This document shows, piece by piece, positions 1 through 64,000 of a DNA stretch of 64,000 nt. Source of the DNA: Flagellimonas aurea (lineage in GTDB: Bacteria; Bacteroidota; Bacteroidia; Flavobacteriales; Flavobacteriaceae); the NCBI RefSeq assembly GCF_017313785.1, contig NZ_JAFLNL010000002.1:62001-126000 (forward strand), read 5' to 3'. The position numbers and the translations under genes were made by a program. Every line of letters starts with the position of its first letter. The stretch's first letter is position 1. The notes under the pieces are model-generated. The model was not told the DNA's origin. It made no database searches and was given only the letters and a program-made list of their open reading frames with translations.

Positions 1-940
1 CCAAAGCTTCTTGGTCATTTTTGACTAGAATGAGCTTGCTGTTACCGATGGATTTACCGGCGATTTCTTCTCTGGACAGAAGTTGTATCTGATTCTCGAT
101 TTCCTTTTCAACGGCCTTAACCAACTTTTCCGAAGTGGAGACCAAAATCACTTGACTGTCCACCCCGTGCTCGGCCTGACTCAACAAATCCGAAGCAACA
201 AAGGCTGCATTGGCAGAATCGTCAGCAACCACCAACAATTCACTTGGACCTGCGGGCATATCGATAGCCACGTTGTATTGTGTGGCCAGTTGTTTTGCGA
301 CGGTCACATATTGATTCCCAGGGCCAAAGATTTTGTACACTTTCGGAATGCTCTCCGTTCCAAAGGTCATCCCTGCAATGGCTTGAATCCCACCTACTTT
401 AAATATTTGCGTTACACCGCACAATTGGGCCGTATATAAAATCGCTGGATTGATTTCCCCATTTTTATCTGGTGGGCTACAGAGCACAATTTCTTTGCAT
501 CCCGCCAATGTAGCAGGAATAGCCAACATTAAAATTGTAGAAAAAAGTGGCGCTGTTCCCCCAGGAATGTACAATCCTACTTTCTGGATGGGGCGCTTTT
601 CTTGCCAGCACTCCACACCAGGCATGGTTTCAACTTCTACTTTTGAGGTTTTCTGTGCCGCATGGAATTTCTCAATGTTGGATTTGGCCAGCGTGATGGC
701 TTGTTTCAACGCATCAGAAACAGAATTACTGGCGTTATCAATCTCAGCATCGTTCACTAAAAGTGATTCCAAACTCACTTTATCAAATTGGGCCGTATAT
801 TTTTTGATGACGGTATCGCCCTCGGCCTGAACCTCCTTAAAAATACTGTTGACAATTTCCTCAATATCGGAAACGGTCTGGGTAGGTCGCTTTAAGATTT
901 CTTCCCACTCCGTAGGCTGTGGATAGTTGATACGTTGCAT
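1..940 (-). CDS. hisD: Histidinol dehydrogenase, C-terminus cut by window edge
   Basis: Catalyses the last two oxidations of histidine synthesis (L-histidinol to L-histidine with two NAD+). About 313 of the usual ~430 residues are inside the window. The gene starts with ATG at 940 (MQRINYPQPTEWEEIL) and runs off the left edge. Translated family segments include GLYIPGGTAPLFST, KVGGIQAIAGMTFG, IFGPGNQYVT, DMPAGPSELLV and SQAEHGVDSQ, the last holding residues of the zinc/substrate site. The start codon shares one base with the hisG stop (TAATG), so the two are likely translationally coupled. Regulation is expected through the his leader upstream of hisG. No oddities in the visible part. Confidence 0.96.
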   Translation of the reverse strand, partial: MQRINYPQPTEWEEILKRPTQTVSDIEEIVNSIFKEVQAEGDTVIKKYTAQFDKVSLESLLVNDAEIDNASNSVSDALKQAITLAKSNIEKFHAAQKTSKVEVETMPGVECWQEKRPIQKVGLYIPGGTAPLFSTILMLAIPATLAGCKEIVLCSPPDKNGEINPAILYTAQLCGVTQIFKVGGIQAIAGMTFGTESIPKVYKIFGPGNQYVTVAKQLATQYNVAIDMPAGPSELLVVADDSANAAFVASDLLSQAEHGVDSQVILVSTSEKLVKAVEKEIENQIQLLSREEIAGKSIGNSKLILVKNDQEAL

Positions 941-1797
941 TACAATACCATTTTTTCAATTGGACAAACCAAAATACCTTCTGCACCAGCTGCTTTCAGC
1001 TCATCGATAACCTCCCAAAAGGTCTCCCGATTGATTACGGTGTGCACGGAGCTCCATCCTTCTTCTGCCAAAGGTAAAACCGTAGGGCTGCGCATTCCAG
1101 GAAGAATGGAAATGATTTTATCCAATTTATCGTTGGGGGCATTCATCAAAACATACTTGTTGTTCCGCGCCTGCAATACCGATTTAATCCTGAATTGGAT
1201 TTTCTTCAACAGCTCCTTGCGTTCTTCGGAAATGGTGGGTGATACTGCCAATACGGCCTCACTTTTTAGCATCACTTCCACTTCCTTTAAATTGTTTTTG
1301 AAGAGCGTACTGCCACTGGAAACAATGTCACAAATTCCATAGGCCAAGCCAATATTTGGTGCGATTTCCACCGAACCATTGATGATGTGTAAATCTGCTG
1401 TTACACCTTTGGACTCCAAATACTCCCTTACGGTGTTCGGGTACGAAGTGGCAATTTTTTTACCTTCAAAATCCTTGATGGAATTGTAGGTTACGCCCTT
1501 GGGTACGGCCAAGGAAACGCGACATTTGGAAAAATTAAGACGCTCCGCGATGGAAATGTCCTTTCCTTTTTCAATCAAAACATTTTCCCCGATAATGGCA
1601 ATGTCCACTACCCCATCTCTCAGGTATTGTGGAATATCCCCGTTCCGTAAATAAAAAACTTCCAAAGGAAAATTTCTTGAGGTGGCCTTCAACTGGTCCT
1701 TTCCATTATCGATGGAAATGCCACAATCTTTTAAAATAGCGAGGGAATCCTCGTTCAATCGGCCACTTTTTTGGACTGCAATTCTAATTTTTGTCAT
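940..1797 (-). CDS. hisG: ATP phosphoribosyltransferase, long form
   Basis: First step of histidine synthesis: condenses ATP and PRPP. At 285 residues it is the long HisG form, with the two periplasmic-binding-like catalytic lobes (about 1-210) and a C-terminal ACT-like domain (about 211-285, ending GAEGILVCPIEKMVL) that binds histidine for feedback inhibition. Family segments: RIAVQKSGRLNEDS at the N-terminus and the PRPP-loop region DIVSSGSTLFKNNL. The long form does not need HisZ. It is the first structural gene of the his operon in this window and is followed directly by hisD with a one-base overlap. Its transcription is probably controlled by the attenuator at 1831-1951. Confidence 0.96.
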   Translation of the reverse strand: MTKIRIAVQKSGRLNEDSLAILKDCGISIDNGKDQLKATSRNFPLEVFYLRNGDIPQYLRDGVVDIAIIGENVLIEKGKDISIAERLNFSKCRVSLAVPKGVTYNSIKDFEGKKIATSYPNTVREYLESKGVTADLHIINGSVEIAPNIGLAYGICDIVSSGSTLFKNNLKEVEVMLKSEAVLAVSPTISEERKELLKKIQFRIKSVLQARNNKYVLMNAPNDKLDKIISILPGMRSPTVLPLAEEGWSSVHTVINRETFWEVIDELKAAGAEGILVCPIEKMVL

Positions 1798-1830
1798 TTT
1801 TTAATCGTTTTGTCCGAAAAATCAAATGGG

Positions 1831-1867
1831 TACAAAAAATAAACCCGTTTGATTTCTCAAACGGGTT
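1831..1867 (-). terminator. Rho-independent terminator of the his leader (attenuator)
   Basis: An 11-bp perfect inverted repeat, AACCCGTTTGA (1842-1852) and TCAAACGGGTT (1857-1867), closes a 4-nt loop. Read on the minus strand it is followed by TATTTTTTG (down to about 1833). It lies between the His-rich leader peptide and hisG, 34 bp upstream of the hisG start, so it is placed to abort transcription before the structural genes. The geometry is seen directly; the attenuation role is inferred from the leader peptide next to it. Confidence 0.85.
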
Positions 1868-1897
1868 AGAATATATTTTAAAAACAACAATACATTT

Positions 1898-1951
1898 CTA
1901 TCTCGCTTGAGGGCAAGTATAAAAATGATGATGTGTGTTTTTGTTTCTCAT
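1898..1951 (-). CDS. hisL: his operon leader peptide (17 aa, HHH run)
   Basis: A 17-codon ORF, ATG at 1951 and TAG at 1898-1900, reads MRNKNTHHHFYTCPQAR. Three consecutive His codons (CAT CAT CAT) are the hallmark of a histidine attenuator: ribosomes stall there when charged tRNA-His is scarce and allow an antiterminator to form. It sits 31 bp upstream of the terminator hairpin and about 100 bp upstream of hisG, in the same orientation. GGAG occurs 3 nt before the ATG. It is far too short for routine gene calling. The ORF and codons are seen in the sequence; the mechanism is known from his operons elsewhere. Confidence 0.85.
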   Translation of the reverse strand: MRNKNTHHHFYTCPQAR

Positions 1952-1958
1952 TATGCTC

Positions 1959-1986
1959 CAAAAATAGGATATATTTTTATATCAAA
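1959..1986 (-). promoter_or_regulatory. Candidate promoter of the his leader
   Basis: On the minus strand TATTTTTG (1966-1959) matches the Bacteroidota -7 element TAnnTTTG, with TTTG at 1986-1983 about 16 nt upstream (usual 17-23). It lies just downstream of the prohibitin-like gene. The -7 box ends only 8 nt before the leader ATG, so the leader mRNA would begin very near its start codon; a promoter further upstream is also possible. Confidence 0.45.
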
Positions 1987-1996
1987 AAAGGAGAAT

Positions 1997-2812
1997 TTAG
2001 TTATTTCCCAAAATTAATGGCAATCCGTCATCGCCCGAACCTACCACAACCACTTTGGCATTTGGGGATTCCGCCAACTTAAGCGTTGCATCTATACCCT
2101 TGTCCTGTAATATCTTATCTGTTAAAGATGCACTCAAAATACGGTTGGCATCGGCCTTACCCTGCGCTTCTATTCTAACTTTTTCAGCTTCCTTTTCGGC
2201 AGTCACCAATCTAAATTCATATTCCAATGACTCCTGTTCCTGCTTCAATTTGCGCTCAATGGCATCCTTGATGGTTGGCGGTAAGGTAACATCTCTCACC
2301 AGTACCTCATTGAGTTGAATATACTGGTCTTCCACAATTTTCTGGGTCTCCTCAAAAATCTCTTGTTGGATTGCATCACGTTTACTGGAGTATAATTGTT
2401 CGGGGGTATAACGCCCAACAACGCTACGTGCGGCAGACCTGATGGCAGGAAGTAGAACACGCTCTATGTACTGTTCACTTTTTTCCTGATGTAACTTTCC
2501 GAGTTGCTCATATTTGGGCTGGAACCACACGGATGCCTCCAATTTAATGTCCAGACCGTTGGATGAGAGTACGTTCATTTTTTCGAGCTGTTCTTGCTGC
2601 CGTACTTCGTAAACAAAGACTTTGTTCCAAGGTGCTACAAGATGAAAGCCTTCTCCCAAAGGTGGTTCGTCGGTAACAACCCCTCCACCGAAATATTTGT
2701 ACAAAACTCCAGCTTCACCGGAACCAATGGTCACTGTTGACCTAGATGCAAAAATGATTAAAAAAATAATCGCTGCCAAAGCCGGCAACGCAATCTTTGG
2801 TAATTTATCCAT
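1997..2812 (-). CDS. Prohibitin/SPFH-domain membrane protein
   Basis: A 271-residue protein with one N-terminal membrane segment (about 7-24, IALPALAAIIFLIIFA) followed by an SPFH/band-7 domain (about 28-200; GEAGVLYKYFGGG, GEGFHLVAPWNKVFVYEVR) and a charged coiled-coil stretch (KLKQEQESLEYEFRLVTAEK) before an Ala/Gly-rich tail. This is the prohibitin layout: a large ring-forming membrane scaffold associated with protease regulation and membrane domains. The partner is not shown by the sequence. It is followed upstream (minus-strand order) by the VWA protein at 2825 with a 12-bp gap, so the two are probably co-transcribed. No truncation is visible. Confidence 0.88.
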   Translation of the reverse strand: MDKLPKIALPALAAIIFLIIFASRSTVTIGSGEAGVLYKYFGGGVVTDEPPLGEGFHLVAPWNKVFVYEVRQQEQLEKMNVLSSNGLDIKLEASVWFQPKYEQLGKLHQEKSEQYIERVLLPAIRSAARSVVGRYTPEQLYSSKRDAIQQEIFEETQKIVEDQYIQLNEVLVRDVTLPPTIKDAIERKLKQEQESLEYEFRLVTAEKEAEKVRIEAQGKADANRILSASLTDKILQDKGIDATLKLAESPNAKVVVVGSGDDGLPLILGNN

Positions 2813-2824
2813 GTTTAGTTTGAT

Positions 2825-4858
2825 TTATATTAATCCGTTATATTTTCTGATAAACCATTCCGCTGCAAGCGAAAGGATGATGAGTCCGAGTAAAATACGG
2901 AAATCTATTAAAGATACAACATTATCCCTGCTTTTTTGAACAGGTAAAAACTGTTGTGATGATGATAAATTGGTCTGTAGTTCTTCCAGTTTGTCCAAAT
3001 AATATGCTTGCCCCCTATTTTTGGAAGCTAAACGTTCCATTTTTTTATAGTTTGAGGAAACCAGTTGCTTTTCTGGGTTAAAATCCAATATTTTAAAAGT
3101 GGCCGAGCGGCTCAAATTTTCATCCTGAACAGTTACTGTAAACTCATATTCCCTTGATCCCAGATCACTCAGATCCACTTCATAAAAAGAGCCCTTCAAC
3201 AACATTGGCGAAGTCCGTGAAAAATCGTTCTCCCTTCCTTTGATAGAAATGGAAATGTTGGCATTGGAATCAAACTGATAGCTTTCATCAAAATAGGAAG
3301 CCCTGATCTTGGCCATACTCGCATTGTCAAACACCAATTCATAGTCCAGTTCCAAACGATTGCGCTGTTTGTTGGAGCCCAGATACACCATCAAATTCCC
3401 GATAAATTCATCGAAGGTGTCAAAACTCTGCTCATTTCGATAGACTTGAGCGCGCCAGCGCCAAATATCCTCTCCAAAAAGAACGGCTTCCTTTGTGTTG
3501 GATTCGGTCAAAATTGAAAATAAAGGCTTTTCAAGGTTGATGCCCTGCAATTGCTGGAACATCAATGTTTCACTTTCTTTGTTCAACTGAATATCTGCCA
3601 AGGTTCCCTTTAAGGGTGGAAATCCGTCAACAGCAAAATTGCCAAGACCAAATAACCCGAAGGCGTTGTTCAAAACAGGTAAAATATCCTCTGCTTGTCT
3701 GCTACCCGAAACGGTGAAGCTCTCTTGAATACCGTTCAAAAAGTTCCAATCCGTTTTGCTTCCAGTGATGGTAAAATGGTTGGCACCTGAATTATTGATA
3801 AACTCGTAAATACTTCTAAAATTTCGATTGGGCTGATACAAAATGATCAATCCCATGTCTTTCAATTCGGATTGACTGACGTTGGGTTTTAAAAGGGTAA
3901 CTGAGCGCTGTTCGTTGGATTCGATGGATTTTTTCAATGCCCCGATATCAGGGTGCAACATATCCGAAACGATGGCGACATTGGTTTTTTCGTCGATTAC
4001 TTCAATGGCGGTTTCCTTGGAATTGTTGGCGGTATTACGTTCGTTGTCCAAGGTCCCTACTTCAATTTTAATGGTTTTGACGCCCACACTTTGCGCCTCG
4101 ACCAAGGTGTTCAAGGTTTGACTATTCTTGGTAGCACTAAAGTTTATGCGTTCTTGGTGCACCCTGCTTCCATTGATGGAAATAGTTACCGTACTGGATA
4201 CCGCTCGGCTACCTTGGTAACGAATTGTAGATTCTATAGGAAAGCTATTGCGTAAAAAAGCGTATTTGTTTACATTGATAAGCCCAACTGAAATATCTTC
4301 ATACTGGGTTGTATCCCCAACGACAACTGGGTTTACGGTTGAATTTTCATTGAGCGTGATGTACTCATAATCTCTTCCTAAAGTTTGATTGCCATCGGAA
4401 AACAACACAATGGCATTGTTTCCGTTGACAAATACTTCGTTTAAGGTATTGAGTGCATTGGAAATATCGGTATTGCTCCGATCAAATTGAATAGAATCGC
4501 TAGCAGAAATGGTATTGCCAAACCCGTATTGATGGATGCTGAATCTTTCGTTTATAGCATTATTCTGACTAATTTGTTGGATAGCTTGGGAAATATCAGT
4601 CTGGGATGAAGCATCTTGCATAGAAGTGGAATTATCCACTACCAGAATCAAATTGGCTTTTTCAACAAAATAATCCTTACTGACAAACTTTGGGTTTATT
4701 AAAAGTAAAAGGCCGCAAAACAAGGTGATAAACCTTAATGCGGCCAATAGTATCTTAAGTGAACCCTTTCTTGGGTTTTTATAGAAGTATTGAAAATAGA
4801 CAAGGATAAGCGCGGCAGCAACTGCTAAAACAATAAGAAGTACCGTGCTCAACTCCAT
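2825..4858 (-). CDS. VWA-domain membrane protein, BatA/BatB-related
   Basis: A 677-residue integral membrane protein. Two hydrophobic segments lie at the N-terminus (about 4-24 and 38-57) and one at the C-terminus (FRILLGLIILSLAAEWF). Between them is a von Willebrand A-like domain beginning ILVVDNSTSMQD, a MIDAS motif DxSxS (D-N-S-T-S) for divalent metal, followed by VLFSDGNQTLG. A long beta-rich periplasmic region follows. This layout is common in Bacteroidota next to Bat (aerotolerance) genes, where function is poorly defined. It ends 12 bp before the prohibitin-like gene and starts 4 bp after fabG. A second protein of the same broad type lies at 57345-59267. Confidence 0.8.
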   Translation of the reverse strand: MELSTVLLIVLAVAAALILVYFQYFYKNPRKGSLKILLAALRFITLFCGLLLLINPKFVSKDYFVEKANLILVVDNSTSMQDASSQTDISQAIQQISQNNAINERFSIHQYGFGNTISASDSIQFDRSNTDISNALNTLNEVFVNGNNAIVLFSDGNQTLGRDYEYITLNENSTVNPVVVGDTTQYEDISVGLINVNKYAFLRNSFPIESTIRYQGSRAVSSTVTISINGSRVHQERINFSATKNSQTLNTLVEAQSVGVKTIKIEVGTLDNERNTANNSKETAIEVIDEKTNVAIVSDMLHPDIGALKKSIESNEQRSVTLLKPNVSQSELKDMGLIILYQPNRNFRSIYEFINNSGANHFTITGSKTDWNFLNGIQESFTVSGSRQAEDILPVLNNAFGLFGLGNFAVDGFPPLKGTLADIQLNKESETLMFQQLQGINLEKPLFSILTESNTKEAVLFGEDIWRWRAQVYRNEQSFDTFDEFIGNLMVYLGSNKQRNRLELDYELVFDNASMAKIRASYFDESYQFDSNANISISIKGRENDFSRTSPMLLKGSFYEVDLSDLGSREYEFTVTVQDENLSRSATFKILDFNPEKQLVSSNYKKMERLASKNRGQAYYLDKLEELQTNLSSSQQFLPVQKSRDNVVSLIDFRILLGLIILSLAAEWFIRKYNGLI

Positions 4859-4862
4859 TCAT

Positions 4863-5612
4863 TTATGTTAACATTCCACCATCAACATTCAATACCTGTC
4901 CTGTTACGTAGTCGGATAGGTCCGATGCCAAGAATACACATGCATTGGCAACATCTTCTGGACTTCCACCTCGTTTTAACGGAATGCCTTCTCTCCAACC
5001 TTGAACTGTTTTTTCGTCCAGTTTTTCGGTCATCTCAGTTTCGATGAAACCGGGAGCAATGGCGTTGCAACGGATATTTCTAGACCCTAGTTCCAATGCA
5101 ACGGATTTGGTAAAACCAATCATACCGGCTTTAGAGGCTGCATAATTGGTTTGTCCTGCATTACCTTTTACCCCTACTACACTGCTCATATTAATAATAG
5201 AACCTTTGCGCTGCTTCAACATAGTACGTTGCACCGCTTTGGTCATATTAAACACTGATTTCAAGTTAATTTCAATTACGGTATCAAAATCTGCTTCGCC
5301 CATACGCATCAACAAATTGTCCTTGGTGATACCTGCGTTATTGATCAATACATCAATTCTTCCGTCAAAATCCTCCAAAACCTTGGCAACAAGTGCTTCG
5401 GATTCTTCAAAACTGGCGGCATTACTTTTATAGGCCTTGGCCTTTACGCCTATTTCGGACAGTTCTTTTTCCAATTCCAAGGCTGGGGCTTCACTGGAAC
5501 TGTAAGTGAAAGCCACATTTGCCCCATGTTTTGCAAATACTTCGGCAATGCCTTTTCCAATTCCTCTACTGGCTCCAGTTATAATTACATTTTTCCCTTC
5601 CAAAAGTTTCAT
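4863..5612 (-). CDS. fabG: 3-oxoacyl-[acyl-carrier-protein] reductase
   Basis: NADPH-dependent reduction of 3-oxoacyl-ACP in fatty acid elongation; cytoplasmic tetramer. The 249 residues show the short-chain dehydrogenase pattern: cofactor loop TGASRGIGKG near residue 12, NNAG near 90, Ser of MSSVVG, catalytic Tyr/Lys of NYAASKAG, and the C-terminal VTGQVLNVDGGM. Length and ending match FabG rather than a generic SDR. It is separated from sucD by a terminator, and the VWA gene follows 4 bp downstream, so it may head the fabG-VWA-prohibitin transcript. Confidence 0.94.
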   Translation of the reverse strand: MKLLEGKNVIITGASRGIGKGIAEVFAKHGANVAFTYSSSEAPALELEKELSEIGVKAKAYKSNAASFEESEALVAKVLEDFDGRIDVLINNAGITKDNLLMRMGEADFDTVIEINLKSVFNMTKAVQRTMLKQRKGSIINMSSVVGVKGNAGQTNYAASKAGMIGFTKSVALELGSRNIRCNAIAPGFIETEMTEKLDEKTVQGWREGIPLKRGGSPEDVANACVFLASDLSDYVTGQVLNVDGGMLT

Positions 5613-5671
5613 ACAATGATTGTGTTTGAATGGTTAATAACCAAATATAGTTGTTGTTTTATGTTTAGACG

Positions 5672-5699
5672 AAAAAAAATCCCGCATAAAACGGGATTT
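5672..5699 (-). terminator. Rho-independent terminator after sucD
   Basis: Inverted repeat AAATCCCG (5677-5684) and CGGGATTT (5692-5699) with a 7-nt loop. On the minus strand it is followed by eight T (5679-5672). It lies 20 bp downstream of the sucD stop and upstream of fabG. Confidence 0.85.
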
Positions 5700-5719
5700 A
5701 GTATGGTTTTAACGGTTGG

Positions 5720-6592
5720 TTACCCAACCACTTCTTTTACTTTTACGCCGATTTCAGCTGGAGAATCGACCACGTGGATTCCACATTCCTTCATGATTCT
5801 CTTCTTGGCTTGGGCCGTATCATCACTTCCACCTACAATGGCACCGGCATGTCCCATAGTACGACCGGCAGGAGCAGTTTCACCAGCAATAAATCCAACA
5901 ATCGGCTTTTTGCTTCCACTCTCTTTATACCACCTAGCGGCTTCAGCTTCCAATTGACCTCCGATTTCACCGATCATAACAACACATTCGGTTTCTGGGT
6001 CATTGATCAATAGCTCAACGGCTTGTTTTGTTGTAGTGCCGATAATTGGGTCACCACCAATTCCGATGGCAGTTGTGATTCCCAATCCTTGGCGAACTAC
6101 TTGGTCAGCAGCTTCGTAAGTCAATGTTCCGGATTTTGAAACGATGCCCACTTTTCCTTTTTTGAAAACGAATCCTGGCATAATACCAACTTTCGCTTCA
6201 CCGGGAGTAATCACACCAGGGCAGTTTGGACCAATCAATGTGCAATCCTTGTTTTTTATGTAATCGTTGGCCTTCACCATATCCGCTACGGGAATACCTT
6301 CGGTAATGGTAATGATTACCTTGATTCCTGCATCGGCAGCTTCCATAATGGCGTCAGCAGCAAATGCGGGCGGAACAAAAATAATTGTGGTGTCGGCACC
6401 AACCTCTTTTACAGCATCTTCCACTGTATTGAAAACTGGTTTTCCCAAATGTTCCTGTCCTCCTTTTCCGGGAGTCACACCACCAACCACGTTGGTTCCG
6501 TATTCAATCATTTGTTCGGCATGAAATGTTCCTTCACTACCGGTAAATCCTTGTACAATTATGTTTGAATCCTTGTTTACTAAGACGCTCAT
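5720..6592 (-). CDS. sucD: Succinyl-CoA ligase, alpha subunit
   Basis: TCA-cycle enzyme interconverting succinyl-CoA and succinate with substrate-level NDP phosphorylation; forms a complex with SucC, which is not in this window. At 290 residues it has the full length of the family. It shows the CoA-binding N-terminal domain ([16 protein letters not shown]), [12 protein letters not shown], and the phosphorylated His in [13 protein letters not shown] near residue 246. It stands alone with its own terminator and about 60 bp of A/T-rich sequence to the next gene upstream. Confidence 0.96.
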
Positions 6593-6654
6593 ATATTTAA
6601 CTTAATGTAGAGATACAAAAATATGGTTTACTAAAGTTTTTATCTATTGATTTC

Positions 6655-7590
6655 TTAAATCTTTTTCAGTTTTTTCAAGATTTCGGGAATCTTTTTAATG
6701 TATGCGATTTGTTTAAGTTTTTCCCGTGCTTCCTCTGCCGGGTACCCAAAATATGTTTTTCCTCCCTCTAAGGATTTTGAAATACCTGACTGCGCCAGAA
6801 TCACTGCTTTTTTTCCAATGGTGGCGCCACTTGTTATACCAACTTGTCCCCAAAGTGTCACTTCATCTTCAATAATACAACAGCCTGCAATACCCACGTG
6901 GGATGCAATCAAACATTTTTTTCCAATGATAGTATCGTGCCCTACTTGAATCTGATTATCCAGTTTGGAACCTTCTTTAATTGTTGTTGAAGCTGTTACA
7001 CCTCGGTCAATCGTGCACCCGGCACCAATATCTACGTTGTTCTCGATAACGACATTTCCTCCGGTAAGCAGTTTATCGAAGCCTTCGGGTCTGTTTTTGT
7101 AGTAGAACGCATCGGCACCCAACACAGTTCCTGCGTGAATGGTTACGTTGTCGCCAAGAATACATCTATCGTAAATCGTTACGTTTGGATGGATCACGCA
7201 GTTTTTACCGATTTTCACATGGTTGCCAATAAATACGTTGGGCTGAATAATGGTACCTTCCCCTATTTCCGCCGATTCAGCTATTGATGCAGCTGCAGTT
7301 TCAAAGGGTTTAAAATGACGCGTAAGTTTGTTGAAATCCCTGAAAGGGTCATCGGAAACGAGCAATGCCTTCCCTTCCGGGCATTCAACTTCTTTGTTGA
7401 TGAGCACCACCGTTGCCTTTGATTGAAGGGCTTTATCATAATATTTGGGATGATCCACAAATACGATGTCCCCTTCTTCCACCACATGGATTTCATTCAT
7501 ACCGAGTACAGGAAAATTTTCATCCCCGACAAAATCGCAGGCAATGATTTCCGAAATTTCTTTTAAAGTATGCGTTTTAGCGAATTTCAT
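6655..7590 (-). CDS. LpxD-like UDP-3-O-acylglucosamine N-acyltransferase paralogue
   Basis: A 311-residue left-handed beta-helix acyltransferase. The N-terminal LpxD-type domain (about 1-100: FVGDENFPVLGMNEIHVVEEGDI region) is followed by hexapeptide repeats with GEGTIIQPNVFIG, DAFYYKN, GAGCTIDRGVT and DNQIQVGHDTIIG. The acyl-acceptor region of classical LpxD (GADGFGF) reads GADAFYY here, unlike the gene at 10347-11384. It is therefore a second, diverged LpxD homologue rather than a duplicate copy. It follows efp by 6 bp at the end of the lipid A cluster. Substrate cannot be read from sequence. Confidence 0.85.
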   Translation of the reverse strand: MKFAKTHTLKEISEIIACDFVGDENFPVLGMNEIHVVEEGDIVFVDHPKYYDKALQSKATVVLINKEVECPEGKALLVSDDPFRDFNKLTRHFKPFETAAASIAESAEIGEGTIIQPNVFIGNHVKIGKNCVIHPNVTIYDRCILGDNVTIHAGTVLGADAFYYKNRPEGFDKLLTGGNVVIENNVDIGAGCTIDRGVTASTTIKEGSKLDNQIQVGHDTIIGKKCLIASHVGIAGCCIIEDEVTLWGQVGITSGATIGKKAVILAQSGISKSLEGGKTYFGYPAEEAREKLKQIAYIKKIPEILKKLKKI

Positions 7591-7596
7591 TCAAAG

Positions 7597-8163
7597 TTAT
7601 TCTTTCGCACGTTCCAGGTAAGCTCCTTTTTCGGTGTCAATTTTAATCTTGTCACCCTCATTGATGAAAAGAGGCACATTGATACTCGCCCCTGTTTCAA
7701 CGGTAGCGGGCTTGGTAGCATTGGTCGCCGTGTTTCCTTTTACCCCAGGTTCTGTATGGGTGACTTCCAAAACAACACTTGCTGGCATTTCAACCGAAAG
7801 CGGCATATTGTCCTCGGCATTGAAAATGATTGTAACGACTTCGCTTTCTTTTAGCAAATCGTATGCATCAAGAGCATCCCTTTGCAAAGCAATCTGTGTG
7901 TAATCGTCCGTGTTCATGAAGTGATAGGTCTCACCTTCACTGTACAAAAATTGATAACTACGTGTTTCTACACGGACATCTTCAATTTTGTGTCCTGCGG
8001 AAAACGTATTGTCAATCACCTTTCCAGTGGTGACACTTTTCAATTTGGTTCGGACAAATGCGGGTCCTTTGCCAGGTTTCACATGAAGAAATTCTACGAT
8101 CTTGTAGATATCGTGATTGTACTTGATGCACAATCCTTTTCTTATATCAGAAGTACTTGCCAT
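7597..8163 (-). CDS. efp: Elongation factor P
   Basis: Binds ribosomes stalled on poly-proline and helps peptide bond formation. 188 residues with the three-domain OB-fold layout. The N-terminal KOW-like domain carries the conserved tip lysine in KPGKGPAFVRTKLK (Lys32 here). The C-terminal domain ends with TGASINVPLFINEGDKIKID, the EF-P signature region. It sits between lpxA and the second lpxD-like gene with gaps of 4 and 6 bp, which places it in the lipid A operon, a common arrangement in Flavobacteriaceae. Confidence 0.96.
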   Translation of the reverse strand: MASTSDIRKGLCIKYNHDIYKIVEFLHVKPGKGPAFVRTKLKSVTTGKVIDNTFSAGHKIEDVRVETRSYQFLYSEGETYHFMNTDDYTQIALQRDALDAYDLLKESEVVTIIFNAEDNMPLSVEMPASVVLEVTHTEPGVKGNTATNATKPATVETGASINVPLFINEGDKIKIDTEKGAYLERAKE

Positions 8164-8167
8164 AAAT

Positions 8168-8953
8168 TTAATTTGAACTGAAATAACCTTTCATAATTCC
8201 ACGTTGCGAATCTCTTATAAATTGAAGGATCTCATCTCGCTCTGGAGTCGCCTCCATTTCAGCTTCAATAATGGATGCCGCTTGGGAATTGTTATAATTT
8301 TGTTGATAGAGTAGTCTATAAATGTTTTGGATTTCACGAATCTTATCCGATTCGAATCCCCTTCTTCGTAATCCAATGGAATTGATACCTACGTAAGATA
8401 GTGGTTCCCTTGCCGCTTTCACGTATGGAGGTACATCTTTACGTACCAAAGAACCACCTGTTACAAAAGCATGGTTTCCAATGGAAACAAACTGGTGAAC
8501 GGCTACCATACCTGCCAAAACCACATTCTGACCGATGGTGACATGTCCCGCCAAAGTAGAGTTGTTACTGAAAATACAGCCATCACCCACAAAACAATCG
8601 TGTGCAACATGGCAATAGGCCATAATCAAACAATTATTTCCAATCACCGTTTTCATACGGTCGGAAGTACCTTTGTTAATCGTGGCACATTCCCTGATCG
8701 TTGTATTGTCACCAATTACAACTGTGGTCTCCTCACCTTGATATTTAAGGTCTTGAGGCATTGCGGAAATTACGGCTCCAGGGAAAATACTACAGTTTTT
8801 TCCAATTCGAGCTCCTTCCATTATGGTTACGTTGGAACCAATCCAAGTTCCCTCACCTATCGTTACATTATTGTGTATCGTGGTAAAGGGTTCGATCACC
8901 ACATTTTTGGCGATTTTGGCTCCTGGGTGTACATATGCTAGAGGTTGGTTCAT
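8168..8953 (-). CDS. lpxA: Acyl-ACP-UDP-N-acetylglucosamine O-acyltransferase
   Basis: First committed step of lipid A synthesis: transfers 3-hydroxyacyl from ACP to UDP-GlcNAc. 261 residues. Left-handed beta-helix of hexapeptide repeats with the family segments VHPGAKIAKNVVIEPFTTI, SAMPQDLKYQGEETTVVIG, the catalytic His region AYCHVAHDC near residue 120, and a helical C-terminal domain (IREIQNIYRLLYQQNYN). The ATG directly abuts the stop of lpxC-fabZ, so the two are translationally coupled. Cytoplasmic trimer by family knowledge. Confidence 0.96.
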   Translation of the reverse strand: MNQPLAYVHPGAKIAKNVVIEPFTTIHNNVTIGEGTWIGSNVTIMEGARIGKNCSIFPGAVISAMPQDLKYQGEETTVVIGDNTTIRECATINKGTSDRMKTVIGNNCLIMAYCHVAHDCFVGDGCIFSNNSTLAGHVTIGQNVVLAGMVAVHQFVSIGNHAFVTGGSLVRKDVPPYVKAAREPLSYVGINSIGLRRRGFESDKIREIQNIYRLLYQQNYNNSQAASIIEAEMEATPERDEILQFIRDSQRGIMKGYFSSN

Positions 8954-10372
8954 TTACGAATCTGTATTTTTTGTTTTTACGATCTGTGCCATCAACTCCG
9001 CCTCGGAAACCAATTTTCCGTTGGCGTACGCATAGGCCTGCATGTGGCAAATTCCCCTACGTATGGGAGATATCAAATCGCATTTAAATATTAAAGTGTC
9101 TCCCGGAACTACCTGTTGTTTAAATTTCACCTTATCAATCTTCATAAAAAAGGTAAGGTAGTTCTCCGGGTCGGGAACCGTGCTCAACACAAGAATTCCT
9201 CCAGTTTGAGCCATAGCTTCAACCTGCAAAACGCCAGGCATTACGGGTGCTCCAGGAAAATGACCAACAAAAAATGGCTCGTTCATGGTCACATTTTTGA
9301 CTCCGACCACATGTGAATCGGAAAGCTCCAAGATTTTATCGACCAATAAGAATGGTGGACGATGCGGTAACCGAGCCATGATTTCGTTCACGTCCATCAA
9401 AGGCTCTTGATTGAGGTCATAGCTAGGAACCTTGTTCCTTTTTTCTATTTTAATAATTTTGGACAGTTTTTTTGCAAACTGGGTGTTCACGAAGTGCCCG
9501 GGTTTGTTTGCAATGACTTTTCCACGAATCCGTGTTCCGGACAATGCCAAGTCCCCGATAACATCCAATAATTTATGTCTTGCCGCTTCGTTAGGATGAT
9601 GAAGGGTAAGGTTGTCCAAAATCCCATTGGGTTTTACGGAAAGTTTCTCTTTGCCGAAAGCTTTCTCCAATTTCTTCATAGTAGACTCCGAAATTTCTTT
9701 GTCTACATAAACAATGGCGTTATTAAGGTCACCACCTTTAATCAGGCCGTTCTCCAACAACATTTCTAATTCATGAAGAAAACTGAACGTACGAGAATCG
9801 GCTATTTCTTCCTTAAAATCGGACATTTTTTCCAAAGTGGCATTCTGAGTGCCCAAAACCTTGGTCCCAAAATCCACCATGGTAGTAATCTGATACTCAT
9901 CAGAAGGAATAATGGTGATTTCACTGCCCGTGGCTTCATCTTTGTAAGAAATCACGTCCTTTACAATGTATTCTTCCCTTTCTTCCTCTTGTTCAACTAT
10001 ACCGGCTTCCTCCAACGCTTTCACAAAAAATTTGGAGGAACCATCCATAATTGGTGGTTCCGGGGCATCGAGTTCAATTAGGACATTGTCGATATCCAGA
10101 CCCACTAGTGCAGCAAGCACATGTTCGGAGGTATGAATTTTAACACCGTTCTTTTCTAGATTGGTGCCCCTTTGGGTATTCACCACATAATTGGCATCGG
10201 CTTCAATAATGGGTTCCCCTTCCAAATCAATTCTTTGAAATGCAAAACCGTGGTTTTCGTCCGCAGGTAAAAAGCTCATGGTTACATTTTCGCCTGTATG
10301 TAGTCCTACACCTTGTAGCGTTACTTTTTTGCCAATGGTGCGTTGTTTATTGCTTGGTTTGCTCACCTTCAA
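8954..10372 (-). CDS. lpxC-fabZ: Bifunctional LpxC deacetylase / FabZ dehydratase
   Basis: A 472-residue fusion typical of Bacteroidota. Residues about 10-310 are LpxC, the zinc-dependent UDP-3-O-acyl-GlcNAc deacetylase. They show GVGLHTGENV, the metal-binding HTSEHVLAAL, LDAPEPPIMDGSS and RHKLLDVIGDLAL. Residues about 325-472 are FabZ, 3-hydroxyacyl-ACP dehydratase, with LPHRPPFLLVDKI, GHFPGAPVMPGVLQVEAMAQ and the ending. The fusion joins lipid A commitment with fatty acid elongation in one polypeptide, which compete for the same 3-hydroxyacyl-ACP pool. The start lies 26 bp inside lpxD and the stop abuts lpxA. Confidence 0.96.
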   Translation of the reverse strand: MKVSKPSNKQRTIGKKVTLQGVGLHTGENVTMSFLPADENHGFAFQRIDLEGEPIIEADANYVVNTQRGTNLEKNGVKIHTSEHVLAALVGLDIDNVLIELDAPEPPIMDGSSKFFVKALEEAGIVEQEEEREEYIVKDVISYKDEATGSEITIIPSDEYQITTMVDFGTKVLGTQNATLEKMSDFKEEIADSRTFSFLHELEMLLENGLIKGGDLNNAIVYVDKEISESTMKKLEKAFGKEKLSVKPNGILDNLTLHHPNEAARHKLLDVIGDLALSGTRIRGKVIANKPGHFVNTQFAKKLSKIIKIEKRNKVPSYDLNQEPLMDVNEIMARLPHRPPFLLVDKILELSDSHVVGVKNVTMNEPFFVGHFPGAPVMPGVLQVEAMAQTGGILVLSTVPDPENYLTFFMKIDKVKFKQQVVPGDTLIFKCDLISPIRRGICHMQAYAYANGKLVSEAELMAQIVKTKNTDS

Positions 10373-11384
10373 CTCTTTTTTCTATGTTAGAGATTTGACT
10401 TGCCAATTTTGGCAAATTCTTAAAGTGTACATATGATTTATTGAAGTCTCCATAGTTTAGTGCTGGCGACCCTTGGAGAGCTTCATCATCTTTTACGTTT
10501 CTTCCGATTCCGGATTGGGCTTGGATTCGGACCCTATCACCTATGGTGATGTGTCCAACGATTCCTACCTGACCTCCTATCAAACAGTTTTTTCCTATTT
10601 TGGTGGAACCTGCCACCCCTGTCTGGGCTGCAATGGCAGTATGTTCTCCAATTTCAACGTTGTGCGCAATCTGGATCTGGTTGTCCAGTTTTACGCCCTT
10701 TCTCAATATGGTGGAACCTAATGTGGCACGGTCAATTGTAGTGCCCGCACCAACATCCACATTGTCTTCTATGATCACGTTCCCCGTCTGGGGCACTTTA
10801 CTGTATTCGCCGTTGGAGTTTGGGGTAAAACCAAATCCGTCCGCCCCAATGATCGCTCCACCATGGATTACACAATTGTTTCCGATAATGGTTTCCGAGT
10901 ATATTTTTGCTCCGGCAAAAACAATAACGTTGTTGCCAATGCTCACATTATCGCCAATGTATGCGTTTGGGTATATTTTTACATTGTCCCCTATTTTTAC
11001 ATTATCCCCTAAATAAGCGAACGCACCCAGGTAAAATCCTTCACCGTATTTAGCAGTTTCGGATATATAACAAGGGTTTTCCACTCCTATCTTGTTGTTT
11101 TTCACCTGATTGTAATATTCCAATAATTTGGAGAAGGATTTGTACGCGTCTTCCACTTTAATAAGTGTTGTGGAAACGGATTGCTCCGGCACAAAATCCT
11201 TGTTCACAATGGTGATGGATGCTTTGGTGGAATAAATGTAAGAGGTGTATTTTGGATTGGCCAAAAAGGTCAGTGAACCTTTTTCACCTTCTTCGATCTT
11301 GGACAATTTATGGACAGCGATTTGAGGATTTCCCTCAACTTCCCCTTCTAAGATTCCGGCAATTTGGGTAGCTGTAAATTTCAT
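10347..11384 (-). CDS. lpxD: UDP-3-O-acylglucosamine N-acyltransferase
   Basis: Third step of lipid A synthesis: adds the N-linked 3-hydroxyacyl chain. 345 residues. An N-terminal UDP-binding domain (to about 105, with SLTFLANPKYTSYIYSTKAS) is followed by the hexapeptide beta-helix with INGG-free repeats, GADGFGFTPNSNG near the acyl pocket, and catalytic-His segments IQIAHNVEIGEHTAIAAQ and GVAGSTKIG. The C-terminus (NIEKRVEGEQTKQ) overlaps the lpxC-fabZ start by 26 bp. It is the first gene of the tightly packed lpxD-lpxC/fabZ-lpxA-efp-lpxD-like run. Confidence 0.96.
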   Translation of the reverse strand: MKFTATQIAGILEGEVEGNPQIAVHKLSKIEEGEKGSLTFLANPKYTSYIYSTKASITIVNKDFVPEQSVSTTLIKVEDAYKSFSKLLEYYNQVKNNKIGVENPCYISETAKYGEGFYLGAFAYLGDNVKIGDNVKIYPNAYIGDNVSIGNNVIVFAGAKIYSETIIGNNCVIHGGAIIGADGFGFTPNSNGEYSKVPQTGNVIIEDNVDVGAGTTIDRATLGSTILRKGVKLDNQIQIAHNVEIGEHTAIAAQTGVAGSTKIGKNCLIGGQVGIVGHITIGDRVRIQAQSGIGRNVKDDEALQGSPALNYGDFNKSYVHFKNLPKLASQISNIEKRVEGEQTKQ

Positions 11385-11407
11385 TGGTGCAAAAGTAACA
11401 AAATTTG

Positions 11408-12655
11408 TTAAACGGCTTTCTTCGGATAACAGCTGTAATATTTGGTCACAGTTTCGGCCAACGCTTTCAGGCTTAGCTGGTCCGATTCTTTAAGTACATC
11501 TGAAATTTTACCGTTCTTTTTTAATATTTGAATGGCCTCGTCCTTACTGTATGCTTTGTTGGATATTTCCCCCTTAAATACGAAATTGGATGCTTCTTCA
11601 ACGGAAAGATCATGCTTTTTGATGATCCATTCCAACTTTTCATTTAATTTTTCTTGAGTTATGGGCCGCTTTTTTACTTTAATATGCAAAAGACGCCTGT
11701 TCAATAACATTTCACAAAGTTTGGAAAGCACAAAATCATCATGGAACTGCCAATTCTTCAGAGCTCCCAAAATATCGATATCATCAAGTTTGGCAAAAGT
11801 TTTTAAAACGTCGGTAGTAAAGGTCAAGGTTCCATTGTTCTTCAAAAAAAACAATAAGGATTCACTTGCGGCAAGCGGTTCTCCATTACTGAGTAGAAAT
11901 CTTGCTCGTTGCATTACACGAACCAATAGTTGCTCCGCCACCAATCCTGTTTTGTGCAGATACACCTGCCAGTACATAAACCTGCGGGCCATTAAAAACT
12001 TTTCTACCGCATAAATGGCCTTCTCTTCCACAACTAGATTGCCTTCCACAACATTCAACATGGAAATTAATCTCTCCGAATTTATGTTGCCCTCGGTAAC
12101 ACCAGAGTAAAAACTGTCTCGTTTTAAGTAATCCAAACGGTCCATATCCAATTGACTGGAGACCAATTGATTTAAAAATGTCTTTGGGTAATCACCTTTG
12201 AATATGGCGATGGCAGTATCCAACTTTCCGTTGAACTCTTCGTTCAATTCCATCATAAATTTCAAGGAAATCTGCTCATGGCTGATTTCTTTGGCCACAA
12301 AGCCTTCCAAAGCATGGGAAAATGGGCCATGACCAATATCATGAAGCAAAATAGCACACAATAATCCTTCTTCTTCTACTTCGGTTATCTCTACATTTTT
12401 TAATTTTAAAACCTGAATGGCCTTAGTCATTAAATGCATGCTGCCCAATGCGTGATGGAATCGTGTATGATGCGCACCTGGATACACCAAATATGAAAGC
12501 CCCATTTGGGATATCCGTCTCAACCTTTGAAAGTAAGGATGTGATATCAGACTAAAAATTAGTTCGTTTGGAGTTCCAATAAAACCGTAAATTGGGTCGT
12601 TGAAAACATTAAGTTTATTGGTTTTTACCAAGGATTTTTGTTTTAATTCCCACAA
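11408..12655 (-). CDS. HD-domain phosphohydrolase (dNTPase-like)
   Basis: A 415-residue HD superfamily protein related to deoxynucleotide triphosphohydrolases. Metal-binding motifs are visible: HHTRFHHALGSMHLM near residue 62, then LLHDIGHGPFSHALEG (the HD pair), and DMDRLDYLKRDS. Substrate is not determinable. No in-frame ATG precedes the conserved N-terminus (NKLNVFNDPIYG). The long reading starts at TTG 12655; a second TTG at 12631 gives VKTNKLNVF and fits the family start better. The divergent porX start is only 13 bp away (37 bp from the inner TTG). Either start is non-ATG. Confidence 0.82.
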   Translation of the reverse strand: MWELKQKSLVKTNKLNVFNDPIYGFIGTPNELIFSLISHPYFQRLRRISQMGLSYLVYPGAHHTRFHHALGSMHLMTKAIQVLKLKNVEITEVEEEGLLCAILLHDIGHGPFSHALEGFVAKEISHEQISLKFMMELNEEFNGKLDTAIAIFKGDYPKTFLNQLVSSQLDMDRLDYLKRDSFYSGVTEGNINSERLISMLNVVEGNLVVEEKAIYAVEKFLMARRFMYWQVYLHKTGLVAEQLLVRVMQRARFLLSNGEPLAASESLLFFLKNNGTLTFTTDVLKTFAKLDDIDILGALKNWQFHDDFVLSKLCEMLLNRRLLHIKVKKRPITQEKLNEKLEWIIKKHDLSVEEASNFVFKGEISNKAYSKDEAIQILKKNGKISDVLKESDQLSLKALAETVTKYYSCYPKKAV

Positions 12656-12668
12656 AGATAAACACTAT

Positions 12669-14213
12669 ATGAACAAGATAACAATTCTTTGGGTCGATGA
12701 TGAAATAGACCTATTAAAACCCCATATATTATTTCTTGAAAGCAAAGGCTACAAGGTAGTGACCAGCCAAAGTGGACAGGACGCCATCGAAGAAGTGACG
12801 GGTACTTTTTTTGATATTGTTTTTTTGGACGAGAACATGCCAGGCCTGTCCGGTCTGGAAACCTTGACCGAAATTAAAAAATATGATGGCTCCATTCCTG
12901 TGGTAATGATCACCAAAAGTGAAGAAGAGTATATTATGGACGAGGCCATTGGTTCCAAAATAGCAGATTATTTGATCAAGCCCGTAAATCCCAATCAAAT
13001 TTTACTTTCCTTAAAAAAGAGTTTGGACAATTCCCGTTTGGTCTCAGAAAAGACCACGGCCAATTACCAACAGGAGTTCCGTAAAATAGCCATGGATCTA
13101 TCCATGATCAACACACAAGAGGAATGGGTGGAACTCTACAAGAAATTGATTTATTGGGAACTGGAGCTGGAACAAATCGAAGATTCGGGCATGTTCGAGA
13201 TATTGGAATCCCAAAAGGTAGAAGCCAATTCGCAGTTCGGGAAGTTTGTAGATAAGAACTACAAGAATTGGTTCAAGGAAGGTGAAGCTCCCGTAATGTC
13301 CCACACTCTATTTAAAAACAAAGTAGTGCCCGAGCTGGATGATAGCAAAACTCTTATGGTTGTCATAGATAATTTAAGGTATGACCAATGGTTGGCTTTT
13401 GAAAAAACATTGTCCGTTCATTATAAGAAGAAACAAGAATGCGCCTATTTCAGTATCCTTCCAACGGCAACACAGTATGCTCGTAATGCACTTTTTTCCG
13501 GTTTGATGCCCTCCGAAATGGAAAGGCGTTATCCAGATTGGTGGAAAAACGATACGGACGAAGGCGGCAAAAATCTGCATGAATCCGATTTTTTGGGAGA
13601 ACAGCTTAAAAGATTGGGATTGGACCTTAAATGGGAATACCACAAAATAAGCAATCTAAAACAGGGGAAACAACTCGCCCAAAACTTTAAGACCCAAAAG
13701 AATAATGATCTAACCGTGGTGGTCTACAACTTTGTGGACATGTTATCCCATTCCAAAACCGAAATGGAAGTGGTGAAGGAACTGGCATCGAATGATAAGG
13801 CTTATCGATCATTAACCCTGAGCTGGTTCAAAAACTCCCCGCTGTTGGAAATTATCCAGCAAGCCCAAACATTGGGCATGAAACTGATTTTGACTACCGA
13901 TCACGGGACCATCAATGTAAATCAGCCCTCCAAGGTCATAGGTGATCGTGAGACCAGTTTAAATCTTCGCTATAAAACGGGACGAAGTCTCACGTACCAG
14001 GAAAAGGACGTGTTAGCTACCAAGAATCCACAGGAAATCCATTTGCCCAACATTAATTTGAGCAGTAGTTTCATTTTTGCCAAGAACGACCTGTTCTTTG
14101 CCTACCCTAACAATTACAATCACTATGTGAGTTATTACAGAAATACCTATCAGCATGGCGGTGTCTCGTTGGAAGAAATGATTGTCCCTTTTGTAGTTTT
14201 GGACCCTAAATAA
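12669..14213 (+). CDS. porX: PorX: response regulator with PglZ-type phosphatase domain
   Basis: 514 residues starting MNKITILWVDDE at 12669; an upstream in-frame ATG at 12600 would run through the divergent gene and lacks family support. The receiver domain (1-120) has the acidic pair D10/D11, phospho-acceptor D54 in FLDENMPG and Lys104 in YLIKPVNP. The C-terminal alkaline-phosphatase/PglZ fold (about 200-510) shows metal-site segments VVIDNLRYDQW, SILPTATQYARNALFSG, TTDHGTIN and YQHGGVSLEEM. PorX is the response regulator that, with PorY and SigP, controls type IX secretion genes; family work reports a zinc phosphodiesterase activity. tsaE follows after 7 bp. Confidence 0.93.
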   Translation: MNKITILWVDDEIDLLKPHILFLESKGYKVVTSQSGQDAIEEVTGTFFDIVFLDENMPGLSGLETLTEIKKYDGSIPVVMITKSEEEYIMDEAIGSKIADYLIKPVNPNQILLSLKKSLDNSRLVSEKTTANYQQEFRKIAMDLSMINTQEEWVELYKKLIYWELELEQIEDSGMFEILESQKVEANSQFGKFVDKNYKNWFKEGEAPVMSHTLFKNKVVPELDDSKTLMVVIDNLRYDQWLAFEKTLSVHYKKKQECAYFSILPTATQYARNALFSGLMPSEMERRYPDWWKNDTDEGGKNLHESDFLGEQLKRLGLDLKWEYHKISNLKQGKQLAQNFKTQKNNDLTVVVYNFVDMLSHSKTEMEVVKELASNDKAYRSLTLSWFKNSPLLEIIQQAQTLGMKLILTTDHGTINVNQPSKVIGDRETSLNLRYKTGRSLTYQEKDVLATKNPQEIHLPNINLSSSFIFAKNDLFFAYPNNYNHYVSYYRNTYQHGGVSLEEMIVPFVVLDPK

Positions 14214-14220
14214 TACTCAA

Positions 14221-14637
14221 GTGAAGAGAACTTTTCAATTGAATGAAATCCACGATGTAGCCAAAGAGTTATTGGAAAAAGCACCGAACAAAGTTGTGTG
14301 CCTATATGGCGAAATGGGTATGGGCAAGACCACTTTGGTAAAAGCTTTGATAAAAGAACTTGGAGCGGTGGATGTCGCCAGCAGCCCCACTTTTGGTTTG
14401 GTAAACGAATATTCCGATGCAAATGACACACCCCTTGCCTATCATTTTGATTTTTATCGACTCAATGATGAAATGGAGGCGTTGGACATGGGTTTTGAAG
14501 ATTATTTAAACTCTGATGCTTGGTTGTTTATTGAGTGGCCAGAAAAAATCCCTTCATTGATTCCCAATGATGCCGTAAGCGTATTCCTGCACTTTATCGA
14601 GGAAAGCACACGTTCAATCGAGTTAAATATTTCCTAA
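14221..14637 (+). CDS. tsaE: tRNA t6A37 modification ATPase TsaE
   Basis: ATPase partner of TsaB/TsaD in making N6-threonylcarbamoyl-adenosine at tRNA position 37. 138 residues, start GTG at 14221. P-loop GEMGMGKTTL near residue 27, then SSPTFGLVNEY, YHFDFYRLND and FIEWPEKIPSL, which together are diagnostic for TsaE. It lies 7 bp after porX and is probably co-transcribed. The GTG start is supported by the P-loop spacing from the N-terminus (KRTFQLNEIHDVAKELLEKA). Confidence 0.93.
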   Translation: MKRTFQLNEIHDVAKELLEKAPNKVVCLYGEMGMGKTTLVKALIKELGAVDVASSPTFGLVNEYSDANDTPLAYHFDFYRLNDEMEALDMGFEDYLNSDAWLFIEWPEKIPSLIPNDAVSVFLHFIEESTRSIELNIS

Positions 14638-14687
14638 AATAGGATTGGTATATCTTCCAACAAATTATTGCACAGAGCAAGTCTTTT

Positions 14688-14741
14688 TCGATAAAACGTA
14701 TGTTTTTTGCGTTTAAAAACAAATTTTATCGATAAAATGTA
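14688..14741. repeat. Two 13-bp direct repeats upstream of a small secreted peptide
   Basis: TCGATAAAACGTA (14688-14700) and TCGATAAAATGTA (14729-14741) differ by one base and start 41 bp apart, about four helical turns. The second copy includes the palindrome TTTATCGATAAA. They precede a -7 promoter box by about 20 bp, so paired regulator sites are plausible. Role inferred only from position. Confidence 0.4.
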
Positions 14742-14762
14742 CTGTGGGTTGAAATATTTTCC

Positions 14763-14770
14763 TACATTTG
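14763..14770 (+). promoter_or_regulatory. Candidate -7 element TACATTTG
   Basis: Exact match to the Bacteroidota -7 consensus TAnnTTTG, 42 bp upstream of the 44-codon peptide gene at 14813. The nearest TTG (14749-14751) is only 11 nt upstream, so the -33 box is weak or replaced by an activator at the direct repeats. Confidence 0.45.
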
Positions 14771-14812
14771 CAATGTGAATTAATTCATTTATTAACCAAA
14801 AACTCTTTTACG

Positions 14813-14947
14813 ATGAACACTAAAAAAGTTTTTTTTGGATTGCTAGCTGTTGCGTTTTTGGCAATGACCGCTGTTTCAACAAGCGTTGTTTCTATTGACA
14901 AAGATCAAACTGTAAGCATTAGAAAAGATCAGCTAAAGAAGCTTTAG
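14813..14947 (+). CDS. Small exported peptide, unknown function (44 aa)
   Basis: ATG at 14813, TAG at 14945-14947, 44 residues. The start MNTKKVFFGLLAVAFLAM has two lysines followed by a hydrophobic core and then small residues (TAVSTSVVS), the form of a signal peptide. The remaining 15-20 residues are polar (DKDQTVSIRKDQLKKL). No double-glycine leader. It has its own promoter box, paired upstream repeats and a strong terminator 25 bp after the stop, so it looks like a real monocistronic gene. I do not recognise a family; a secreted peptide or small periplasmic factor are both possible. Confidence 0.6.
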   Translation: MNTKKVFFGLLAVAFLAMTAVSTSVVSIDKDQTVSIRKDQLKKL

Positions 14948-14971
14948 TAATCTTTAATCCAAATCGATTAG

Positions 14972-15008
14972 ATAATCCCTTTTTTTTAGAAGGGATTATT
15001 TTTTTTTT
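14972..15008 (+). terminator. Rho-independent terminator of the small peptide gene
   Basis: TAATCCCT (14973-14980) pairs with AGGGATTA (14991-14998), extended by an inner T-A pair, and is followed by ten T (14999-15008). Confidence 0.85.
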
Positions 15009-15043
15009 ACAATAATCTATCATTTTTCTAGTTATCTACAACA

Positions 15044-15592
15044 ATGAAGGATAAAACTAGAATCAGGAAAAAGTTTGTTATTGAAGGATTGGTGGCTTTA
15101 TTTATTGCTATCTCTCCCCTACTTTTTTATGGATATAAGTACCTGCCTGTTGGCACCAATACGTGGACTTTTTTAGGAATTGAGTTTACCGACAATGGGT
15201 TTGATAATGATGTTAGTCTAGCTTTCTATTATTATTTGAACAAATTAGTCCCGTTACTTCTTTTGGTTATTTGGTTTGTTACCTCCAAAAATTGGTGGTA
15301 CCATGCTATATTGATACCAATTGCTATGTATAGCTTTCAGCTATACACGGTATTGAACTATACCAATAGCGAACGAATAGATGAAAACGAAATCCTATAT
15401 GTCATAGCCGTTACCATGGTAATAGTTCCTGTTGTTTACTTTATTAGGGTAAAACTCGTGGATAAACACGTACATGGCATCGACCTTGAAGCTATGGACA
15501 CCGAACTTCAAATCTTAAAAGAGAAAGAAGAATTGCGCAAGGAACGCGAGAAATTGGAACAGCGTCAAAAGAGCGTTTCAAAAAAAATGTAA
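15044..15592 (+). CDS. Conserved membrane protein with coiled-coil tail, unknown
   Basis: 182 residues. Four hydrophobic segments are visible (about 15-30, 66-83, 88-106 and 121-138). A loop between the first two is GTNTWTFLGIEFTDNGFDNDVS. The C-terminal 40 residues (LEAMDTELQILKEKEELRKE) are charged and heptad-like, likely a cytoplasmic coiled coil. I do not recognise a named family or function. It is bounded upstream by a terminator and followed 45 bp later by the alanine dehydrogenase-like gene. Confidence 0.7.
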   Translation: MKDKTRIRKKFVIEGLVALFIAISPLLFYGYKYLPVGTNTWTFLGIEFTDNGFDNDVSLAFYYYLNKLVPLLLLVIWFVTSKNWWYHAILIPIAMYSFQLYTVLNYTNSERIDENEILYVIAVTMVIVPVVYFIRVKLVDKHVHGIDLEAMDTELQILKEKEELRKEREKLEQRQKSVSKKM

Positions 15593-15637
15593 ATTTGCTC
15601 AAATGTCAAATCGGCATCTTGAATAGATTTACTCCTT

Positions 15638-16837
15638 ATGAGCCACGCTTCCTCCCCATTTAGCAAACAACAATTGCTTCCCCAAGAAGAAACCTTGGAG
15701 GTCACCAAACAAAAGGGCGAACTTTTTATTGGGATACCCAAAGAAAACCAGTACCAAGAAAAGCGGGTTTGTCTTACGCCAGATGCCGTAAATGCCATTA
15801 CTGCGAACGGACATCGGGTGTTGTTGGAATCCGGGGCTGGCGAAGGAGCCAATTTTTCCGATATCGATTATACCAATGCCGGGGCGGAAATAACCAGGGA
15901 TACCAAAAAGGTGTTTTCCTGTCCGATAATTCTAAAAGTGGAGCCCCCTACCCTTTCCGAGATTGAGATGTTGAATCCGCAGACCATTGTTATTTCTGCG
16001 CTTCAAATTAAGACCCAGAACAAAGAATATTTTGAAACCATGGCCAAACGAAGATTAACGGCCATAGCGTTTGAATACATACGGGATGAAGACGGAAACT
16101 ATCCGGCCGTCCGCTCCCTTAGTGAAATTGCTGGTATTTCTTCAATCCTAATTGCTTCCGAATTGATGTCAAATCCTAATACGGGCAACGGCCTAATGTT
16201 CGGAAATATTAGTGGTGTTCCACCCGTAGAGGTTGTCATTATTGGAGCTGGGACAGTAGGTGAATTTGCCGCTAGGTCTGCGATTGGGCTTGGTGCCAAC
16301 GTAAAGGTTTTTGATAACTCCATCAGTAAGCTGAGAACATTACAGGCCAATTTGAAGCAAACCGTATATACCTCTACAGTACAGCCCAAAAATTTATTGA
16401 AATCCCTAAAACGTTGCGATGTGGCCATTGGCGCAACACGCGGAAAGGACCGTTCGCCCGTTGTTGTTTCCAAATCCATGGTGGAAAATATGAAGAAAGG
16501 GGCCGTGATCATCGATGTTAGCATTGATATGGGAGGTTGTTTTGAAACTTCCGAAGTAACTACACATAGAAAACCCACTTTTGAAAAATACGGGGTCATT
16601 CATTACGGGGTACCAAATATTCCTTCTCGATACCCAAGGACTTCATCCATTTCCATCAGTAATATCTTCACTCCATATTTATTAAAAATCGGGGAAGAAG
16701 GTGGTTTGGAACACTCAATTAGATTTGATAAAGGCTTGCGGAATGGACTTTATATGTACCACGGAATTTTAACGAACAAATCGGTTGGTGATTGGTTCGG
16801 CATGAGCTACAACGATATTAACTTTCTTATTTTTTAA
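15638..16837 (+). CDS. Alanine dehydrogenase / transhydrogenase-alpha-like protein
   Basis: 399 residues with the N-terminal AlaDh/PNT substrate domain (GIPKENQYQEKRVCLTPDAV, LKVEPPTLSE) and the Rossmann NAD domain (VIIGAGTVGEFAARSAIGLG). The family oxidises L-alanine to pyruvate with NAD+. The Lys of the KVEPP segment is present. The segment that in classical alanine dehydrogenases carries the second catalytic residue (a His before LA) reads ISALQIKTQN here, without His, so activity may differ; this comparison is from memory. An unusual 30-residue N-terminal extension precedes the domain. The next gene follows after 5 bp. Confidence 0.82.
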   Translation: MSHASSPFSKQQLLPQEETLEVTKQKGELFIGIPKENQYQEKRVCLTPDAVNAITANGHRVLLESGAGEGANFSDIDYTNAGAEITRDTKKVFSCPIILKVEPPTLSEIEMLNPQTIVISALQIKTQNKEYFETMAKRRLTAIAFEYIRDEDGNYPAVRSLSEIAGISSILIASELMSNPNTGNGLMFGNISGVPPVEVVIIGAGTVGEFAARSAIGLGANVKVFDNSISKLRTLQANLKQTVYTSTVQPKNLLKSLKRCDVAIGATRGKDRSPVVVSKSMVENMKKGAVIIDVSIDMGGCFETSEVTTHRKPTFEKYGVIHYGVPNIPSRYPRTSSISISNIFTPYLLKIGEEGGLEHSIRFDKGLRNGLYMYHGILTNKSVGDWFGMSYNDINFLIF

Positions 16838-16842
16838 TATAG

Positions 16843-17217
16843 ATGGCATTTTTGAAACGATTGGGATGGTACTTGGTTGGACTATCCATAGGATTGATTT
16901 TTTTAGTTTTTTTCTTGAAGAAAAAATCAGGTGAGGAAGGGTTTGATTTTTGCTATTTGCCCAATTGCAGGGTACTCAAGGACATGCGCTCAAAACCTTT
17001 GGTTTTTTCTGAATCGCTTCCAGAGCAATACCAAGACACCCTGATGGTTCAGTCCTTTTTAAAGGATGGAAATGTTGATTTTGGCAAAAGCGACACCAAA
17101 TCCGAACCATGCAAAACGTATTACATTTCTCATGAATACAAGGGTCGGGAACTGGAATTAAAAGCCAAGAATTGTGAGGATGTGGTTACATTGCAAAACA
17201 TGGAGGAAATAGATTGA
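16843..17217 (+). CDS. Membrane-anchored DUF4258-like protein
   Basis: 124 residues: one N-terminal membrane segment (about 8-25, WYLVGLSIGLIFLVFFL) followed by a small soluble domain with DFCYLPNCRVLKDMRSKPL and a C-terminal EPCKTYYISHEYKGRELEL. The latter resembles the DUF4258 fold commonly found beside alanine dehydrogenase genes in Flavobacteriaceae (from memory). Four cysteines lie in the soluble part. It starts 5 bp after the alanine dehydrogenase-like gene and is surely co-transcribed with it. Function unknown. Confidence 0.7.
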   Translation: MAFLKRLGWYLVGLSIGLIFLVFFLKKKSGEEGFDFCYLPNCRVLKDMRSKPLVFSESLPEQYQDTLMVQSFLKDGNVDFGKSDTKSEPCKTYYISHEYKGRELELKAKNCEDVVTLQNMEEID

Positions 17218-17323
17218 CGTTATCTACAGGGCATTTGTCAACTCATACGGACCATACATCAATTAACAGGTGAATTTTTATTTTCAAAAGCATATATTTC
17301 CTACTTTTTAACTCTAATCTAGT

Positions 17324-19033
17324 ATGAAGTTTGTTTTGGTCAAAGAATTTAAATTAACTCTATGCCTTCTTCTTAGCAGTGTGGTTTTCTGCTGGGCTCA
17401 AAATAAGGACACCTATTCGGGAGATTTATCCAACCTTACCTATGATGAACTCTATGACATTATGGTTTCCGATGGAGATTCTCTATATATAGAAAATGCA
17501 TTCTCCGCTTATGTAAAAAAAGCCAAAAATAATTATGATACTTTAGAAGTGGCTCGGGCATTAAGACTAAATGCTTATAACTTAAAACTCATTGAAGGAA
17601 TAAAAAGTGTAGATTCCTCAATTACAATAGCAAATAGTATTATGGGGATTAAGAAATTGGATTTAGATGAATTCATGGCTTATGCACATTATACCAAAGG
17701 AGCCCTATTTTATGATAATGATAAGAATTATTTAGCAGCCAATGAATATATAAAAAGTTATAATCTGGCAAGACGATGCAATAATTATGATTTATCAATA
17801 ATTGTTTTAATATTCATAGCGGATATCAAAGCTGTATTTGGTCAAGAAGATGAAGCTATTCTACTTCAAAGAAAAACAAGGGATTATCTTGACCTAAATA
17901 AAACCAATATTGAACAATTTGAGAATCTTGAATTGTTTTGGGTAGAACAAATGTCTAGGAGTTTTCTATTTGCAATGGAGTTAGATTCTGCAAACAAGTA
18001 TATCAGAAAAGGGTTGGATTTATCTAAAAAATATAATGATAAAAACTTTCTCAATCAATTTAAAACACAAAGTGCAAAACTGGATTTTTATTTGAACAAT
18101 TTTAGGAGGGCAAAGGATACTCTGGAGAGGTATAATAAAAAAAGTAATAACCTTCAATCTGCTGACGACCTATTTTATTTGGGAATGATTGAAGGCGAAT
18201 TGGGAAATCAAGACAGAAAAAGAGATTACTTTTTGACCATTGACAGTCTTTTAAGGCTAAGAAACTATCCATTGCGTGATAATTGCAGCGAGATTTACCA
18301 GTTTCTCTTAAAGGATGCAGTAAACGATGGAAATACCGGTTTGGCCGATCACTATTTAAAAAGGGTTGTTTATTATGACAGTTTACTCTTGATCACTCAA
18401 AAAAACCTACGTGAGATAACCCTAAAAAAGTTTGACCTCCCTATGCAAGAGGAAGAAAAAGAATCGCTGGGAAACATTATCTCGTCGAAATCCAAGTGGC
18501 TGACATGGTTATATATAATGTGCGGATGTATGCTGATAGGTTTGACGGCCTATTTTATAAAATACAAAAGGACGAAAAATCGGCTGGCTCGTTTAATGGG
18601 TGGCAGTCTAACACTTGAAAAAACCGATGTCTCAAAGGAAACTAAGGAGCAACTGGATGAAGAAACAGTTGCCAAAGTATTGCAAAACCTAGAAATTTGG
18701 GAACAGAGAAAGGGTTTTTTAGAAAATTCCTTGACGCAACAATCCTTAGCCAAGGAACTGAATACCAATAGTTCTTATCTGTCCAAGGTAATCAATGTAC
18801 ATAAAAGCAAAAATTTCGCGAGTTATCTAAAGGATATCCGAATTACCTATGCGATAAACGATTTGAAGGAAAATCCTAAAATCGTAAAAACCAAGTCCAT
18901 GATCCAGATTGCCGAAATGTATGGGTTTAATTCCATAAGCGTTTTTACCAAATGCTTTAAAGATAAAACCGGGGTGACACCAGGGGTCTTTTTCAAAAGA
19001 ATTTTGGATGATCAGTGGAAGAAATCCTCATAA
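17324..19033 (+). CDS. TPR-containing AraC-family membrane regulator
   Basis: 569 residues in four parts. A signal-like N-terminus (LTLCLLLSSVVFCWAQ) is followed by a helical TPR-type periplasmic region (about 35-370), one membrane segment (about 391-412, WLTWLYIMCGCMLIGLTAYF), and a cytoplasmic AraC-type helix-turn-helix (about 470-560; QSLAKELNTNSSYLSKVI and IAEMYGFNSISVFTKCFKDK). The layout suggests a one-component sensor that passes an outside signal to DNA. The N-terminal half is more A/T-rich than neighbouring housekeeping genes. It lies convergent to, and directly beside, the secreted-peptide locus, so it could sense or control it, but no shared transcript is possible. Confidence 0.85.
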   Translation: MKFVLVKEFKLTLCLLLSSVVFCWAQNKDTYSGDLSNLTYDELYDIMVSDGDSLYIENAFSAYVKKAKNNYDTLEVARALRLNAYNLKLIEGIKSVDSSITIANSIMGIKKLDLDEFMAYAHYTKGALFYDNDKNYLAANEYIKSYNLARRCNNYDLSIIVLIFIADIKAVFGQEDEAILLQRKTRDYLDLNKTNIEQFENLELFWVEQMSRSFLFAMELDSANKYIRKGLDLSKKYNDKNFLNQFKTQSAKLDFYLNNFRRAKDTLERYNKKSNNLQSADDLFYLGMIEGELGNQDRKRDYFLTIDSLLRLRNYPLRDNCSEIYQFLLKDAVNDGNTGLADHYLKRVVYYDSLLLITQKNLREITLKKFDLPMQEEEKESLGNIISSKSKWLTWLYIMCGCMLIGLTAYFIKYKRTKNRLARLMGGSLTLEKTDVSKETKEQLDEETVAKVLQNLEIWEQRKGFLENSLTQQSLAKELNTNSSYLSKVINVHKSKNFASYLKDIRITYAINDLKENPKIVKTKSMIQIAEMYGFNSISVFTKCFKDKTGVTPGVFFKRILDDQWKKSS

Positions 19034-19040
19034 CCAATCT

Positions 19041-19895
19041 TTAAATCCCAATGCTCAACTTTTCTTTTTTCTTGTTGTTGAATACTGCGTAGAGGGCAAC
19101 TATCAAAATTATTTGAAACAAAATTGCTAAAACAGAGCCTTCAAAACCGAAATCCCCTCCGCTGACCCAGGTGTCCTGTGTGGTTCTAAACTCGATGAGA
19201 GAATAGGAGTCAAGACCACTTACATTAAACCCAAATAGGGATTGAAAGAAATTCCAGCTAAAATGGAAAGCAATGGGAAACATGAGGTTTTTGGTATAGA
19301 TGTAGGGCAAGCCCAATAAAACCCCTGCAAGAAAAAGGTTGATGTTTCCAATCAGGGAGAGATTTGGATTGGCCGCATGCATAAGCGCAAAAAATAGCGC
19401 AGATACAAATAAAGCCACATACTTGTTCATGGACTCCATAAAGTTTCGTAGAACATATCCGCGAAAAAATATCTCCTCGGATATAGAAACTATGAGAAAT
19501 AAAAAGATGGCCATTAAAAACTCACCACCCAAGAATATGGTCTTTGCATACTCTATTTGATTTAAAGCATCGAGAACTAAATATCCAGCAACCATAATGA
19601 ACAAACCCGCAATTAGCCCTAATAAGATGCCTTTTTTATGATTTTTAAAATGCAGGCCAACGTCAGCAAAGCGTTCATCATCGACCAACTCGACAAACAG
19701 ATAAATTACGAATAATGTACCCAATAAACCGAAGAATGAAGTGATGAGATGCTGTTCGGTTGTTTCTTGTACGTATTCAGGTGAAATTTCTTTACCTGAT
19801 ACATATGCCCCAGCAAACTGGAAAAGACCAACAATAAAAAAGTATGGGACTATAATTAGAAGTATACGAACCCAGCCTTTGTTTTTTGATTTCAT
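19041..19895 (-). CDS. CPBP-family intramembrane protease
   Basis: 284 residues with about seven to eight membrane segments. All three CPBP (Abi/Rce1-like) signature parts are present: SEEIFFRGYVLRNF (EExxxR), ALMHAANPN (His motif) and FPIAFHFSWNFFQS. Such proteins are glutamic-type intramembrane proteases. In peptide-bacteriocin loci of Gram-positives, homologues give self-immunity or process peptides. Here it is the last gene of the minus-strand peptide locus, 70 bp after a second CPBP-like gene, so a role in processing or immunity is plausible but it could be an independent gene. Confidence 0.85.
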   Translation of the reverse strand: MKSKNKGWVRILLIIVPYFFIVGLFQFAGAYVSGKEISPEYVQETTEQHLITSFFGLLGTLFVIYLFVELVDDERFADVGLHFKNHKKGILLGLIAGLFIMVAGYLVLDALNQIEYAKTIFLGGEFLMAIFLFLIVSISEEIFFRGYVLRNFMESMNKYVALFVSALFFALMHAANPNLSLIGNINLFLAGVLLGLPYIYTKNLMFPIAFHFSWNFFQSLFGFNVSGLDSYSLIEFRTTQDTWVSGGDFGFEGSVLAILFQIILIVALYAVFNNKKKEKLSIGI

Positions 19896-19965
19896 TTCAT
19901 ACCTATATTGATAACCTGTAAGACACTAAAACTAAATGTATGTCCGCAAATATTTTAAAATATAC

Positions 19966-20628
19966 TCAATAATAATTAGAGATGTAATTTATAGTTGGTA
20001 GGATGTAAAAAATCATATTTAATCCAAACGAATAATAGACCCCATTTTCTCTGGCAATTTTTGCCAAGTAGAAAGCTTTTATTGACATGACTGTAAAGAA
20101 CATGAGGTATAAAGGCCAATTCTCATTCTCAAAAATTAAAACAAATCTTATTTGTGATAAACATGAAAAAAATACGACAATCCAAAAAAGATAGGAAAGA
20201 AATTTACTTTTCAAATTTGTTTTTTTTACATAAAGAATTCCTATTATGGATAGATAAACTATTATGATTACGCTTAGAAATTTGTCACCTGAAAAAAAGG
20301 AGTACGCCAAAAATAAAACTCCCGCAAATGCAGAAACATTTATATTACTTTTCTTTTTATCTAATTGCAGTCTAAATGTCAATTCTTCAATTAATGGCAT
20401 CAATATCAGACTGAAAATCAGAAGTGAAAAAAGGCTATGCTTAATCAAGGAAATATTTTTGAAAATGATATTAACATTTTCATATGGTATTTTCACACCA
20501 ATAAAATAACATACTAATGCTACGAAGCCATTTATGATGCCAGAATAAATTAATATGTAAAGTAAATACAAAAAAACATACCCTAAACTATGCTTTAGAG
20601 TATGTTTGTTTTTTTTTGAATCAGTCAT
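19966..20628 (-). CDS. Diverged CPBP-like membrane protein, candidate immunity protein
   Basis: 220 residues, six or more hydrophobic segments, very A/T-rich coding. The first CPBP motif is present as PLIEELTFRLQ (EExxxR), but the second, His-containing motif is not found: the expected region reads GVLFLAYSFFSGDKF. The third region is SFGLNMIFYILP. Protease activity is therefore doubtful. It starts 21 bp after the third double-glycine peptide and ends the three-peptide run. Abi/CPBP proteins directly downstream of double-glycine bacteriocins commonly give self-immunity, which is the most likely job here. This is inference from position and family. Confidence 0.75.
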   Translation of the reverse strand: MTDSKKNKHTLKHSLGYVFLYLLYILIYSGIINGFVALVCYFIGVKIPYENVNIIFKNISLIKHSLFSLLIFSLILMPLIEELTFRLQLDKKKSNINVSAFAGVLFLAYSFFSGDKFLSVIIIVYLSIIGILYVKKTNLKSKFLSYLFWIVVFFSCLSQIRFVLIFENENWPLYLMFFTVMSIKAFYLAKIARENGVYYSFGLNMIFYILPTINYISNYY

Positions 20629-20649
20629 AACGAAAGTTACAATATAATT

Positions 20650-20811
20650 TCAAAAAATGTCAAATATTGATTTTAATTGCCGGACAGTATTTCCTATTGC
20701 TCTACCAATTGCACAACCAATATTCATTCCAGCTTGGACATCTGGGTCATTACTTGTTGCACAACCACCGTTGATGTCTCTTAATTCATTAACTTTTAAA
20801 TATATTATCAT
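20650..20811 (-). CDS. Double-glycine leader peptide 3 (bacteriocin-like, 53 aa)
   Basis: 53 residues from ATG 20811 (MIIYLKVNELRDINGG) to TAA-type stop at 20650. The leader LKVNELRDINGG fits the C39 consensus LxxxELxxIxGG; cleavage after Gly16 would release 37 residues beginning CATSNDPDVQ. The product has two cysteines (17 and 33), possibly a disulfide, and a small-residue helix GMNIGCAIGRAIG with GxxxG spacing, as in two-peptide pore-forming bacteriocins. An upstream in-frame ATG at 20853 would add 14 hydrophobic residues and overlap peptide 2; the shorter start gives a normal leader. It lies 10 bp after peptide 2 and 21 bp before the CPBP-like gene. Confidence 0.8.
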   Translation of the reverse strand: MIIYLKVNELRDINGGCATSNDPDVQAGMNIGCAIGRAIGNTVRQLKSIFDIF

Positions 20812-20821
20812 AATTATTATT

Positions 20822-20992
20822 TTAAGATTTAACACCCTCATCAAATCCTTCACTAATACCAGTTAACACGCCTAGGCCAAAAAGAAATGCGCCTGCAGCA
20901 AGAACACCAGTTTTATAGAAGAATCCCTTGTGGCCACCGTTAATATTCAATAACTCTTGATTTGAAATTTCTGTGATTCCTTTATATTCCAT
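20822..20992 (-). CDS. Double-glycine leader peptide 2 (bacteriocin-like, 56 aa)
   Basis: 56 residues from ATG 20992 to TAA at 20822-20824. The leader MEYKGITEISNQELLNINGG is a textbook match to LSxxELxxIxGG (ISNQELLNINGG). Cleavage after Gly20 leaves 36 residues starting HKGFFYKTGV, with a Gly/Ala-rich hydrophobic core (GVLAAGAFLFGLGVLTG) and a charged tail. This is the composition of a membrane-active class II bacteriocin. It begins 9 bp after peptide 1 and ends 10 bp before peptide 3. Confidence 0.82.
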   Translation of the reverse strand: MEYKGITEISNQELLNINGGHKGFFYKTGVLAAGAFLFGLGVLTGISEGFDEGVKS

Positions 20993-21001
20993 GATATATA
21001 A

Positions 21002-21184
21002 TTATTTTGTGTTAGCTGTAAACCTGTCTATAAAACCATTTGCAAAATCAAAGGCAGCATGCGCCCCAGCTAAGCTTAATGATAGACTGCCTCTAAATAA
21101 AGAACCCATTCCAGTTGATAAGCTACCCCCAGAAATAGATTTGGAACTATCAACTGATAGTTCAATTAATACTAAATCTTTCAT
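21002..21184 (-). CDS. Double-glycine leader peptide 1 (bacteriocin-like, 60 aa)
   Basis: 60 residues, ATG at 21184. The leader MKDLVLIELSVDSSKSISGG ends with LSVDSSKSISGG, keeping L(-12), S(-11), I(-4) and GG of the C39 consensus but with Ser for E-L at -8/-7. Cleavage after Gly20 leaves 40 residues beginning SLSTGMGSLF, rich in Ser, Gly, Ala and Leu, with FRGSLSLSLAGAHAAFDF as the likely amphipathic part. It is the first of three tandem peptide genes; two dyads lie in the 131 bp between the HTH gene and its start. Confidence 0.82.
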   Translation of the reverse strand: MKDLVLIELSVDSSKSISGGSLSTGMGSLFRGSLSLSLAGAHAAFDFANGFIDRFTANTK

Positions 21185-21226
21185 TTTTTAAGTTTTAAAT
21201 TAAACAATAATTTTCGTAACCAAAGC

Positions 21227-21238
21227 CAGAAATTTCTG
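21227..21238. promoter_or_regulatory. 12-bp perfect palindrome CAGAAATTTCTG
   Basis: Self-complementary over 12 bp, 43 bp upstream of peptide 1. It could be a dimer binding site in the untranslated leader of the peptide operon. Nothing links it to a given regulator. Confidence 0.3.
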
Positions 21239-21279
21239 TTGCGCGCTGCTTTGTGTTACATTTCAAATATGAGACATGT

Positions 21280-21300
21280 CACTCTCAAATTTTGAGAGTG
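21280..21300. promoter_or_regulatory. 21-bp dyad, candidate operator of the peptide operon
   Basis: CACTCTCAAA (21280-21289), a central T, and TTTGAGAGTG (21291-21300): ten perfect base pairs around one base. With no loop it suits a dimeric DNA-binding protein better than an RNA hairpin, and no T-run follows on the minus strand. It lies 15 bp after the HTH gene stop and just upstream of CATATTTG, a 7/8 match to the -7 element on the minus strand. It is therefore placed to control the three-peptide operon. Confidence 0.5.
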
Positions 21301-21315
21301 AGCAGGTGAAAAATG

Positions 21316-21627
21316 TTAAAATTCCAATAGTTGAACCATATTTTTGAAACTATATCCACCCGAAAGGTTCCGCTCAGATGTTTCATCTAATTCTTCCATA
21401 TAAAAACCACATTTAAAATTGGTGGTTTCCGTATACACATAACTTTGCCGTGCCAGATCATAACAAATGGGGGCATTAAGTTCTTTCATCGTCTCTATCA
21501 TTCTAAACACGGTTGCCTCCGAAACCTCTAGCCGATCAGCTAATTGTTTGGGCCTTCCTGTAGCTTTTAATCGTATCAATTGGTCAATTCGTTCTAAAAC
21601 TGCTATTTGTTGTGTAAGCTTTGCCAT
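21316..21627 (-). CDS. Small HTH regulator with C-terminal double-glycine site (A)
   Basis: 103 residues. The N-terminal winged-helix/HTH_11-like domain (about 5-66) has ERIDQLIRLKATGRPKQLAD and RLEVSEATVFRMIETMKEL. After a short strand region comes LDETSERNLSGG at 80-91, keeping L(-12), L(-4) and GG of a C39 leader, and a 12-residue tail YSFKNMVQLLEF. It aligns along its whole length with the regulator at 24555-24914 (LNAPICYDLARQSYVY against LNAAICYSRSRKTYYY), including the position of the GG. It starts 14 bp after the exporter gene. Likely regulator of the peptide genes; whether its tail is cut by the C39 peptidase is a hypothesis. Confidence 0.75.
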   Translation of the reverse strand: MAKLTQQIAVLERIDQLIRLKATGRPKQLADRLEVSEATVFRMIETMKELNAPICYDLARQSYVYTETTNFKCGFYMEELDETSERNLSGGYSFKNMVQLLEF

Positions 21628-21641
21628 AAACGTAAAATTTA

Positions 21642-23819
21642 TCAGTTAACAGGTTTAAGTATGGATAGGAATGAAGGCACTTGTTGTTGCCACAACTTAA
21701 AATAAGCCCCTTTTTGATCATATAATTGGTAATGCGAGCCCTCTTCCAAAACTTGGCCTTTGTCCAATACCACTATTTTATCCGCATTGATAACAGTACT
21801 CAACCTATGGGCTATAATGATTACGGTTTTGCCCTCAGAGCGTAAATTATCAATGGTTTTTTGCACATAATTCTCCGAGTTACTATCTAAAGAGGAGGTG
21901 GCTTCGTCCAATACCAAAATTTCTGGATTTTTATACAATGCCCTTGCAATGGCTATCCGCTGCTTTTGACCACCTGACAAGGATGCACCATTCTCACCTA
22001 AATAAGTGCTAAAGTCGTTGGGAAGGCTCTCAATAAAATCCAAAATACCAATGTCCTTGCATATTTTGTGAATCTTTTCAAAATCAGGTTGGAGTTCCCC
22101 TACCGCAATATTCTCAATAACATTCCCAGCAAACAGGTCAATTTTCTGAGGCACTACACTTATCAAATTACGGAGACTATGGTTTTCTATATGGTTAATA
22201 TCTATGTCCCCGATTCGGATTTTGCCTTTATTAATGGGATAGATGTTCTGTATGAGGGATACAAGGGTCGATTTTCCTGAGCCACTTTCCCCCACAAAGG
22301 CAGTTATGCTGCCTTTCTGAATGGTCAGGTTTAAATTTTTAAAGACTTCGACCCTTGTTCCATACTGAAAACATACCTCCGAGAAGGTAATGTCATCAAC
22401 CTTATCCCTACTGAACACTAAATTTTTATCTTTCTCCTCTCGCTCCAAATCCATAATTTCAAAAAGCCGGTCAGCTGCTATAAGGGCATTTTGAATTTCT
22501 TTATTTGCTCCTATCAAACTGCTCAATGGCCCAGTAAAATATCCAATAATGGCATAGAACGATAATAGCTCGCCAGGGCTAATCTGTCTTTCAATAACAA
22601 ATCCGGAACCTGCCCAAAGCAATACTATAATGAATACTTGGGAAATAGCTTTTGATGATGTTTGGGAAAAAATGGTGTTCAATGCGGAAGTGTATCCCGT
22701 TCTCAAAAGTGTAATAAAACGAGTCTCGGTTTTGATATTGGCAAAATCTTCCAATCCAAATCGTTTAATGGTACCTACCGAATTCAAGGACTCCACCAAT
22801 TGACTTTCCAGATCGGCAGCATTTTCCATGACCCTACGTGCTACTTTCCTGTTGAGTTTGTTTACAATCCAATAAATTAGAGAGTAAACCGGAATTATGA
22901 TCAACATGATCAGGGCCAGCTTCCAATAATACGTGAACATCAAAGCAAACGAGAAAATCACGATAAGAATATTCACCGTCAGATTAAGGGACACTCCATT
23001 GATAAAGTTTCTAATCTTGACCGCATCATTGATTCGGGATATGATCTCCCCTACTCTCATGGTGTCAAAAAATTGTTGGGGCAACTTTAATAAGTGTTTG
23101 TAATAGCCCAAAATCAAACGAGCATCAATCTGCTGACCTGTCTTTAAAAGGAAGGTGTCCTTATAATACCCAATAGCGAGTTGGACTACTAATAGGACAA
23201 TCATTACGACACTCAACAAGTTCAATAGTTGCGCATTTCCATCTACCAAGACGTGGTCCGTTATTTTTTGAATATAAATAGATGTGGAAAAACCCAATAG
23301 CGTGTATACCAAAGCACCAACAAAAGCTTGAATAAGTACCGCTCTATGTGGTTTCAGTAAGAACCAAAACCTCTTGAATACAGATACCTTTTCATTTCCT
23401 TTTTCAAAAGTCTCGTTGGGCAGCATCAGTACCAAAACACCGGTCCACTCCTTTTTAAAATCCTCATGGCTTCGCTTTTCCAGTTTCCCCGTGCCAGGAT
23501 CCATGACCTTTATGTATGTTTTGGTCACTTTGTAAATCACCACATAATGATGTAATCGTTCACGAACTATTACATGTGCAATGGTTGGTTTGGGTATCTT
23601 AAATAGACTTTCAAAATCACCACGGACCCCTTTTGCTTCAAACCCCAACTTCTCGGCCGCTTTAATAAGACCATAAACATTTGTTCCTTTTTTATCGGTG
23701 CCTGCATATTGCCGTATGCGTGAAATAGGTATTTGAAAATTGTAGTGTGCTGAAATGGAAGCCAGGCAAGCAGCCCCACAATCTGTAATATCGTGTTGTT
23801 TGATTGTTGTTTTTGTCAT
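21642..23819 (-). CDS. Peptidase-containing ABC exporter (C39 peptidase, PCAT)
   Basis: 725 residues from ATG 23819 (MTKTTIKQHDITDCGAACL); an upstream ATG at 23840 would add 7 residues ahead of the conserved start. Domain order: C39 cysteine peptidase (1-130) with Gln8, Cys14 in DCGAAC, His91 in LHHYVVIY and Asp107 in VMDPGTGK; six-helix ABC membrane domain (about 155-440); nucleotide-binding domain (about 475-725) with Walker A VGESGSGKSTL, signature SLSGGQKQR, Walker B ILVLDEATSSLD and H-loop IIAHRLS. It removes double-glycine leaders and exports the peptides. All catalytic residues are intact. Seven candidate substrates with GG motifs flank it. Confidence 0.95.
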   Translation of the reverse strand: MTKTTIKQHDITDCGAACLASISAHYNFQIPISRIRQYAGTDKKGTNVYGLIKAAEKLGFEAKGVRGDFESLFKIPKPTIAHVIVRERLHHYVVIYKVTKTYIKVMDPGTGKLEKRSHEDFKKEWTGVLVLMLPNETFEKGNEKVSVFKRFWFLLKPHRAVLIQAFVGALVYTLLGFSTSIYIQKITDHVLVDGNAQLLNLLSVVMIVLLVVQLAIGYYKDTFLLKTGQQIDARLILGYYKHLLKLPQQFFDTMRVGEIISRINDAVKIRNFINGVSLNLTVNILIVIFSFALMFTYYWKLALIMLIIIPVYSLIYWIVNKLNRKVARRVMENAADLESQLVESLNSVGTIKRFGLEDFANIKTETRFITLLRTGYTSALNTIFSQTSSKAISQVFIIVLLWAGSGFVIERQISPGELLSFYAIIGYFTGPLSSLIGANKEIQNALIAADRLFEIMDLEREEKDKNLVFSRDKVDDITFSEVCFQYGTRVEVFKNLNLTIQKGSITAFVGESGSGKSTLVSLIQNIYPINKGKIRIGDIDINHIENHSLRNLISVVPQKIDLFAGNVIENIAVGELQPDFEKIHKICKDIGILDFIESLPNDFSTYLGENGASLSGGQKQRIAIARALYKNPEILVLDEATSSLDSNSENYVQKTIDNLRSEGKTVIIIAHRLSTVINADKIVVLDKGQVLEEGSHYQLYDQKGAYFKLWQQQVPSFLSILKPVN

Positions 23820-23884
23820 GAATATTATTTTACATGACAAATTACAGGTGCTTAGTGCAAAAAAAGTGCGGAGAAAGAAAAATC

Positions 23885-23915
23885 AAAAAAATAAATCAAG
23901 CTGATTATCTGCTTG
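23885..23915 (-). terminator. Candidate internal terminator before the exporter gene
   Basis: CAAGCTGAT (23897-23905) and ATCTGCTTG (23907-23915) pair with one mismatch, and on the minus strand the stem is followed by ATTTATTTTTTT. It lies 57 bp after the leaderless membrane peptide and about 65 bp before the exporter, so it could lower exporter expression relative to the peptides upstream. With a 1-nt centre the hairpin needs the inner pairs to open; a protein-binding dyad is the alternative. Confidence 0.4.
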
Positions 23916-23971
23916 TGCTGTAAAAGCATTTGGCTTAAGTATATATGACACACCTAAAAAATTTATACAAA

Positions 23972-24106
23972 TTATTCAATGTTTGTCTTTTTAAAGCTGC
24001 TTTTCTCTTTGTCGGCTCGTCCATCCAAATAACCTACCAAAGTGAATATAACAATAACAAAAGTTATTGCCCAAAGGATGATATTTTTAATACTACTCTC
24101 TTTCAT
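23972..24106 (-). CDS. Leaderless membrane peptide of the peptide locus (44 aa)
   Basis: 44 residues from ATG 24106 (MKESSIKNIILWAITFVIVI). One strong hydrophobic segment (about 9-25) is followed by GYLDGRADKEKSS and a basic tail. There is no double-glycine leader. The GYLDGRADK segment matches GYADGRRDK at the end of the double-glycine peptide encoded just upstream, so the two are related in their mature part. A membrane-resident relative of a secreted peptide could act as an immunity peptide, or be a peptide that lost its leader. An upstream in-frame ATG (24163) would add 19 residues and is less likely. Function not established. Confidence 0.6.
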   Translation of the reverse strand: MKESSIKNIILWAITFVIVIFTLVGYLDGRADKEKSSFKKTNIE

Positions 24107-24185
24107 AATTGAAATATTTTTAAAACCTATGTCAAAAATAAGATTTAAGGTTCCTTTCTTCAAAAAAAAGGAACCTTAAATAATA

Positions 24186-24341
24186 CTATTGTTTGTCACG
24201 TCTTCCATCAGCATAACCGATAGACATGCTAAAAACTATTATTCCTACAATAATAGGCAAAATGCCTCCATTGATACTTTTAAGACTTTTCTTTTCTAAA
24301 GGAATAACATTATACTTTTCTAATTTAAGATTATTGAGCAT
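24186..24341 (-). CDS. Double-glycine leader peptide 5 (51 aa)
   Basis: 51 residues from ATG 24341 to TAG 24186-24188. Leader of 26 residues ending LEKKSLKSINGG, with L(-12), L(-7), I(-4) and GG as in C39 substrates. The released part is only 25 residues: a hydrophobic run ILPIIVGIIVFSMSI followed by GYADGRRDKQ. That tail is shared with the leaderless membrane peptide at 23972-24106. Spacing to the preceding peptide gene is 16 bp. Bacteriocin or signal peptide; the short, single-helix product resembles a membrane-inserting toxin or pheromone. Confidence 0.78.
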   Translation of the reverse strand: MLNNLKLEKYNVIPLEKKSLKSINGGILPIIVGIIVFSMSIGYADGRRDKQ

Positions 24342-24357
24342 AGCATTGATTTTTAAA

Positions 24358-24510
24358 TTAAACACGGCCTAAGAGATATCCTATCGTATAAAAAGGAAAG
24401 AAAATTACAGCTGCAACTTCATTGTAATTTTCAGGCATTCCCCCTCCATCAATAGAAAGCATTTCATTTGAGTCCAGTCTTTGAACATCTAATTTCTCTA
24501 AATTCATCAT
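24358..24510 (-). CDS. Double-glycine leader peptide 4 (50 aa)
   Basis: 50 residues from ATG 24510 (an adjacent second ATG at 24507 is possible) to TAA 24358-24360. The leader ends LDSNEMLSIDGG, a full match to L-x-x-x-E-[LM]-x-x-I-x-G-G. A third Gly follows; cleavage after Gly23 leaves 27 residues, GMPENYNEVAAVIFFPFYTI and then GYLLGRV. The ending again shows hydrophobic-GYxxGR, like the next two ORFs downstream. It starts 44 bp after the HTH regulator B stop. Confidence 0.8.
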   Translation of the reverse strand: MMNLEKLDVQRLDSNEMLSIDGGGMPENYNEVAAVIFFPFYTIGYLLGRV

Positions 24511-24554
24511 AATGATATTGATTTGATTAATAAATGATTTTCACAAAGCTTTTG

Positions 24555-24914
24555 TTATGCGCATATTCTTACTTTGTTGAGACCACAGTACTTTTGTCCA
24601 CCGCACGAACCTTGCAGGAAAGATTTTTTCTTTAAAAAATAACTTCCCCCATAAATTTCGGTCACCTCGTTGTTGCTCAACACGGTAACAGAAATGTTTA
24701 TCATTAATTTGAAATCATCACAATAGTAATATGTTTTTCTACTCCTGCTATAACATATAGCAGCATTTAAATGTTTTAGCTCCTCTACAAGCTGGTACAC
24801 TTTACGTTCGCTGATGCCCATAAGGGCTGCCAGTTCTTTGGGAGTGCCCGTATTTTCACCTTCAATGAGCAAGTGTAGACGTTGCAGACGTTCAAGGTTC
24901 TTAATGTTGTTCAT
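24555..24914 (-). CDS. Small HTH regulator with double-glycine leader and Cys tail (B)
   Basis: 119 residues from ATG 24914 (MNNIKNLERLQRLHLLIEG); an upstream start at 24956 lacks family support. The HTH domain (about 4-65) reads NTGTPKELAALMGISERKVY and is homologous to regulator A. At 79-90 lies LSNNEVTEIYGG, a perfect C39 leader pattern (L-12, S-11, E-8, V-7, I-4, GG). A 29-residue tail follows with cysteines 104, 110 and 118 (SCGGQKYCGLNKVRICA) and net positive charge. The DNA-binding protein thus carries a predicted peptidase site and a peptide-like tail. It lies between the HlyD adaptor (55 bp) and the peptide genes. Regulator role likely; processing untested. Confidence 0.75.
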   Translation of the reverse strand: MNNIKNLERLQRLHLLIEGENTGTPKELAALMGISERKVYQLVEELKHLNAAICYSRSRKTYYYCDDFKLMINISVTVLSNNEVTEIYGGSYFLKKKSFLQGSCGGQKYCGLNKVRICA

Positions 24915-24969
24915 ATAATTTGAGGATTTTATACTAATTATTTTCCAGTAAATCAAGTTTGCACTTATG

Positions 24970-26130
24970 TCAATAATCTTTTTTCTCTTTTGAAGAAGGA
25001 TTCATCCAATCGTCAACCTTGTCATATAAGAGCTGGTACAGGGTCCTTTCGGTGAGTTCAAAGCGAGCATTAAAAGTCATCCCCTTTTTTATGGTTCCCT
25101 TTGCTCCATTTTTAAGTTCCAAAAACTCCTCGTTTATCTGACATCTCATCTTAAAAATTGGTTGCTCATTGATCAATTCTATATCTTCCGAAATCTCCAA
25201 GATTCTTCCCGTTGCCAAGCCCCATTGGTTGTAGTTAAAGGCGTCTATCTGAAAATTAACTGGTTTTGACTTGTCGATAAGTCCTATATCCAGTGGGCTC
25301 ACATAACATTCGGCCAACAACCTTGTATCGGGGGATATCTCAGCCAACAAGGCTCCAGATGTTACAATACTGCCCCTTTCAATCCCCATTGGATTCACTA
25401 TGGAACCCGTTACAGGGGCGGTAACTATATGTTCATTTTTACTCTGTAAATATTGGGAGTTTTTGTTTTGGGTAATTTCCAATTCATTCTTCAACGCTGT
25501 CAAACTGGACTCCCATGTGTTGAATTGTTGCTTTTTGAACTGATTAAAAGCATTTAAGGCTAAATCATATTCCAATTTGATGTTTTCAAACTCAGCTTTT
25601 GCAATCACCCCTTTGTCCAAAAGTTTGTGATTACGGTCAAAATCAATTTTTAATTTCTTTATTCGAGTTTTATGTTCAAAGGAGACTTCTATAAACTGAA
25701 AATACTCCTTTTGGTATTTTGCCGATTGAATGCTATCGCTTAATACTGGCCTTTGGGTCAAAAGATATTGTAGGTCCCCTATTTCTTCCGATAACCTTTT
25801 TGTATCATATGTGGTAAGGGCAATTTGTTCATTGAGCACGTTGTTCTGAATGATTAGCAATACATCCCCTTTGTTTACATATGTATTACTTTGGATGTTG
25901 GAAAACAATACTTTTCCCGAATTAAGACTTGTTATGGCAATACGTTCCTTAGAAGGTTTGACCAAGCCTTGTGCATTTTTATAGATTTTCACCTTTAAAA
26001 AAGGCATAGCGCAGATAGCCAACAGGGTAGTAGTTAATATTATTCCATAAACCACCCTGCTCTTCACCCCATTTTTAGGAATGTAAGATTGAATTGTATT
26101 ATCAATAATTTCTTTAGGAAAAATTTGCAT
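24970..26130 (-). CDS. HlyD-family adaptor of the peptide exporter
   Basis: 386 residues. A short cytoplasmic N-terminus is followed by one membrane segment (about 27-43, VYGIILTTTLLAICAMP), a biotinyl-lipoyl-like half (GKVLFSNIQSNTYVNKGDVLLII), a long coiled-coil hairpin (about 110-225), the second lipoyl half (IVTAPVTGSIVNPMGIERGS) and a beta-barrel. This is the periplasmic membrane-fusion protein that joins a PCAT inner-membrane exporter to an outer-membrane TolC channel; no TolC gene is in the window. It is the first gene of the minus-strand locus, behind a near-consensus promoter and an 18-bp dyad. Confidence 0.9.
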   Translation of the reverse strand: MQIFPKEIIDNTIQSYIPKNGVKSRVVYGIILTTTLLAICAMPFLKVKIYKNAQGLVKPSKERIAITSLNSGKVLFSNIQSNTYVNKGDVLLIIQNNVLNEQIALTTYDTKRLSEEIGDLQYLLTQRPVLSDSIQSAKYQKEYFQFIEVSFEHKTRIKKLKIDFDRNHKLLDKGVIAKAEFENIKLEYDLALNAFNQFKKQQFNTWESSLTALKNELEITQNKNSQYLQSKNEHIVTAPVTGSIVNPMGIERGSIVTSGALLAEISPDTRLLAECYVSPLDIGLIDKSKPVNFQIDAFNYNQWGLATGRILEISEDIELINEQPIFKMRCQINEEFLELKNGAKGTIKKGMTFNARFELTERTLYQLLYDKVDDWMNPSSKEKKDY

Positions 26131-26161
26131 GGACTAAATATCCAAGCAAAAAAGACAGTGC

Positions 26162-26179
26162 ACAAACAGAGCTGTTTGT
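26162..26179. promoter_or_regulatory. 18-bp dyad at the transcription start of the peptide locus
   Basis: ACAAACAG (26162-26169), AG, CTGTTTGT (26172-26179): perfect 8-bp arms. It lies 7 nt downstream of the candidate -7 element and 32 bp upstream of the HlyD start, so it would cover about the first 20 transcribed bases. That is the position of a repressor operator. The two HTH regulators of the locus are the obvious candidates to bind it. Confidence 0.5.
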
Positions 26180-26186
26180 AATTTGT

Positions 26187-26217
26187 AAAAGCTAATTCAG
26201 ATTTATAAATCACCCAA
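26187..26217 (-). promoter_or_regulatory. Candidate promoter of the peptide-export locus
   Basis: On the minus strand TTG (26217-26215), 20 nt, then TAGCTTTT (26194-26187), a 7/8 match to TAnnTTTG at the standard spacing. Confidence 0.5.
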
Positions 26218-26269
26218 AATTCACAGGTTGATTTGTTTTTTTTGAACTAAGAATTGACCAAGTAGACCA

Positions 26270-27442
26270 CTACCCTTCCATCTTCCTGCGCTTCCGCTCT
26301 TTTGTAATCAAGGTAAGTTCCCTGGAAGTTTGTCCGGCCACGGAGGTATTCTCCTCTGCCCTTCTAATCAAATAAGGCATTACGTCACGAACAGGGCCAT
26401 AGGGTATATACTTAACCGAGCTGTATCCATGGGCCGCTAAGTTGTAGGTTATATGGTCGCTCATTCCAAACAATTGTCCGAACCAAATTCGGGAATCGTC
26501 GGGAGATACCTGCTTCTCCTCCATCAAATCCACTAGTTTTAAGGTGCTTTGCTCGTTGTGGGTTCCAGCGAAAATGGTAAAATACTCCAAGTGCTCCATC
26601 ATATAATCGATGGCTGCATCAAAATTTTCATCGGTCAATCGTTTGCTTTTACAGATAGGACTTTCATAACCTTTATCGTCTGCCCTGTCGTTCTCTTTCT
26701 CCATATAGGCACCACGCACCACTTTAGCGCCAATCTTGAAACCTTCTTCTTTGGCAGTTTCGTGTAATTTTATGATGTAGCCCATTCGGTCCCAACGGTA
26801 CATCTGAAAGGTGTTGAAGACAACTGCTTTTTCTTTATTGTACTTGCGCATCATGTTCAAAACCAAATCATCGGCTGCATCCTGCATCCAACTTTCCTCG
26901 GCATCAATCAAAAGGGAAACATCAAGGTTGTGGGCTTTTTGACAGACTTTTTCGAACCTGTTTACGATTCTTCCCCACTCTGCTTGTTCCTCTTCGGTCA
27001 ACTTGGTACCGGCAGTAACCTTTTCGAACAATTTAAACCTTCCAAAACCGGTAGGTTTAAAAACAGCAAAGGGCAAGGCGTCTTTTTCTTTGACAAAATC
27101 CAAGATTTCCAATGTTTTTTCCATGGCAAAATCAAACTGATTGTCCACTGATTTCCCCTCGGCCGAATAATCGAGTACAGAATAAACTCCGTTACCATAC
27201 ATATTATCTATAATGGGCAAACAGTCCTTTTCGTTCACGCCACCACAAAAATGGTCGAATACGGTGGTCCTGATCAATCCCTCTACAGGCAAATGGGCCT
27301 TTATGGCAACATTGGTCAAGGCGGTTCCTATCTTAACCAAGGGTTCTATGGAAATCATTTTAAAAAGAAAGTAAGCTCGCTCCAGTTGGGAGTCGGATTT
27401 AAGCTCAAAAGCTATTGCAGTGTTCTCGAAATTCGGTCGCAT
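26270..27442 (-). CDS. Proline dehydrogenase family protein
   Basis: FAD-dependent oxidation of proline to pyrroline-5-carboxylate, by family. 390 residues folding as a TIM barrel. Family segments: VFNTFQMYRWD, KVVRGAYMEKEN (the VRGAY substrate/FAD motif), FAGTHNEQSTL, FGQLFGMSDHITYNLA and the C-terminal PYLIRRAEENTS holding the paired Arg that binds proline. It is a monofunctional enzyme without the P5C dehydrogenase half. No partner gene is adjacent. It is separated from aroB by a 521-bp gene-free region. Confidence 0.92.
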   Translation of the reverse strand: MRPNFENTAIAFELKSDSQLERAYFLFKMISIEPLVKIGTALTNVAIKAHLPVEGLIRTTVFDHFCGGVNEKDCLPIIDNMYGNGVYSVLDYSAEGKSVDNQFDFAMEKTLEILDFVKEKDALPFAVFKPTGFGRFKLFEKVTAGTKLTEEEQAEWGRIVNRFEKVCQKAHNLDVSLLIDAEESWMQDAADDLVLNMMRKYNKEKAVVFNTFQMYRWDRMGYIIKLHETAKEEGFKIGAKVVRGAYMEKENDRADDKGYESPICKSKRLTDENFDAAIDYMMEHLEYFTIFAGTHNEQSTLKLVDLMEEKQVSPDDSRIWFGQLFGMSDHITYNLAAHGYSSVKYIPYGPVRDVMPYLIRRAEENTSVAGQTSRELTLITKERKRRKMEG

Positions 27443-27963
27443 TCAAAATTAGGCATTAAGACCCGCGGTCTTGGTTTCTATATTTTCTGATTTTTAATGC
27501 TTGGGGCTCGGGATTGATAAGCTTTAAGATGTATTCTTCTACATAATTCCTCAACTCAAAACATTGAAAACCAGAACAGTATTTCTTATTTTGAAAATGC
27601 CTTGTTATTGAACAAAAAGTCTATTCAAAACCTGTGCATTTACGCTTCCAAATATAGTCACGGAGATTCTATATTTTTGCACTGGAAAAGATAAAAATTA
27701 ACTTAAAACATGTAGATTTTTCCAATATGGATTCACAAGGAACTAGGTGGCCATCAGCAGAAAAAACAAATTAGTTCAGTGGGTATGGACTTCAGCCAAA
27801 CAGGGATTGCTATAAAAGTGACGAATTCTTTTTGTTAAGCAGCTTGTTCCGAATATAACATAATCAGCAAAAAAAGAATCAACCCTTTAAGATATTGATA
27901 TAAGTTAACCAACAAAGGGCTTAAATATAAAAATAGTCTTTATTTAGTGGTGTAATTAAAATT
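27443..27963. other. Gene-free divergent intergenic region
   Basis: 521 bp between the divergent proline dehydrogenase and aroB genes. I see no convincing ORF. Two -7-like boxes face apart: TATATTTG on the minus strand (27656-27649) and TATTTTTG on the plus strand (27672-27679), neither with a clear TTG 17-23 nt upstream. A small hairpin, AAGACC-CGC-GGTCTT, starts near 27458. The long 5' regions could hold regulatory RNA, but nothing specific was recognised. Confidence 0.4.
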
Positions 27964-29019
27964 ATGGAGTCGGTAAAATCACAATCCTACGAAGTTCACA
28001 TAAATGAATTGGCAAAAGCGGCGCTCAACCAACATATTGCCAATAAAAGTTATTCGAAAATATTCCTGTTGGTGGATGAAAACACCAAGGAGCATTGTTT
28101 ACCCATTTTTAAGGAAATCGTTGACCATACCATTGATTCCCTACTTGAAATAAAATCTGGTGAAGAAAATAAGCACATTCACACTTGTTTGCAACTTTGG
28201 GAAGATCTTTCCAATTTTGATGGCGACCGCAAAAGCCTCCTGATCAATCTTGGAGGTGGCGTACTGACCGATATGGGAGGTTTTGTCGCCTCCACCTTTA
28301 AACGTGGAATTGATTTTATCAATATCCCCACTACCCTGCTTTCTATGGTGGATGCTTCCATTGGTGGCAAGACGGGGGTTGATTTGGGTTCATTAAAAAA
28401 TCAAATAGGGGTCATCAATCAACCACAGATGGTTTTGATTTTTCCTGAATTCCTGAAAACGCTCGATGCACGCCAAACGAAAAGCGGATATGCGGAAATG
28501 CTGAAACATGGTCTCATCCGGGACAAGGCGTATTGGGAAGATATCGTAGCTAAAGGAGATTTTACGGATGCTGCTAGAATTCAACAATCCATTTCCATAA
28601 AAAATGAAGTGGTTCTACAAGACCCTACAGAACAAGGTCTGCGAAAGATCCTCAATTTTGGGCACACCTTGGGCCACGCTATCGAGTCGTACTGCTTGGA
28701 TAATCCAGATAAGAAAACATTGTTGCACGGGGAAGCAATTGCTGCCGGGATGATATTGGAAGGTTATTTATCGCATGAGCTTAGAGGGCTTTCAAAATTG
28801 GCGTTGGACGAAATCAAGAAGGCGTTCCTAACCTATTTTGACAAAGTCGAGTTTACCGAAGATGATATTGATGCAATTCTACAATTGCTCAAATACGATA
28901 AGAAGAATTCGCACGGCAATGTAAATTTTGTATTGCTCCAGGACATCGGGAATGCTGTTACGGACATAAAAATCCCTGAAGAATTATTTTCCAAAGCCTT
29001 CGCTTACTACAAGGAATAA
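27964..29019 (+). CDS. aroB: 3-Dehydroquinate synthase
   Basis: Second step of the shikimate pathway: DAHP to 3-dehydroquinate, NAD+ and divalent metal dependent, cytoplasmic. 351 residues. Motifs: nucleotide-binding GGGVLTDMGGFVASTFKRG, DASIGGKTGVDLGSLKNQIG, Lys/Glu segment SGYAEMLKHGL and the metal-binding His pair in NFGHTLGHAIES. Full length and intact. It appears monocistronic with its own upstream region. Confidence 0.95.
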   Translation: MESVKSQSYEVHINELAKAALNQHIANKSYSKIFLLVDENTKEHCLPIFKEIVDHTIDSLLEIKSGEENKHIHTCLQLWEDLSNFDGDRKSLLINLGGGVLTDMGGFVASTFKRGIDFINIPTTLLSMVDASIGGKTGVDLGSLKNQIGVINQPQMVLIFPEFLKTLDARQTKSGYAEMLKHGLIRDKAYWEDIVAKGDFTDAARIQQSISIKNEVVLQDPTEQGLRKILNFGHTLGHAIESYCLDNPDKKTLLHGEAIAAGMILEGYLSHELRGLSKLALDEIKKAFLTYFDKVEFTEDDIDAILQLLKYDKKNSHGNVNFVLLQDIGNAVTDIKIPEELFSKAFAYYKE

Positions 29020-29113
29020 ACTTTTTATATACTTCTTTTTTACGTTTACAACTCTTTGAGTTCATCGGATTCGAAAATTCCTAGTTTAGGGACACTTTTA
29101 ATAACTGACCATT

Positions 29114-29440
29114 ATGAAACGAATTTTGATAGACTACAAAAAGTTGAGCCATGATGTGGCTGCAAAATTAATTGACTCCTATCCTGATGGTTACGGGGAC
29201 GATGATATTATTACCATTAAAAAACCCACTGGGGAAGTAATCGATGCCGTGGAAGTTAGGACAGAAGACACTATCTACTTGGTAAAAATCAGTAAGAGTC
29301 TTTCTAATTTTATGGCCAATTTCGAGGAAACTATAGACAAGGAACTAGATAAGGAATTGATAGCCTCTGAATTTGAGGGGGACTCTTTTGAAAATCTTGA
29401 AACCGCCTCAGAAGATCTGAATGAGGAGGAGGACTATTGA
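29114..29440 (+). CDS. Conserved acidic protein, unknown function
   Basis: 108 residues, cytoplasmic by composition. The first 70 residues look like a small alpha/beta domain (RILIDYKKLSHDVAAKLIDS, ITIKKPTGEVIDAVEVRTED). The last 35 are very acidic (EEDY ending, many Glu/Asp). The stop is immediately followed by the convergent DinB gene stop with no gap. I recall the type as widespread in Flavobacteriaceae but know no function. A domain of this shape could bind a basic partner or nucleic acid mimic, but nothing shows it. Confidence 0.7.
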   Translation: MKRILIDYKKLSHDVAAKLIDSYPDGYGDDDIITIKKPTGEVIDAVEVRTEDTIYLVKISKSLSNFMANFEETIDKELDKELIASEFEGDSFENLETASEDLNEEEDY

Positions 29441-29959
29441 TCAATCAAGATAGCGTTCCTGAATTACACGAACATGATGTGCCTGATGCCCACATATAAT
29501 AAAACCAAGGGCTCTAACACTCATTTTGGAACCACTGGTTGTCCCCAGTCTCACCAACGCCTCATCATCAAATGAAGCAAATAGCGATATCGTAGCATCT
29601 CTTACCGTTTTATATTCGGTAATCAAATCTGTTTTTGAACGCTTTGCCGCATTGGAGAACGGAACATAGTCATCTTGATCAAAACCAGGTAAGGGAGTCT
29701 TGTCGTTTCGCGCAATACAAAGTGCCCTGTATTGGAAAATGCGTTCCGTATCTATTATATGCAACAATGCCTCAGCCAAGGACCATTTGCCCTCGGCATA
29801 GGCATAATTTAATCTGTCTTCTGGTATTTCTTCAAAAACGGACACAAGTGCTTTTTTTCCGTTTATTAACTCTTCAAGCAATTCCACATTGCCCAGCGCC
29901 ATAATATAGGTCTGGTAAAATGGATTGTATTCAGAAGATGGAAGTTCCGATAGTACCAT
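29441..29959 (-). CDS. DinB-family protein
   Basis: 172 residues forming the four-helix DinB/YfiT bundle. The metal-binding His triad is visible: ALLHIIDTERIFQYRAL (first His near 67) and the C-terminal GHQAHHVRVIQERYL. Related proteins act as thiol-dependent transferases or metal-dependent hydrolases; the substrate cannot be read. Conserved Trp in YAEGKWSLAEALLH is typical. It is followed upstream by an Lrp-type regulator 15 bp away in the same direction. Confidence 0.85.
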   Translation of the reverse strand: MVLSELPSSEYNPFYQTYIMALGNVELLEELINGKKALVSVFEEIPEDRLNYAYAEGKWSLAEALLHIIDTERIFQYRALCIARNDKTPLPGFDQDDYVPFSNAAKRSKTDLITEYKTVRDATISLFASFDDEALVRLGTTSGSKMSVRALGFIICGHQAHHVRVIQERYLD

Positions 29960-29974
29960 AAATATTATGAGGTG

Positions 29975-30454
29975 CTACAGCTCGTTGAAGATGGTGTGCA
30001 TCAAACGTCTCTTATCGTTGATGCTCTCTTCCAAGGAAATCATTGTTTCCGTTCTGCTGATACCTTCAATATCATCTATCTTAAAAATGATGTTTTTGGC
30101 ATGTGTAGTGTCCCGTGCACGGATTTTACAGAAAATATTGAACTTTCCTGTTGTAATGTGCGCTACGGTAACGTATGGTATTTGGCTCAACCTTTCCAAA
30201 ACAAATTTGGTTTGGTGTGTTTTTTCCAAGAAAATACCCACGTAGGCGATGAATGAATACCCTAGTTTTACGTAATCTAAGGTTAGGGAAGAACCTTTAA
30301 TGATTCCGGACTCTTCCATTTTTTTGACTCGGACATGAACCGTACCTGCAGAAATCAGCAATTTCTTTGCGATGTCCGTAAAGGGTGTACGGGTGTTATC
30401 GATTAACATATCCAAAATCTGATGATCTATCTCGTCTAGTTTAACTTTGTTCAT
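29975..30454 (-). CDS. Lrp/AsnC-family transcriptional regulator
   Basis: 159 residues. An N-terminal HTH (DEIDHQILDMLIDNTRTPFT, SAGTVHVRVKKMEESGII) is followed by a C-terminal RAM/ACT-like effector domain (LGYSFIAYVGIFLEKT, GKFNIFCKIRARDTTH) that binds amino acids. Full family length. A TACTTTTG box on the minus strand lies just upstream (30479-30472). Its targets are unknown; neighbours include DinB and M14 peptidase genes. Confidence 0.93.
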   Translation of the reverse strand: MNKVKLDEIDHQILDMLIDNTRTPFTDIAKKLLISAGTVHVRVKKMEESGIIKGSSLTLDYVKLGYSFIAYVGIFLEKTHQTKFVLERLSQIPYVTVAHITTGKFNIFCKIRARDTTHAKNIIFKIDDIEGISRTETMISLEESINDKRRLMHTIFNEL

Positions 30455-30471
30455 TACGTTGAATTTTGCAG

Positions 30472-30479
30472 CAAAAGTA
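30472..30479 (-). promoter_or_regulatory. Candidate -7 element TACTTTTG of the Lrp gene
   Basis: Exact match to TAnnTTTG on the minus strand, 18 bp upstream of the Lrp start. No clear TTG at the usual distance. Confidence 0.4.
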
Positions 30480-30553
30480 GTTAAAAAAGGAAATTTACGT
30501 AATAAAAATGGTTCTTTTTTAAATAATATGCAAGAACCTCCGATAAACTCCTT

Positions 30554-31657
30554 TTATTTATTGATTTTCAGTAGCAAATCGAGAATTTCTTTCTGGGAAG
30601 ATCTAAGCCCAAAATCCTTGGAATCAACACATTCTATGGTCCGGTGCCCATAAAAACCTTCTAACGGCCCAATTTCAGTAATCTCAGGCTGAAAAATGAT
30701 TTTTTTATCCTGCAACACTTCTTTATATCGAATTCCTACCCAATGCCCCTTCTCAAACTCGGCATTCACTACTTCGGGATGCTTCACTAAAACATCAAAA
30801 AATAGTTTGTCATTATTTGGAATGGAGAAATAATCCCCAGTTTTAAAGTCATTGATTCGGTCTTCCGAAATTATTCCGATAGCTTCTACAAGTGAGAAAA
30901 AAATAAGTTCCCGTGTTTTCTCTCGTTCATAATCCTTCGGATAATGGCCCGCTTCAAATAGAATGGTGGGCACACCCAACATTTGGAGGGTATCCCCTAT
31001 GCAATTGTCGTTGAAACCATCATCATATCGCCCCACCTGCCCAGGAATACGGGTCTGAAGCATATGGTTCATGGCAGCAATCAATTTCATGGCCATTTCG
31101 CGGTTTGTGGTTATGTGCCGTTCCTTATTGCTAGCAGGCGATAAAAACGATACTGTAGCTGGTTTGTTCGTTTTTCCTGCACTGAACAAGGTACGTTGGT
31201 CATGCAGGTTAAAGCAGAAATCGGGTTGGAATGATTCGAACAATTTTCGAAAAGCAATACTTTCAGGTTGCGTTAAATTTTTGGCATCGCGGTTAAGGTC
31301 AATATCATTGCTATTAACACGTGTGTATGCATTGGCGCCATCCGGATTCAGTATGGGTACTATCATAATGGTGCACGCTTTTAGTATATCAATTGCAGAA
31401 GGCTCATCAGACTGTAAAAAATTTACTAGGTCCCAGACCGCTTTTGTGGTTGTGGATTCATTGCCGTGCATTTGGGACCACATCAGAATCTTTTTGTCCC
31501 CCTTTCCCAATTGAAAAGCACTAATATCAACCCCATTGACGGATTTACCAATACAGTTCACAACCGATGAAATCTTGGCAAAACAGGGCCGTATGGATTC
31601 CATATTTATGTAGCGTCCTTGAATGGAGTTCTCTTTAAATAACGAATAATCGAGCAT
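30554..31657 (-). CDS. M14-family zinc carboxypeptidase-like protein
   Basis: 367 residues from ATG 31657 (MLDYSLFKENSIQGRY); a longer reading from 31729 adds a Lys/Tyr-rich, non-conserved stretch. M14/succinylglutamate-desuccinylase fold with metal ligands His and Glu in SQMHGNESTTTKA, NPDGANAYTRVN, DLNRDAKNL, third ligand in CFNLHDQRTLFS and catalytic Glu in LFEAGHYPKDYEREKTRE. No signal peptide is visible, so it may act in the cytoplasm on modified peptides or amino-acid conjugates. Substrate unknown. Confidence 0.85.
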   Translation of the reverse strand: MLDYSLFKENSIQGRYINMESIRPCFAKISSVVNCIGKSVNGVDISAFQLGKGDKKILMWSQMHGNESTTTKAVWDLVNFLQSDEPSAIDILKACTIMIVPILNPDGANAYTRVNSNDIDLNRDAKNLTQPESIAFRKLFESFQPDFCFNLHDQRTLFSAGKTNKPATVSFLSPASNKERHITTNREMAMKLIAAMNHMLQTRIPGQVGRYDDGFNDNCIGDTLQMLGVPTILFEAGHYPKDYEREKTRELIFFSLVEAIGIISEDRINDFKTGDYFSIPNNDKLFFDVLVKHPEVVNAEFEKGHWVGIRYKEVLQDKKIIFQPEITEIGPLEGFYGHRTIECVDSKDFGLRSSQKEILDLLLKINK

Positions 31658-31914
31658 AAGGTTTTGCAATTGAAGTTTACAAAAGTAACCATAGTTGAAT
31701 TTACAAATGTAAATAGACTTAATTATCAATTAATATACAATTGTAATCAGTCAAATAGTGTGGGGCGCCCTGAAATTGCATAATGTAAACAATAAAAATA
31801 ATTTAGAATTCAAATAATTGTTAATCAATGCCATAAAGATTTTTATATCAACTTATACATCAAATAAAATCACTGATAATTCCTTTGTTTTTTACAGTAT
31901 GAGATGTAATTTGG

Positions 31915-31922
31915 TATCTTTG
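31915..31922 (+). promoter_or_regulatory. Candidate -7 element TATCTTTG of the XRE gene
   Basis: Exact TAnnTTTG match 19 bp upstream of the GTG start at 31942. The nearest TTG lies 27 nt upstream, slightly outside the usual spacing. Confidence 0.45.
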
Positions 31923-31941
31923 ATCTGTAAAATTTACGTTT

Positions 31942-32340
31942 GTGAATAAAGAAATTGTCTCACGTATTGAAATGGTGATCGAACACCTAGAACTGTCGGT
32001 TTCTGCCTTTGCTGATGAGATTGGGGTGCAACGTTCAAGTATGTCTCATTTGCTTAATGGGAGAAATAAACCAAGTCTTGATTTTATCATGAAATTGGTG
32101 GACACCTACCCCGAAATCAAACTAGATTGGTTATTAAAAGGAAAAGGAAATTTTCCTGAAACAGATAATATTGAAGAAGAGCCTGTTGCTAAGAAGACTA
32201 ATCTTGAAATTGAAAATTTCAAGATTGAACCAACCAAAAGAGAATCTGTCATAGCACAAAAGCAATCCAAAGAACCCTATAAAATAGTTATGTTTTATTC
32301 GGATGGTACTTTTGATACATTCAACACAAAAAAGGATTGA
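31942..32340 (+). CDS. XRE-family HTH regulator
   Basis: 132 residues starting with GTG at 31942 (MNKEIVSRIEMVIEHLELS). The Cro/CI-type HTH occupies about 5-65 (SAFADEIGVQRSSMSHLLNG, WLLKGKGNFPET). The rest is an extended polar tail without a recognised effector domain, ending ALDTFNT-like residues. A promoter box lies just upstream. The stop overlaps the region where a lipoprotein gene begins. Target genes unknown. Confidence 0.85.
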   Translation: MNKEIVSRIEMVIEHLELSVSAFADEIGVQRSSMSHLLNGRNKPSLDFIMKLVDTYPEIKLDWLLKGKGNFPETDNIEEEPVAKKTNLEIENFKIEPTKRESVIAQKQSKEPYKIVMFYSDGTFDTFNTKKD

Positions 32341-32372
32341 CCCTTTCCGCTACATTCCGTTTCTTTGTGGTT

Positions 32373-32750
32373 ATGATAAAACATTTCTATTTTGGTTTAA
32401 TTGCGCTATTTTTCATAGCCTGCGGTCAACCCCCACAGCGCAACTGTACGGATTTTAAAACGGGCAACTTTACTTTTACCGCAATGGTGAATGGTGAAGA
32501 GAAAGAAACGACTTTTAGCCGAACATTGGATTTGGAAGTTGATGAATATGAAGGCAAGGTGGACTCCTCTTCCATTCGGTGGATAAATGATTGCGAATAC
32601 GTTCTTAAAAATTTAAATCCCAAGAACAAGGCCGAAGAAAAACCAATTCATATCAAAATATTGACCACAACAGAATCTTCATATACTTTTGAGTACAACG
32701 TTGTTGGGGATAATCGAAAGTTTAAAGGAACGGCCCACAAAATAGATTGA
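32373..32750 (+). CDS. Small lipoprotein, unknown function
   Basis: 125 residues from ATG 32373 (MIKHFYFGLIALFFIACGQ). The hydrophobic start ends in a lipobox-like FIAC, so Cys17 is the probable lipidation site. The rest is a beta-rich domain (TFTAMVNGEEKETTFSRTLD, ESSYTFEYNVVGDNRKFKGT) with two more Cys. An in-frame ATG at 32337 overlaps the XRE stop and lacks a signal peptide directly after it. I do not recognise the family. It follows the XRE gene by 32 bp. Confidence 0.75.
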   Translation: MIKHFYFGLIALFFIACGQPPQRNCTDFKTGNFTFTAMVNGEEKETTFSRTLDLEVDEYEGKVDSSSIRWINDCEYVLKNLNPKNKAEEKPIHIKILTTTESSYTFEYNVVGDNRKFKGTAHKID

Positions 32751-32778
32751 TAATCTTTCAGGCTTTTGGGCTAAAACT

Positions 32779-33744
32779 CTAGTTAGGTCGTTGATAAGCC
32801 AGTTCAGGACTAGCTTCCTTGTGTTTTTTGAACAATCGTTGCTGCTGTTTCACGGTAAGTGTGCTTCCGTCATGGCTCCACCCCGGAGGGCCAAAAATGT
32901 ACATGAGTTTATGTGAAAGCTTTTTGGATTTCTTTACATCCTTCCAGATATCTTTGAATTCATGGGTGAGAATCACTACCGGATTATATGATTCCGGAGC
33001 GTGAATCACGCCGTATTTTACATCAATATCATCGTCCAGTTCCTTCCAGGTGCCGAACATCTTATCAAAGATATTCAAGAATCCTCCGTGGTTCTTGTCC
33101 AAATACTCCACATTTTGGGCGTGATGTACCTGGTGCATGGTATGTGTGTTGAATATTTTCTCTAAAAACCCAAGTTTTGGAACATAAACGGTATGGAGTT
33201 GAAATTGCCATAAGGCTTCAATACCTAAACAAACTACCACCATTTCTGGAGGGAAACCAATTGCTGGCAACCACATATAAAAGAAGGGCTTGTACAAAAT
33301 GGTGAACCATCCATTTCGGATTGCGGTGCCTAAATTAAAGTTGTCGGATGAGTGGTGAACAATATGAGCCGCCCATAAAATGCGTACCTCGTGATTGGCC
33401 CTGTGGAACCAGTAATACGTAAAATCATCACCTAATTGACACAAAATCCAAACGTACCAAGCGTATCCAAAAGATTCATAGCCTATAATATTTGTTCTGA
33501 CCCCATCCACTACTGGATTGAACAACTCATAAGTACCTTCAAAAAGAAGAATGGCAAAAGCTACTTTGAAAAGAGGTCCAAGGATTGCAGACCCAATCCC
33601 CATAAAACCACTTGCCGCTAAATCCTTCCAGTTGTAGAGCTCATGATGGTGCTCGTGATCATGGGTTTTGCTATACGTAAGTTCAAGTAAAATAAAGGCA
33701 ATAAAAACTGGTACGCCATATACCAGCGGGTTTGTAAAATCCAT
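32779..33744 (-). CDS. Sterol desaturase / fatty acid hydroxylase superfamily protein
   Basis: 321-residue membrane protein with about five hydrophobic segments. Di-iron His boxes are present: WFHRANHEV (HxxxH), HIVHHSSDN (HxxHH) and HTMHQVHHAQN (HxxxHH type). The superfamily hydroxylates or desaturates lipids using O2. The N-terminus has an extra His-rich loop (HDHEHHHELYN) close to residue 30. The C-terminus carries a soluble extension after residue 245. Substrate unknown; carotenoid, sterol-like or sphingolipid hydroxylation are possibilities. Confidence 0.88.
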   Translation of the reverse strand: MDFTNPLVYGVPVFIAFILLELTYSKTHDHEHHHELYNWKDLAASGFMGIGSAILGPLFKVAFAILLFEGTYELFNPVVDGVRTNIIGYESFGYAWYVWILCQLGDDFTYYWFHRANHEVRILWAAHIVHHSSDNFNLGTAIRNGWFTILYKPFFYMWLPAIGFPPEMVVVCLGIEALWQFQLHTVYVPKLGFLEKIFNTHTMHQVHHAQNVEYLDKNHGGFLNIFDKMFGTWKELDDDIDVKYGVIHAPESYNPVVILTHEFKDIWKDVKKSKKLSHKLMYIFGPPGWSHDGSTLTVKQQQRLFKKHKEASPELAYQRPN

Positions 33745-33807
33745 ATAGATGTATTAAGCAATCTGTTTGGTGTGTAACTCAATTGGGAAAATTAGCTATA
33801 AAAAGCG

Positions 33808-36435
33808 TTAAAACAAAGTAGTTTGATCAGAACTATCATTCTTTGTCCCTATATCAGTATCATCATTGTTTATTTGCTCTTCGTCGATTACCTCTATATC
33901 CTCGGGCTCTTGTTCTTCTGGTTCTTCGTAAGGAAGTGAATCCAAAACATTGATGTTCTTCACCTTGTCCGGTGTCAGTTGATTGCCCAGCGCTTTGATT
34001 CCTTTTACCGCAATAAACTCCTCAATATTTACTTCAAGGTTCGGTTTTTGGTCTTTGCCCCTTGGTTTGACAAATTCAATTTCCAACATAGGTTTCCAAT
34101 CGGTGGAGACCAGTTCCAAATAGGATTTAGGGTCCTCGTCAATCACCAATTCTTCTTTATTCGGGTTTTCGACCAAAAATCGTTTCAGGTAAAAGCGCTC
34201 CTTGTCACCTACATAGTGAACGACAGAAATTGGTTTGTCGGGATTCCATTTTTCCAGAACCACCATATCGTCGTTGAAACGGGTAAGCAAATCAGGCGGG
34301 ATGGTTTTTACGATACCTTTCTGGTCTATTACCAACAACAGGTCGTCACCTCTGAATTCTCCAAGTAGCTCCCCTCTTCCATCAACATTGAGTCGGCTCA
34401 CTACATCATCGAACCAAATTTTTCGAGGTTTTAGTGTGGACACCCCTTTTTCTTTAAGTTCGATGCGCTTTACAGGGTATTTGGTGACCAAATTTCCTTT
34501 CGATGTTCTTCCTTTGATAAGAACGTCCGAGAAATCGATGTCCCATTTTAATTTTTTGATGCTACCCGATTGTCGCAACATAACGGTGACTACTTCTGCC
34601 TCCCCGTTCGGATTGGCCGAGAAATACAATACCTCGGAGGTGGGCTTATCGCCCGCAAGATCATATATCTTGTCACGGGTAATACTGGTGACATTGAACC
34701 TTTTTATGTAGCTGGGTCCGCCCTTCATGCTCTTGTAGATCATGTTATAAATGGTTCGCTTGTCCTTCTTTTTAAAGACTGCTACGTGGATAATGTTTTT
34801 CCCGACAAACACTTTCGAATCCACTTTGGTCACCATCATCTCCCCTTTTTGGGTAAAAACTATGATGTCATCGATGTCGCTACAGTCTGTAACATATTCA
34901 TCACGTTTTAAGGAAGTTCCGATAAATCCTTCTTCGCGATTTACGTAAAGTTTGGTGTTTCTTATAACTACTTTGGTGGCTTCGATTTCATCAAAAACCC
35001 TTATTTCGGATTGACGTTCACGACCGGCTCCGTATTTCTTTTTGAGCTCCTTGAAATAGTCGATGGCATATTCGACCAAATGTTCCAAGTGATGCTTGGT
35101 CTGCGCAATTTTATCCTCTAAACTCTCAATGAGTTGTTGGGCCTTGTCCAAATCGAACTTTGAAATACGTTTGATGCGGATTTCGGTCAACCTGACAATA
35201 TCGTCCTTCGTCACCTCTCTTTTTAGATGGGTAATATGGGGCTTCAGTCCTTTATCGATAGCCTCGATAACACCCTCCCATGTTTCCTCTTCTTCTATTT
35301 CGCGATAAATCCTATTCTCGATAAAGATTCGCTCCAAAGATGAGAAGTGCCATTGCTCTTCAAGCTCGTCCAACTGAATTTGAAGTTCTGCTTTAAGTAA
35401 CTCCACGGTATTGTCTGTGGACCTTTCCAGCATTTCCTTCACGCCGATGAACAAAGGCTTGTTGTCCTCTATGACACACCCTAACGGGGAGATGGACGAT
35501 TCACAAGCCGTGAATGCATAAAGGGCGTCAATAGTTTTGTCCGGTGAAATACCATTTGGCAAATGCACCAGGATTTCTACATCGGCTGCTGTATTGTCTT
35601 CAATCTTCTTTATTTTGATTTTCCCCTTGTCATTAGCCTTTAAGATGGAGTCAATTAAAGAGGAAGTATTGGTGCCATAAGGTATTTCGTTGATCACCAA
35701 GGTATTCTTGTCCAAGGTCGATATTTTGGCGCGCACACGAATCTTTCCGCCGCGCATACCATCGTTATAATTGGTCACATCAATGATGCCCGCTGTGGGA
35801 AAGTCCGGAACTATGGTGAATCTTTTGCCCTGCAGGTGTTTTATTGACGCGTCAATCAATTCGTTAAAGTTGTGCGGAAGTATTTTTGTGGAAAGACCCA
35901 CTGCGATCCCCTCGGCGCCTTGAGCTAACAACAAAGGAAACTTTACGGGTAAATTGACAGGTTCCTTTTTTCTACCGTCATAGGATAACTGCCACTCGGT
36001 AATTTTAGGACTATAAACTACTTCTAGGGCAAATTTGGATAATCGGGCCTCTATATACCGAGGTGCGGCTGCGCCATCACCTGTCAAAATATTTCCCCAG
36101 TTACCCTGGGTATCAATAAGAAGGTCCTTTTGGCCAATTTGAACCATGGCATCGGCAATACTGGCATCACCGTGCGGATGGTACTGCATCGTATGTCCCA
36201 CCACATTTGCTACTTTGTTGTAACGGCCATCGTCCAATTCTTTGAGCGAGTGCATGATTCTCCGTTGCACAGGCTTGAATCCATCTTCGATGGCAGGTAC
36301 GGCGCGCTCCAGAATAACATAGGAAGCGTAATCCAAAAACCAATCCTTATACATCCCGGTCACCTTGACCAGGCTGTCTTGGGATTCGTCTTGGTTTTCT
36401 AAACTTTCATCGTTCAGTTCTTCGTTCTCTTCCAT
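33808..36435 (-). CDS. parC: DNA topoisomerase IV subunit A
   Basis: 875 residues; with ParE decatenates replicated chromosomes. The breakage-reunion domain (about 20-480) has HGDASIADAMV and the catalytic Tyr in GDGAAAPRYIEARL. The C-terminal part has weak beta-pinwheel repeats rather than the GyrA box, ending in an acidic tail (YEEPEEQEPEDIEVIDEE). The order parE-parC, 15 bp apart in one direction, and the lack of a GyrA box support topoisomerase IV over gyrase. Confidence 0.92.
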   Translation of the reverse strand: MEENEELNDESLENQDESQDSLVKVTGMYKDWFLDYASYVILERAVPAIEDGFKPVQRRIMHSLKELDDGRYNKVANVVGHTMQYHPHGDASIADAMVQIGQKDLLIDTQGNWGNILTGDGAAAPRYIEARLSKFALEVVYSPKITEWQLSYDGRKKEPVNLPVKFPLLLAQGAEGIAVGLSTKILPHNFNELIDASIKHLQGKRFTIVPDFPTAGIIDVTNYNDGMRGGKIRVRAKISTLDKNTLVINEIPYGTNTSSLIDSILKANDKGKIKIKKIEDNTAADVEILVHLPNGISPDKTIDALYAFTACESSISPLGCVIEDNKPLFIGVKEMLERSTDNTVELLKAELQIQLDELEEQWHFSSLERIFIENRIYREIEEEETWEGVIEAIDKGLKPHITHLKREVTKDDIVRLTEIRIKRISKFDLDKAQQLIESLEDKIAQTKHHLEHLVEYAIDYFKELKKKYGAGRERQSEIRVFDEIEATKVVIRNTKLYVNREEGFIGTSLKRDEYVTDCSDIDDIIVFTQKGEMMVTKVDSKVFVGKNIIHVAVFKKKDKRTIYNMIYKSMKGGPSYIKRFNVTSITRDKIYDLAGDKPTSEVLYFSANPNGEAEVVTVMLRQSGSIKKLKWDIDFSDVLIKGRTSKGNLVTKYPVKRIELKEKGVSTLKPRKIWFDDVVSRLNVDGRGELLGEFRGDDLLLVIDQKGIVKTIPPDLLTRFNDDMVVLEKWNPDKPISVVHYVGDKERFYLKRFLVENPNKEELVIDEDPKSYLELVSTDWKPMLEIEFVKPRGKDQKPNLEVNIEEFIAVKGIKALGNQLTPDKVKNINVLDSLPYEEPEEQEPEDIEVIDEEQINNDDTDIGTKNDSSDQTTLF

Positions 36436-36450
36436 TTAGAAAGGTGGCAT

Positions 36451-38319
36451 TTATTTGGGTTGTAGTTGGTTTTCTTCGACAAGGTCAAGTTCCACTTTAA
36501 GGTTGTTGATAATGAATTCTTGTCTGTCAGGTGTGTTTTTTCCCATATAGAACTTCAAAAGGGCGTCAATGCTCATAGCTTTGTCCAGCATTACGGGTTC
36601 CAAACGAATATCGTCACCGATGAAATTTTTGAACTCATCCGGAGAGATTTCACCCAATCCTTTAAATCGTGTTATTTCTGGCTTTCCGGAGAGTTTTTCA
36701 ATGGCCTGTTTTCTTTCCTCGTCGCTGTAGCAATAAATGGTCTCCTTTTTATTGCGTACCCTGAACAATGGGGTTTGAAGAATATATAAGTGATTTTCTT
36801 TGATCAATTCCGGGAAAAATTGCAGAAAGAAGGTAATCAACAATAAGCGAATGTGCATTCCATCCACATCGGCATCGGTTGCGATCACAATATTATTGTA
36901 CCTCAGGTCCTCCATGGAATCCTCAATATTGAGTGCCGCCTGAAGGAGATTAAACTCTTCGTTCTCGTAAACTATTTTCTTGGACATGCCGTAAGAGTTC
37001 AAAGGTTTTCCCCGTAAACTGAATACGGCCTGTGTGTTCACGTCCCTTGACTTTGTAATGGACCCGGAAGCAGAATCTCCCTCTGTAATAAAAAGTGTGG
37101 ATTCCAATCTTCGGTCCTTTTTCATATCCTGAAGGTGAACCCGGCAATCACGTAATTTTTTATTGTGAAGGCTTGCCTTTTTAGCACGGTCCCTTGCCAG
37201 TTTTCGGATTCCCGAAAGTTCTTTTCGCTCTTTCTCCGCCTGAACAATCTTTTTTTGAAGTGCTTCGGCCGTTTTAGGATTTTTGTGTAGATAATTATCT
37301 AGCTGTGTGCCAATAAAATCGTTGATGTAGGTACGCACCGTGGGCAAATCGCCTCCCATATCCGTAGAACCGAGCTTGGTCTTGGTCTGACTTTCAAAAA
37401 CGGGCTCCATCACTTTAATGGAAACAGCCGATATGATGGACTTGCGAACATCCGAGGCGTCATAGTTTTTTCCGTAGAAATCACGGATGGTCTTTACCAC
37501 GGCTTCCCTAAATGCAGATTGGTGCGTTCCACCCTGTGTGGTATGCTGCCCATTAACAAAGGAATGGTACTCCTCGCTATATTGTGTTCTGCTGTGGGTC
37601 ATCGCGACCTCTATATCATCACCCTTCAAATGTATGATCGGGTAAAGGAAATCCTCATCGTTATTATTGTCCTCCAATAAATCCTTCAGACCATTTTCCG
37701 AATGGAATTTTTCGCCATTGAACACAATGGTCAATCCCGGATTTAGGTAAACATAATTTTTGAGCATGCGTTCCACATACTCGTTACGATATTTATATTT
37801 TTTGAAAATGGTCTCGTCCGGGGTAAAACTGACCTTGGTTCCTTTTCTTCGGGAAGAATCTTCCAAAAGCTCTTCGTTCACCAAATTCCCTGCTTCAAAC
37901 TCTGCAGATTTTGATTGTCCGTCCCTGTTGGACTCTACCCTAAAATAGTTTGAAAGGGCATTCACCGCCTTGGTACCTACTCCATTCAGCCCCACTGATT
38001 TTTTAAAGGCTCGGGTATCATACTTTCCTCCCGTGTTCATTTTGGAAACAACATCCACCACCTTTCCGATTGGTATTCCACGACCATAATCACGAACATG
38101 GACCGTATTTTCCTTAATGCTGATTTCAATGGTCTTTCCCGCTCCCATCACAAATTCGTCGATGGAGTTGTCGAGCACTTCTTTTAAAAGAATGTAAATG
38201 CCGTCATCTGCGGAGGAACCGTCGCCCAATTTTCCGATGTACATCCCCGGACGCATACGAATATGCTCTTTCCAGTCCAGCGAACGGATATTATCCTCAG
38301 TATATTGGGTATCTGCCAT
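36451..38319 (-). CDS. parE: DNA topoisomerase IV subunit B
   Basis: 622 residues. GHKL ATPase domain with [20 protein letters not shown] and [14 protein letters not shown]; transducer domain; TOPRIM with [11 protein letters not shown] and the metal-binding [14 protein letters not shown]-terminal ending [18 protein letters not shown]. Supplies ATP-driven strand passage with ParC, encoded 15 bp downstream. Not to be confused with the ParE toxin at 52349. Confidence 0.94.
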
Positions 38320-38421
38320 GAGTCAAGGGTTAATCATTGCAATATAAAATTTAGGAGCAAAAATAAAAGGGTGAACGGTAGAAAGTAATCAACAATGAAA
38401 AACAATAATTGTTAATATATA

Positions 38422-39324
38422 TCAGCCTTTAGCCCTCTTTTTGCCTTGGATTGACAGGTATGTCACCCCAAAAATAACAACCAACATTCCAATCAACTGC
38501 CAATATGTGAGTTTTTCGTCCAAAAACACAAAGGCGAGTAAAATAGTGGAAATAGGTCCCAAGCTTCCCAAAATGGAAAAGTTATTGGCTCCCAACCTTT
38601 CGATGGCAGCGGAGACCAAAAATGACGGAATCAATGTTGCAAAAACTGCCATGGCCAAACCGTAGGCATAAACCTGCCAAGAGTAGTCCATAAACTCCCA
38701 ACTACCTGCTAATAAATAATGTATGGCAATGCAAAGGGTTGATATGATCATTGCGTAGCAAGTAAATCGTAGCACTCCAAACTTGGGAATCAACCAGCCA
38801 CTGCCCACTAAATACGATGCATAAGTGATGGCACTCAACAACACCAAAAAGCCCCCCAATAGGACTTCGTTACCAGAGACGTCCAATTCATCCCAAAAGG
38901 TAATAAGGACACCCACGTAGGTAATCAAGATGGCAATACCTTGCACTTTGGTTATCTTCTGTCTGAAAATCAACCAACTAAGAAAAACAACTATTGTCGG
39001 ATATACAAAAAGAATGATACGCTCCAAGCCAGCTTTGATGTAATTCAACCCCTCAAAATCAAAATAACTGGCCAAATAGTAACCCACAAAGCCAAACAAG
39101 GCAAGCCATGCATAATCTTTGGGTGAGATTTTTGCCTTTGATGACTTTTTTCGAATCAAGAACAATATCAAAATGTAGAAAGGGAGTGAAAAAAGCATCC
39201 GGAACAATAGCAAATCCAATGTGTCGACATCGTAGCGGTATGCCAATTTGACCATCACGGCCTTAGAGGAGAATAACACTACTCCCAAGACTCCGTACAA
39301 AATCCCTAAACTTTTACTGGACAT
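38422..39324 (-). CDS. EamA/DMT-family transporter
   Basis: 300 residues with ten hydrophobic segments arranged as two EamA repeats (about 8-140 and 150-290). Typical segments are GVVLFSSKAVMVKLAYRYD, VYPTIVVFLSWLIFRQKI, GANNFSILGSLGPISTI and FLDEKLTYWQLIGMLVVIFG. Drug/metabolite transporters of this group export amino acids or other small metabolites; the substrate cannot be told. It stands alone, about 100 bp from parE. Confidence 0.9.
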   Translation of the reverse strand: MSSKSLGILYGVLGVVLFSSKAVMVKLAYRYDVDTLDLLLFRMLFSLPFYILILFLIRKKSSKAKISPKDYAWLALFGFVGYYLASYFDFEGLNYIKAGLERIILFVYPTIVVFLSWLIFRQKITKVQGIAILITYVGVLITFWDELDVSGNEVLLGGFLVLLSAITYASYLVGSGWLIPKFGVLRFTCYAMIISTLCIAIHYLLAGSWEFMDYSWQVYAYGLAMAVFATLIPSFLVSAAIERLGANNFSILGSLGPISTILLAFVFLDEKLTYWQLIGMLVVIFGVTYLSIQGKKRAKG

Positions 39325-39391
39325 ATAGCAAAGCTATTTTATGTCCATGAATAGAGGGTTCACAAATTTTATGGATTACAATGCCCAGCGT

Positions 39392-40486
39392 TTACACGTT
39401 GAACCTAAAGTGCATTACATCACCATCTTTAACGATGTATTCTTTACCCTCTACACGCATGCGTCCAGCTTCTTTTACCTTGGTCTCGCTTCCATATTTC
39501 ACGTAATCATCGTAAGCGATGACCTCGGCACGTATAAAGCCCTTTTCAAAATCGGTATGGATTACGCCGGCAGCCTGGGGAGCGGTCGCCCCAACGGGAA
39601 TGGTCCAGGCGCGGACTTCCTTTACCCCTGCGGTGAAATAGGTTTCCAAATCAAGTAGTTTGTATGCGCCACGAATCAATTTGGCTGAACCTGGCTCGGA
39701 AAGCCCCAAGTCTTCCAAGAACATTTGGCGTTCTTCGTAGGTCTCCAATTCAGTGATATCTGCCTCTGTTCCAACGGCCAAAAAGATGACTTCGGCATTT
39801 TCGTCGGCAACGGCCTGTTTTACTTTTTCAACATAGGCATTTCCGTCAACAGCAGCACCTTCGTCCACATTGCAAACATACATTACGGGCTTATCTGTAA
39901 TTAGCTGCATAGGACGGACAAACTCTTCACGCTCATCTTCGCTCAACGAAATGGCTCGCACAGATTTCCCAGCTTCCAGTCCTTCTTTCAACGCGGTAAG
40001 TACAGCTTCTTCTTTTTGTGCCTCTTTATTTCCGGTTTTGGCAGCTCGCTTTACTTTGTCGAGCTTCTTTTCCACACTGTCCAAATCCTTCAACTGTAAT
40101 TCCATATCAATGGTTTCCTTATCCCTAATAGGGTTTACGGAACCATCCACATGCACCACATTGTCATTGTCAAAACAACGGAGCACGTGGAGAATGGCAT
40201 CGGTTTCCCTGATGTTGCCCAAAAATTGGTTTCCAAGTCCCTCACCCTTACTGGCGCCCTTTACAAGCCCGGCAATGTCCACGATTTCAACGGTGGCAGG
40301 CACCACACGTTCCGGATTCACCAATTCTTCCAATTTTTCCAAACGTTGGTCGGGCACATTTACCACGCCAATATTGGGTTCAATAGTACAAAAAGGGAAG
40401 TTGGCACTTTGTGCCTTTGCATTGGACAAACAGTTGAAAAGTGTTGATTTTCCTACGTTTGGTAATCCTACAATACCTGCTTTCAT
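39392..40486 (-). CDS. ychF: Redox-regulated ATPase YchF
   Basis: 364-residue Obg-type P-loop protein that prefers ATP over GTP and binds ribosomes. G1 GLPNVGKSTLFNCLSN, DIAGLVKGASKGEGLGNQFL (G3), atypical G4 region CNVDE, coiled-coil middle, and C-terminal TGS domain ending GDVMHFRFNV. Universally conserved and intact. Confidence 0.95.
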   Translation of the reverse strand: MKAGIVGLPNVGKSTLFNCLSNAKAQSANFPFCTIEPNIGVVNVPDQRLEKLEELVNPERVVPATVEIVDIAGLVKGASKGEGLGNQFLGNIRETDAILHVLRCFDNDNVVHVDGSVNPIRDKETIDMELQLKDLDSVEKKLDKVKRAAKTGNKEAQKEEAVLTALKEGLEAGKSVRAISLSEDEREEFVRPMQLITDKPVMYVCNVDEGAAVDGNAYVEKVKQAVADENAEVIFLAVGTEADITELETYEERQMFLEDLGLSEPGSAKLIRGAYKLLDLETYFTAGVKEVRAWTIPVGATAPQAAGVIHTDFEKGFIRAEVIAYDDYVKYGSETKVKEAGRMRVEGKEYIVKDGDVMHFRFNV

Positions 40487-40542
40487 CTAATTACTTTGTG
40501 TTTTGAGGGTGCAAATATAAGTTGAAGTTTTGGTACTAGAGG

Positions 40543-40671
40543 TCAATAACCTTGAATGAGCAAATAAAGCCCCATGATCATCAATCCGATGATACCAAAG
40601 ATGGCAATCAAGGACAAAATGCATCCTGCCTGTTTCCAAATACCATTGTATGCTTTTTCTTCTTTTTGCAT
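40543..40671 (-). CDS. Small membrane peptide (42 aa), unknown
   Basis: ATG 40671 to TGA 40543-40545, 42 residues: MQKEEKAYNGIWKQAGC, then a single hydrophobic helix ILSLIAIFGIIGLMIMGLYL. The size and layout are those of a single-pass small membrane protein. Its start codon lies directly after the T-run of the ferredoxin terminator (40672-40698), so it has no room for its own promoter; it could only be made by terminator read-through. It sits 56 bp upstream of ychF. I do not recognise a family. Confidence 0.5.
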   Translation of the reverse strand: MQKEEKAYNGIWKQAGCILSLIAIFGIIGLMIMGLYLLIQGY

Positions 40672-40698
40672 AAAAAAACCCCGAACATTGGTCCGGGG
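40672..40698 (-). terminator. Rho-independent terminator after ferredoxin
   Basis: CCCCG (40679-40683) pairs with CGGGG (40694-40698), 10-nt loop, and on the minus strand is followed by TTTTTTT (40678-40672). It is 23 bp downstream of the ferredoxin stop. Confidence 0.75.
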
Positions 40699-40721
40699 CT
40701 AAATTAAATGTTTTTTATTGC

Positions 40722-41075
40722 TTAACCATCGGGGTGCATAAACTTTTGCTTGCCCAATAGCTCTTCCTCTGTTTCTACATGGTCTTCATCGGGAACACAG
40801 CAATCCACGGGACAAACCGCCGCACATTGTGGCTCTTCGTGAAATCCCTTGCATTCGGTACACTTATCGGGGACTATATAGTAAAGCTCGTCACTTACCG
40901 GCTCCTGTGCTTCATCGGCATTTACCTCTTTTCCATTGGGCAACACCACATCACCGGTAAGGGAAGTACCCTCGTTATATCTCCATTCGTCAGCACCTTC
41001 ATAAATTGCTGTGTTGGGGCATTCCGGCTCGCAAGCACCACAATTTATGCACTCATCTGTTATAATAATTGCCAT
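40722..41075 (-). CDS. 2[4Fe-4S] dicluster ferredoxin
   Basis: 117 residues. The first cluster motif [12 protein letters not shown] lies at about 9-20 and the second [20 protein letters not shown] near 72-90, the pattern of a YfhL-type ferredoxin with an insertion between cysteines. The 45-residue loop between them ([15 protein letters not shown]) is typical of the Bacteroidota form. Low-potential electron carrier; redox partner unknown. A consensus promoter lies upstream, sharing space with the divergent acyl-CoA reductase promoter. Confidence 0.93.
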
Positions 41076-41090
41076 AATTTTCTTTTCCTT

Positions 41091-41123
41091 TTGGGCTGAT
41101 TCTTGTCAGCATGCTTACTTTTG
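41091..41123 (+). promoter_or_regulatory. Promoter of the acyl-CoA reductase gene
   Basis: TTG (41091-41093), 22 nt, TACTTTTG (41116-41123): both elements of the Bacteroidota consensus at accepted spacing, 37 bp upstream of the start at 41161. Confidence 0.6.
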
Positions 41124-41124
41124 A

Positions 41125-41155
41125 CAAAAATAAACCCTAGTAAATTAGTGTACAA
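41125..41155 (-). promoter_or_regulatory. Promoter of the ferredoxin gene
   Basis: On the minus strand TTTG ending at 41153, 20 nt, then TATTTTTG (41132-41125): an exact consensus match, 49 bp upstream of the ferredoxin start. Its -7 box lies one base from the -7 box of the divergent promoter. Confidence 0.65.
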
Positions 41156-41160
41156 ATTTA

Positions 41161-42207
41161 ATGGCACCAGATAGAAATACCATAGAAGCTTTTGTTAAAC
41201 TTGGAAAATACTTAACGGATTTTTGTGATAAATGTTATTCCAACGTCCTAGAAGTTGACCAAAATTTGAAGGAAGTCGTTGCACGGGCAGGTCATCACAA
41301 TGGATGGTTTACCGAAGATAACATTCTGTTTTCTTTAAGGCAATGGGGAGAATTGCTCACCACAGAAAACTTGAACAATTGGTTGTCCGGTTACACTTTT
41401 CTTGAAAAAGGAGAAGCAAAAACTGTAGGTATAGTCATGGCGGGGAACATACCTTTAGTGGGCTTTCACGATTTTCTGTGCGTATTGTTGTCCGGAAACA
41501 AGGTTTTGGTAAAACTATCATCCAATGATAAAGTACTCCTTCCCTATTTGTGCTCTTATTTGATTCAACAAGAGCCTTCTCTTGCAGATAAAATAGAGTT
41601 TGTGGACGGAAAACTCGAAAATTTTGATGCCGTAATCGCCACAGGCAGCAACAATACCAGTCGCTATTTTGAGTACTACTTTGGTAAAAAACCGAATATC
41701 ATCAGAAAAAACAGAAGTTCCGTAGCCGTGCTTACTGGAAACGAGAGTGAAGAAGAGCTAAAAGCCTTGGGCGAGGATATTTTTAGGTATTACGGACTGG
41801 GTTGCCGCAATGTGTCAAAAATCTACGTACCCAAGGATTATGATTTTGATGGCCTCTTCAATGCACTCTTCCATTATAAGGATATCATCAACCAACATAA
41901 ATACGCCAATAATTACGATTATAACAAGGCCGTGTATTTGATGAGCGAGTTTAAGATTCTGGATAATGGATTTTTGATTTTAAAAGAGGACGAATCCCTC
42001 ACCTCCCCTATTTCTGCACTATTCTACTCATATTATGATGATGAATCAACCTTGAGAAAGAAATTGCAAGAGATGGAAGAGCAAATACAATGCGTGGTTT
42101 CAAGTGATGCAAAGGAGAACGAGGTCAATTTTGGCGACACTCAAAAACCGAGTTTAAACGACTATGCCGACGGAATCGACACCATGGAATTCTTATTGAA
42201 ACTTTAA
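41161..42207 (+). CDS. LuxC-like acyl-CoA reductase
   Basis: 348 residues of the LuxC/aldehyde-dehydrogenase-like superfamily. Segments include IVMAGNIPLVGFHDFLCVLL (cofactor part), KVLVKLSSNDKVLLPYL, VIATGSNNTSRYFEYYFGK and the catalytic Cys region YYGLGCRNVSKIYVP. The family reduces activated fatty acyl groups to aldehyde; in non-luminous Bacteroidota the role is unknown. No luciferase genes are nearby. It is followed 71 bp later by serC. Confidence 0.85.
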   Translation: MAPDRNTIEAFVKLGKYLTDFCDKCYSNVLEVDQNLKEVVARAGHHNGWFTEDNILFSLRQWGELLTTENLNNWLSGYTFLEKGEAKTVGIVMAGNIPLVGFHDFLCVLLSGNKVLVKLSSNDKVLLPYLCSYLIQQEPSLADKIEFVDGKLENFDAVIATGSNNTSRYFEYYFGKKPNIIRKNRSSVAVLTGNESEEELKALGEDIFRYYGLGCRNVSKIYVPKDYDFDGLFNALFHYKDIINQHKYANNYDYNKAVYLMSEFKILDNGFLILKEDESLTSPISALFYSYYDDESTLRKKLQEMEEQIQCVVSSDAKENEVNFGDTQKPSLNDYADGIDTMEFLLKL

Positions 42208-42278
42208 GATAATCCTAACCACAGGAAACGTTTTAAGATCCAACTATTTTTTAGACCTTTACTCCTTAAACCTAGTCA

Positions 42279-43343
42279 ATGAAAAAGCACAATTTTAGCG
42301 CAGGCCCCTGCATTCTACCGGCGGAGGTTATGCAAAAAGCATCCCAAGCTGTACTGGAACTGGACGGCATTGGACTTTCACTTATCGAGATATCGCACCG
42401 CAGCAAAGAGTTTGTGGCCATTATGGAAAATGCCCGTTCCTTGGCCCTTGAACTTTTGGGACTGGAGGGCAAGGGGTACCAGGCCCTTTTCTTGCAAGGA
42501 GGAGCGAGCATGCAGTTTTTAATGACCGCTTTTAATCTTTTGGATAAAAAGGCAGGATACGTAAATACAGGAACTTGGAGTCAAAAAGCGATTAAAGAGG
42601 CCCGTTTGTTCGGAGAAATTGTAGAGGTAGCTTCATCTCAAGAAGATAATTTCAAGTATATCCCGAAGGGCTACGCCATCCCATCAGACCTTGATTATTT
42701 GCACCTTACGTCAAATAATACCATTTATGGAACACAGATTAAGGAATTTCCAAAAACGGATGTTCCCCTAGTCTGTGATATGAGCTCGGATATCTTTTCA
42801 CGTCAATTGGATTTTTCACAATTTGATTTGATCTATGCTGGTGCACAAAAAAATATGGGACCTGCAGGAGCCACCCTTGTAGTAGTAAAAGAAGATATTT
42901 TGGGTAAAGTTTCCCGAAAGATTCCTTCAATGATGGATTATTCGGTCCATATAGCAAAGGAAAGCATGTTCAATACACCTCCCGTTTTTGCCGTGTATGT
43001 CTCCATGCTCACTATGCAATGGTTGAAAGATTTGGGCGGTATTGCCGCCATCGAAGAAATCAACGAGCGTAAAGCCAACTTGATCTATTCAGAAATTGAA
43101 CTGAATCCAGTATTTTATGGGGTTGCCGCAAAAGAGGACCGTTCCATTATGAACGCCACTTTCAACATCACCGATGATGAACTAAAAGATGTGTTTGATG
43201 ACATGTGCAAAGAAGCTGGAATAAGTGGTATTAATGGACACCGCTCCGTTGGCGGCTACCGTGCCTCAATGTACAACGCCCTTCCCATGGAAAGTGTAGG
43301 TGTATTGGTCGATATAATGAGCGAATTGGAAAAGAAAGGATAG
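42279..43343 (+). CDS. serC: Phosphoserine aminotransferase
   Basis: PLP enzyme of serine synthesis: 3-phosphohydroxypyruvate to phosphoserine. 354 residues. N-terminal HNFSAGPCILPAEVMQKAS, GYVNTGTWSQKAIKEA, PLP-lysine segment YAGAQKNMGPAGATLV, and C-terminal GINGHRSVGGYRASMYNA. Followed by serA after 5 bp, an operon for two consecutive serine steps. Confidence 0.96.
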   Translation: MKKHNFSAGPCILPAEVMQKASQAVLELDGIGLSLIEISHRSKEFVAIMENARSLALELLGLEGKGYQALFLQGGASMQFLMTAFNLLDKKAGYVNTGTWSQKAIKEARLFGEIVEVASSQEDNFKYIPKGYAIPSDLDYLHLTSNNTIYGTQIKEFPKTDVPLVCDMSSDIFSRQLDFSQFDLIYAGAQKNMGPAGATLVVVKEDILGKVSRKIPSMMDYSVHIAKESMFNTPPVFAVYVSMLTMQWLKDLGGIAAIEEINERKANLIYSEIELNPVFYGVAAKEDRSIMNATFNITDDELKDVFDDMCKEAGISGINGHRSVGGYRASMYNALPMESVGVLVDIMSELEKKG

Positions 43344-43348
43344 TTTTA

Positions 43349-44305
43349 ATGGTGAAGATTTTAGCCAACGACGGAATTGCCCAAGAAGGTATTGACTTGC
43401 TTGAGAAGGAAGGTTTCGAAGTTAAAAATACCCGTGTTGCTGAAGAACAATTGGCAAACTATATCAACAAAAACAAAATTGAAGGATTATTGGTGCGCAG
43501 CGCAACCAAAGTCAACAAAAAACTGATAGATGATTGCCCTGGCTTAAAGTTGATAGGTCGTGGCGGTGTAGGTCTGGACAATATTGATGTAAAATATGCC
43601 GAATCCAAAGGAATTCAGGTTTTCAACACTCCGGAAGCATCCTCAGGATCCGTAGCAGAATTGGTTTTTGCCCATTTGCTCAATGGGGTTCGTTATTTGC
43701 ACGATTCCAATCGTAACATGCCTTTGGATGGCGATAGTCAATTTAAGCAGCTTAAGAAAAGTTATGCCGCTGGAGTTGAACTTAGAGGGAAAACCTTGGG
43801 TATTGTTGGTTTCGGTAGAATTGGGCAAGCCACGGCAAAAATCGCCCTTGCTCTGGGAATGGAAGTCCTCTTCACTGATCACGAAACCAAAGAAGCAACC
43901 CTGTCCCTTTCATTTTTTGATGGACAGTCCATTGATTTTACCTTAAAAAGCAGTGAGTTGAAGGAAGTGTTGGCCAATTCGGATTTTGTGAGTCTGCACG
44001 TTCCAGCACAGGATAAATATTTGATCGGTAAAAAAGAACTTGGACTAATGAAACCTGGTTCAGGAATCATCAATACCTCCCGTGGGGGCGTTTTGGATGA
44101 AGTTGCCTTGGTAGAGGCTTTGGATTCCGAACACTTGGCTTTTGCAGGATTGGATGTGTATGAATCTGAGCCAAATCCGGAAATCAAAATACTAATGAAT
44201 CCCAAGATTTCCCTGAGCCCACATATAGGAGGTTCTACCCTAGAAGCACAGGAACGCATCGGTATTGAATTGGCGGACAAGGTTATCAAATTGCTAAAGA
44301 AATAG
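43349..44305 (+). CDS. serA: D-3-phosphoglycerate dehydrogenase (short form)
   Basis: First step of serine synthesis, NAD+-dependent. 318 residues with the split catalytic domain (VRSATKVNKKLIDD, GRGGVGLDNIDVKYAESKGI) and Rossmann domain (GIVGFGRIGQATAKIALALG). Catalytic Arg/Glu/His are in NTSRGGVLDE and SPHIGGSTLEAQ. The short length means there is no C-terminal ACT domain, so feedback inhibition by serine through ACT is absent. Coupled with serC. Confidence 0.92.
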   Translation: MVKILANDGIAQEGIDLLEKEGFEVKNTRVAEEQLANYINKNKIEGLLVRSATKVNKKLIDDCPGLKLIGRGGVGLDNIDVKYAESKGIQVFNTPEASSGSVAELVFAHLLNGVRYLHDSNRNMPLDGDSQFKQLKKSYAAGVELRGKTLGIVGFGRIGQATAKIALALGMEVLFTDHETKEATLSLSFFDGQSIDFTLKSSELKEVLANSDFVSLHVPAQDKYLIGKKELGLMKPGSGIINTSRGGVLDEVALVEALDSEHLAFAGLDVYESEPNPEIKILMNPKISLSPHIGGSTLEAQERIGIELADKVIKLLKK

Positions 44306-44380
44306 GTTTTTTCTGAAGGGAACGATCTTGTAAAACTCACTTTTTCGTACATTGTTACTTCAAACCTTAACACTAACACA

Positions 44381-45022
44381 ATGTCAGGATTATTAGATTT
44401 GATCAATAGCCCAGTGGGCAAACAGTTGATCAGCGGAGTTGCAGGACAAACCGGGCAGCCCGAAAATAAAACAGCAGAAGTTTTGAGCATGGCAATGCCC
44501 CTATTGATGGGTGCCATGAAAAAGAATGCTTCTACCCCCGGTGGAGCGCAAGGACTTATGGATGCGCTTTCTTCCAAGCATGATGGCGGAATTTTGGACG
44601 ACCTGGGCGGTCTTTTTGGTGGCGGTGTGGACCAAAATGTGATGAACGACGGTGCTGGAATTTTAGGCCATGTATTGGGTTCCAAACAATCACAGGTAGA
44701 AAATGCGCTCAGCGCCAAGTCTGGTATTGATGCCAGCTCAATTGAACAAATCCTTAAAATTGCGGCACCAATTCTGTTGGGATATTTGGGAAAACAAACA
44801 AGACAGCAGAATGTAAGCAGTCCAGAAGGACTTAATGGTCTTTTGGGGGGCCTAATGGGTGGAACCAAAACTGCCAATAAACAACAATCCTTAATTGAGA
44901 CTTTTCTGGATAGCGACGGCGACGGCAGCGTTATTGATGATTTGGCTGGAATGGTTTTAAACGGTGGCAATCAGAAGAAAAGTGGTCTTGGCGGAGTCCT
45001 GGGCGGACTTTTTGGAAAGTAG
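44381..45022 (+). CDS. DUF937-domain protein
   Basis: 213 residues, Gly/Ala/Gln-rich. N-terminal MSGLLDLINSPVGKQLISGV, central NDGAGILGHVLGSKQSQVEN, and a C-terminal segment DSDGDGSVIDDLAG that resembles a Ca-binding/dockerin-like loop. These are hallmarks of DUF937 proteins (YidB-like), of unknown function and without signal peptide. A strong terminator follows 26 bp downstream. Confidence 0.85.
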   Translation: MSGLLDLINSPVGKQLISGVAGQTGQPENKTAEVLSMAMPLLMGAMKKNASTPGGAQGLMDALSSKHDGGILDDLGGLFGGGVDQNVMNDGAGILGHVLGSKQSQVENALSAKSGIDASSIEQILKIAAPILLGYLGKQTRQQNVSSPEGLNGLLGGLMGGTKTANKQQSLIETFLDSDGDGSVIDDLAGMVLNGGNQKKSGLGGVLGGLFGK

Positions 45023-45048
45023 AATAATCCAATTAACGATATTTAACT

Positions 45049-45079
45049 AAGCCGCTTGAATTTCCAAGCGGCTTTTTTT
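45049..45079 (+). terminator. Rho-independent terminator after the DUF937 gene
   Basis: AAGCCGCTTG (45049-45058) and CAAGCGGCTT (45065-45074), 6-nt loop, followed by five more T. Confidence 0.88.
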
Positions 45080-45092
45080 GTACATTATGTAT

Positions 45093-45551
45093 ATGAAAAA
45101 GAAAACCACACACCTTATTTTAATCGGCTTGATGTTTGGCATGGCCCTCACCTCTTGTACCTCACAAAAATCAACATTAGATGTATCAAGTGAAGAAAAG
45201 GCTCTGTTTGACTCCAATGATGAAGAACCAGTTGAAATTGCAAATGATGAAACTGAATATGAAATCATAATCATAGAACCTGGTTTTAACACATGGCTCA
45301 ATTCCATAGCCCGTCCAGAAGGCTACTATTCCCAATCATTTTTGGAAAATAGAAATGCCATAATGGTAATCAATTGGAACCAAAGAGTGCTCAACCCTAT
45401 GCGATGGAATCCTAATCTGTACGAAATGCAAATTAACTATGACCCAAGCATAGATTACGGTTACGAAGTGAATTACAAACTCTACAATTATTTCATTTAT
45501 TTCCAAAGGAAGTACAATCAAAGGTTAGGGCCTTTCATTCCAAGGATTTAA
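45093..45551 (+). CDS. Lipoprotein, DUF6146-like
   Basis: 152 residues from ATG 45093 (MKKKTTHLILIGLMFGMALT); an in-frame ATG at 45078 lies inside the preceding terminator. Lipobox ALTSC gives Cys22 as the lipidation site. The mature part contains FLENRNAIMVINWNQRVLNP and YDPSIDYGYEVNYKLYNYF, a well-conserved region I recall as DUF6146 in Flavobacteriaceae. Function unknown. It starts 14 bp after the terminator and is followed 37 bp later by a membrane protein gene. Confidence 0.78.
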   Translation: MKKKTTHLILIGLMFGMALTSCTSQKSTLDVSSEEKALFDSNDEEPVEIANDETEYEIIIIEPGFNTWLNSIARPEGYYSQSFLENRNAIMVINWNQRVLNPMRWNPNLYEMQINYDPSIDYGYEVNYKLYNYFIYFQRKYNQRLGPFIPRI

Positions 45552-45588
45552 AGTATTATTTTTGCATTGATTATAGCTTTAGCCTTCA

Positions 45589-46104
45589 ATGCAAAAAATA
45601 AAACAACGTTGGGAAATCCAGAAGAACTGGCAAATCCTTTTTCCCATTCTGGGTACAATTCTCAACCTACTCGCCTCTTATCTTGTTTCTAGGAGTTTAT
45701 TACATGCTTTTGGCCTTAATAATACAGTGTTCGAATGGCCTTTTGCCATTGGTGTTATGCTTATTATTCATGTAATGTTGATCAAGTTCTTTCTTTGGTG
45801 CTTCAAAAAGTTGGAAAACAAATGGAAAGTGGACTATAAGTGGGAAATGATAGCCATTTTTATTGTTTTTGCCATTACAGGAAGTTTATCTGGAAAACTG
45901 GCCGCCCCTTTGGTCCATTTGATTGGTTTTGATAACGAAAACATACATGGGGCCATCTATTGGACTCTTCGCATTCTTTTGATATTTCCTATTTACCAAG
46001 TTCTTTTGGTTGGGATTGGCTGGTTGTTCGGACAGTATCAATTTTTCTGGAATTTTGAGAAAAAAATGCTAAAACGGATGGGATTGGGTTTTCTCCTTTC
46101 ATAG
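45589..46104 (+). CDS. Conserved membrane protein, possibly DUF6787
   Basis: 171 residues with four membrane segments (about 17-38, 50-68, 87-107 and 127-147). Conserved-looking parts are ITGSLSGKLAAPLVHLIGFD and GIGWLFGQYQFFWNFEKKML. I recall this type as DUF6787 in Flavobacteriaceae, sometimes mislabelled as diacylglyceryl transferase; the Lgt motifs are not present. Function unknown. Confidence 0.72.
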   Translation: MQKIKQRWEIQKNWQILFPILGTILNLLASYLVSRSLLHAFGLNNTVFEWPFAIGVMLIIHVMLIKFFLWCFKKLENKWKVDYKWEMIAIFIVFAITGSLSGKLAAPLVHLIGFDNENIHGAIYWTLRILLIFPIYQVLLVGIGWLFGQYQFFWNFEKKMLKRMGLGFLLS

Positions 46105-46158
46105 TTTATGTTTTTTTTAACATAAAAACAAATATGGGCTTGGTTACTTTGCGAACGT

Positions 46159-46497
46159 ATGATTACCAACCTCCACAAACGCATACTCATATTAAGTTCC
46201 CTACTGATGGTGGTAGCAATTCTAGCTCCCTCCGTTATAAAGTTAGGGCATACGTTGTACGAGCACAATCAAGAAAAACATTGTGTGGCGTTTGGAACAA
46301 ACCATATACACGATGGCAATCTGGACTGTGATTTCAATGATTTCACCCTCGCCAACAAAGTACTGTTCAACATTACCTTCACATATACACCGGTCGACAT
46401 ACCAGAAATAAAGTATGAGACCATAAATTATTCTTTTTTTTACGAGCCACGAGAAGCGTCTTTTCAGGCTTTAAGGGCTCCCCCATCAGTTTCATAG
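46159..46497 (+). CDS. Small membrane-anchored protein upstream of TonB receptor
   Basis: 112 residues. One N-terminal hydrophobic segment (about 8-26, ILILSSLLMVVAILAPSV) is followed by a His/Cys-containing stretch KLGHTLYEHNQEKHCVAFG and THIHDGNLDCDFNDF, which could bind a transition metal. The gene lies 39 bp before the metal-type TonB receptor in the same direction. The pairing suggests a joint role in zinc or related metal handling; this is inference. No named family recognised. Confidence 0.7.
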   Translation: MITNLHKRILILSSLLMVVAILAPSVIKLGHTLYEHNQEKHCVAFGTNHIHDGNLDCDFNDFTLANKVLFNITFTYTPVDIPEIKYETINYSFFYEPREASFQALRAPPSVS

Positions 46498-46536
46498 TAA
46501 GATTTTTCTAGATTCGTCAACTTTTTATCTTTTACA

Positions 46537-48834
46537 ATGAAACAATTTTGTACCACAATGCTATTGGCATTGTTCCCCCTTTTAACATATACCCAAAACT
46601 CATTATCAGGAAACGTGGCCGACGCCGAAACAGGCGCACCATTGGAACAAGTTTCCGTTTATATTCCTCAATTGGAAAACGGAACGGTAACCGATGAAAA
46701 CGGAGACTTCCTATTAAAGAACTTACCGGAAGGAAATTACAAACTAGTGATTTCCTATATTGGGTTTGAAACGTATTCAACTTCCATTGAAATAAATACA
46801 GGAAGTAATCAATTTGACTACCAAATGACTCCATCCGCCATAGAAATGGATGAAGTGGTCCTATCCACTCCTTTCCATAAGCTCCAACGTGAAAATGTGA
46901 TGAAGGTGGAGCAAAAATCCATGGAGGAACTCAAACAACAAGGAGGAATAACCTTATCTGAAGGAATTACCAATATACCTGGTGTATCTTCGGTCTCTAC
47001 TGGGGTGGGCATCGGAAAGCCCGTAATTCGTGGTCTGAGCTTTAACCGTGTACTTGTTTATACTCAAGGCGTGAGGTTGGAGAACCAGCAATATGGTGGT
47101 GAGCACGGATTGGGAATAAATGATGCCGGAATCTCTAGTGTAGAGGTAATCAAAGGCCCAGCGTCCTTATTATATGGTTCGGATGCTTTGGGAGGTGTGC
47201 TTTACCTTAATCCCGAAAAATTTGAGACAGCTGGCGAGACCTCTGGTGATGTGAATATGAGATACTTCTCCAATACCCTGGGCTACAATGCCAATGCAGG
47301 GTTCAAAACTTCTGGGGAAAAACTTAAATTTTTGGTCAGAGGTGCGTATGCATCAAACGCCGATTACGAGACAGGAGATGGAACCAGTATAACCAACTCA
47401 AGGTTCAACGAAGCAGATTTAAAAACAGGTCTTGCCTATCAGGCTTCCAAGTTTAAGACAGAGCTTAGATACAATTACAATGGTTCGGAATTGGGAATTC
47501 CGGAAGAAATCGGGGCACAGAACAATGATCGCGATCCATTGATGCCCTATCAAGAGCTATCGACCCACATTATTAGTTCCAAGAACAACTTCTTTTTCAA
47601 AAAATCGAGCCTTGAAGCCACTTTTGGCTATACCGTGAACAATAGAAAGGAGTTCGAGGAGCACCACCACGAAGAGGAACACGAGCATGAGGAGGGTGAG
47701 GAACACGCCGAAGAGGAAGAGCACGAAGGCGAGGAACACGAGGAAGAAGGACACGAGGGTGCAGCACTTGATATGCGCTTGAGTACCTTCAACTACAATA
47801 TTCAGTTTAACACGCAATGGGGCAAAATGACCACGATCTTTGGAGTGCAGGGTATGCATCAAACCAATGAGAACTTCGGCGAAGAGGTTTTGGTTCCCAA
47901 TGCCACAACCAACGATTTCGGAATCCTGGCAACTTCACATATCCATTTTGATAAAAGTGACCTTCAGATTGGATTACGTTACGACCTTAGATCTATCAAC
48001 GGAGAAGCTAGTGGTGTAGAGGGAGACGAAGAGTACATCCCATCGTTGGACAAAAACTTCAATAGTTTCAATGCTGCTGTGGGTTATCGAATGGATTTGA
48101 CCCAAAATATTTTGGGCCGTTTAAATCTCGCCACAGGATTTAGGGCTCCCAACTTATCCGAATTGGCTTCCAATGGCTTGCACAGTGGTGCAAATAGAGT
48201 AGAAATTGGTAATCCCGATTTGGACAGTGAACAAAATTTTCAAGTTGACTTGGCACTGGAATATGGCAACAAACACCTTGAGGCCTATATCAATTCATTC
48301 TACAATATCGTGAACGATTATATTTATTTGGAACCTACTGGAGAATTCCGAGAACTAGATCCTGTATATGACTTTCAACAGCAAAATGCCATTTTGTATG
48401 GTGGAGAGTTTGGGTTCCATTTGCACCCACATCCTATTGATTGGTTGCATTTAGAGAGTAGCTACGACATAGTTTACGGGCAATTGGAAGATAAGTCCAA
48501 TCTACCCTTGATTCCTGCCAACCGCTGGACCAATACGTTCCGGGTTGAGTGGAAAAAACGAAATCAAGATTATAAATGTTATGCCTTCGTAACCCTTCAA
48601 ACAAATTTTGATCAAAACAAGGTAGCCGATTTTGAAACCACTACGGGAAGGTACAATCTATTTAACGTAGGCTTGGGAGGAGATATGAGAATTTTTGACC
48701 AAAAGGTGGGGTATTCCATCACGGCCAACAACCTTTTTGATGAAAATTACATTTCCCACCTATCAAGATTAAAAGCAGATGGCATAGCAAACATTGGAAG
48801 AAATATATCGTTTAGTTTGAACGTGCCACTTTAA
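46537..48834 (+). CDS. TonB-dependent receptor with His/Glu-rich loop, probably metal
   Basis: 765 residues. Signal peptide (MKQFCTTMLLALFPLLTYTQ), a carboxypeptidase-like regulatory domain (about 24-100), plug domain (KPVIRGLSFNRVLVYTQGVR; VIKGPASLLYGSDALGGV) and a 22-strand-type barrel ending NIGRNISFSLNVPL. At about 374-409 an outer loop is made almost only of His, Glu and Gly (EEHHHEEEHEHEEGEEH and on). Such loops mark zinc/copper receptors of the ZnuD type, so zinc or another divalent metal is the likely cargo. The small His/Cys protein gene directly upstream fits. A terminator follows. Confidence 0.9.
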   Translation: MKQFCTTMLLALFPLLTYTQNSLSGNVADAETGAPLEQVSVYIPQLENGTVTDENGDFLLKNLPEGNYKLVISYIGFETYSTSIEINTGSNQFDYQMTPSAIEMDEVVLSTPFHKLQRENVMKVEQKSMEELKQQGGITLSEGITNIPGVSSVSTGVGIGKPVIRGLSFNRVLVYTQGVRLENQQYGGEHGLGINDAGISSVEVIKGPASLLYGSDALGGVLYLNPEKFETAGETSGDVNMRYFSNTLGYNANAGFKTSGEKLKFLVRGAYASNADYETGDGTSITNSRFNEADLKTGLAYQASKFKTELRYNYNGSELGIPEEIGAQNNDRDPLMPYQELSTHIISSKNNFFFKKSSLEATFGYTVNNRKEFEEHHHEEEHEHEEGEEHAEEEEHEGEEHEEEGHEGAALDMRLSTFNYNIQFNTQWGKMTTIFGVQGMHQTNENFGEEVLVPNATTNDFGILATSHIHFDKSDLQIGLRYDLRSINGEASGVEGDEEYIPSLDKNFNSFNAAVGYRMDLTQNILGRLNLATGFRAPNLSELASNGLHSGANRVEIGNPDLDSEQNFQVDLALEYGNKHLEAYINSFYNIVNDYIYLEPTGEFRELDPVYDFQQQNAILYGGEFGFHLHPHPIDWLHLESSYDIVYGQLEDKSNLPLIPANRWTNTFRVEWKKRNQDYKCYAFVTLQTNFDQNKVADFETTTGRYNLFNVGLGGDMRIFDQKVGYSITANNLFDENYISHLSRLKADGIANIGRNISFSLNVPL

Positions 48835-48859
48835 CAAGCAAAGGTATTTACAGAGAATA

Positions 48860-48892
48860 TAGGTCAATCTATTTGTTTAGGTTGGCCTTTTT
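48860..48892 (+). terminator. Candidate terminator after the TonB receptor
   Basis: AGGTCAATC (48860-48868) pairs with GGTTGGCCT (48879-48887), including two G-U pairs, and is followed by TTTTT. It lies 26 bp after the receptor stop and overlaps the 3' end of the convergent gene at 48864. Confidence 0.5.
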
Positions 48893-49163
48893 TCTTGCTG
48901 AGAACATAGGTATATATCCAAGTTAACGTGAATGTCGGAATTACATCCAACCCTGGAACAATTTCCTCTACAAAAGTCACAACACCAGCAGCTTGACCTA
49001 TTCTTCCTTTATACAAGCGGGTCATGAGCCAACCCGCTACGGGCGCCCAGATTACATCGGAAAACTCTCCTATGCCTGGAATAACAAAGGAAAGCATCCC
49101 AATGGCATCGAACAATAACCCTAAAAATAGGTTACGGTACTTATTGTCTTTTTCTTCTGTCAT
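48864..49163 (-). CDS. Conserved small membrane protein, unknown
   Basis: 99 residues with three hydrophobic segments (about 13-29, 36-48 and 75-90). Conserved-looking residues are FDAIGMLSFVIPGIGEFSDV and TFVEEIVPGLDVIPTFTL, with Glu, Asp and Pro inside or next to the membrane. I recall it as common in Flavobacteriaceae without a function. It lies convergent to the TonB receptor and 40 bp after folE in the same direction. Confidence 0.75.
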   Translation of the reverse strand: MTEEKDNKYRNLFLGLLFDAIGMLSFVIPGIGEFSDVIWAPVAGWLMTRLYKGRIGQAAGVVTFVEEIVPGLDVIPTFTLTWIYTYVLSKKKGQPKQID

Positions 49164-49203
49164 GTGGGAAAAATAGCAATTCCCATCTAATTGGAAAAGT
49201 GGA

Positions 49204-49803
49204 TTATGACAAATCGGCGCTGATGAGCTTCAAAAACTCGTTTCGGGTCTCTATTTTTTCGAACTGTCCCCGGAATCCAGAGGTAGTTGTGACCGAGTTT
49301 TGTTTTTGCACCCCGCGCATCATCATGCACATGTGGGACGCTTCGATGACCACGGCGACCCCTTTGGGTTTGAGGGTTTTATTGATACACTCCAAAATAT
49401 CGTGTGTTAACCGCTCCTGAACCTGCAGCCTTCTTGCAAAAACATCGATCACTCTTGGGATTTTGCTCAACCCAACAATGTGGCCGTTGGGGATGTAAGC
49501 AACGTGCGCCTTTCCAAAAAACGGAAGCATATGGTGCTCACAAAGGGAATATAGTTCAATATCCTTAATAATTACCATGTCATCATATTCCTCGGCGAAC
49601 ATGGCACCTTTTAGGATTTTCTCGGCATCCTGTTTGTAGCCCTGGGTCAAGAAAAGCATCGCTTTGGCGGCCCGCTCTGGAGTTTTGATCAATCCTTCAC
49701 GAGTTACGTCTTCCCCTATATCGTCCATAATTTTGGAGAAATGATCTTTTACCTCATTGGTAATTTCGATGTTGTACTCTTCAAGGTTTCTATATGGTGC
49801 CAT
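49204..49803 (-). CDS. folE: GTP cyclohydrolase I
   Basis: First step of tetrahydrofolate/biopterin synthesis: GTP to 7,8-dihydroneopterin triphosphate. 199 residues. Zinc ligands are in [20 protein letters not shown]; further motifs [28 protein letters not shown] and [13 protein letters not shown] with the third ligand Cys. Type IA, zinc-dependent. Its start overlaps the msrA stop by 14 bp, so the two share a transcript. Confidence 0.96.
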
Positions 49804-50353
49804 TCTTTAGCTTTTTTGAAAAATAATTGTTCAATTTTTTGATCTTAGGATCAATTATGATTTGACAATACGGTTGTTGCCTGTTATCGTTGTAGTAATT
49901 ATGATGCTCCTCTTCGGCCAAATAGAATGGCTTTTCTTCTGATACTACAGTAACTATCGGGGCATCAAAAACCTTTTCTCTTTCCAATAATTGGACAAAA
50001 TCTTCAGCCAGTTTTTTTTGTTCAGAAGAAGTATAAAAAATTTCACTTCTATATTGTGTGCCCACATCATTACCTTGTCGATTAAGGGTTGTTGGATCGT
50101 GCGTAGCGAAAAAAACTTCCAATAGTTCCGAATAGGATATTTTTGAAGAATCAAAAGTAATCCTTACCCCTTCGGCATGTCCGGTTCGACCTGTGCAGAT
50201 TTCGCGGTATGCAGGATTCTTAATGTTCCCGCCCGTGTATCCAGAAACCACTTCCTCTACTCCATCAAGTCTTTGAAAGACAGCCTCGGTACACCAAAAA
50301 CAGCCTCCTGCAAAAATTGCTATTTCTAAATTTGAATTATTTTGTTTATTCAT
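49790..50353 (-). CDS. msrA: Peptide-methionine (S)-S-oxide reductase
   Basis: Repairs methionine-S-sulfoxide in proteins. 187 residues with the catalytic Cys in [14 protein letters not shown] (near residue 19), the GYTGG loop, [30 protein letters not shown] and [10 protein letters not shown]. No signal peptide, so cytoplasmic. No MsrB domain is fused. First gene of the msrA-folE pair. Confidence 0.96.
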
Positions 50354-50595
50354 TTTGATTCAAAGTTAAACAATATTTGTTCTTACAACTGATTTCTAAC
50401 AAATATTTATGTATCCCTTGGTCGAAGTTATAACCATAAACTTAATCCAGTGGCTCTTATAAAAAAAGACTTTTGCCCAAACCGTCATGTCTCCCCTATT
50501 ACGCTTAAAACTTTAAAAGTTATGGAAATCGAGTTAAAACGATCATCTTTGCGATACAACGGTAATGATTATCTTCGACCAGCGAAGTTGTACTT

Positions 50596-51264
50596 ATGAT
50601 AAAGGCCACAAATATTCAAAAAAGTTACGGAGACCTCAAAGTTCTGCAAGGCGTTGATCTCGAAATCAAGAAAGGTGAAGTAGTATCGATTGTCGGTGCT
50701 TCGGGTGCGGGAAAAACAACCTTACTACAAATTTTGGGCACTTTGGATACTCCGACCAATAAGGGGGAAAGCACATTGTTGATCAATAATACGGACGTAA
50801 ACCAACTCAACGAGAAGAATTTGGCCAAGTTCAGAAATGAGCATATAGGGTTCATCTTTCAGTTTCATCAGTTGCTGCCCGAGTTTACCGCTTTGGAGAA
50901 TGTGTGTATACCTGCCTTCATCAAAAAAACTCCGAAAGCCGAAGCGGAAAAACGTGCCAAGGAACTATTGGACTTTTTGGGATTAAAGGATCGCTACGAC
51001 CATAAACCGAATGCGCTATCGGGCGGTGAGCAACAGCGCGTAGCAGTGGCCCGTTCCTTAATGAACAATCCTTCCGTAGTTTTTGCCGATGAGCCCAGTG
51101 GCAATTTGGACTCAGAGAGCGCCGAGAATCTTCATAAATTGTTTTTTAAATTACGTGATGAGTTTGGACAAACCTTTGTTTTGGTGACCCACAACTTGGA
51201 TTTGGCCGATATGGCGGACCGTAAACTCACCATGGTGGATGGTTTGATCGTTTCCAAAGATTGA
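50596..51264 (+). CDS. LolD/MacB-type ABC transporter ATPase
   Basis: 222-residue ATPase. Walker [15 protein letters not shown]-loop [18 protein letters not shown], signature [14 protein letters not shown], Walker [14 protein letters not shown] and H-loop [10 protein letters not shown]. The [16 protein letters not shown] stretch is characteristic of the LolD/FtsE/MacB subgroup, which works on lipoprotein release or cell-envelope mechanics. The matching permease is not next to it. A second gene (TIGR02757 family) follows after 1 bp. Confidence 0.9.
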
Positions 51265-51265
51265 T

Positions 51266-52030
51266 ATGACCAAAGCGGAACTCAAAGAATTTTTGGATGC
51301 CAAGGTATTGGAATACAACCATCCCAAGTTTTTGGAGGATGATCCTTTGCAAATCCCGCACAAATTCACGCAAAAGGAGGATATTGAGATCAGCGCATTT
51401 TTAACGGCCACCATTGCGTGGGGCAATCGCAAGAGTATCATCAACAACGCCACAAGACTCATGGAATTGATGGGCAACACACCCCATGATTTTGTAATGA
51501 ACCATACCCAGCGTGATTTGGAACTCCTCTCCCCTTTTGTACATCGTACCTTTAATGGTATTGACCTTGGTTACTTTGTAACCAGCCTTCAAAATATTTA
51601 CAAAAACCACGATGGTTTGGAAGCGGTTTTCACCGCACATCAGACCAAAGATTCCATGCAGCCTGCCATTTCCAAGTTCAAGGAACTGTTTTTTGAGCTG
51701 CCACACCAGAGCCGAACGCAAAAACACGTTTCCGACCCCAATAAAGGCTCTGCGGCCAAACGCATCAATATGTTTTTACGGTGGATGGTGAGAGACAACA
51801 GTACTGGGGTTGATTTTGGCTTGTGGAAAGACATCGACCCTGCCAAACTTTCCTGCCCATTGGATGTGCACTCAGGTAACGTGGCCCGTAAACTCAAACT
51901 GCTCAAACGCAAACAGAACGATGCCAAAGCATTACTGGAGTTGGACAAAAATCTAAGAAAACTGGATGCCACCGACCCTGTAAAATACGATTTCGCACTG
52001 TTTGGATTGGGGGTTTTTGAAAAATTTTAA
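51266..52030 (+). CDS. TIGR02757-family protein, unknown function
   Basis: 254 residues, cytoplasmic, helical. Segments HKFTQKEDIEISAFLTATIA, GNRKSIINNATRLMELMG, INMFLRWMVRDNSTGVDFGL and LSCPLDVHSGNVARKL are those I associate with the TIGR02757 family, whose fold recalls DNA glycosylase-like helical domains. The function is unknown. It starts 1 bp after the LolD-like gene, a pairing common in Flavobacteriaceae. Confidence 0.82.
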   Translation: MTKAELKEFLDAKVLEYNHPKFLEDDPLQIPHKFTQKEDIEISAFLTATIAWGNRKSIINNATRLMELMGNTPHDFVMNHTQRDLELLSPFVHRTFNGIDLGYFVTSLQNIYKNHDGLEAVFTAHQTKDSMQPAISKFKELFFELPHQSRTQKHVSDPNKGSAAKRINMFLRWMVRDNSTGVDFGLWKDIDPAKLSCPLDVHSGNVARKLKLLKRKQNDAKALLELDKNLRKLDATDPVKYDFALFGLGVFEKF

Positions 52031-52116
52031 ATTAAATGGCCGTATCAAAATTATAAAATAGTTTGGGATGATTCGATTTTGGTGTATTTTTACACCATAT
52101 CAAATAATCAGAAATT

Positions 52117-52356
52117 ATGGCTCGTCAAAGTATTTCCTTTACCAAACCTAACGATCAATGGCTTAAAGAACAAGTGGATAAGGAAGAGTATTCCAGCAAA
52201 AGTGAACTTGTCAATGATTTGATACGTCAGGCAAGAAAACAACAAGTACAAATTGATTGGGTTAAAGCTAAGTTGGAAAAAGCCGAAAATAGCGGGTTTA
52301 CCAGTGATAGCAAAGAAGAAATTCTGGCCCAGTCCAAGTCAATGCTCAATGGCTAA
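52117..52356 (+). CDS. parD: ParD-family antitoxin
   Basis: 79 residues with an N-terminal ribbon-helix-helix (ARQSISFTKPNDQWLKEQVD, YSSKSELVNDLIRQARK) and a C-terminal toxin-binding helix. Neutralises ParE and represses its own operon by family knowledge. The gene overlaps the toxin gene by 8 bp. Upstream TATTTTTACACC could contribute to the promoter. Confidence 0.9.
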   Translation: MARQSISFTKPNDQWLKEQVDKEEYSSKSELVNDLIRQARKQQVQIDWVKAKLEKAENSGFTSDSKEEILAQSKSMLNG

Positions 52357-52636
52357 ATATAGACTGAGCAACACAGCAAAAGAAGATTTAATTAGAATCC
52401 ATCAATATGGCGTTCAAAGGTTTGGGATGGCTCAAGCTGACAAATATTTTGAAACTTTTTTTGAATATTTCCAAATTATTGCCGAACAACCATATTCTTT
52501 TGAATCAGTGGACCATATCAAAAAAGGATATAAACGTTGTGTTTGTGGCTCAGATAGTATCTATTATAAACTGAATAATGATTTAGTTGAAATTATTGCT
52601 ATTATTGGGAGTCAGGATTTCAATAATGTTTTATAG
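52349..52636 (+). CDS. ParE-family toxin (RelE/ParE superfamily)
   Basis: 95 residues from ATG 52349 (MAKYRLSNTAKEDLIRIHQYG), overlapping the ParD stop by 8 bp; longer readings in this frame are shadows of parD. ParE signature parts: TAKEDLIRIHQYGVQRFG, ADKYFETFFEYFQIIAEQP, KRCVCGSDSIYYKL and the ending VEIIAIIGSQDFNNVL. ParE toxins inhibit DNA gyrase. The pair stands alone between unrelated genes, so plasmid-like addiction or chromosomal stress roles are both possible. Confidence 0.9.
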   Translation: MAKYRLSNTAKEDLIRIHQYGVQRFGMAQADKYFETFFEYFQIIAEQPYSFESVDHIKKGYKRCVCGSDSIYYKLNNDLVEIIAIIGSQDFNNVL

Positions 52637-52647
52637 TAAACTTTAAA

Positions 52648-53787
52648 TCACCCCCCAAACCCATAACCAGGCTCAAAATCCAATGCAATAGTCTCTCCCC
52701 CATTGGCGATGGATCTATAAATAGCCTCCACGATCATCATATCGCGTTTGCCCATTTCGCCAGGCGCTTTGTTGGGCTCATCGAATAAAACATGTCGAGC
52801 AAAATCATCCATTTGCAATTTTTGTTGGCTTTCGTGCGGGAATTTAATGGTATCCCCATTGGAGGTCTCCCCGCTCAACGGTCCATAATTATTGGCGGGC
52901 TGTAACCGAAACCATCCCGATGTTCCCGAAGCATACATGGCATTTGCATTAAAATTGTGCGAAGTCGTAATATTCCCTACTGCCCCACTTGGAAATTTGA
53001 ATTGTGCCGTAATAGTCTCGTCGGTATCCTTAAAATAGTCAGGTCTCGTACTAAATTCCTGAGCGGCCACCGAAATCGGATTTTCACCTGTACCATAAAT
53101 GGTACTTTGCACGGCATAAACGCCCATGTTCATTAAAGCACCACCTCCTGACATTTCTTTGTTCAATCGCCACTGGTCTGGATTGCCCGTTGAGCGGTAG
53201 GCCGCATCAGCAGAAACGAAGAGAATATCCCCAAAGGTTTTTTCTTTTACATATTCCTTTACCTGCTGGGTGTAGGGTTCGGAATGTAAGCGATAGCCCA
53301 TCCCCAATTTTACCCCGGCTTCATTGCACGCTTCGATTATGGCTGTACACTCCTCAACACTTATTCCCATAGGTTTTTCGCAGATCACATGCTTGCCCGC
53401 TTTTGCGGCACGAATACTGAATTCGGCATGCATACTATTGGGAAGCACCACGTACACTACATCGATATCCTCATTATTGGCGATATCATCAAAATTTTGA
53501 TAATTGTAGATATTCTTCTCCGGGATTCCGTATTTATCAGCCCATATCTTCTCCTTTTCAGGCGTTCCGGTCACAATTCCGGCCAAATAGCAATATTGGG
53601 TATCCTGCAAGGCTGGCGCCAACTGGTAGGTGCTATAACTCCCCAATCCCACTAAGGCTATCCCAAGTTTCTTTTTATCCTGATTTGCTCCCATGGCACA
53701 GGCGAAAGGAGCAGATGACAATAAAGCTGCTCCGCCAAGTCCTTTTGCGGTGAGACTATTAAAATTTCTTCGAGAAATGATTTTCAT
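52648..53787 (-). CDS. Gfo/Idh/MocA oxidoreductase with Tat-like signal
   Basis: 379 residues. The start MKIISRRNFNSLTAKG has the twin-Arg pattern (SRRNFNS) followed by a hydrophobic Ala-rich stretch and CAMG, so it is probably exported by Tat and possibly lipidated. Rossmann domain GIALVGLGSYSTYQLAPALQ; catalytic Lys in HVICEKPMGISVEE; C-terminal Gfo domain GGALMNMGVYAVQST. Such periplasmic NAD(P)-dependent enzymes act on sugars or sugar acids. The substrate is unknown and no sugar cluster is adjacent. Confidence 0.88.
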   Translation of the reverse strand: MKIISRRNFNSLTAKGLGGAALLSSAPFACAMGANQDKKKLGIALVGLGSYSTYQLAPALQDTQYCYLAGIVTGTPEKEKIWADKYGIPEKNIYNYQNFDDIANNEDIDVVYVVLPNSMHAEFSIRAAKAGKHVICEKPMGISVEECTAIIEACNEAGVKLGMGYRLHSEPYTQQVKEYVKEKTFGDILFVSADAAYRSTGNPDQWRLNKEMSGGGALMNMGVYAVQSTIYGTGENPISVAAQEFSTRPDYFKDTDETITAQFKFPSGAVGNITTSHNFNANAMYASGTSGWFRLQPANNYGPLSGETSNGDTIKFPHESQQKLQMDDFARHVLFDEPNKAPGEMGKRDMMIVEAIYRSIANGGETIALDFEPGYGFGG

Positions 53788-53918
53788 AGCTTATGGATTT
53801 AGTATTGGAACTAAATTTAATAAATATAGCTCAAATACAGGTTTTACGATTGTTTTAACAAGGCAGGAACTTTCAAATTCCCTATTTTTATGCACTAGAC
53901 TAATTCAACCAAATAATA

Positions 53919-55403
53919 ATGAAAAAACTCTTCCTTTTAGGTATGGCGTTGTGTGCGTCATTGACCTTTGCCCAAGAACGAAAAATTCCTGTTGACACAA
54001 CTGTTGCCACGCAACATGCAGTGACTATCGGCGGAAATCGTATCAACTACACTGCTACCACAGGCACACAGCCCGTTTGGGACGAAATGGGTGAGCCCAT
54101 TGCAACCCTTCACTACACGTATTACACCAAGAACGATGTAAAAGATAGAGCCTCTAGGCCCCTTTTGATTTCATTTAACGGAGGTCCAGGTTCTGGTTCT
54201 GTATGGATGCACTTGGCCTACACAGGTCCACGTATCCTTAAAATTGATGATGAAGGATATCCTGTCCAGCCCTATGGTGTTAAGGAGAATCCATACTCTG
54301 TATTGGATGTGACCGATATTGTTTACGTAAACCCTGTGAATACTGGTTATTCCCGAACTATTCCTGAAACAGGAAAAGATGTAGATCGTGATAAGTTCTT
54401 CGGAATCAATGCGGACACCAAGTATTTGGCCGAATGGTTGAACACCTTCGTATCCCGAAACAATCGTTGGAACTCACCAAAATATATTGTGGGTGAAAGC
54501 TATGGAGGAACCCGCGTTATGGGCCTTTCGTTAGCGTTACAAAATCAACAATGGATGTATTTGAACGGCGTGATCATGGTTTCCCCTGCCGATTATAAGG
54601 TATTCCGAGACAACGACCCTGTTTCAAGTGCACTCAATATGCCATATTTTGCCGCAACTGCTTGGCATCACAAAGCATTGCCTTCGGACTTACAAAGCAA
54701 AGACTTATTGGACGTATTGCCAGAGGTAGAGGAATTTACCATTAACGAACTATTGCCTGCCATTGCAAAAGGTGGTTTTATTGCTGATTCCGAACGTAAA
54801 TCAATTGCCGATAAAATGGCACGTTACTCAGGTTTGGATGTTCAGGATATTTTAGACCATAATTTAGATGTACCTACGCAGTTCTTTTGGAAAGCTTTGC
54901 TAAGAGAAAAAGGAGGATACACTATCGGGCGTTTGGATAGTCGTTATTTGGGAATCGATAAAATGTTGGCCGGAACCCGACCAGATTATTCTCCAGAGCT
55001 GACCTCGTGGTTGCACAGCTTCACCCCTGCCATAAATTATTACTTGCAGGAAGAGTTGGATTTCAAAACCGACATCAAATACAACATGTTTGGACCGGTT
55101 CACCCTTGGAACAACGACGACGACAGTGTTCGTGACGACTTGCGCCAAGCCATGGCACAGAACCCTTACCTGAATGTTTTGGTTCAATCTGGGTATTATG
55201 ATGGTGCTTGTACTTATTTTGCAGCCAAATACACCATGTCACAAGTTGACCCTAGTGGTAAAATGAAAGACCGGTTCGATTGGAAAGGTTACCGCTCTGG
55301 ACACATGATGTACCTGAGAAAAGAAGACCTAAAAACAGCCAACGATGACATTAGGGATTTTATCATTAGGACTCAGGCCAATGGAAAAAGTGCGAAATAC
55401 TAA
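53919..55403 (+). CDS. S10-family serine carboxypeptidase-like protein
   Basis: 494 residues with a signal peptide (MKKLFLLGMALCASLTFAQE). Alpha/beta-hydrolase of the S10 family: oxyanion NGGPGSGSVWMHLAY, nucleophile Ser in GESYGGTRVMGL, acid in SGYYDGACTYFAAKY and catalytic His in RSGHMMYLRKED. Periplasmic or secreted exopeptidase acting on protein C-termini. It has its own terminator 22 bp downstream. Confidence 0.92.
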   Translation: MKKLFLLGMALCASLTFAQERKIPVDTTVATQHAVTIGGNRINYTATTGTQPVWDEMGEPIATLHYTYYTKNDVKDRASRPLLISFNGGPGSGSVWMHLAYTGPRILKIDDEGYPVQPYGVKENPYSVLDVTDIVYVNPVNTGYSRTIPETGKDVDRDKFFGINADTKYLAEWLNTFVSRNNRWNSPKYIVGESYGGTRVMGLSLALQNQQWMYLNGVIMVSPADYKVFRDNDPVSSALNMPYFAATAWHHKALPSDLQSKDLLDVLPEVEEFTINELLPAIAKGGFIADSERKSIADKMARYSGLDVQDILDHNLDVPTQFFWKALLREKGGYTIGRLDSRYLGIDKMLAGTRPDYSPELTSWLHSFTPAINYYLQEELDFKTDIKYNMFGPVHPWNNDDDSVRDDLRQAMAQNPYLNVLVQSGYYDGACTYFAAKYTMSQVDPSGKMKDRFDWKGYRSGHMMYLRKEDLKTANDDIRDFIIRTQANGKSAKY

Positions 55404-55424
55404 TTCACAGCACATAAAATAATT

Positions 55425-55460
55425 AAAGCGGTATGACTTTATAAGTTGTACCGCTTTTTT
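55425..55460 (+). terminator. Rho-independent terminator after the S10 peptidase
   Basis: AAAGCGGTA (55425-55433) and TACCGCTTT (55449-55457), perfect 9-bp arms, followed by TTT. Confidence 0.8.
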
Positions 55461-55511
55461 ATTCAACTAGGTTTGGTTGAATTTTTATACTTTTAACAAA
55501 AACCGCACATA

Positions 55512-56204
55512 GTGAAAAAACAAACTGTACTTTGGTTCATGATATCGTTTCTAGGATTATCTATCACCTCAAAAGTAAACGCCCAAGATTGGCCTAATTT
55601 GGAAAAGTATAAAATGGCAAATGCAGAACTGGAAGCTCCCGCAGACGGTGAAAACCGTGTAGTGTTCATGGGGAATTCCATCACCGAAATGTGGATTGGG
55701 ACCCATCCCGAGTTCTTCTCCGAAAATCCTTATGTAAATCGTGGAATCGGTGGACAGACCACACCACAAATGCTGCTGCGTTTTCGTCAGGATGTGATTG
55801 ACCTCGACCCCAAAGTTGTTGTTATTTTGGCAGGAACCAACGATATAGCTGGAAACACAGGCCCAGTGACATTAGAACAGATTCATGATAATATTTTATC
55901 AATGGTCGAATTGGCAAAAGCAAACGGAATCAAACCTATTGTTTGTTCGGTTCTTCCCGCTTATGATTACCCATGGCGTCCCGGATTGAACCCAAATATT
56001 AAAATCCCGAAGCTCAACAAAATGCTCAAAGATATGGCCAAAGCCCAGAACGTAATGTACTTGGACTATTTCTCCGAAATGGCCGATGACAGAAATGGAA
56101 TGCAGTCCAAATTAACCACGGACGAGGTGCACGTCACCAAAGCCGGATACGATGTTATGGAAAAAATGGTCACGGAAGCCATTGCAAAAGCATTAAAAAG
56201 TTAA
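55512..56204 (+). CDS. SGNH/GDSL hydrolase, exported
   Basis: 230 residues, start GTG at 55512. Signal peptide (KQTVLWFMISFLGLSITSKV, then NAQ). SGNH blocks: I VFMGNSITEMW (nucleophile Ser), II GIGGQTTPQML, III ILAGTNDIAGN, V TTDEVHVTKAGYDV with Asp and His. Periplasmic esterase or platelet-activating-factor-acetylhydrolase-like lipase/acetylesterase. The substrate is not clear; carbohydrate de-acetylation is common for this subgroup. Confidence 0.9.
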   Translation: MKKQTVLWFMISFLGLSITSKVNAQDWPNLEKYKMANAELEAPADGENRVVFMGNSITEMWIGTHPEFFSENPYVNRGIGGQTTPQMLLRFRQDVIDLDPKVVVILAGTNDIAGNTGPVTLEQIHDNILSMVELAKANGIKPIVCSVLPAYDYPWRPGLNPNIKIPKLNKMLKDMAKAQNVMYLDYFSEMADDRNGMQSKLTTDEVHVTKAGYDVMEKMVTEAIAKALKS

Positions 56205-56259
56205 GTTATCTCCCTATCCCGGTACCAAATCATCCGCCTGAACCTGAATAATTAATGGT

Positions 56260-57267
56260 ATGCAAAACGACAAGGTTAGCATCATCATTCCCTTCAAGGA
56301 TACGGCAGATTTTTTACCAGAATGCCTGGATTCCATTGTAAACCAAACTTATATCGATTGGGAAGTATTGGCTGTAAACGACCACTCTACCGATACAAGC
56401 CTTGAGCTCCTCTCCTCCTATTCCCAGAGAGATAAACGCATTAAGGTATTTCAAAATAACGGAAATGGAATAATTCCTGCGCTTCAAACAGCATTTGCAC
56501 AAAGTAGTGGAGGATTTGTGACGCGAATGGATTCGGATGACATTATGGAACCAAATCGTTTGGAAGTCATGGTCAATTCTTTGATAAAATATGGAAAAGA
56601 ACATGTTGCCGTAGGAAAGGTGAAATATTTTTCGAACAGAGGCATCAGCAATGGTTATCAACGTTATGAAGAATGGCTGAATCAATTAACATCCACCGGA
56701 AACAATTTTGAAGAGATTTATAAAGAATGCGTCATCCCCTCACCCTGTTGGATGGTCTATCGAAGCGATTTTGAACAATCCAAAGGGTTTGAACCAAAAC
56801 GATACCCCGAAGATTACGATCTAACATTTCGATTTTACGAACATGGCTTCAAAATTATTCCCTGCGACCAAGTATTGCATCTCTGGCGTGATTACGACAC
56901 CCGAACTTCACGCACCCACGAGCACTACGCCCAAAACTATTTTTTGGACATCAAACTGCACTATTTTCTAAAACTAGATTATGATAAAAACCGCCCTTTA
57001 GTGGTTTGGGGCGCAGGATTCAAAGGGAAAAAGATTGCCAAAGGATTAAAAAAACAGGGGTTGGATTTTATCTGGTTGTGCGACAACACAAAAAAAATAG
57101 GCAAAAAAATCTACGGAAAAGAACTTGTCCATTTTGAAGCTTTGCAGAGTTTGAAGAACCCGCAGAGCATCATAACGGTGGCCAACGAGAATGCACAGCA
57201 CGAAATCCGCAGTTATTTTTCAGAATTGGGCCAACTCCCAATGCAAGATTACTTCTTCTTTTGTTAG
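56260..57267 (+). CDS. Family 2 glycosyltransferase with C-terminal Rossmann-like domain
   Basis: 335 residues. GT-A domain (about 5-220): SIIIPFKDTADFLPECLDSI, DxD-type TRMDSDDIMEPNR, and SPCWMVYRSDFEQSKGFEPK. After about residue 245 a second part RPLVVWGAGFKGKKIAKGL looks like a nucleotide-binding fold seen in some Bacteroidota glycosyltransferases. Acceptor unknown. It is not in a polysaccharide cluster. Confidence 0.88.
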   Translation: MQNDKVSIIIPFKDTADFLPECLDSIVNQTYIDWEVLAVNDHSTDTSLELLSSYSQRDKRIKVFQNNGNGIIPALQTAFAQSSGGFVTRMDSDDIMEPNRLEVMVNSLIKYGKEHVAVGKVKYFSNRGISNGYQRYEEWLNQLTSTGNNFEEIYKECVIPSPCWMVYRSDFEQSKGFEPKRYPEDYDLTFRFYEHGFKIIPCDQVLHLWRDYDTRTSRTHEHYAQNYFLDIKLHYFLKLDYDKNRPLVVWGAGFKGKKIAKGLKKQGLDFIWLCDNTKKIGKKIYGKELVHFEALQSLKNPQSIITVANENAQHEIRSYFSELGQLPMQDYFFFC

Positions 57268-57344
57268 ACTTTGCGTGTCCAATGATTGCTGAAGTTTGAA
57301 ATCAGAATGTTTTAATGCCTATCTTTGACCAAGAAATGTTGGGA

Positions 57345-59267
57345 ATGCAGTTTAAACATCCAGAAATTCTTTGGGCACTTTTTCTTCTAGTCATACCCAT
57401 TTTAATCCATTTATTTCAGTTACGGCGCTTTACCAAAACCCCGTTTACCAATGTGGCCATGTTGCAAAAGGTGGTTTCGGAATCCAGAAAAAGTAATACC
57501 CTGAAAAAGTGGTTGTTGCTGATTACCAGATTGTTGTTGTTTGCTGCCATCATTATAGCATTTGCCCAACCTTTTATCGCCACAAACACTGCGCTTCAGA
57601 AAAAGGAGACCGTAGTGTATCTCGACGATTCCTTTAGTATGCAGGCCAAAAACAATGGTATTTCACTTTTGGAAAAAGCTGTACAGGACTTCATTAAAAA
57701 TATTGGAGCAGATACAGAATTCAGTCTGTTTACCAACGAAAAAACCTTTAGCAATGTAAGGGTTTCCGATATCCAGAACTCATTGTTATCATTGACTTTC
57801 TCGCACAAGCAATTGAATCTGAACGAAATTGGTCTTAAGGCCAATACTTTATTTTCACAAAATCAGGGTACGGTAAAAAACCTGATTGTAATCTCCGATT
57901 TTCAAGAAAGAATATCCGTAGCAAACCCCGAATTGGATTCTAGGCTGCAAGTTCATTTTGTTCCTCTGCAAGCGCGGGAGCTCCAAAATATATCCATTGA
58001 TTCCGTTTTTGTTGATGATGCCCTGAACGACCAATCCACATTAAAGGTATTTTTAACGGGTGGTAACGAGGATGAGGCCCTGCCCATTTCTCTTTATAAT
58101 GACGATGAACTGATTGCTAAAACGGCAGCAAAATTTAAATCGAACGGGGACGGTGAAGTCGAATTTACCATTCCAACCAATGAGGCGCTGAACGGACGCT
58201 TGAGTATTATTGATAATTCTTTGGGGTACGACAATCGTTTTTATTTTAATATCAATTCCAAAGAGAAAATAAAAGTGCTGGCCATCAGCGCATCGGATAG
58301 TGATTATTTGAACCGCTTATTCCGTGGCAATGAGTTCGATTTCCAGAAATATCGACTGAATCAATTGGACTATAGTAGTTTGGGAGATCAGAATGTAGTG
58401 ATTTTAGATGCTCAATTGTCAATCCCGACCAGTCTTCAGAATATACTGCGTACATTTAAAAATGATGGGGGTACTTTGATTATTGTTCCATCAAAAAACA
58501 GTGACATTTCATCGTACAACAGTTTATTGTCAAGTTTATCCAGCACGCAATTTCAAGAAAAAGTAGTGGCCGATGTGCAATTGACCTCGATAACCTTTGA
58601 ACATCCATTGTACCGCAATGTTTTTGAGAAGGAAGTTACCAATTTTCAATACCCATCGGTAAAGGAATATTTCAAAATACAGACCAGTCTACCTACTGCG
58701 TTGTCCTTGAGCGGTGGAGATTCATTTTTGGTCGGGAACAATGGATTGTATGTGTTTACAGTGCCGTTGGAGTTAGAAAATTCAAATTTTATCAACTCAC
58801 CATTGATTGTGCCCACCTTTTACAATATGGCACAATCCAGTTTGCAAATGCCACAGACATATCAAACCCTTGGCAAACCCAACACAGTGGATATTTCGGC
58901 GGAAATCGGAAACGATGACATCTTGAAGGTAGCTAAAGATGGTTATGAGTTTATCCCTCTGCAGCAGACATTCCCACATCGGGTCCGTGTTTCTTTTGAT
59001 CAAAACCCTACGGAAGATGGAATTTACTCCGTACTCCAAAATCAACAAGTTTTACAAAATATAAGTTTTAATTATCCACGGACGGAAAGCCAGCTCAAAT
59101 ATCTGGATATCGGTTCGTTGGAAAATATGAATTCCATGGATTCCATTCCGGAGCTGTTCGAATATCTAGAAGCGGAGAACAACATTACAGCTTATTGGAA
59201 ATGGTTTGTTATTTTAGCGTTGCTTCTGGCGCTGATAGAGGTACTCATTCAAAAAATTGTTACATGA
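57345..59267 (+). CDS. BatA-domain membrane protein
   Basis: 640 residues from ATG 57345 (MQFKHPEILWALFLLVIPIL), the typical BatA start; an in-frame ATG at 57315 adds ten residues. Two N-terminal membrane segments, the LFQLRRFTKTPFTNVAML BatA signature, then a VWA-like region (YLDDSFSMQAKN, a changed MIDAS) and beta-rich periplasmic part, ending with one membrane helix (WKWFVILALLLALIEVLI). It belongs to the same broad type as 2825-4858. Its stop overlaps the next start by 4 bp (ATGA). Function unknown in detail. Confidence 0.85.
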   Translation: MQFKHPEILWALFLLVIPILIHLFQLRRFTKTPFTNVAMLQKVVSESRKSNTLKKWLLLITRLLLFAAIIIAFAQPFIATNTALQKKETVVYLDDSFSMQAKNNGISLLEKAVQDFIKNIGADTEFSLFTNEKTFSNVRVSDIQNSLLSLTFSHKQLNLNEIGLKANTLFSQNQGTVKNLIVISDFQERISVANPELDSRLQVHFVPLQARELQNISIDSVFVDDALNDQSTLKVFLTGGNEDEALPISLYNDDELIAKTAAKFKSNGDGEVEFTIPTNEALNGRLSIIDNSLGYDNRFYFNINSKEKIKVLAISASDSDYLNRLFRGNEFDFQKYRLNQLDYSSLGDQNVVILDAQLSIPTSLQNILRTFKNDGGTLIIVPSKNSDISSYNSLLSSLSSTQFQEKVVADVQLTSITFEHPLYRNVFEKEVTNFQYPSVKEYFKIQTSLPTALSLSGGDSFLVGNNGLYVFTVPLELENSNFINSPLIVPTFYNMAQSSLQMPQTYQTLGKPNTVDISAEIGNDDILKVAKDGYEFIPLQQTFPHRVRVSFDQNPTEDGIYSVLQNQQVLQNISFNYPRTESQLKYLDIGSLENMNSMDSIPELFEYLEAENNITAYWKWFVILALLLALIEVLIQKIVT

Positions 59268-60517
59268 ACATTCTGCTGAAGTCTGCAAAAATTGTATGCC
59301 CAGAGAACAAGGACCTACACTTAAAAAAACGCGATATCCTTATAAAAAAAGGAGTAATCGATAAAATTGGTGCTACTATTGAAGCCCCTGGCAGTGTAAA
59401 AGTGTTGGAAAAGGAGAACCTTCACGTCTCATTGGGTTGGTTCGATAGCAGTGTGGCGTTCGGTGAGCCGGGTTTTGAAGAAAGGGAGACCATTACCAAC
59501 GGATTGTTTACAGCGGGCAAAAGTGGTTTTACAGATATTGTGCTCAACCCCAATACGCATCCCGTCCCCGATACAAGCTCTGACGTTGTGTTTTTTAAAG
59601 AACGTGGACAGGGTAAGGCAACCAAAATCCACCCATTGGGAACTCTGACCAAAAATGCAGAGGGGATTGATTTGGCCGAGCTTTTTGATATGAGAAACGC
59701 TGGTGCAGTTGCTTTCTTTGATTTCAAAAAACAAATCTCGAATCCCAATTTGCTCAAAATAGCTTTGCTATATGCCCAAAACTTTGATGGGTTGGTCTAT
59801 TCGTTCCCACAAGATGGTGACATCAAAGGAAAAGGTGTGGCCAATGAAGGGGAAGTGTCCACAAAACTTGGCTTAAAGGGAATTCCTGCATTAGCGGAGG
59901 AATTACAGATTGCACGTGACCTTTTTATCCTAGAATATACTGGGGGAAAACTGCATATCCCTACAATTTCGTCGGCAGGTTCGGTAAAACTTATTGCCGA
60001 AGCCAAGAAAAAAGGGCTGGACGTTTCTTGTAGTGTAGCGGTACACAATCTATTTTTTTCAGATGAAACTTTAGTGGAGTTTGATACGCATTTTAAGGTT
60101 TCCCCCCCCCTGCGCACAAAATCAGATTGCAAAGCTTTGATCAAAGGGGTGAAGAATGGAACTATAGATTTTGTGACTTCGGACCACACACCTATTGATG
60201 TAGAGCACAAACGCGTAGAATTTGACAACGCAAAAAATGGTAGCCTAGGTCTGGAGTCTGCATTTGGTTGTTTGAATACCATTTTTGAACTGGACGAAAC
60301 CATCACATTGTTGACCAAGGGAAGGTCTCGATATCAAATAGAGTCTCCAAAACTGGAAGAAGGCGCCAAGGCTTGCTTAACACTCTTCAATCCGGAGGGA
60401 GAACATCTTTTTGGAACAGGGGACATTCTTTCTACATCAAAAAACAGTATGTTCGTAGGTGCTACCTTAAAGGGTAAGGTTTACGGAATCATCAATAACG
60501 ACCTAAGTACTTTGTAA
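59264..60517 (+). CDS. Dihydroorotase-like amidohydrolase lacking the HxH motif
   Basis: 417 residues from ATG 59264 (MNILLKSAKIVCPENKDLHL). The fold and spacing match dihydroorotase (pyrimidine synthesis, PyrC class I), with GEPGFEERETITNGL and SDHTPID present. The metal motif DxHxH reads DSSVAF at 61-66, so both histidines are replaced by Ser63 and Ala65; VYSFPQDG and LHIPTIS also lack usual ligands. It is therefore probably non-catalytic or altered, like PyrC' proteins that support aspartate transcarbamylase. I recall this state as common to flavobacterial homologues rather than a mutation. A run of nine C lies inside. Overlaps both neighbours. Confidence 0.8.
   Translation: MNILLKSAKIVCPENKDLHLKKRDILIKKGVIDKIGATIEAPGSVKVLEKENLHVSLGWFDSSVAFGEPGFEERETITNGLFTAGKSGFTDIVLNPNTHPVPDTSSDVVFFKERGQGKATKIHPLGTLTKNAEGIDLAELFDMRNAGAVAFFDFKKQISNPNLLKIALLYAQNFDGLVYSFPQDGDIKGKGVANEGEVSTKLGLKGIPALAEELQIARDLFILEYTGGKLHIPTISSAGSVKLIAEAKKKGLDVSCSVAVHNLFFSDETLVEFDTHFKVSPPLRTKSDCKALIKGVKNGTIDFVTSDHTPIDVEHKRVEFDNAKNGSLGLESAFGCLNTIFELDETITLLTKGRSRYQIESPKLEEGAKACLTLFNPEGEHLFGTGDILSTSKNSMFVGATLKGKVYGIINNDLSTL
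60102..60110 (+). repeat. Nine-C homopolymer inside the dihydroorotase-like gene
   Basis: TCC CCC CCC CTG (Ser-Pro-Pro-Leu) gives an uninterrupted run of nine C. Such a run is unusual in this A/T-rich coding context and is prone to slippage, which would put the downstream third of the protein out of frame. Confidence 0.9.
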
Positions 60518-60843
60518 TGAGCGACCCATCTGCCCCAGGGAAAACTGCTGCCGTAGTAGCTTATATTACCATTGTTGGCTGCTTGATTGCCATCACCATG
60601 AACATTGAAGAAAAAAATGAATATGCCCGTTTCCATATTCGGCAAGCATTTGGCATACATGTCCTTTTTCATGCCCTGGCCATTTTAATGACCTATGCGG
60701 GCTATGCATATTTGGCCATACCGGTTTATCTTTTTTATTTTGTGATTTGGATTTTTGGCTTTTTACAAGCCCTTAACGATAAACTTAAACCATTGCCAAT
60801 AGTGGGTAAGTATTTTCAAAAGTGGTTCACATTCATATCCTAA
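60517..60843 (+). CDS. Small membrane protein, DUF4870-like
   Basis: 108 residues with three membrane segments (about 10-27, 44-63 and 66-88) and the segment EEKNEYARFHIRQAFGIHV, which is the hallmark of DUF4870/Tic20-like small membrane proteins. Start ATG shares one base with the preceding stop (TAATG). Function unknown; grouped with the dihydroorotase-like gene in one transcript. Confidence 0.82.
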   Translation: MSDPSAPGKTAAVVAYITIVGCLIAITMNIEEKNEYARFHIRQAFGIHVLFHALAILMTYAGYAYLAIPVYLFYFVIWIFGFLQALNDKLKPLPIVGKYFQKWFTFIS

Positions 60844-60852
60844 ACTAACATC

Positions 60853-61512
60853 ATGTCCCTTAAAACCCTATCACTAGAATATCTGCTAAGACCTTCGGCC
60901 AAAGTTTCTGGTAAAATTCCGGCACTTTTTATGTTCCATGGTTACGGCAGCAACGAAGAGGACCTATTCTCTTTCGCCTCTGAACTTCCAGAGGAATTAA
61001 TGGTGATTTCGGTTAGGGCACCATATAACCTTGAACCTTTTGGACACGCGTGGTATGCCATCAATTTTGATGCTGAACAGGGTAAGTGGAGCGATGATGA
61101 GCAGGCCAAGGAATCTAGGGGAAAAATTGTTCAATTTATAGATGAGGCCATTGAAGCTTACAACCTTGATAAAGAAAATATAACCCTTTTAGGATTCAGC
61201 CAAGGAACCATTTTGAGTTATTCCGTAGCATTGTCCTACCCTGAAAAGGTGAAAAATGTTATCGCGTTGAGCGGATACATCAATGAAAATATTTTGGTTG
61301 ATGATTATGCCAAAAAAGACCATAGCAAGTTGAATTTTTATGCTTCACACGGTCAGGTGGACCAAGTAATTCCTTTGGAATGGGCCCAAAAATCACCAGA
61401 TTTCTTGAAAAAATTGAATATTTCAACAACTTATGAGGAGTTTCCTGTGGGACATGGTGTTTCCCAGCAGAATTTTTTCTCGTTCAAAAAATGGTTGGAG
61501 GGACATATTTAA
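60853..61512 (+). CDS. Alpha/beta-hydrolase, carboxylesterase/phospholipase type
   Basis: 219 residues, cytoplasmic. MFHGYGSNEEDLFSFASELP (oxyanion part), nucleophile Ser in LLGFSQGTILSYSVALS, Asp in SHGQVDQVIPLEW and His in EFPVGHGVSQQNFF. The layout is that of the carboxylesterase/acyl-protein thioesterase family. It begins 9 bp after the DUF4870-like gene and closes the operon running from 57345. Confidence 0.92.
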   Translation: MSLKTLSLEYLLRPSAKVSGKIPALFMFHGYGSNEEDLFSFASELPEELMVISVRAPYNLEPFGHAWYAINFDAEQGKWSDDEQAKESRGKIVQFIDEAIEAYNLDKENITLLGFSQGTILSYSVALSYPEKVKNVIALSGYINENILVDDYAKKDHSKLNFYASHGQVDQVIPLEWAQKSPDFLKKLNISTTYEEFPVGHGVSQQNFFSFKKWLEGHI

Positions 61513-61529
61513 AAGTGAATCCTCTAAAT

Positions 61530-62030
61530 CTAATATTCCTGCGGGGCGTAGAGCAAATGCTCTGCCAACGTAAAGTCTACGCTCAAATCATCCTTTAGTT
61601 CATACTTAATAATAAGGTCTCCCCAATATTTACCATCGGAAAAATCGGCCAGAATCCATTTGTGGTTCAATACTTTGATTTTGTTGATTTTAAAATCACT
61701 TTCCATGCCTTCGTAAGGAATCAAAGGATTGTCGCCTTTTCGTTCGTTGGTTTCCAATAACTTATCCTGGATATAGAGTGAAGGGTTTTCCAGGTTCAGG
61801 TGGTCATAATACGCCAAAGCATCGTCATTGTTCTCCAAGGTAAAGTATTGCATGTCCAATACCTTTAAATGCATGGTCTGCAAAGAATCCTCTAGCTTCA
61901 CCACCTCTTGTTCTAGTTGTTTTACATCTGATATCAATGCTTTTTGCATATTATTTCCCGTCACAAACTGGAAAAGTGCCAATAATGCGGCGAAAACGAA
62001 TAGGTATAGGAATATATTTCTCTTCATCAA
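61530..62030 (-). CDS. Conserved membrane-anchored protein, unknown
   Basis: 166 residues. One N-terminal membrane helix (about 5-22, IFLYLFVFAALLALFQFVTG), then a coiled-coil stretch (SDVKQLEQEVVKLEDSLQTM) and a soluble domain with NKIKVLNHKWILADFSDGKY and YELKDDLSVDFTLAEHLLY. The orientation suggests a periplasmic domain. I recall homologues in Flavobacteriaceae without function. It ends 18 bp before the convergent alpha/beta-hydrolase stop and follows the MBL hydrolase gene by 2 bp. Confidence 0.75.
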   Translation of the reverse strand: MMKRNIFLYLFVFAALLALFQFVTGNNMQKALISDVKQLEQEVVKLEDSLQTMHLKVLDMQYFTLENNDDALAYYDHLNLENPSLYIQDKLLETNERKGDNPLIPYEGMESDFKINKIKVLNHKWILADFSDGKYWGDLIIKYELKDDLSVDFTLAEHLLYAPQEY

Positions 62031-62032
62031 AT

Positions 62033-62809
62033 CTAAATTTTGATCTTTAGGTTATCGTAGGCCAAATGTATGTTTTTGGGGAGACTTTTTTCTACTTCTT
62101 CATGAAATCCCAACAAAGCGCTTATGTGCGTAAAATAGGTCTGCTCCGCCCCTACTTTTTTGGCAAAATCCAAAGCTTCTTCCAAATTAAAATGAGAATG
62201 ATGTGGCTCGATACGCAGTGCGTTTATTACCAATACTTTGGCTCCCTTCATTTTTTTTATCTCCTCCTCTTCTACCCGTTTCACATCCGTCATATAGATA
62301 AATTCTCCAAAACGGTAACCAAAAACCTGTAGTCTGTTGTGAAAGGCTTCAATGGGCACCACATCCAAATTCCCTAATGGGATTTTCATATTTTTATCGA
62401 CTTCATTTACCTGAACAGCTGGAGCACCGGGATATCGGTCTTCGTCCGCAAAAATATAGTCGAACCGTTTTTTTAAGGATTGAATTACCCTAGGATGGGC
62501 ATAAATTGGAATATCTCCCTGTCTAAAGAAAAAAGGACGTATATCATCCATACCTGCCGTATGGTCCGCATGTTCATGGGTGAACAGAATGCCATCCAAC
62601 TGATCTATGGGATTGGCAAGCATTTGTTGTCTAAAATCCGGCCCGCAATCAATTACATAATTGTAGTTGTTCCATGAAATCAATACAGAAACACGTAGTC
62701 TTTTATCCCTCGGGTCCTTGCTCAGGCATACGGGATGATTGCTCCCGATTACAGGAATCCCCTGCGAAGTTCCCGTACCCAAAAAAGTAATGGTCATCTG
62801 ATCATCCAT
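62033..62809 (-). CDS. MBL-fold metallo-hydrolase, PhnP/RNase Z-like
   Basis: 258 residues from ATG 62809 (MDDQMTITFLGTGTSQGIPV); a start at 62818 adds three residues and MTITF at 62797 is also possible. Beta-lactamase fold with HxHxDH as FTHEHADHTAGMDDIRPFF, GCGPDFRQQ-like DCGPDFRQQML, and HSHFNLEEALDFA plus TYFTHIS near the C-terminus. The SGIP-type N-terminus and length resemble PhnP (cyclic ribosyl phosphate phosphodiesterase), but no phn genes are nearby. Exact substrate unknown. Confidence 0.88.
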   Translation of the reverse strand: MDDQMTITFLGTGTSQGIPVIGSNHPVCLSKDPRDKRLRVSVLISWNNYNYVIDCGPDFRQQMLANPIDQLDGILFTHEHADHTAGMDDIRPFFFRQGDIPIYAHPRVIQSLKKRFDYIFADEDRYPGAPAVQVNEVDKNMKIPLGNLDVVPIEAFHNRLQVFGYRFGEFIYMTDVKRVEEEEIKKMKGAKVLVINALRIEPHHSHFNLEEALDFAKKVGAEQTYFTHISALLGFHEEVEKSLPKNIHLAYDNLKIKI

Positions 62810-62885
62810 TAATTTCAAAATTATAACTTATTTATTTAATAGATTGATTGAAGAGTGTAACTTTGTTTCATCTTAAAATTTGGAT

Positions 62886-64000
62886 ATGCCTACCGTACCA
62901 AGCAAAGAAAATGCTTTTGAAAATATTCCTTCCATAAAGGCCAAAACCCTTAGGATAAACTTAAATCGTGATATTTACGGAACCTTTGCCGAAATTGGTG
63001 CAGGACAGGAAACCGCTAGGCATTTTTTTAGGGCCGGTGGAGCCTCTGGGACCATTGCAAAAGCGATGAGTGCTTACGACAAATCCTTTAGTGATGCTAT
63101 TTACGGTATTGAGGAAGACGGGCGCTACGTGACCCAATCCCGATTAAAGAAAATGCTGGACCACGAAATGCGTTTGGTCGAGGAACGGATAAGCAGGGAC
63201 AGCAATCCGGATTATCTATTTTTTAGCTACGCCAATACGGTAGCCACCATAGATTTTTCCAAGAGATATAAAGGACATGGATGGGTTGGACTACGTTTTC
63301 AATTAGACCCCGACCAAAAGGAGTATGATGAGATTGTACTCCATATCCGTTTTAAGCAAAATGAAGCAAGATTACAGCAAGAAACACTTGGAATACTTGG
63401 TGTTAACCTGATTTATGGGGCATTTTTCAAATTCCACAAACCAAGAAAACTTTTAAAATACCTATATGATCATATTGACCAAGATACGTTGGAAATTGAT
63501 ATGATCAACTTTACCGGGCCCAATTTTGCCGATGTCGATAACCGTTTGATGAGCCTTCAGCTTATTAAAAACGATATGACGGATGCTGTAATGTTTGGAC
63601 CTGATGGCAACAACTTGTTGCCAGCTGCCGTCCTTTACAAGAAAAATATCTTGGCCCTTCGCGGTAGTTTCAGGCCTGTTACCAAGGTGAATATGGATAT
63701 GTTCCAGAAATCGTACGATATTTTCATCAGGGAACAAACGGTGGACATGGAAAATGCCATCGTTGTGTTTGAGATAACATTATCCAACCTCAAGGCCTCG
63801 GGCGAAATTGACGAACAAGATTTTATGGATCGGGCCGAACTGCTCTGCTCCCTTGGCCATACCGTATTGATATCCAAGTTCCAGGAATACTATAAACTTG
63901 TAGAATACTTTAATAACTACACCAAGGCTAAAATTGGTTTAACAATGGGCGTCAATAACTTGGTGGATGTATTCGATGAAAAATATTACCGTCACTTGAG
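62886..64000 (+). CDS. Large conserved protein, unknown function, cut by window edge
   Basis: 371 codons visible from ATG 62886 (MPTVPSKENAFENIPSIKAK), open at the right edge. No signal peptide or membrane segment, though I recall homologues sometimes mislabelled as TonB-dependent receptors. Conserved-looking parts are NRDIYGTFAEIGAGQETARH, FRAGGASGTIAKAMSAYDKS, LSNLKASGEIDEQDFMDRAE and FNNYTKAKIGLTMGVNNL. Homologues I remember are near 480 residues, so about a hundred are missing. Function not known. The start lies in a divergent arrangement with the MBL gene, 77 bp away. Confidence 0.75.
   Translation, partial: MPTVPSKENAFENIPSIKAKTLRINLNRDIYGTFAEIGAGQETARHFFRAGGASGTIAKAMSAYDKSFSDAIYGIEEDGRYVTQSRLKKMLDHEMRLVEERISRDSNPDYLFFSYANTVATIDFSKRYKGHGWVGLRFQLDPDQKEYDEIVLHIRFKQNEARLQQETLGILGVNLIYGAFFKFHKPRKLLKYLYDHIDQDTLEIDMINFTGPNFADVDNRLMSLQLIKNDMTDAVMFGPDGNNLLPAAVLYKKNILALRGSFRPVTKVNMDMFQKSYDIFIREQTVDMENAIVVFEITLSNLKASGEIDEQDFMDRAELLCSLGHTVLISKFQEYYKLVEYFNNYTKAKIGLTMGVNNLVDVFDEKYYRHL

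Follow-up and report, generated by a model that had tools for sequence, protein, structure and literature searches.

A family of predicted winged-helix-turn-helix regulators with an exporter-type leader at a flavobacterial C39 peptidase locus

To our knowledge, the matching of peptide production to exporter capacity in Gram-negative bacteria is largely an open problem. A locus of Flagellimonas aurea raises the question of whether a DNA-binding regulator could itself be a client of the peptide exporter encoded beside it. The window, by which we mean the whole 64,000-nucleotide stretch that was analysed (contig NZ_JAFLNL010000002.1, positions 62,001 to 126,000), contains a gene for a 119-residue predicted regulator with a C-terminal exporter leader, HTH-B. 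The coordinates in the initial annotation, 24555..24914, were kept and the strand was corrected to minus, so that the gene runs from 24914 to 24555; a plus-strand reading was rejected, with stops in the frame of these coordinates. All genes of the locus lie on the minus strand, in the order HlyD-type membrane fusion gene (24970..26130; HlyD_3, 46.2 bits), which is directly upstream of HTH-B, then HTH-B itself, peptide genes, a C39 peptidase ABC exporter gene (21642..23816; assigned by Pfam and by alignment with PCAT1), HTH-A and further peptide genes. The peptide genes ahead of the exporter gene encode the double-glycine precursors LDSNEMLSIDGG (24358..24510) and LEKKSLKSINGG (24186..24365; TIGR03949 above the cut-off), and those past HTH-A encode LSVDSSKSISGG (21002..21184), ISNQELLNINGG (20822..20992) and LKVNELRDINGG (20650..20853). 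HTH-A, a paralogous regulator of 103 residues that ends in LDETSERNLSGG plus 12 residues, is encoded directly past the exporter gene (21316..21627) and is the sole other family member found in the genome; its nearest named relatives are from Muricauda, Allomuricauda and Flagellimonas.

Further features of the locus are recorded here for their own sake. A strong terminator-like hairpin of 18 pairs (24143..24181, minus strand) lies past the first two peptide genes and ahead of the exporter gene, and the expression of the peptides may be separated from that of the exporter. A small membrane-like open reading frame at 23972-24163 on the minus strand, without a double-glycine leader, contains GYLDGRADKEK, which resembles GYADGRRDK near the end of the precursor encoded at 24186-24365; its product could be a leaderless partner or an immunity protein. 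Two membrane-protein genes follow the second peptide group on the minus strand. The product of 19041-19895 is a CPBP-type (Rce1-like) protease by Pfam, and that of 19966-20628 is weakly so by NCBIfam; both are possible immunity or processing genes.

The initial annotation read residues 79-90 of HTH-B as a perfect C39 leader, followed by 29 residues with three Cys. Both statements hold for the 119-residue protein. The stretch LSNNEVTEIYGG (24645..24680, minus strand; predicted cut after Gly90) has Leu at -12, Glu at -8, Val at -7, Ile at -4 and the Gly-Gly pair, and the 29-residue tail comprises residues 91-119 (24558..24644, minus strand). HTH-B has all the hydrophobic residues of a classical double-glycine precursor at -12, -7 and -4 together with the Gly-Gly, and the stretch resembles the leaders of the double-glycine peptides encoded in the window. 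A search of all six frames of the window gave a single match to the strict pattern L[ST]..E[LVIMF]..[ILVM].GG. We built a leader matrix over positions -12 to -3 from 55 precursor leaders of exporter-linked loci (defined below) and compared scores with a background of 4877 12-mers ending in [GAS]G from 1225 open reading frames in 1.43 Mb of fetched loci. HTH-B scored 11.95 bits, which was reached by 2 of the 4877 background 12-mers, both of them true precursor leaders. A chance origin of the match was rejected on this background. The corresponding stretch of HTH-A (residues 80-91; 21355..21390, minus strand), which has Glu at -7, is weak and lies at the 1.1% background level. The leader of HTH-B begins at residue 79 and not at the N terminus as in classical precursors. 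We considered a separate small peptide starting at an internal Met71, which would give a classical precursor of 49 residues, and rejected it, Met not being the common residue there; in the linked members Gln is the commonest at position 71 (28%). The observation made on HTH-B is confirmed as real.

The part in front of the leader was said to be a helix-turn-helix (HTH) domain, and an AlphaFold2 model computed from a 33-row alignment bears this out with a confident winged-HTH fold from residue 1 to about 68 (residues 1-68, 24711..24914, minus strand). Helices span residues 3-18, 25-32 and 36-48, and strands residues 53-56 and 61-64. The pLDDT is 76-94 per block of ten over residues 1-70 and below 50 for residues 77-86 and 88-119, so the leader and the tail fall outside the confident fold. 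The top Foldseek matches are mostly winged-HTH regulators, including the DNA-binding domains of NiaR, IclR, BirA and CggR, with a best E of 0.047 and no match for HTH-B at E <= 0.001. HTH-B stays under the Pfam HTH cut-offs (HTH_11, 20 bits vs 25), HTH-A passes that of HTH_11 (25.2 bits vs 25), and PF08279 is annotated in 25 of 117 homologues (precomputed annotation, counted by hand). Scans of HTH-B against Pfam and NCBIfam found no nitrile hydratase or Nif11 family, the best matches being sub-cut-off HTH models.

The C39 peptidase placed in the same locus by the initial annotation is present, with a Pfam E of 9.5e-37. The closest solved chain to the exporter is that of PCAT1 (4ry2, E 1.7e-171), aligned over nearly the whole length, and the catalytic Cys, His and Asp align with the PCAT1 triad. 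The exporter keeps the hydrophobic groove residues in this alignment, Val and Ile standing at the places of PCAT1 Ala55 and Ile59 (our own mapping onto the published numbering). According to PMC6959990, -7 and -12 of the leader form a hydrophobic knot, the cut-site cleft is narrow, and cutting by PCAT1 is strictly coupled to transport. PMC6363468 describes LahT150 as requiring only the last 13 leader residues, as tolerating Tyr or Phe at -3, and as cutting MBP-tagged peptides with nitrile-hydratase-type leaders.

The initial annotation had staked its proposal beforehand on the Gly pair being conserved among the homologues of HTH-B. The pair is conserved: by pattern, 98 of the 117 homologues have GG, 15 have AG, one has SG and three have none. 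Likewise, GG occurs past residue 70 in 99/114 homologues of HTH-A. The rows of one alignment (A1) were picked for carrying the motif, and its invariant Gly90 is no evidence by itself; searches with A1 favour such members, and a profile search (293 proteins, 120 of them listed) was left out of all counts. In the homologues, Ser-Tyr-Phe (SYF) is common right after the GG. Among the 19 homologues of 119 residues, the window's own included, Tyr92, Phe93 and Gln101 are found in all 19, Cys104, Lys114 and Ala119 in 18, and Cys118 in 17. Two of the three tail Cys, Cys104 and Cys118, are therefore conserved; the third, Cys110, is present in 1/19. In this group the median pairwise identity falls from 0.70 in the HTH part to 0.67 in the leader and 0.55 in the tail. 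Unlike what is expected of the NHLP and Nif11 leader families, conservation does not end at the Gly-Gly, SYF and tail positions being kept in these 19 proteins. Judged by these sequences, HTH-B belongs to a conserved family whose members are predicted regulators that are linked to exporters and bear an exporter leader, and the finding is larger than the single case first described.

The association with the exporter was examined at two levels. Among 299 genomes of the bacterial family, the HTH family occurs in 39, C39 domains in 89 and both in 28 (Fisher p 6e-9, ignoring relatedness). We then collected loci of up to 20 kb around most matches together with 14 named loci, some matches lying on short contigs or being taken at less than 20 kb. 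Before counting, we excluded the duplicates L004 and L010 and the short or split matches L009 (first piece), L065 (two fragments), L076 and L085. Of the resulting 87 rows, 35 have a linked C39 exporter of the same kind as in the window, 31 have no C39 nearby, 7 have only a C39 that is of a more distant kind or on the opposite strand, 3 have broken exporters and 11 could not be judged. Two loci were labelled linked by hand: L012, in which the C-terminal (ABC) part of the exporter is directly upstream at the contig start and the contig has no C39 domain, and L088, in which an intact C39 is 4 kb away. For 31 of the 35 linked regulators, the distance between open frames to an HlyD or C39-ABC gene is at most about 150 bp; those farther away are L092, L094, L095 and L115.

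We defined the full motif with tail as hydrophobic residues at -12 and -4 together with [GAS]G and at least 10 tail residues. With this definition and a 190-bit C39 threshold, both chosen after the data had been seen, 34/35 linked regulators have the full motif and tail, vs 5/31 without C39 nearby or 7/38 when those with another C39 kind are added (Fisher ~1e-12, ignoring relatedness). The difference persists when the comparison is restricted to unlinked copies retaining an extension (34/35 vs 7/27). In the aligned extensions, a hydrophobic residue at -12 is found in 34/34 linked vs 15/27 unlinked members, Gly, Ala or Ser at -2 in 34/34 vs 16/27, and Gly at -1 in 34/34 vs 21/27. The hydrophobic -4 is unchanged (34/34 and 27/27), and that at -7, the position stressed in papers, hardly changes (26/34 vs 15/27). 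The tail has at least 12 residues in 34/35 linked forms. The shortest family forms, of 68 to 79 residues, stop soon past the wing (L099-L102, L104-L107, L077, L079, L081 and L083; the linkage of some could not be judged). With the leader matrix, 28 of the 34 linked regulators with a full stretch score above the 99% background level and 15 above 99.9%, compared with 10/19 and 0/19 of those without C39 nearby, and 2/3 and 1/3 of those beside another C39 kind.

Part of this association could reflect ancestry. On a tree of the HTH part only, seven independent pairs on supported branches gave a mean of 4.5 pairs pointing the same way and 0.0 the opposite way, with a median p of 0.0625 for motif plus tail and 0.25 for the motif alone. 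The tree-corrected trend is consistent in direction with the raw counts and is not significant. There are also individual exceptions. The seven unlinked copies with motif and tail (of 38) are L056, L059, L060, L080, L090, L093 and L097, and the linked L058 stops before the GG, two residues after ISNNEITKI, with no long open continuation in the other two frames. L046 (~8100-8300, minus strand) contains, between the regulator and the exporter gene, the leader and tail of the HTH-B relative a second time, in a broken form with an internal stop. In the genome G016, the four family members each lie on a contig of their own: L073 has a C39 exporter next to it, and L074, L075 and L119, with none on the stretch examined, have short tails or an altered Gly pair. 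L117 has HlyD and C39 fragments, an intact HTH-A relative with GG, and a second, diverged HTH protein without the motif.

For comparison, we scanned a further 40 C39 loci from this bacterial family (L120-L159), none of which contains a protein of the HTH family. At 5 bits or more, the leader matrix found 41 matches, 40 of which lie within 35 residues of the first possible start and come from 19 of the 40 loci. The remaining match is due to chance, being inside a long protein with a 260-residue tail, and apart from it the control loci lack strong internal leaders at this threshold, which with the control-scan matrix captures just 18/34 linked regulators. A more permissive scan (hydrophobic residues at -12 and -4, [GAS]G, a tail of 8-45 residues, open reading frame of at most 200 residues, more than 55 residues in) gave 12 internal stretches, two of them, at 2.7 and 1.0 bits, in NHLP leader proteins, which are a class already known for long leaders. 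These NHLP leader-type RiPP precursors, in L120 (16503-16829, plus strand) and L122 (13078-13410, minus strand), match TIGR03793 at 53.3 and 62.3 bits (cut-off 50.9), have a leader that lies 76-78 residues in and a tail of 21 residues, and are recognized by the same family library that was applied to HTH-B. The idea that internal leaders are peculiar to the HTH family was therefore not supported, and the exporters of these bacteria evidently meet precursors with a domain ahead of the leader, which makes proteins of this build plausible clients. What appears special to the HTH-B family is that this domain is a predicted regulator. Some control loci (e.g. L121, L136 and L156) contain sets of Cys-rich double-glycine precursors without a family regulator.

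Whether the leader-like stretch is cut can be considered from the residues around the cut site. Linked regulators have Phe or Tyr at -3 in 28/34 cases, and Gly, Ala and Ser at -2 in 25, 8 and 1 of the 34, respectively. Among 56 GG-type precursor candidates from 30 linked loci, position -3 is occupied by Asn in 22, by Asp in 10 and by Tyr in 1, the lists being limited to classical features and including a few doubtful candidates (one, from L050, was kept out of the matrix). Ala or Ser at -2 concerns 9 of the 35 linked regulators; seven of these nine loci yielded precursors, with Gly at -2 in 13/13, and the 3 AG precursor matches in linked loci look spurious. Cleavable motifs are described as GG, GA or GS (PMC6363468 and PMC10885120). 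These differences would fit docking without cutting, in which the regulator, as a pseudosubstrate, parks on the C39 domain and is freed when precursors fill it, the tail staying unexported. We consider this unlikely: plain GG is present in 25/35 linked regulators, and a docking protein has no need of a tail of at least 12 residues (34/35 linked) with a conserved Cys pair (119-residue group). Moreover, among 40 N-terminal leaders of the control loci, AG is found in 1/40 (L150) and Phe or Tyr at -3 in 4/40. The credible AG precursor in the C39 locus L150 indicates that Ala at -2 need not prevent cutting, and both counts indicate that true precursors can carry these residues, so that a regulator with either change may still be a true substrate. 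For the part of the family with Ala or Ser at -2, slower cutting or docking only may apply.

If the tail is cut off, the HTH domain might be nothing other than a long leader, similar to that of NHLP precursors, with the tail as the product, a pheromone or a bacteriocin-like peptide, and with DNA binding irrelevant. The anatomy is indeed alike, a domain of other ancestry, GG, a short tail and a link to an exporter (PMC2887384); 2/40 control loci encode such precursors, and Cys104 and Cys118 are conserved in the 119-residue group. The 32 linked and 25 unlinked members, however, share the consensus at 11/13 positions of the recognition helix and 10/14 of the wing, which indicates that the HTH part has not decayed, and the tail is not hypervariable, with its identity of 0.55 against 0.70 for the HTH part and SYF often retained after the GG. 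We regard the long-leader explanation as quite improbable. Equally improbable, in our estimate, is a structural coincidence, in which the amphipathic stretch and the Gly pair are a dimerization or capping element of an ordinary regulator. Some exporter-less relatives do retain GG, -4 is constant and -7 nearly so, and the association uncorrected for relatedness leaves room for it. Yet members without the exporter have often lost the tail and the contact positions -12, -2 and -1 but kept other parts of the stretch, AlphaFold2 does not fold the stretch confidently, and the leader score stands out from the background.

The explanation that we prefer is that HTH-B is a predicted winged-HTH regulator and a client of the exporter, probably cut after Gly90, through which gene control is coupled to export capacity; we put its probability at about 0.5. 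The proposal that the regulator is an exporter substrate gains from the exporter linkage and from the loss of the motif in most copies without the exporter, and is weakened for the linked regulators with Ala or Ser at -2. The shared cutting signal, together with the lack of the full signal in most sampled exporter-less relatives, suggests that the exporter holds or cuts the regulator. Client status is the best supported reading, and the regulatory circuit is what we infer from it. The C39 peptidase domain would bind the flexible leader of HTH-B and, in the GG forms, cut after Gly90. In PCATs, C39 leaders remain in the cytosol, for which reason the HTH part would be retained inside while the short tail is exported. 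Precursors and regulator would compete for the peptidase domain, and how much of the regulator is whole rather than cut, or docked rather than free, would report spare export capacity to the controlled promoter. As cutting in PCAT1 is strictly coupled to transport, what becomes of the regulator would be a readout of exporters that work and are unoccupied. The controlled promoter would most simply be that of its own operon, as the HTH-B gene sits within it. In 32 stretches upstream of hlyD, k-mer and inverted-repeat searches gave nothing convincing as a shared operator; the common words are all A/T-rich and a few are just above shuffles (8-mer in 13 vs 12 stretches, 9-mer in 10 vs 7, 10-mer in 6 vs 5, dyad in 5 vs 4). 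A further-reaching version, in which DNA-binding regulators are processed by the C39 peptidase of their own exporter and the tail is secreted, so that one protein would be transcription factor, exporter sensor and secreted-peptide precursor, is possible but doubtful. If the client reading is true, a regulator with the recognition signal of the exporter would be a direct molecular link between peptide production and exporter capacity, and DNA-binding proteins would join the substrates of peptidase-containing exporters. An HTH domain with an internal double-glycine leader behind it would also serve as a new search handle.

How HTH-B relates to known systems depends on which part is compared. Like the precursors of PCAT/AMS systems (PCAT1-CtA, LahT-LahA and ComA-ComC), it has hydrophobic residues at -12, -7 and -4, Glu at -8, Gly-Gly, a short tail and an adjoining exporter gene (PMC6959990 and PMC6363468). 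Unlike these, its leader is internal, behind a regulator part of 78 residues, -3 is usually aromatic in the family, and the half that becomes the product would be split off a predicted DNA-binding protein. NHLP and Nif11 (N11P) precursors, as presented in PMC2887384, use as their leader a domain of other ancestry that ends in GG, carries a short tail and tracks an exporter, as in HTH-B. In NHLP precursors conservation stops at the GG and the tail is hypervariable (same source), whereas SYF and parts of the tail are conserved in the HTH-B family, and the domain of HTH-B is a predicted regulator that exists also without the leader. A cluster-mining study of Bacteroidales mentions an HTH gene in a cluster (PMC10352776), and we found no mention of an HTH-leader fusion in the available parts of PMC10352776, PMC8939145 and PMC6671954, nor, among the open-licence papers listed by text searches, a title or abstract opening that reports a regulator with a double-glycine leader. 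The model proposed for HetC of Nostoc (PMC10986499) has the N-terminal piece of a PCAT substrate stay inside and act on a regulator; there the substrate is unknown, whereas here the predicted regulator itself bears the leader. Within the literature so covered, a secretion-coupled control circuit for type I peptide export would be without counterpart. A secretion-coupled regulator is known from the flagellar export system, namely FlgM. If the client reading of HTH-B is true, the two would be alike in that export competence is read via a regulatory protein handled by the exporter, and they would differ in that HTH-B acts with a type I exporter and its peptidase, the DNA-binding part staying inside and the tail leaving.
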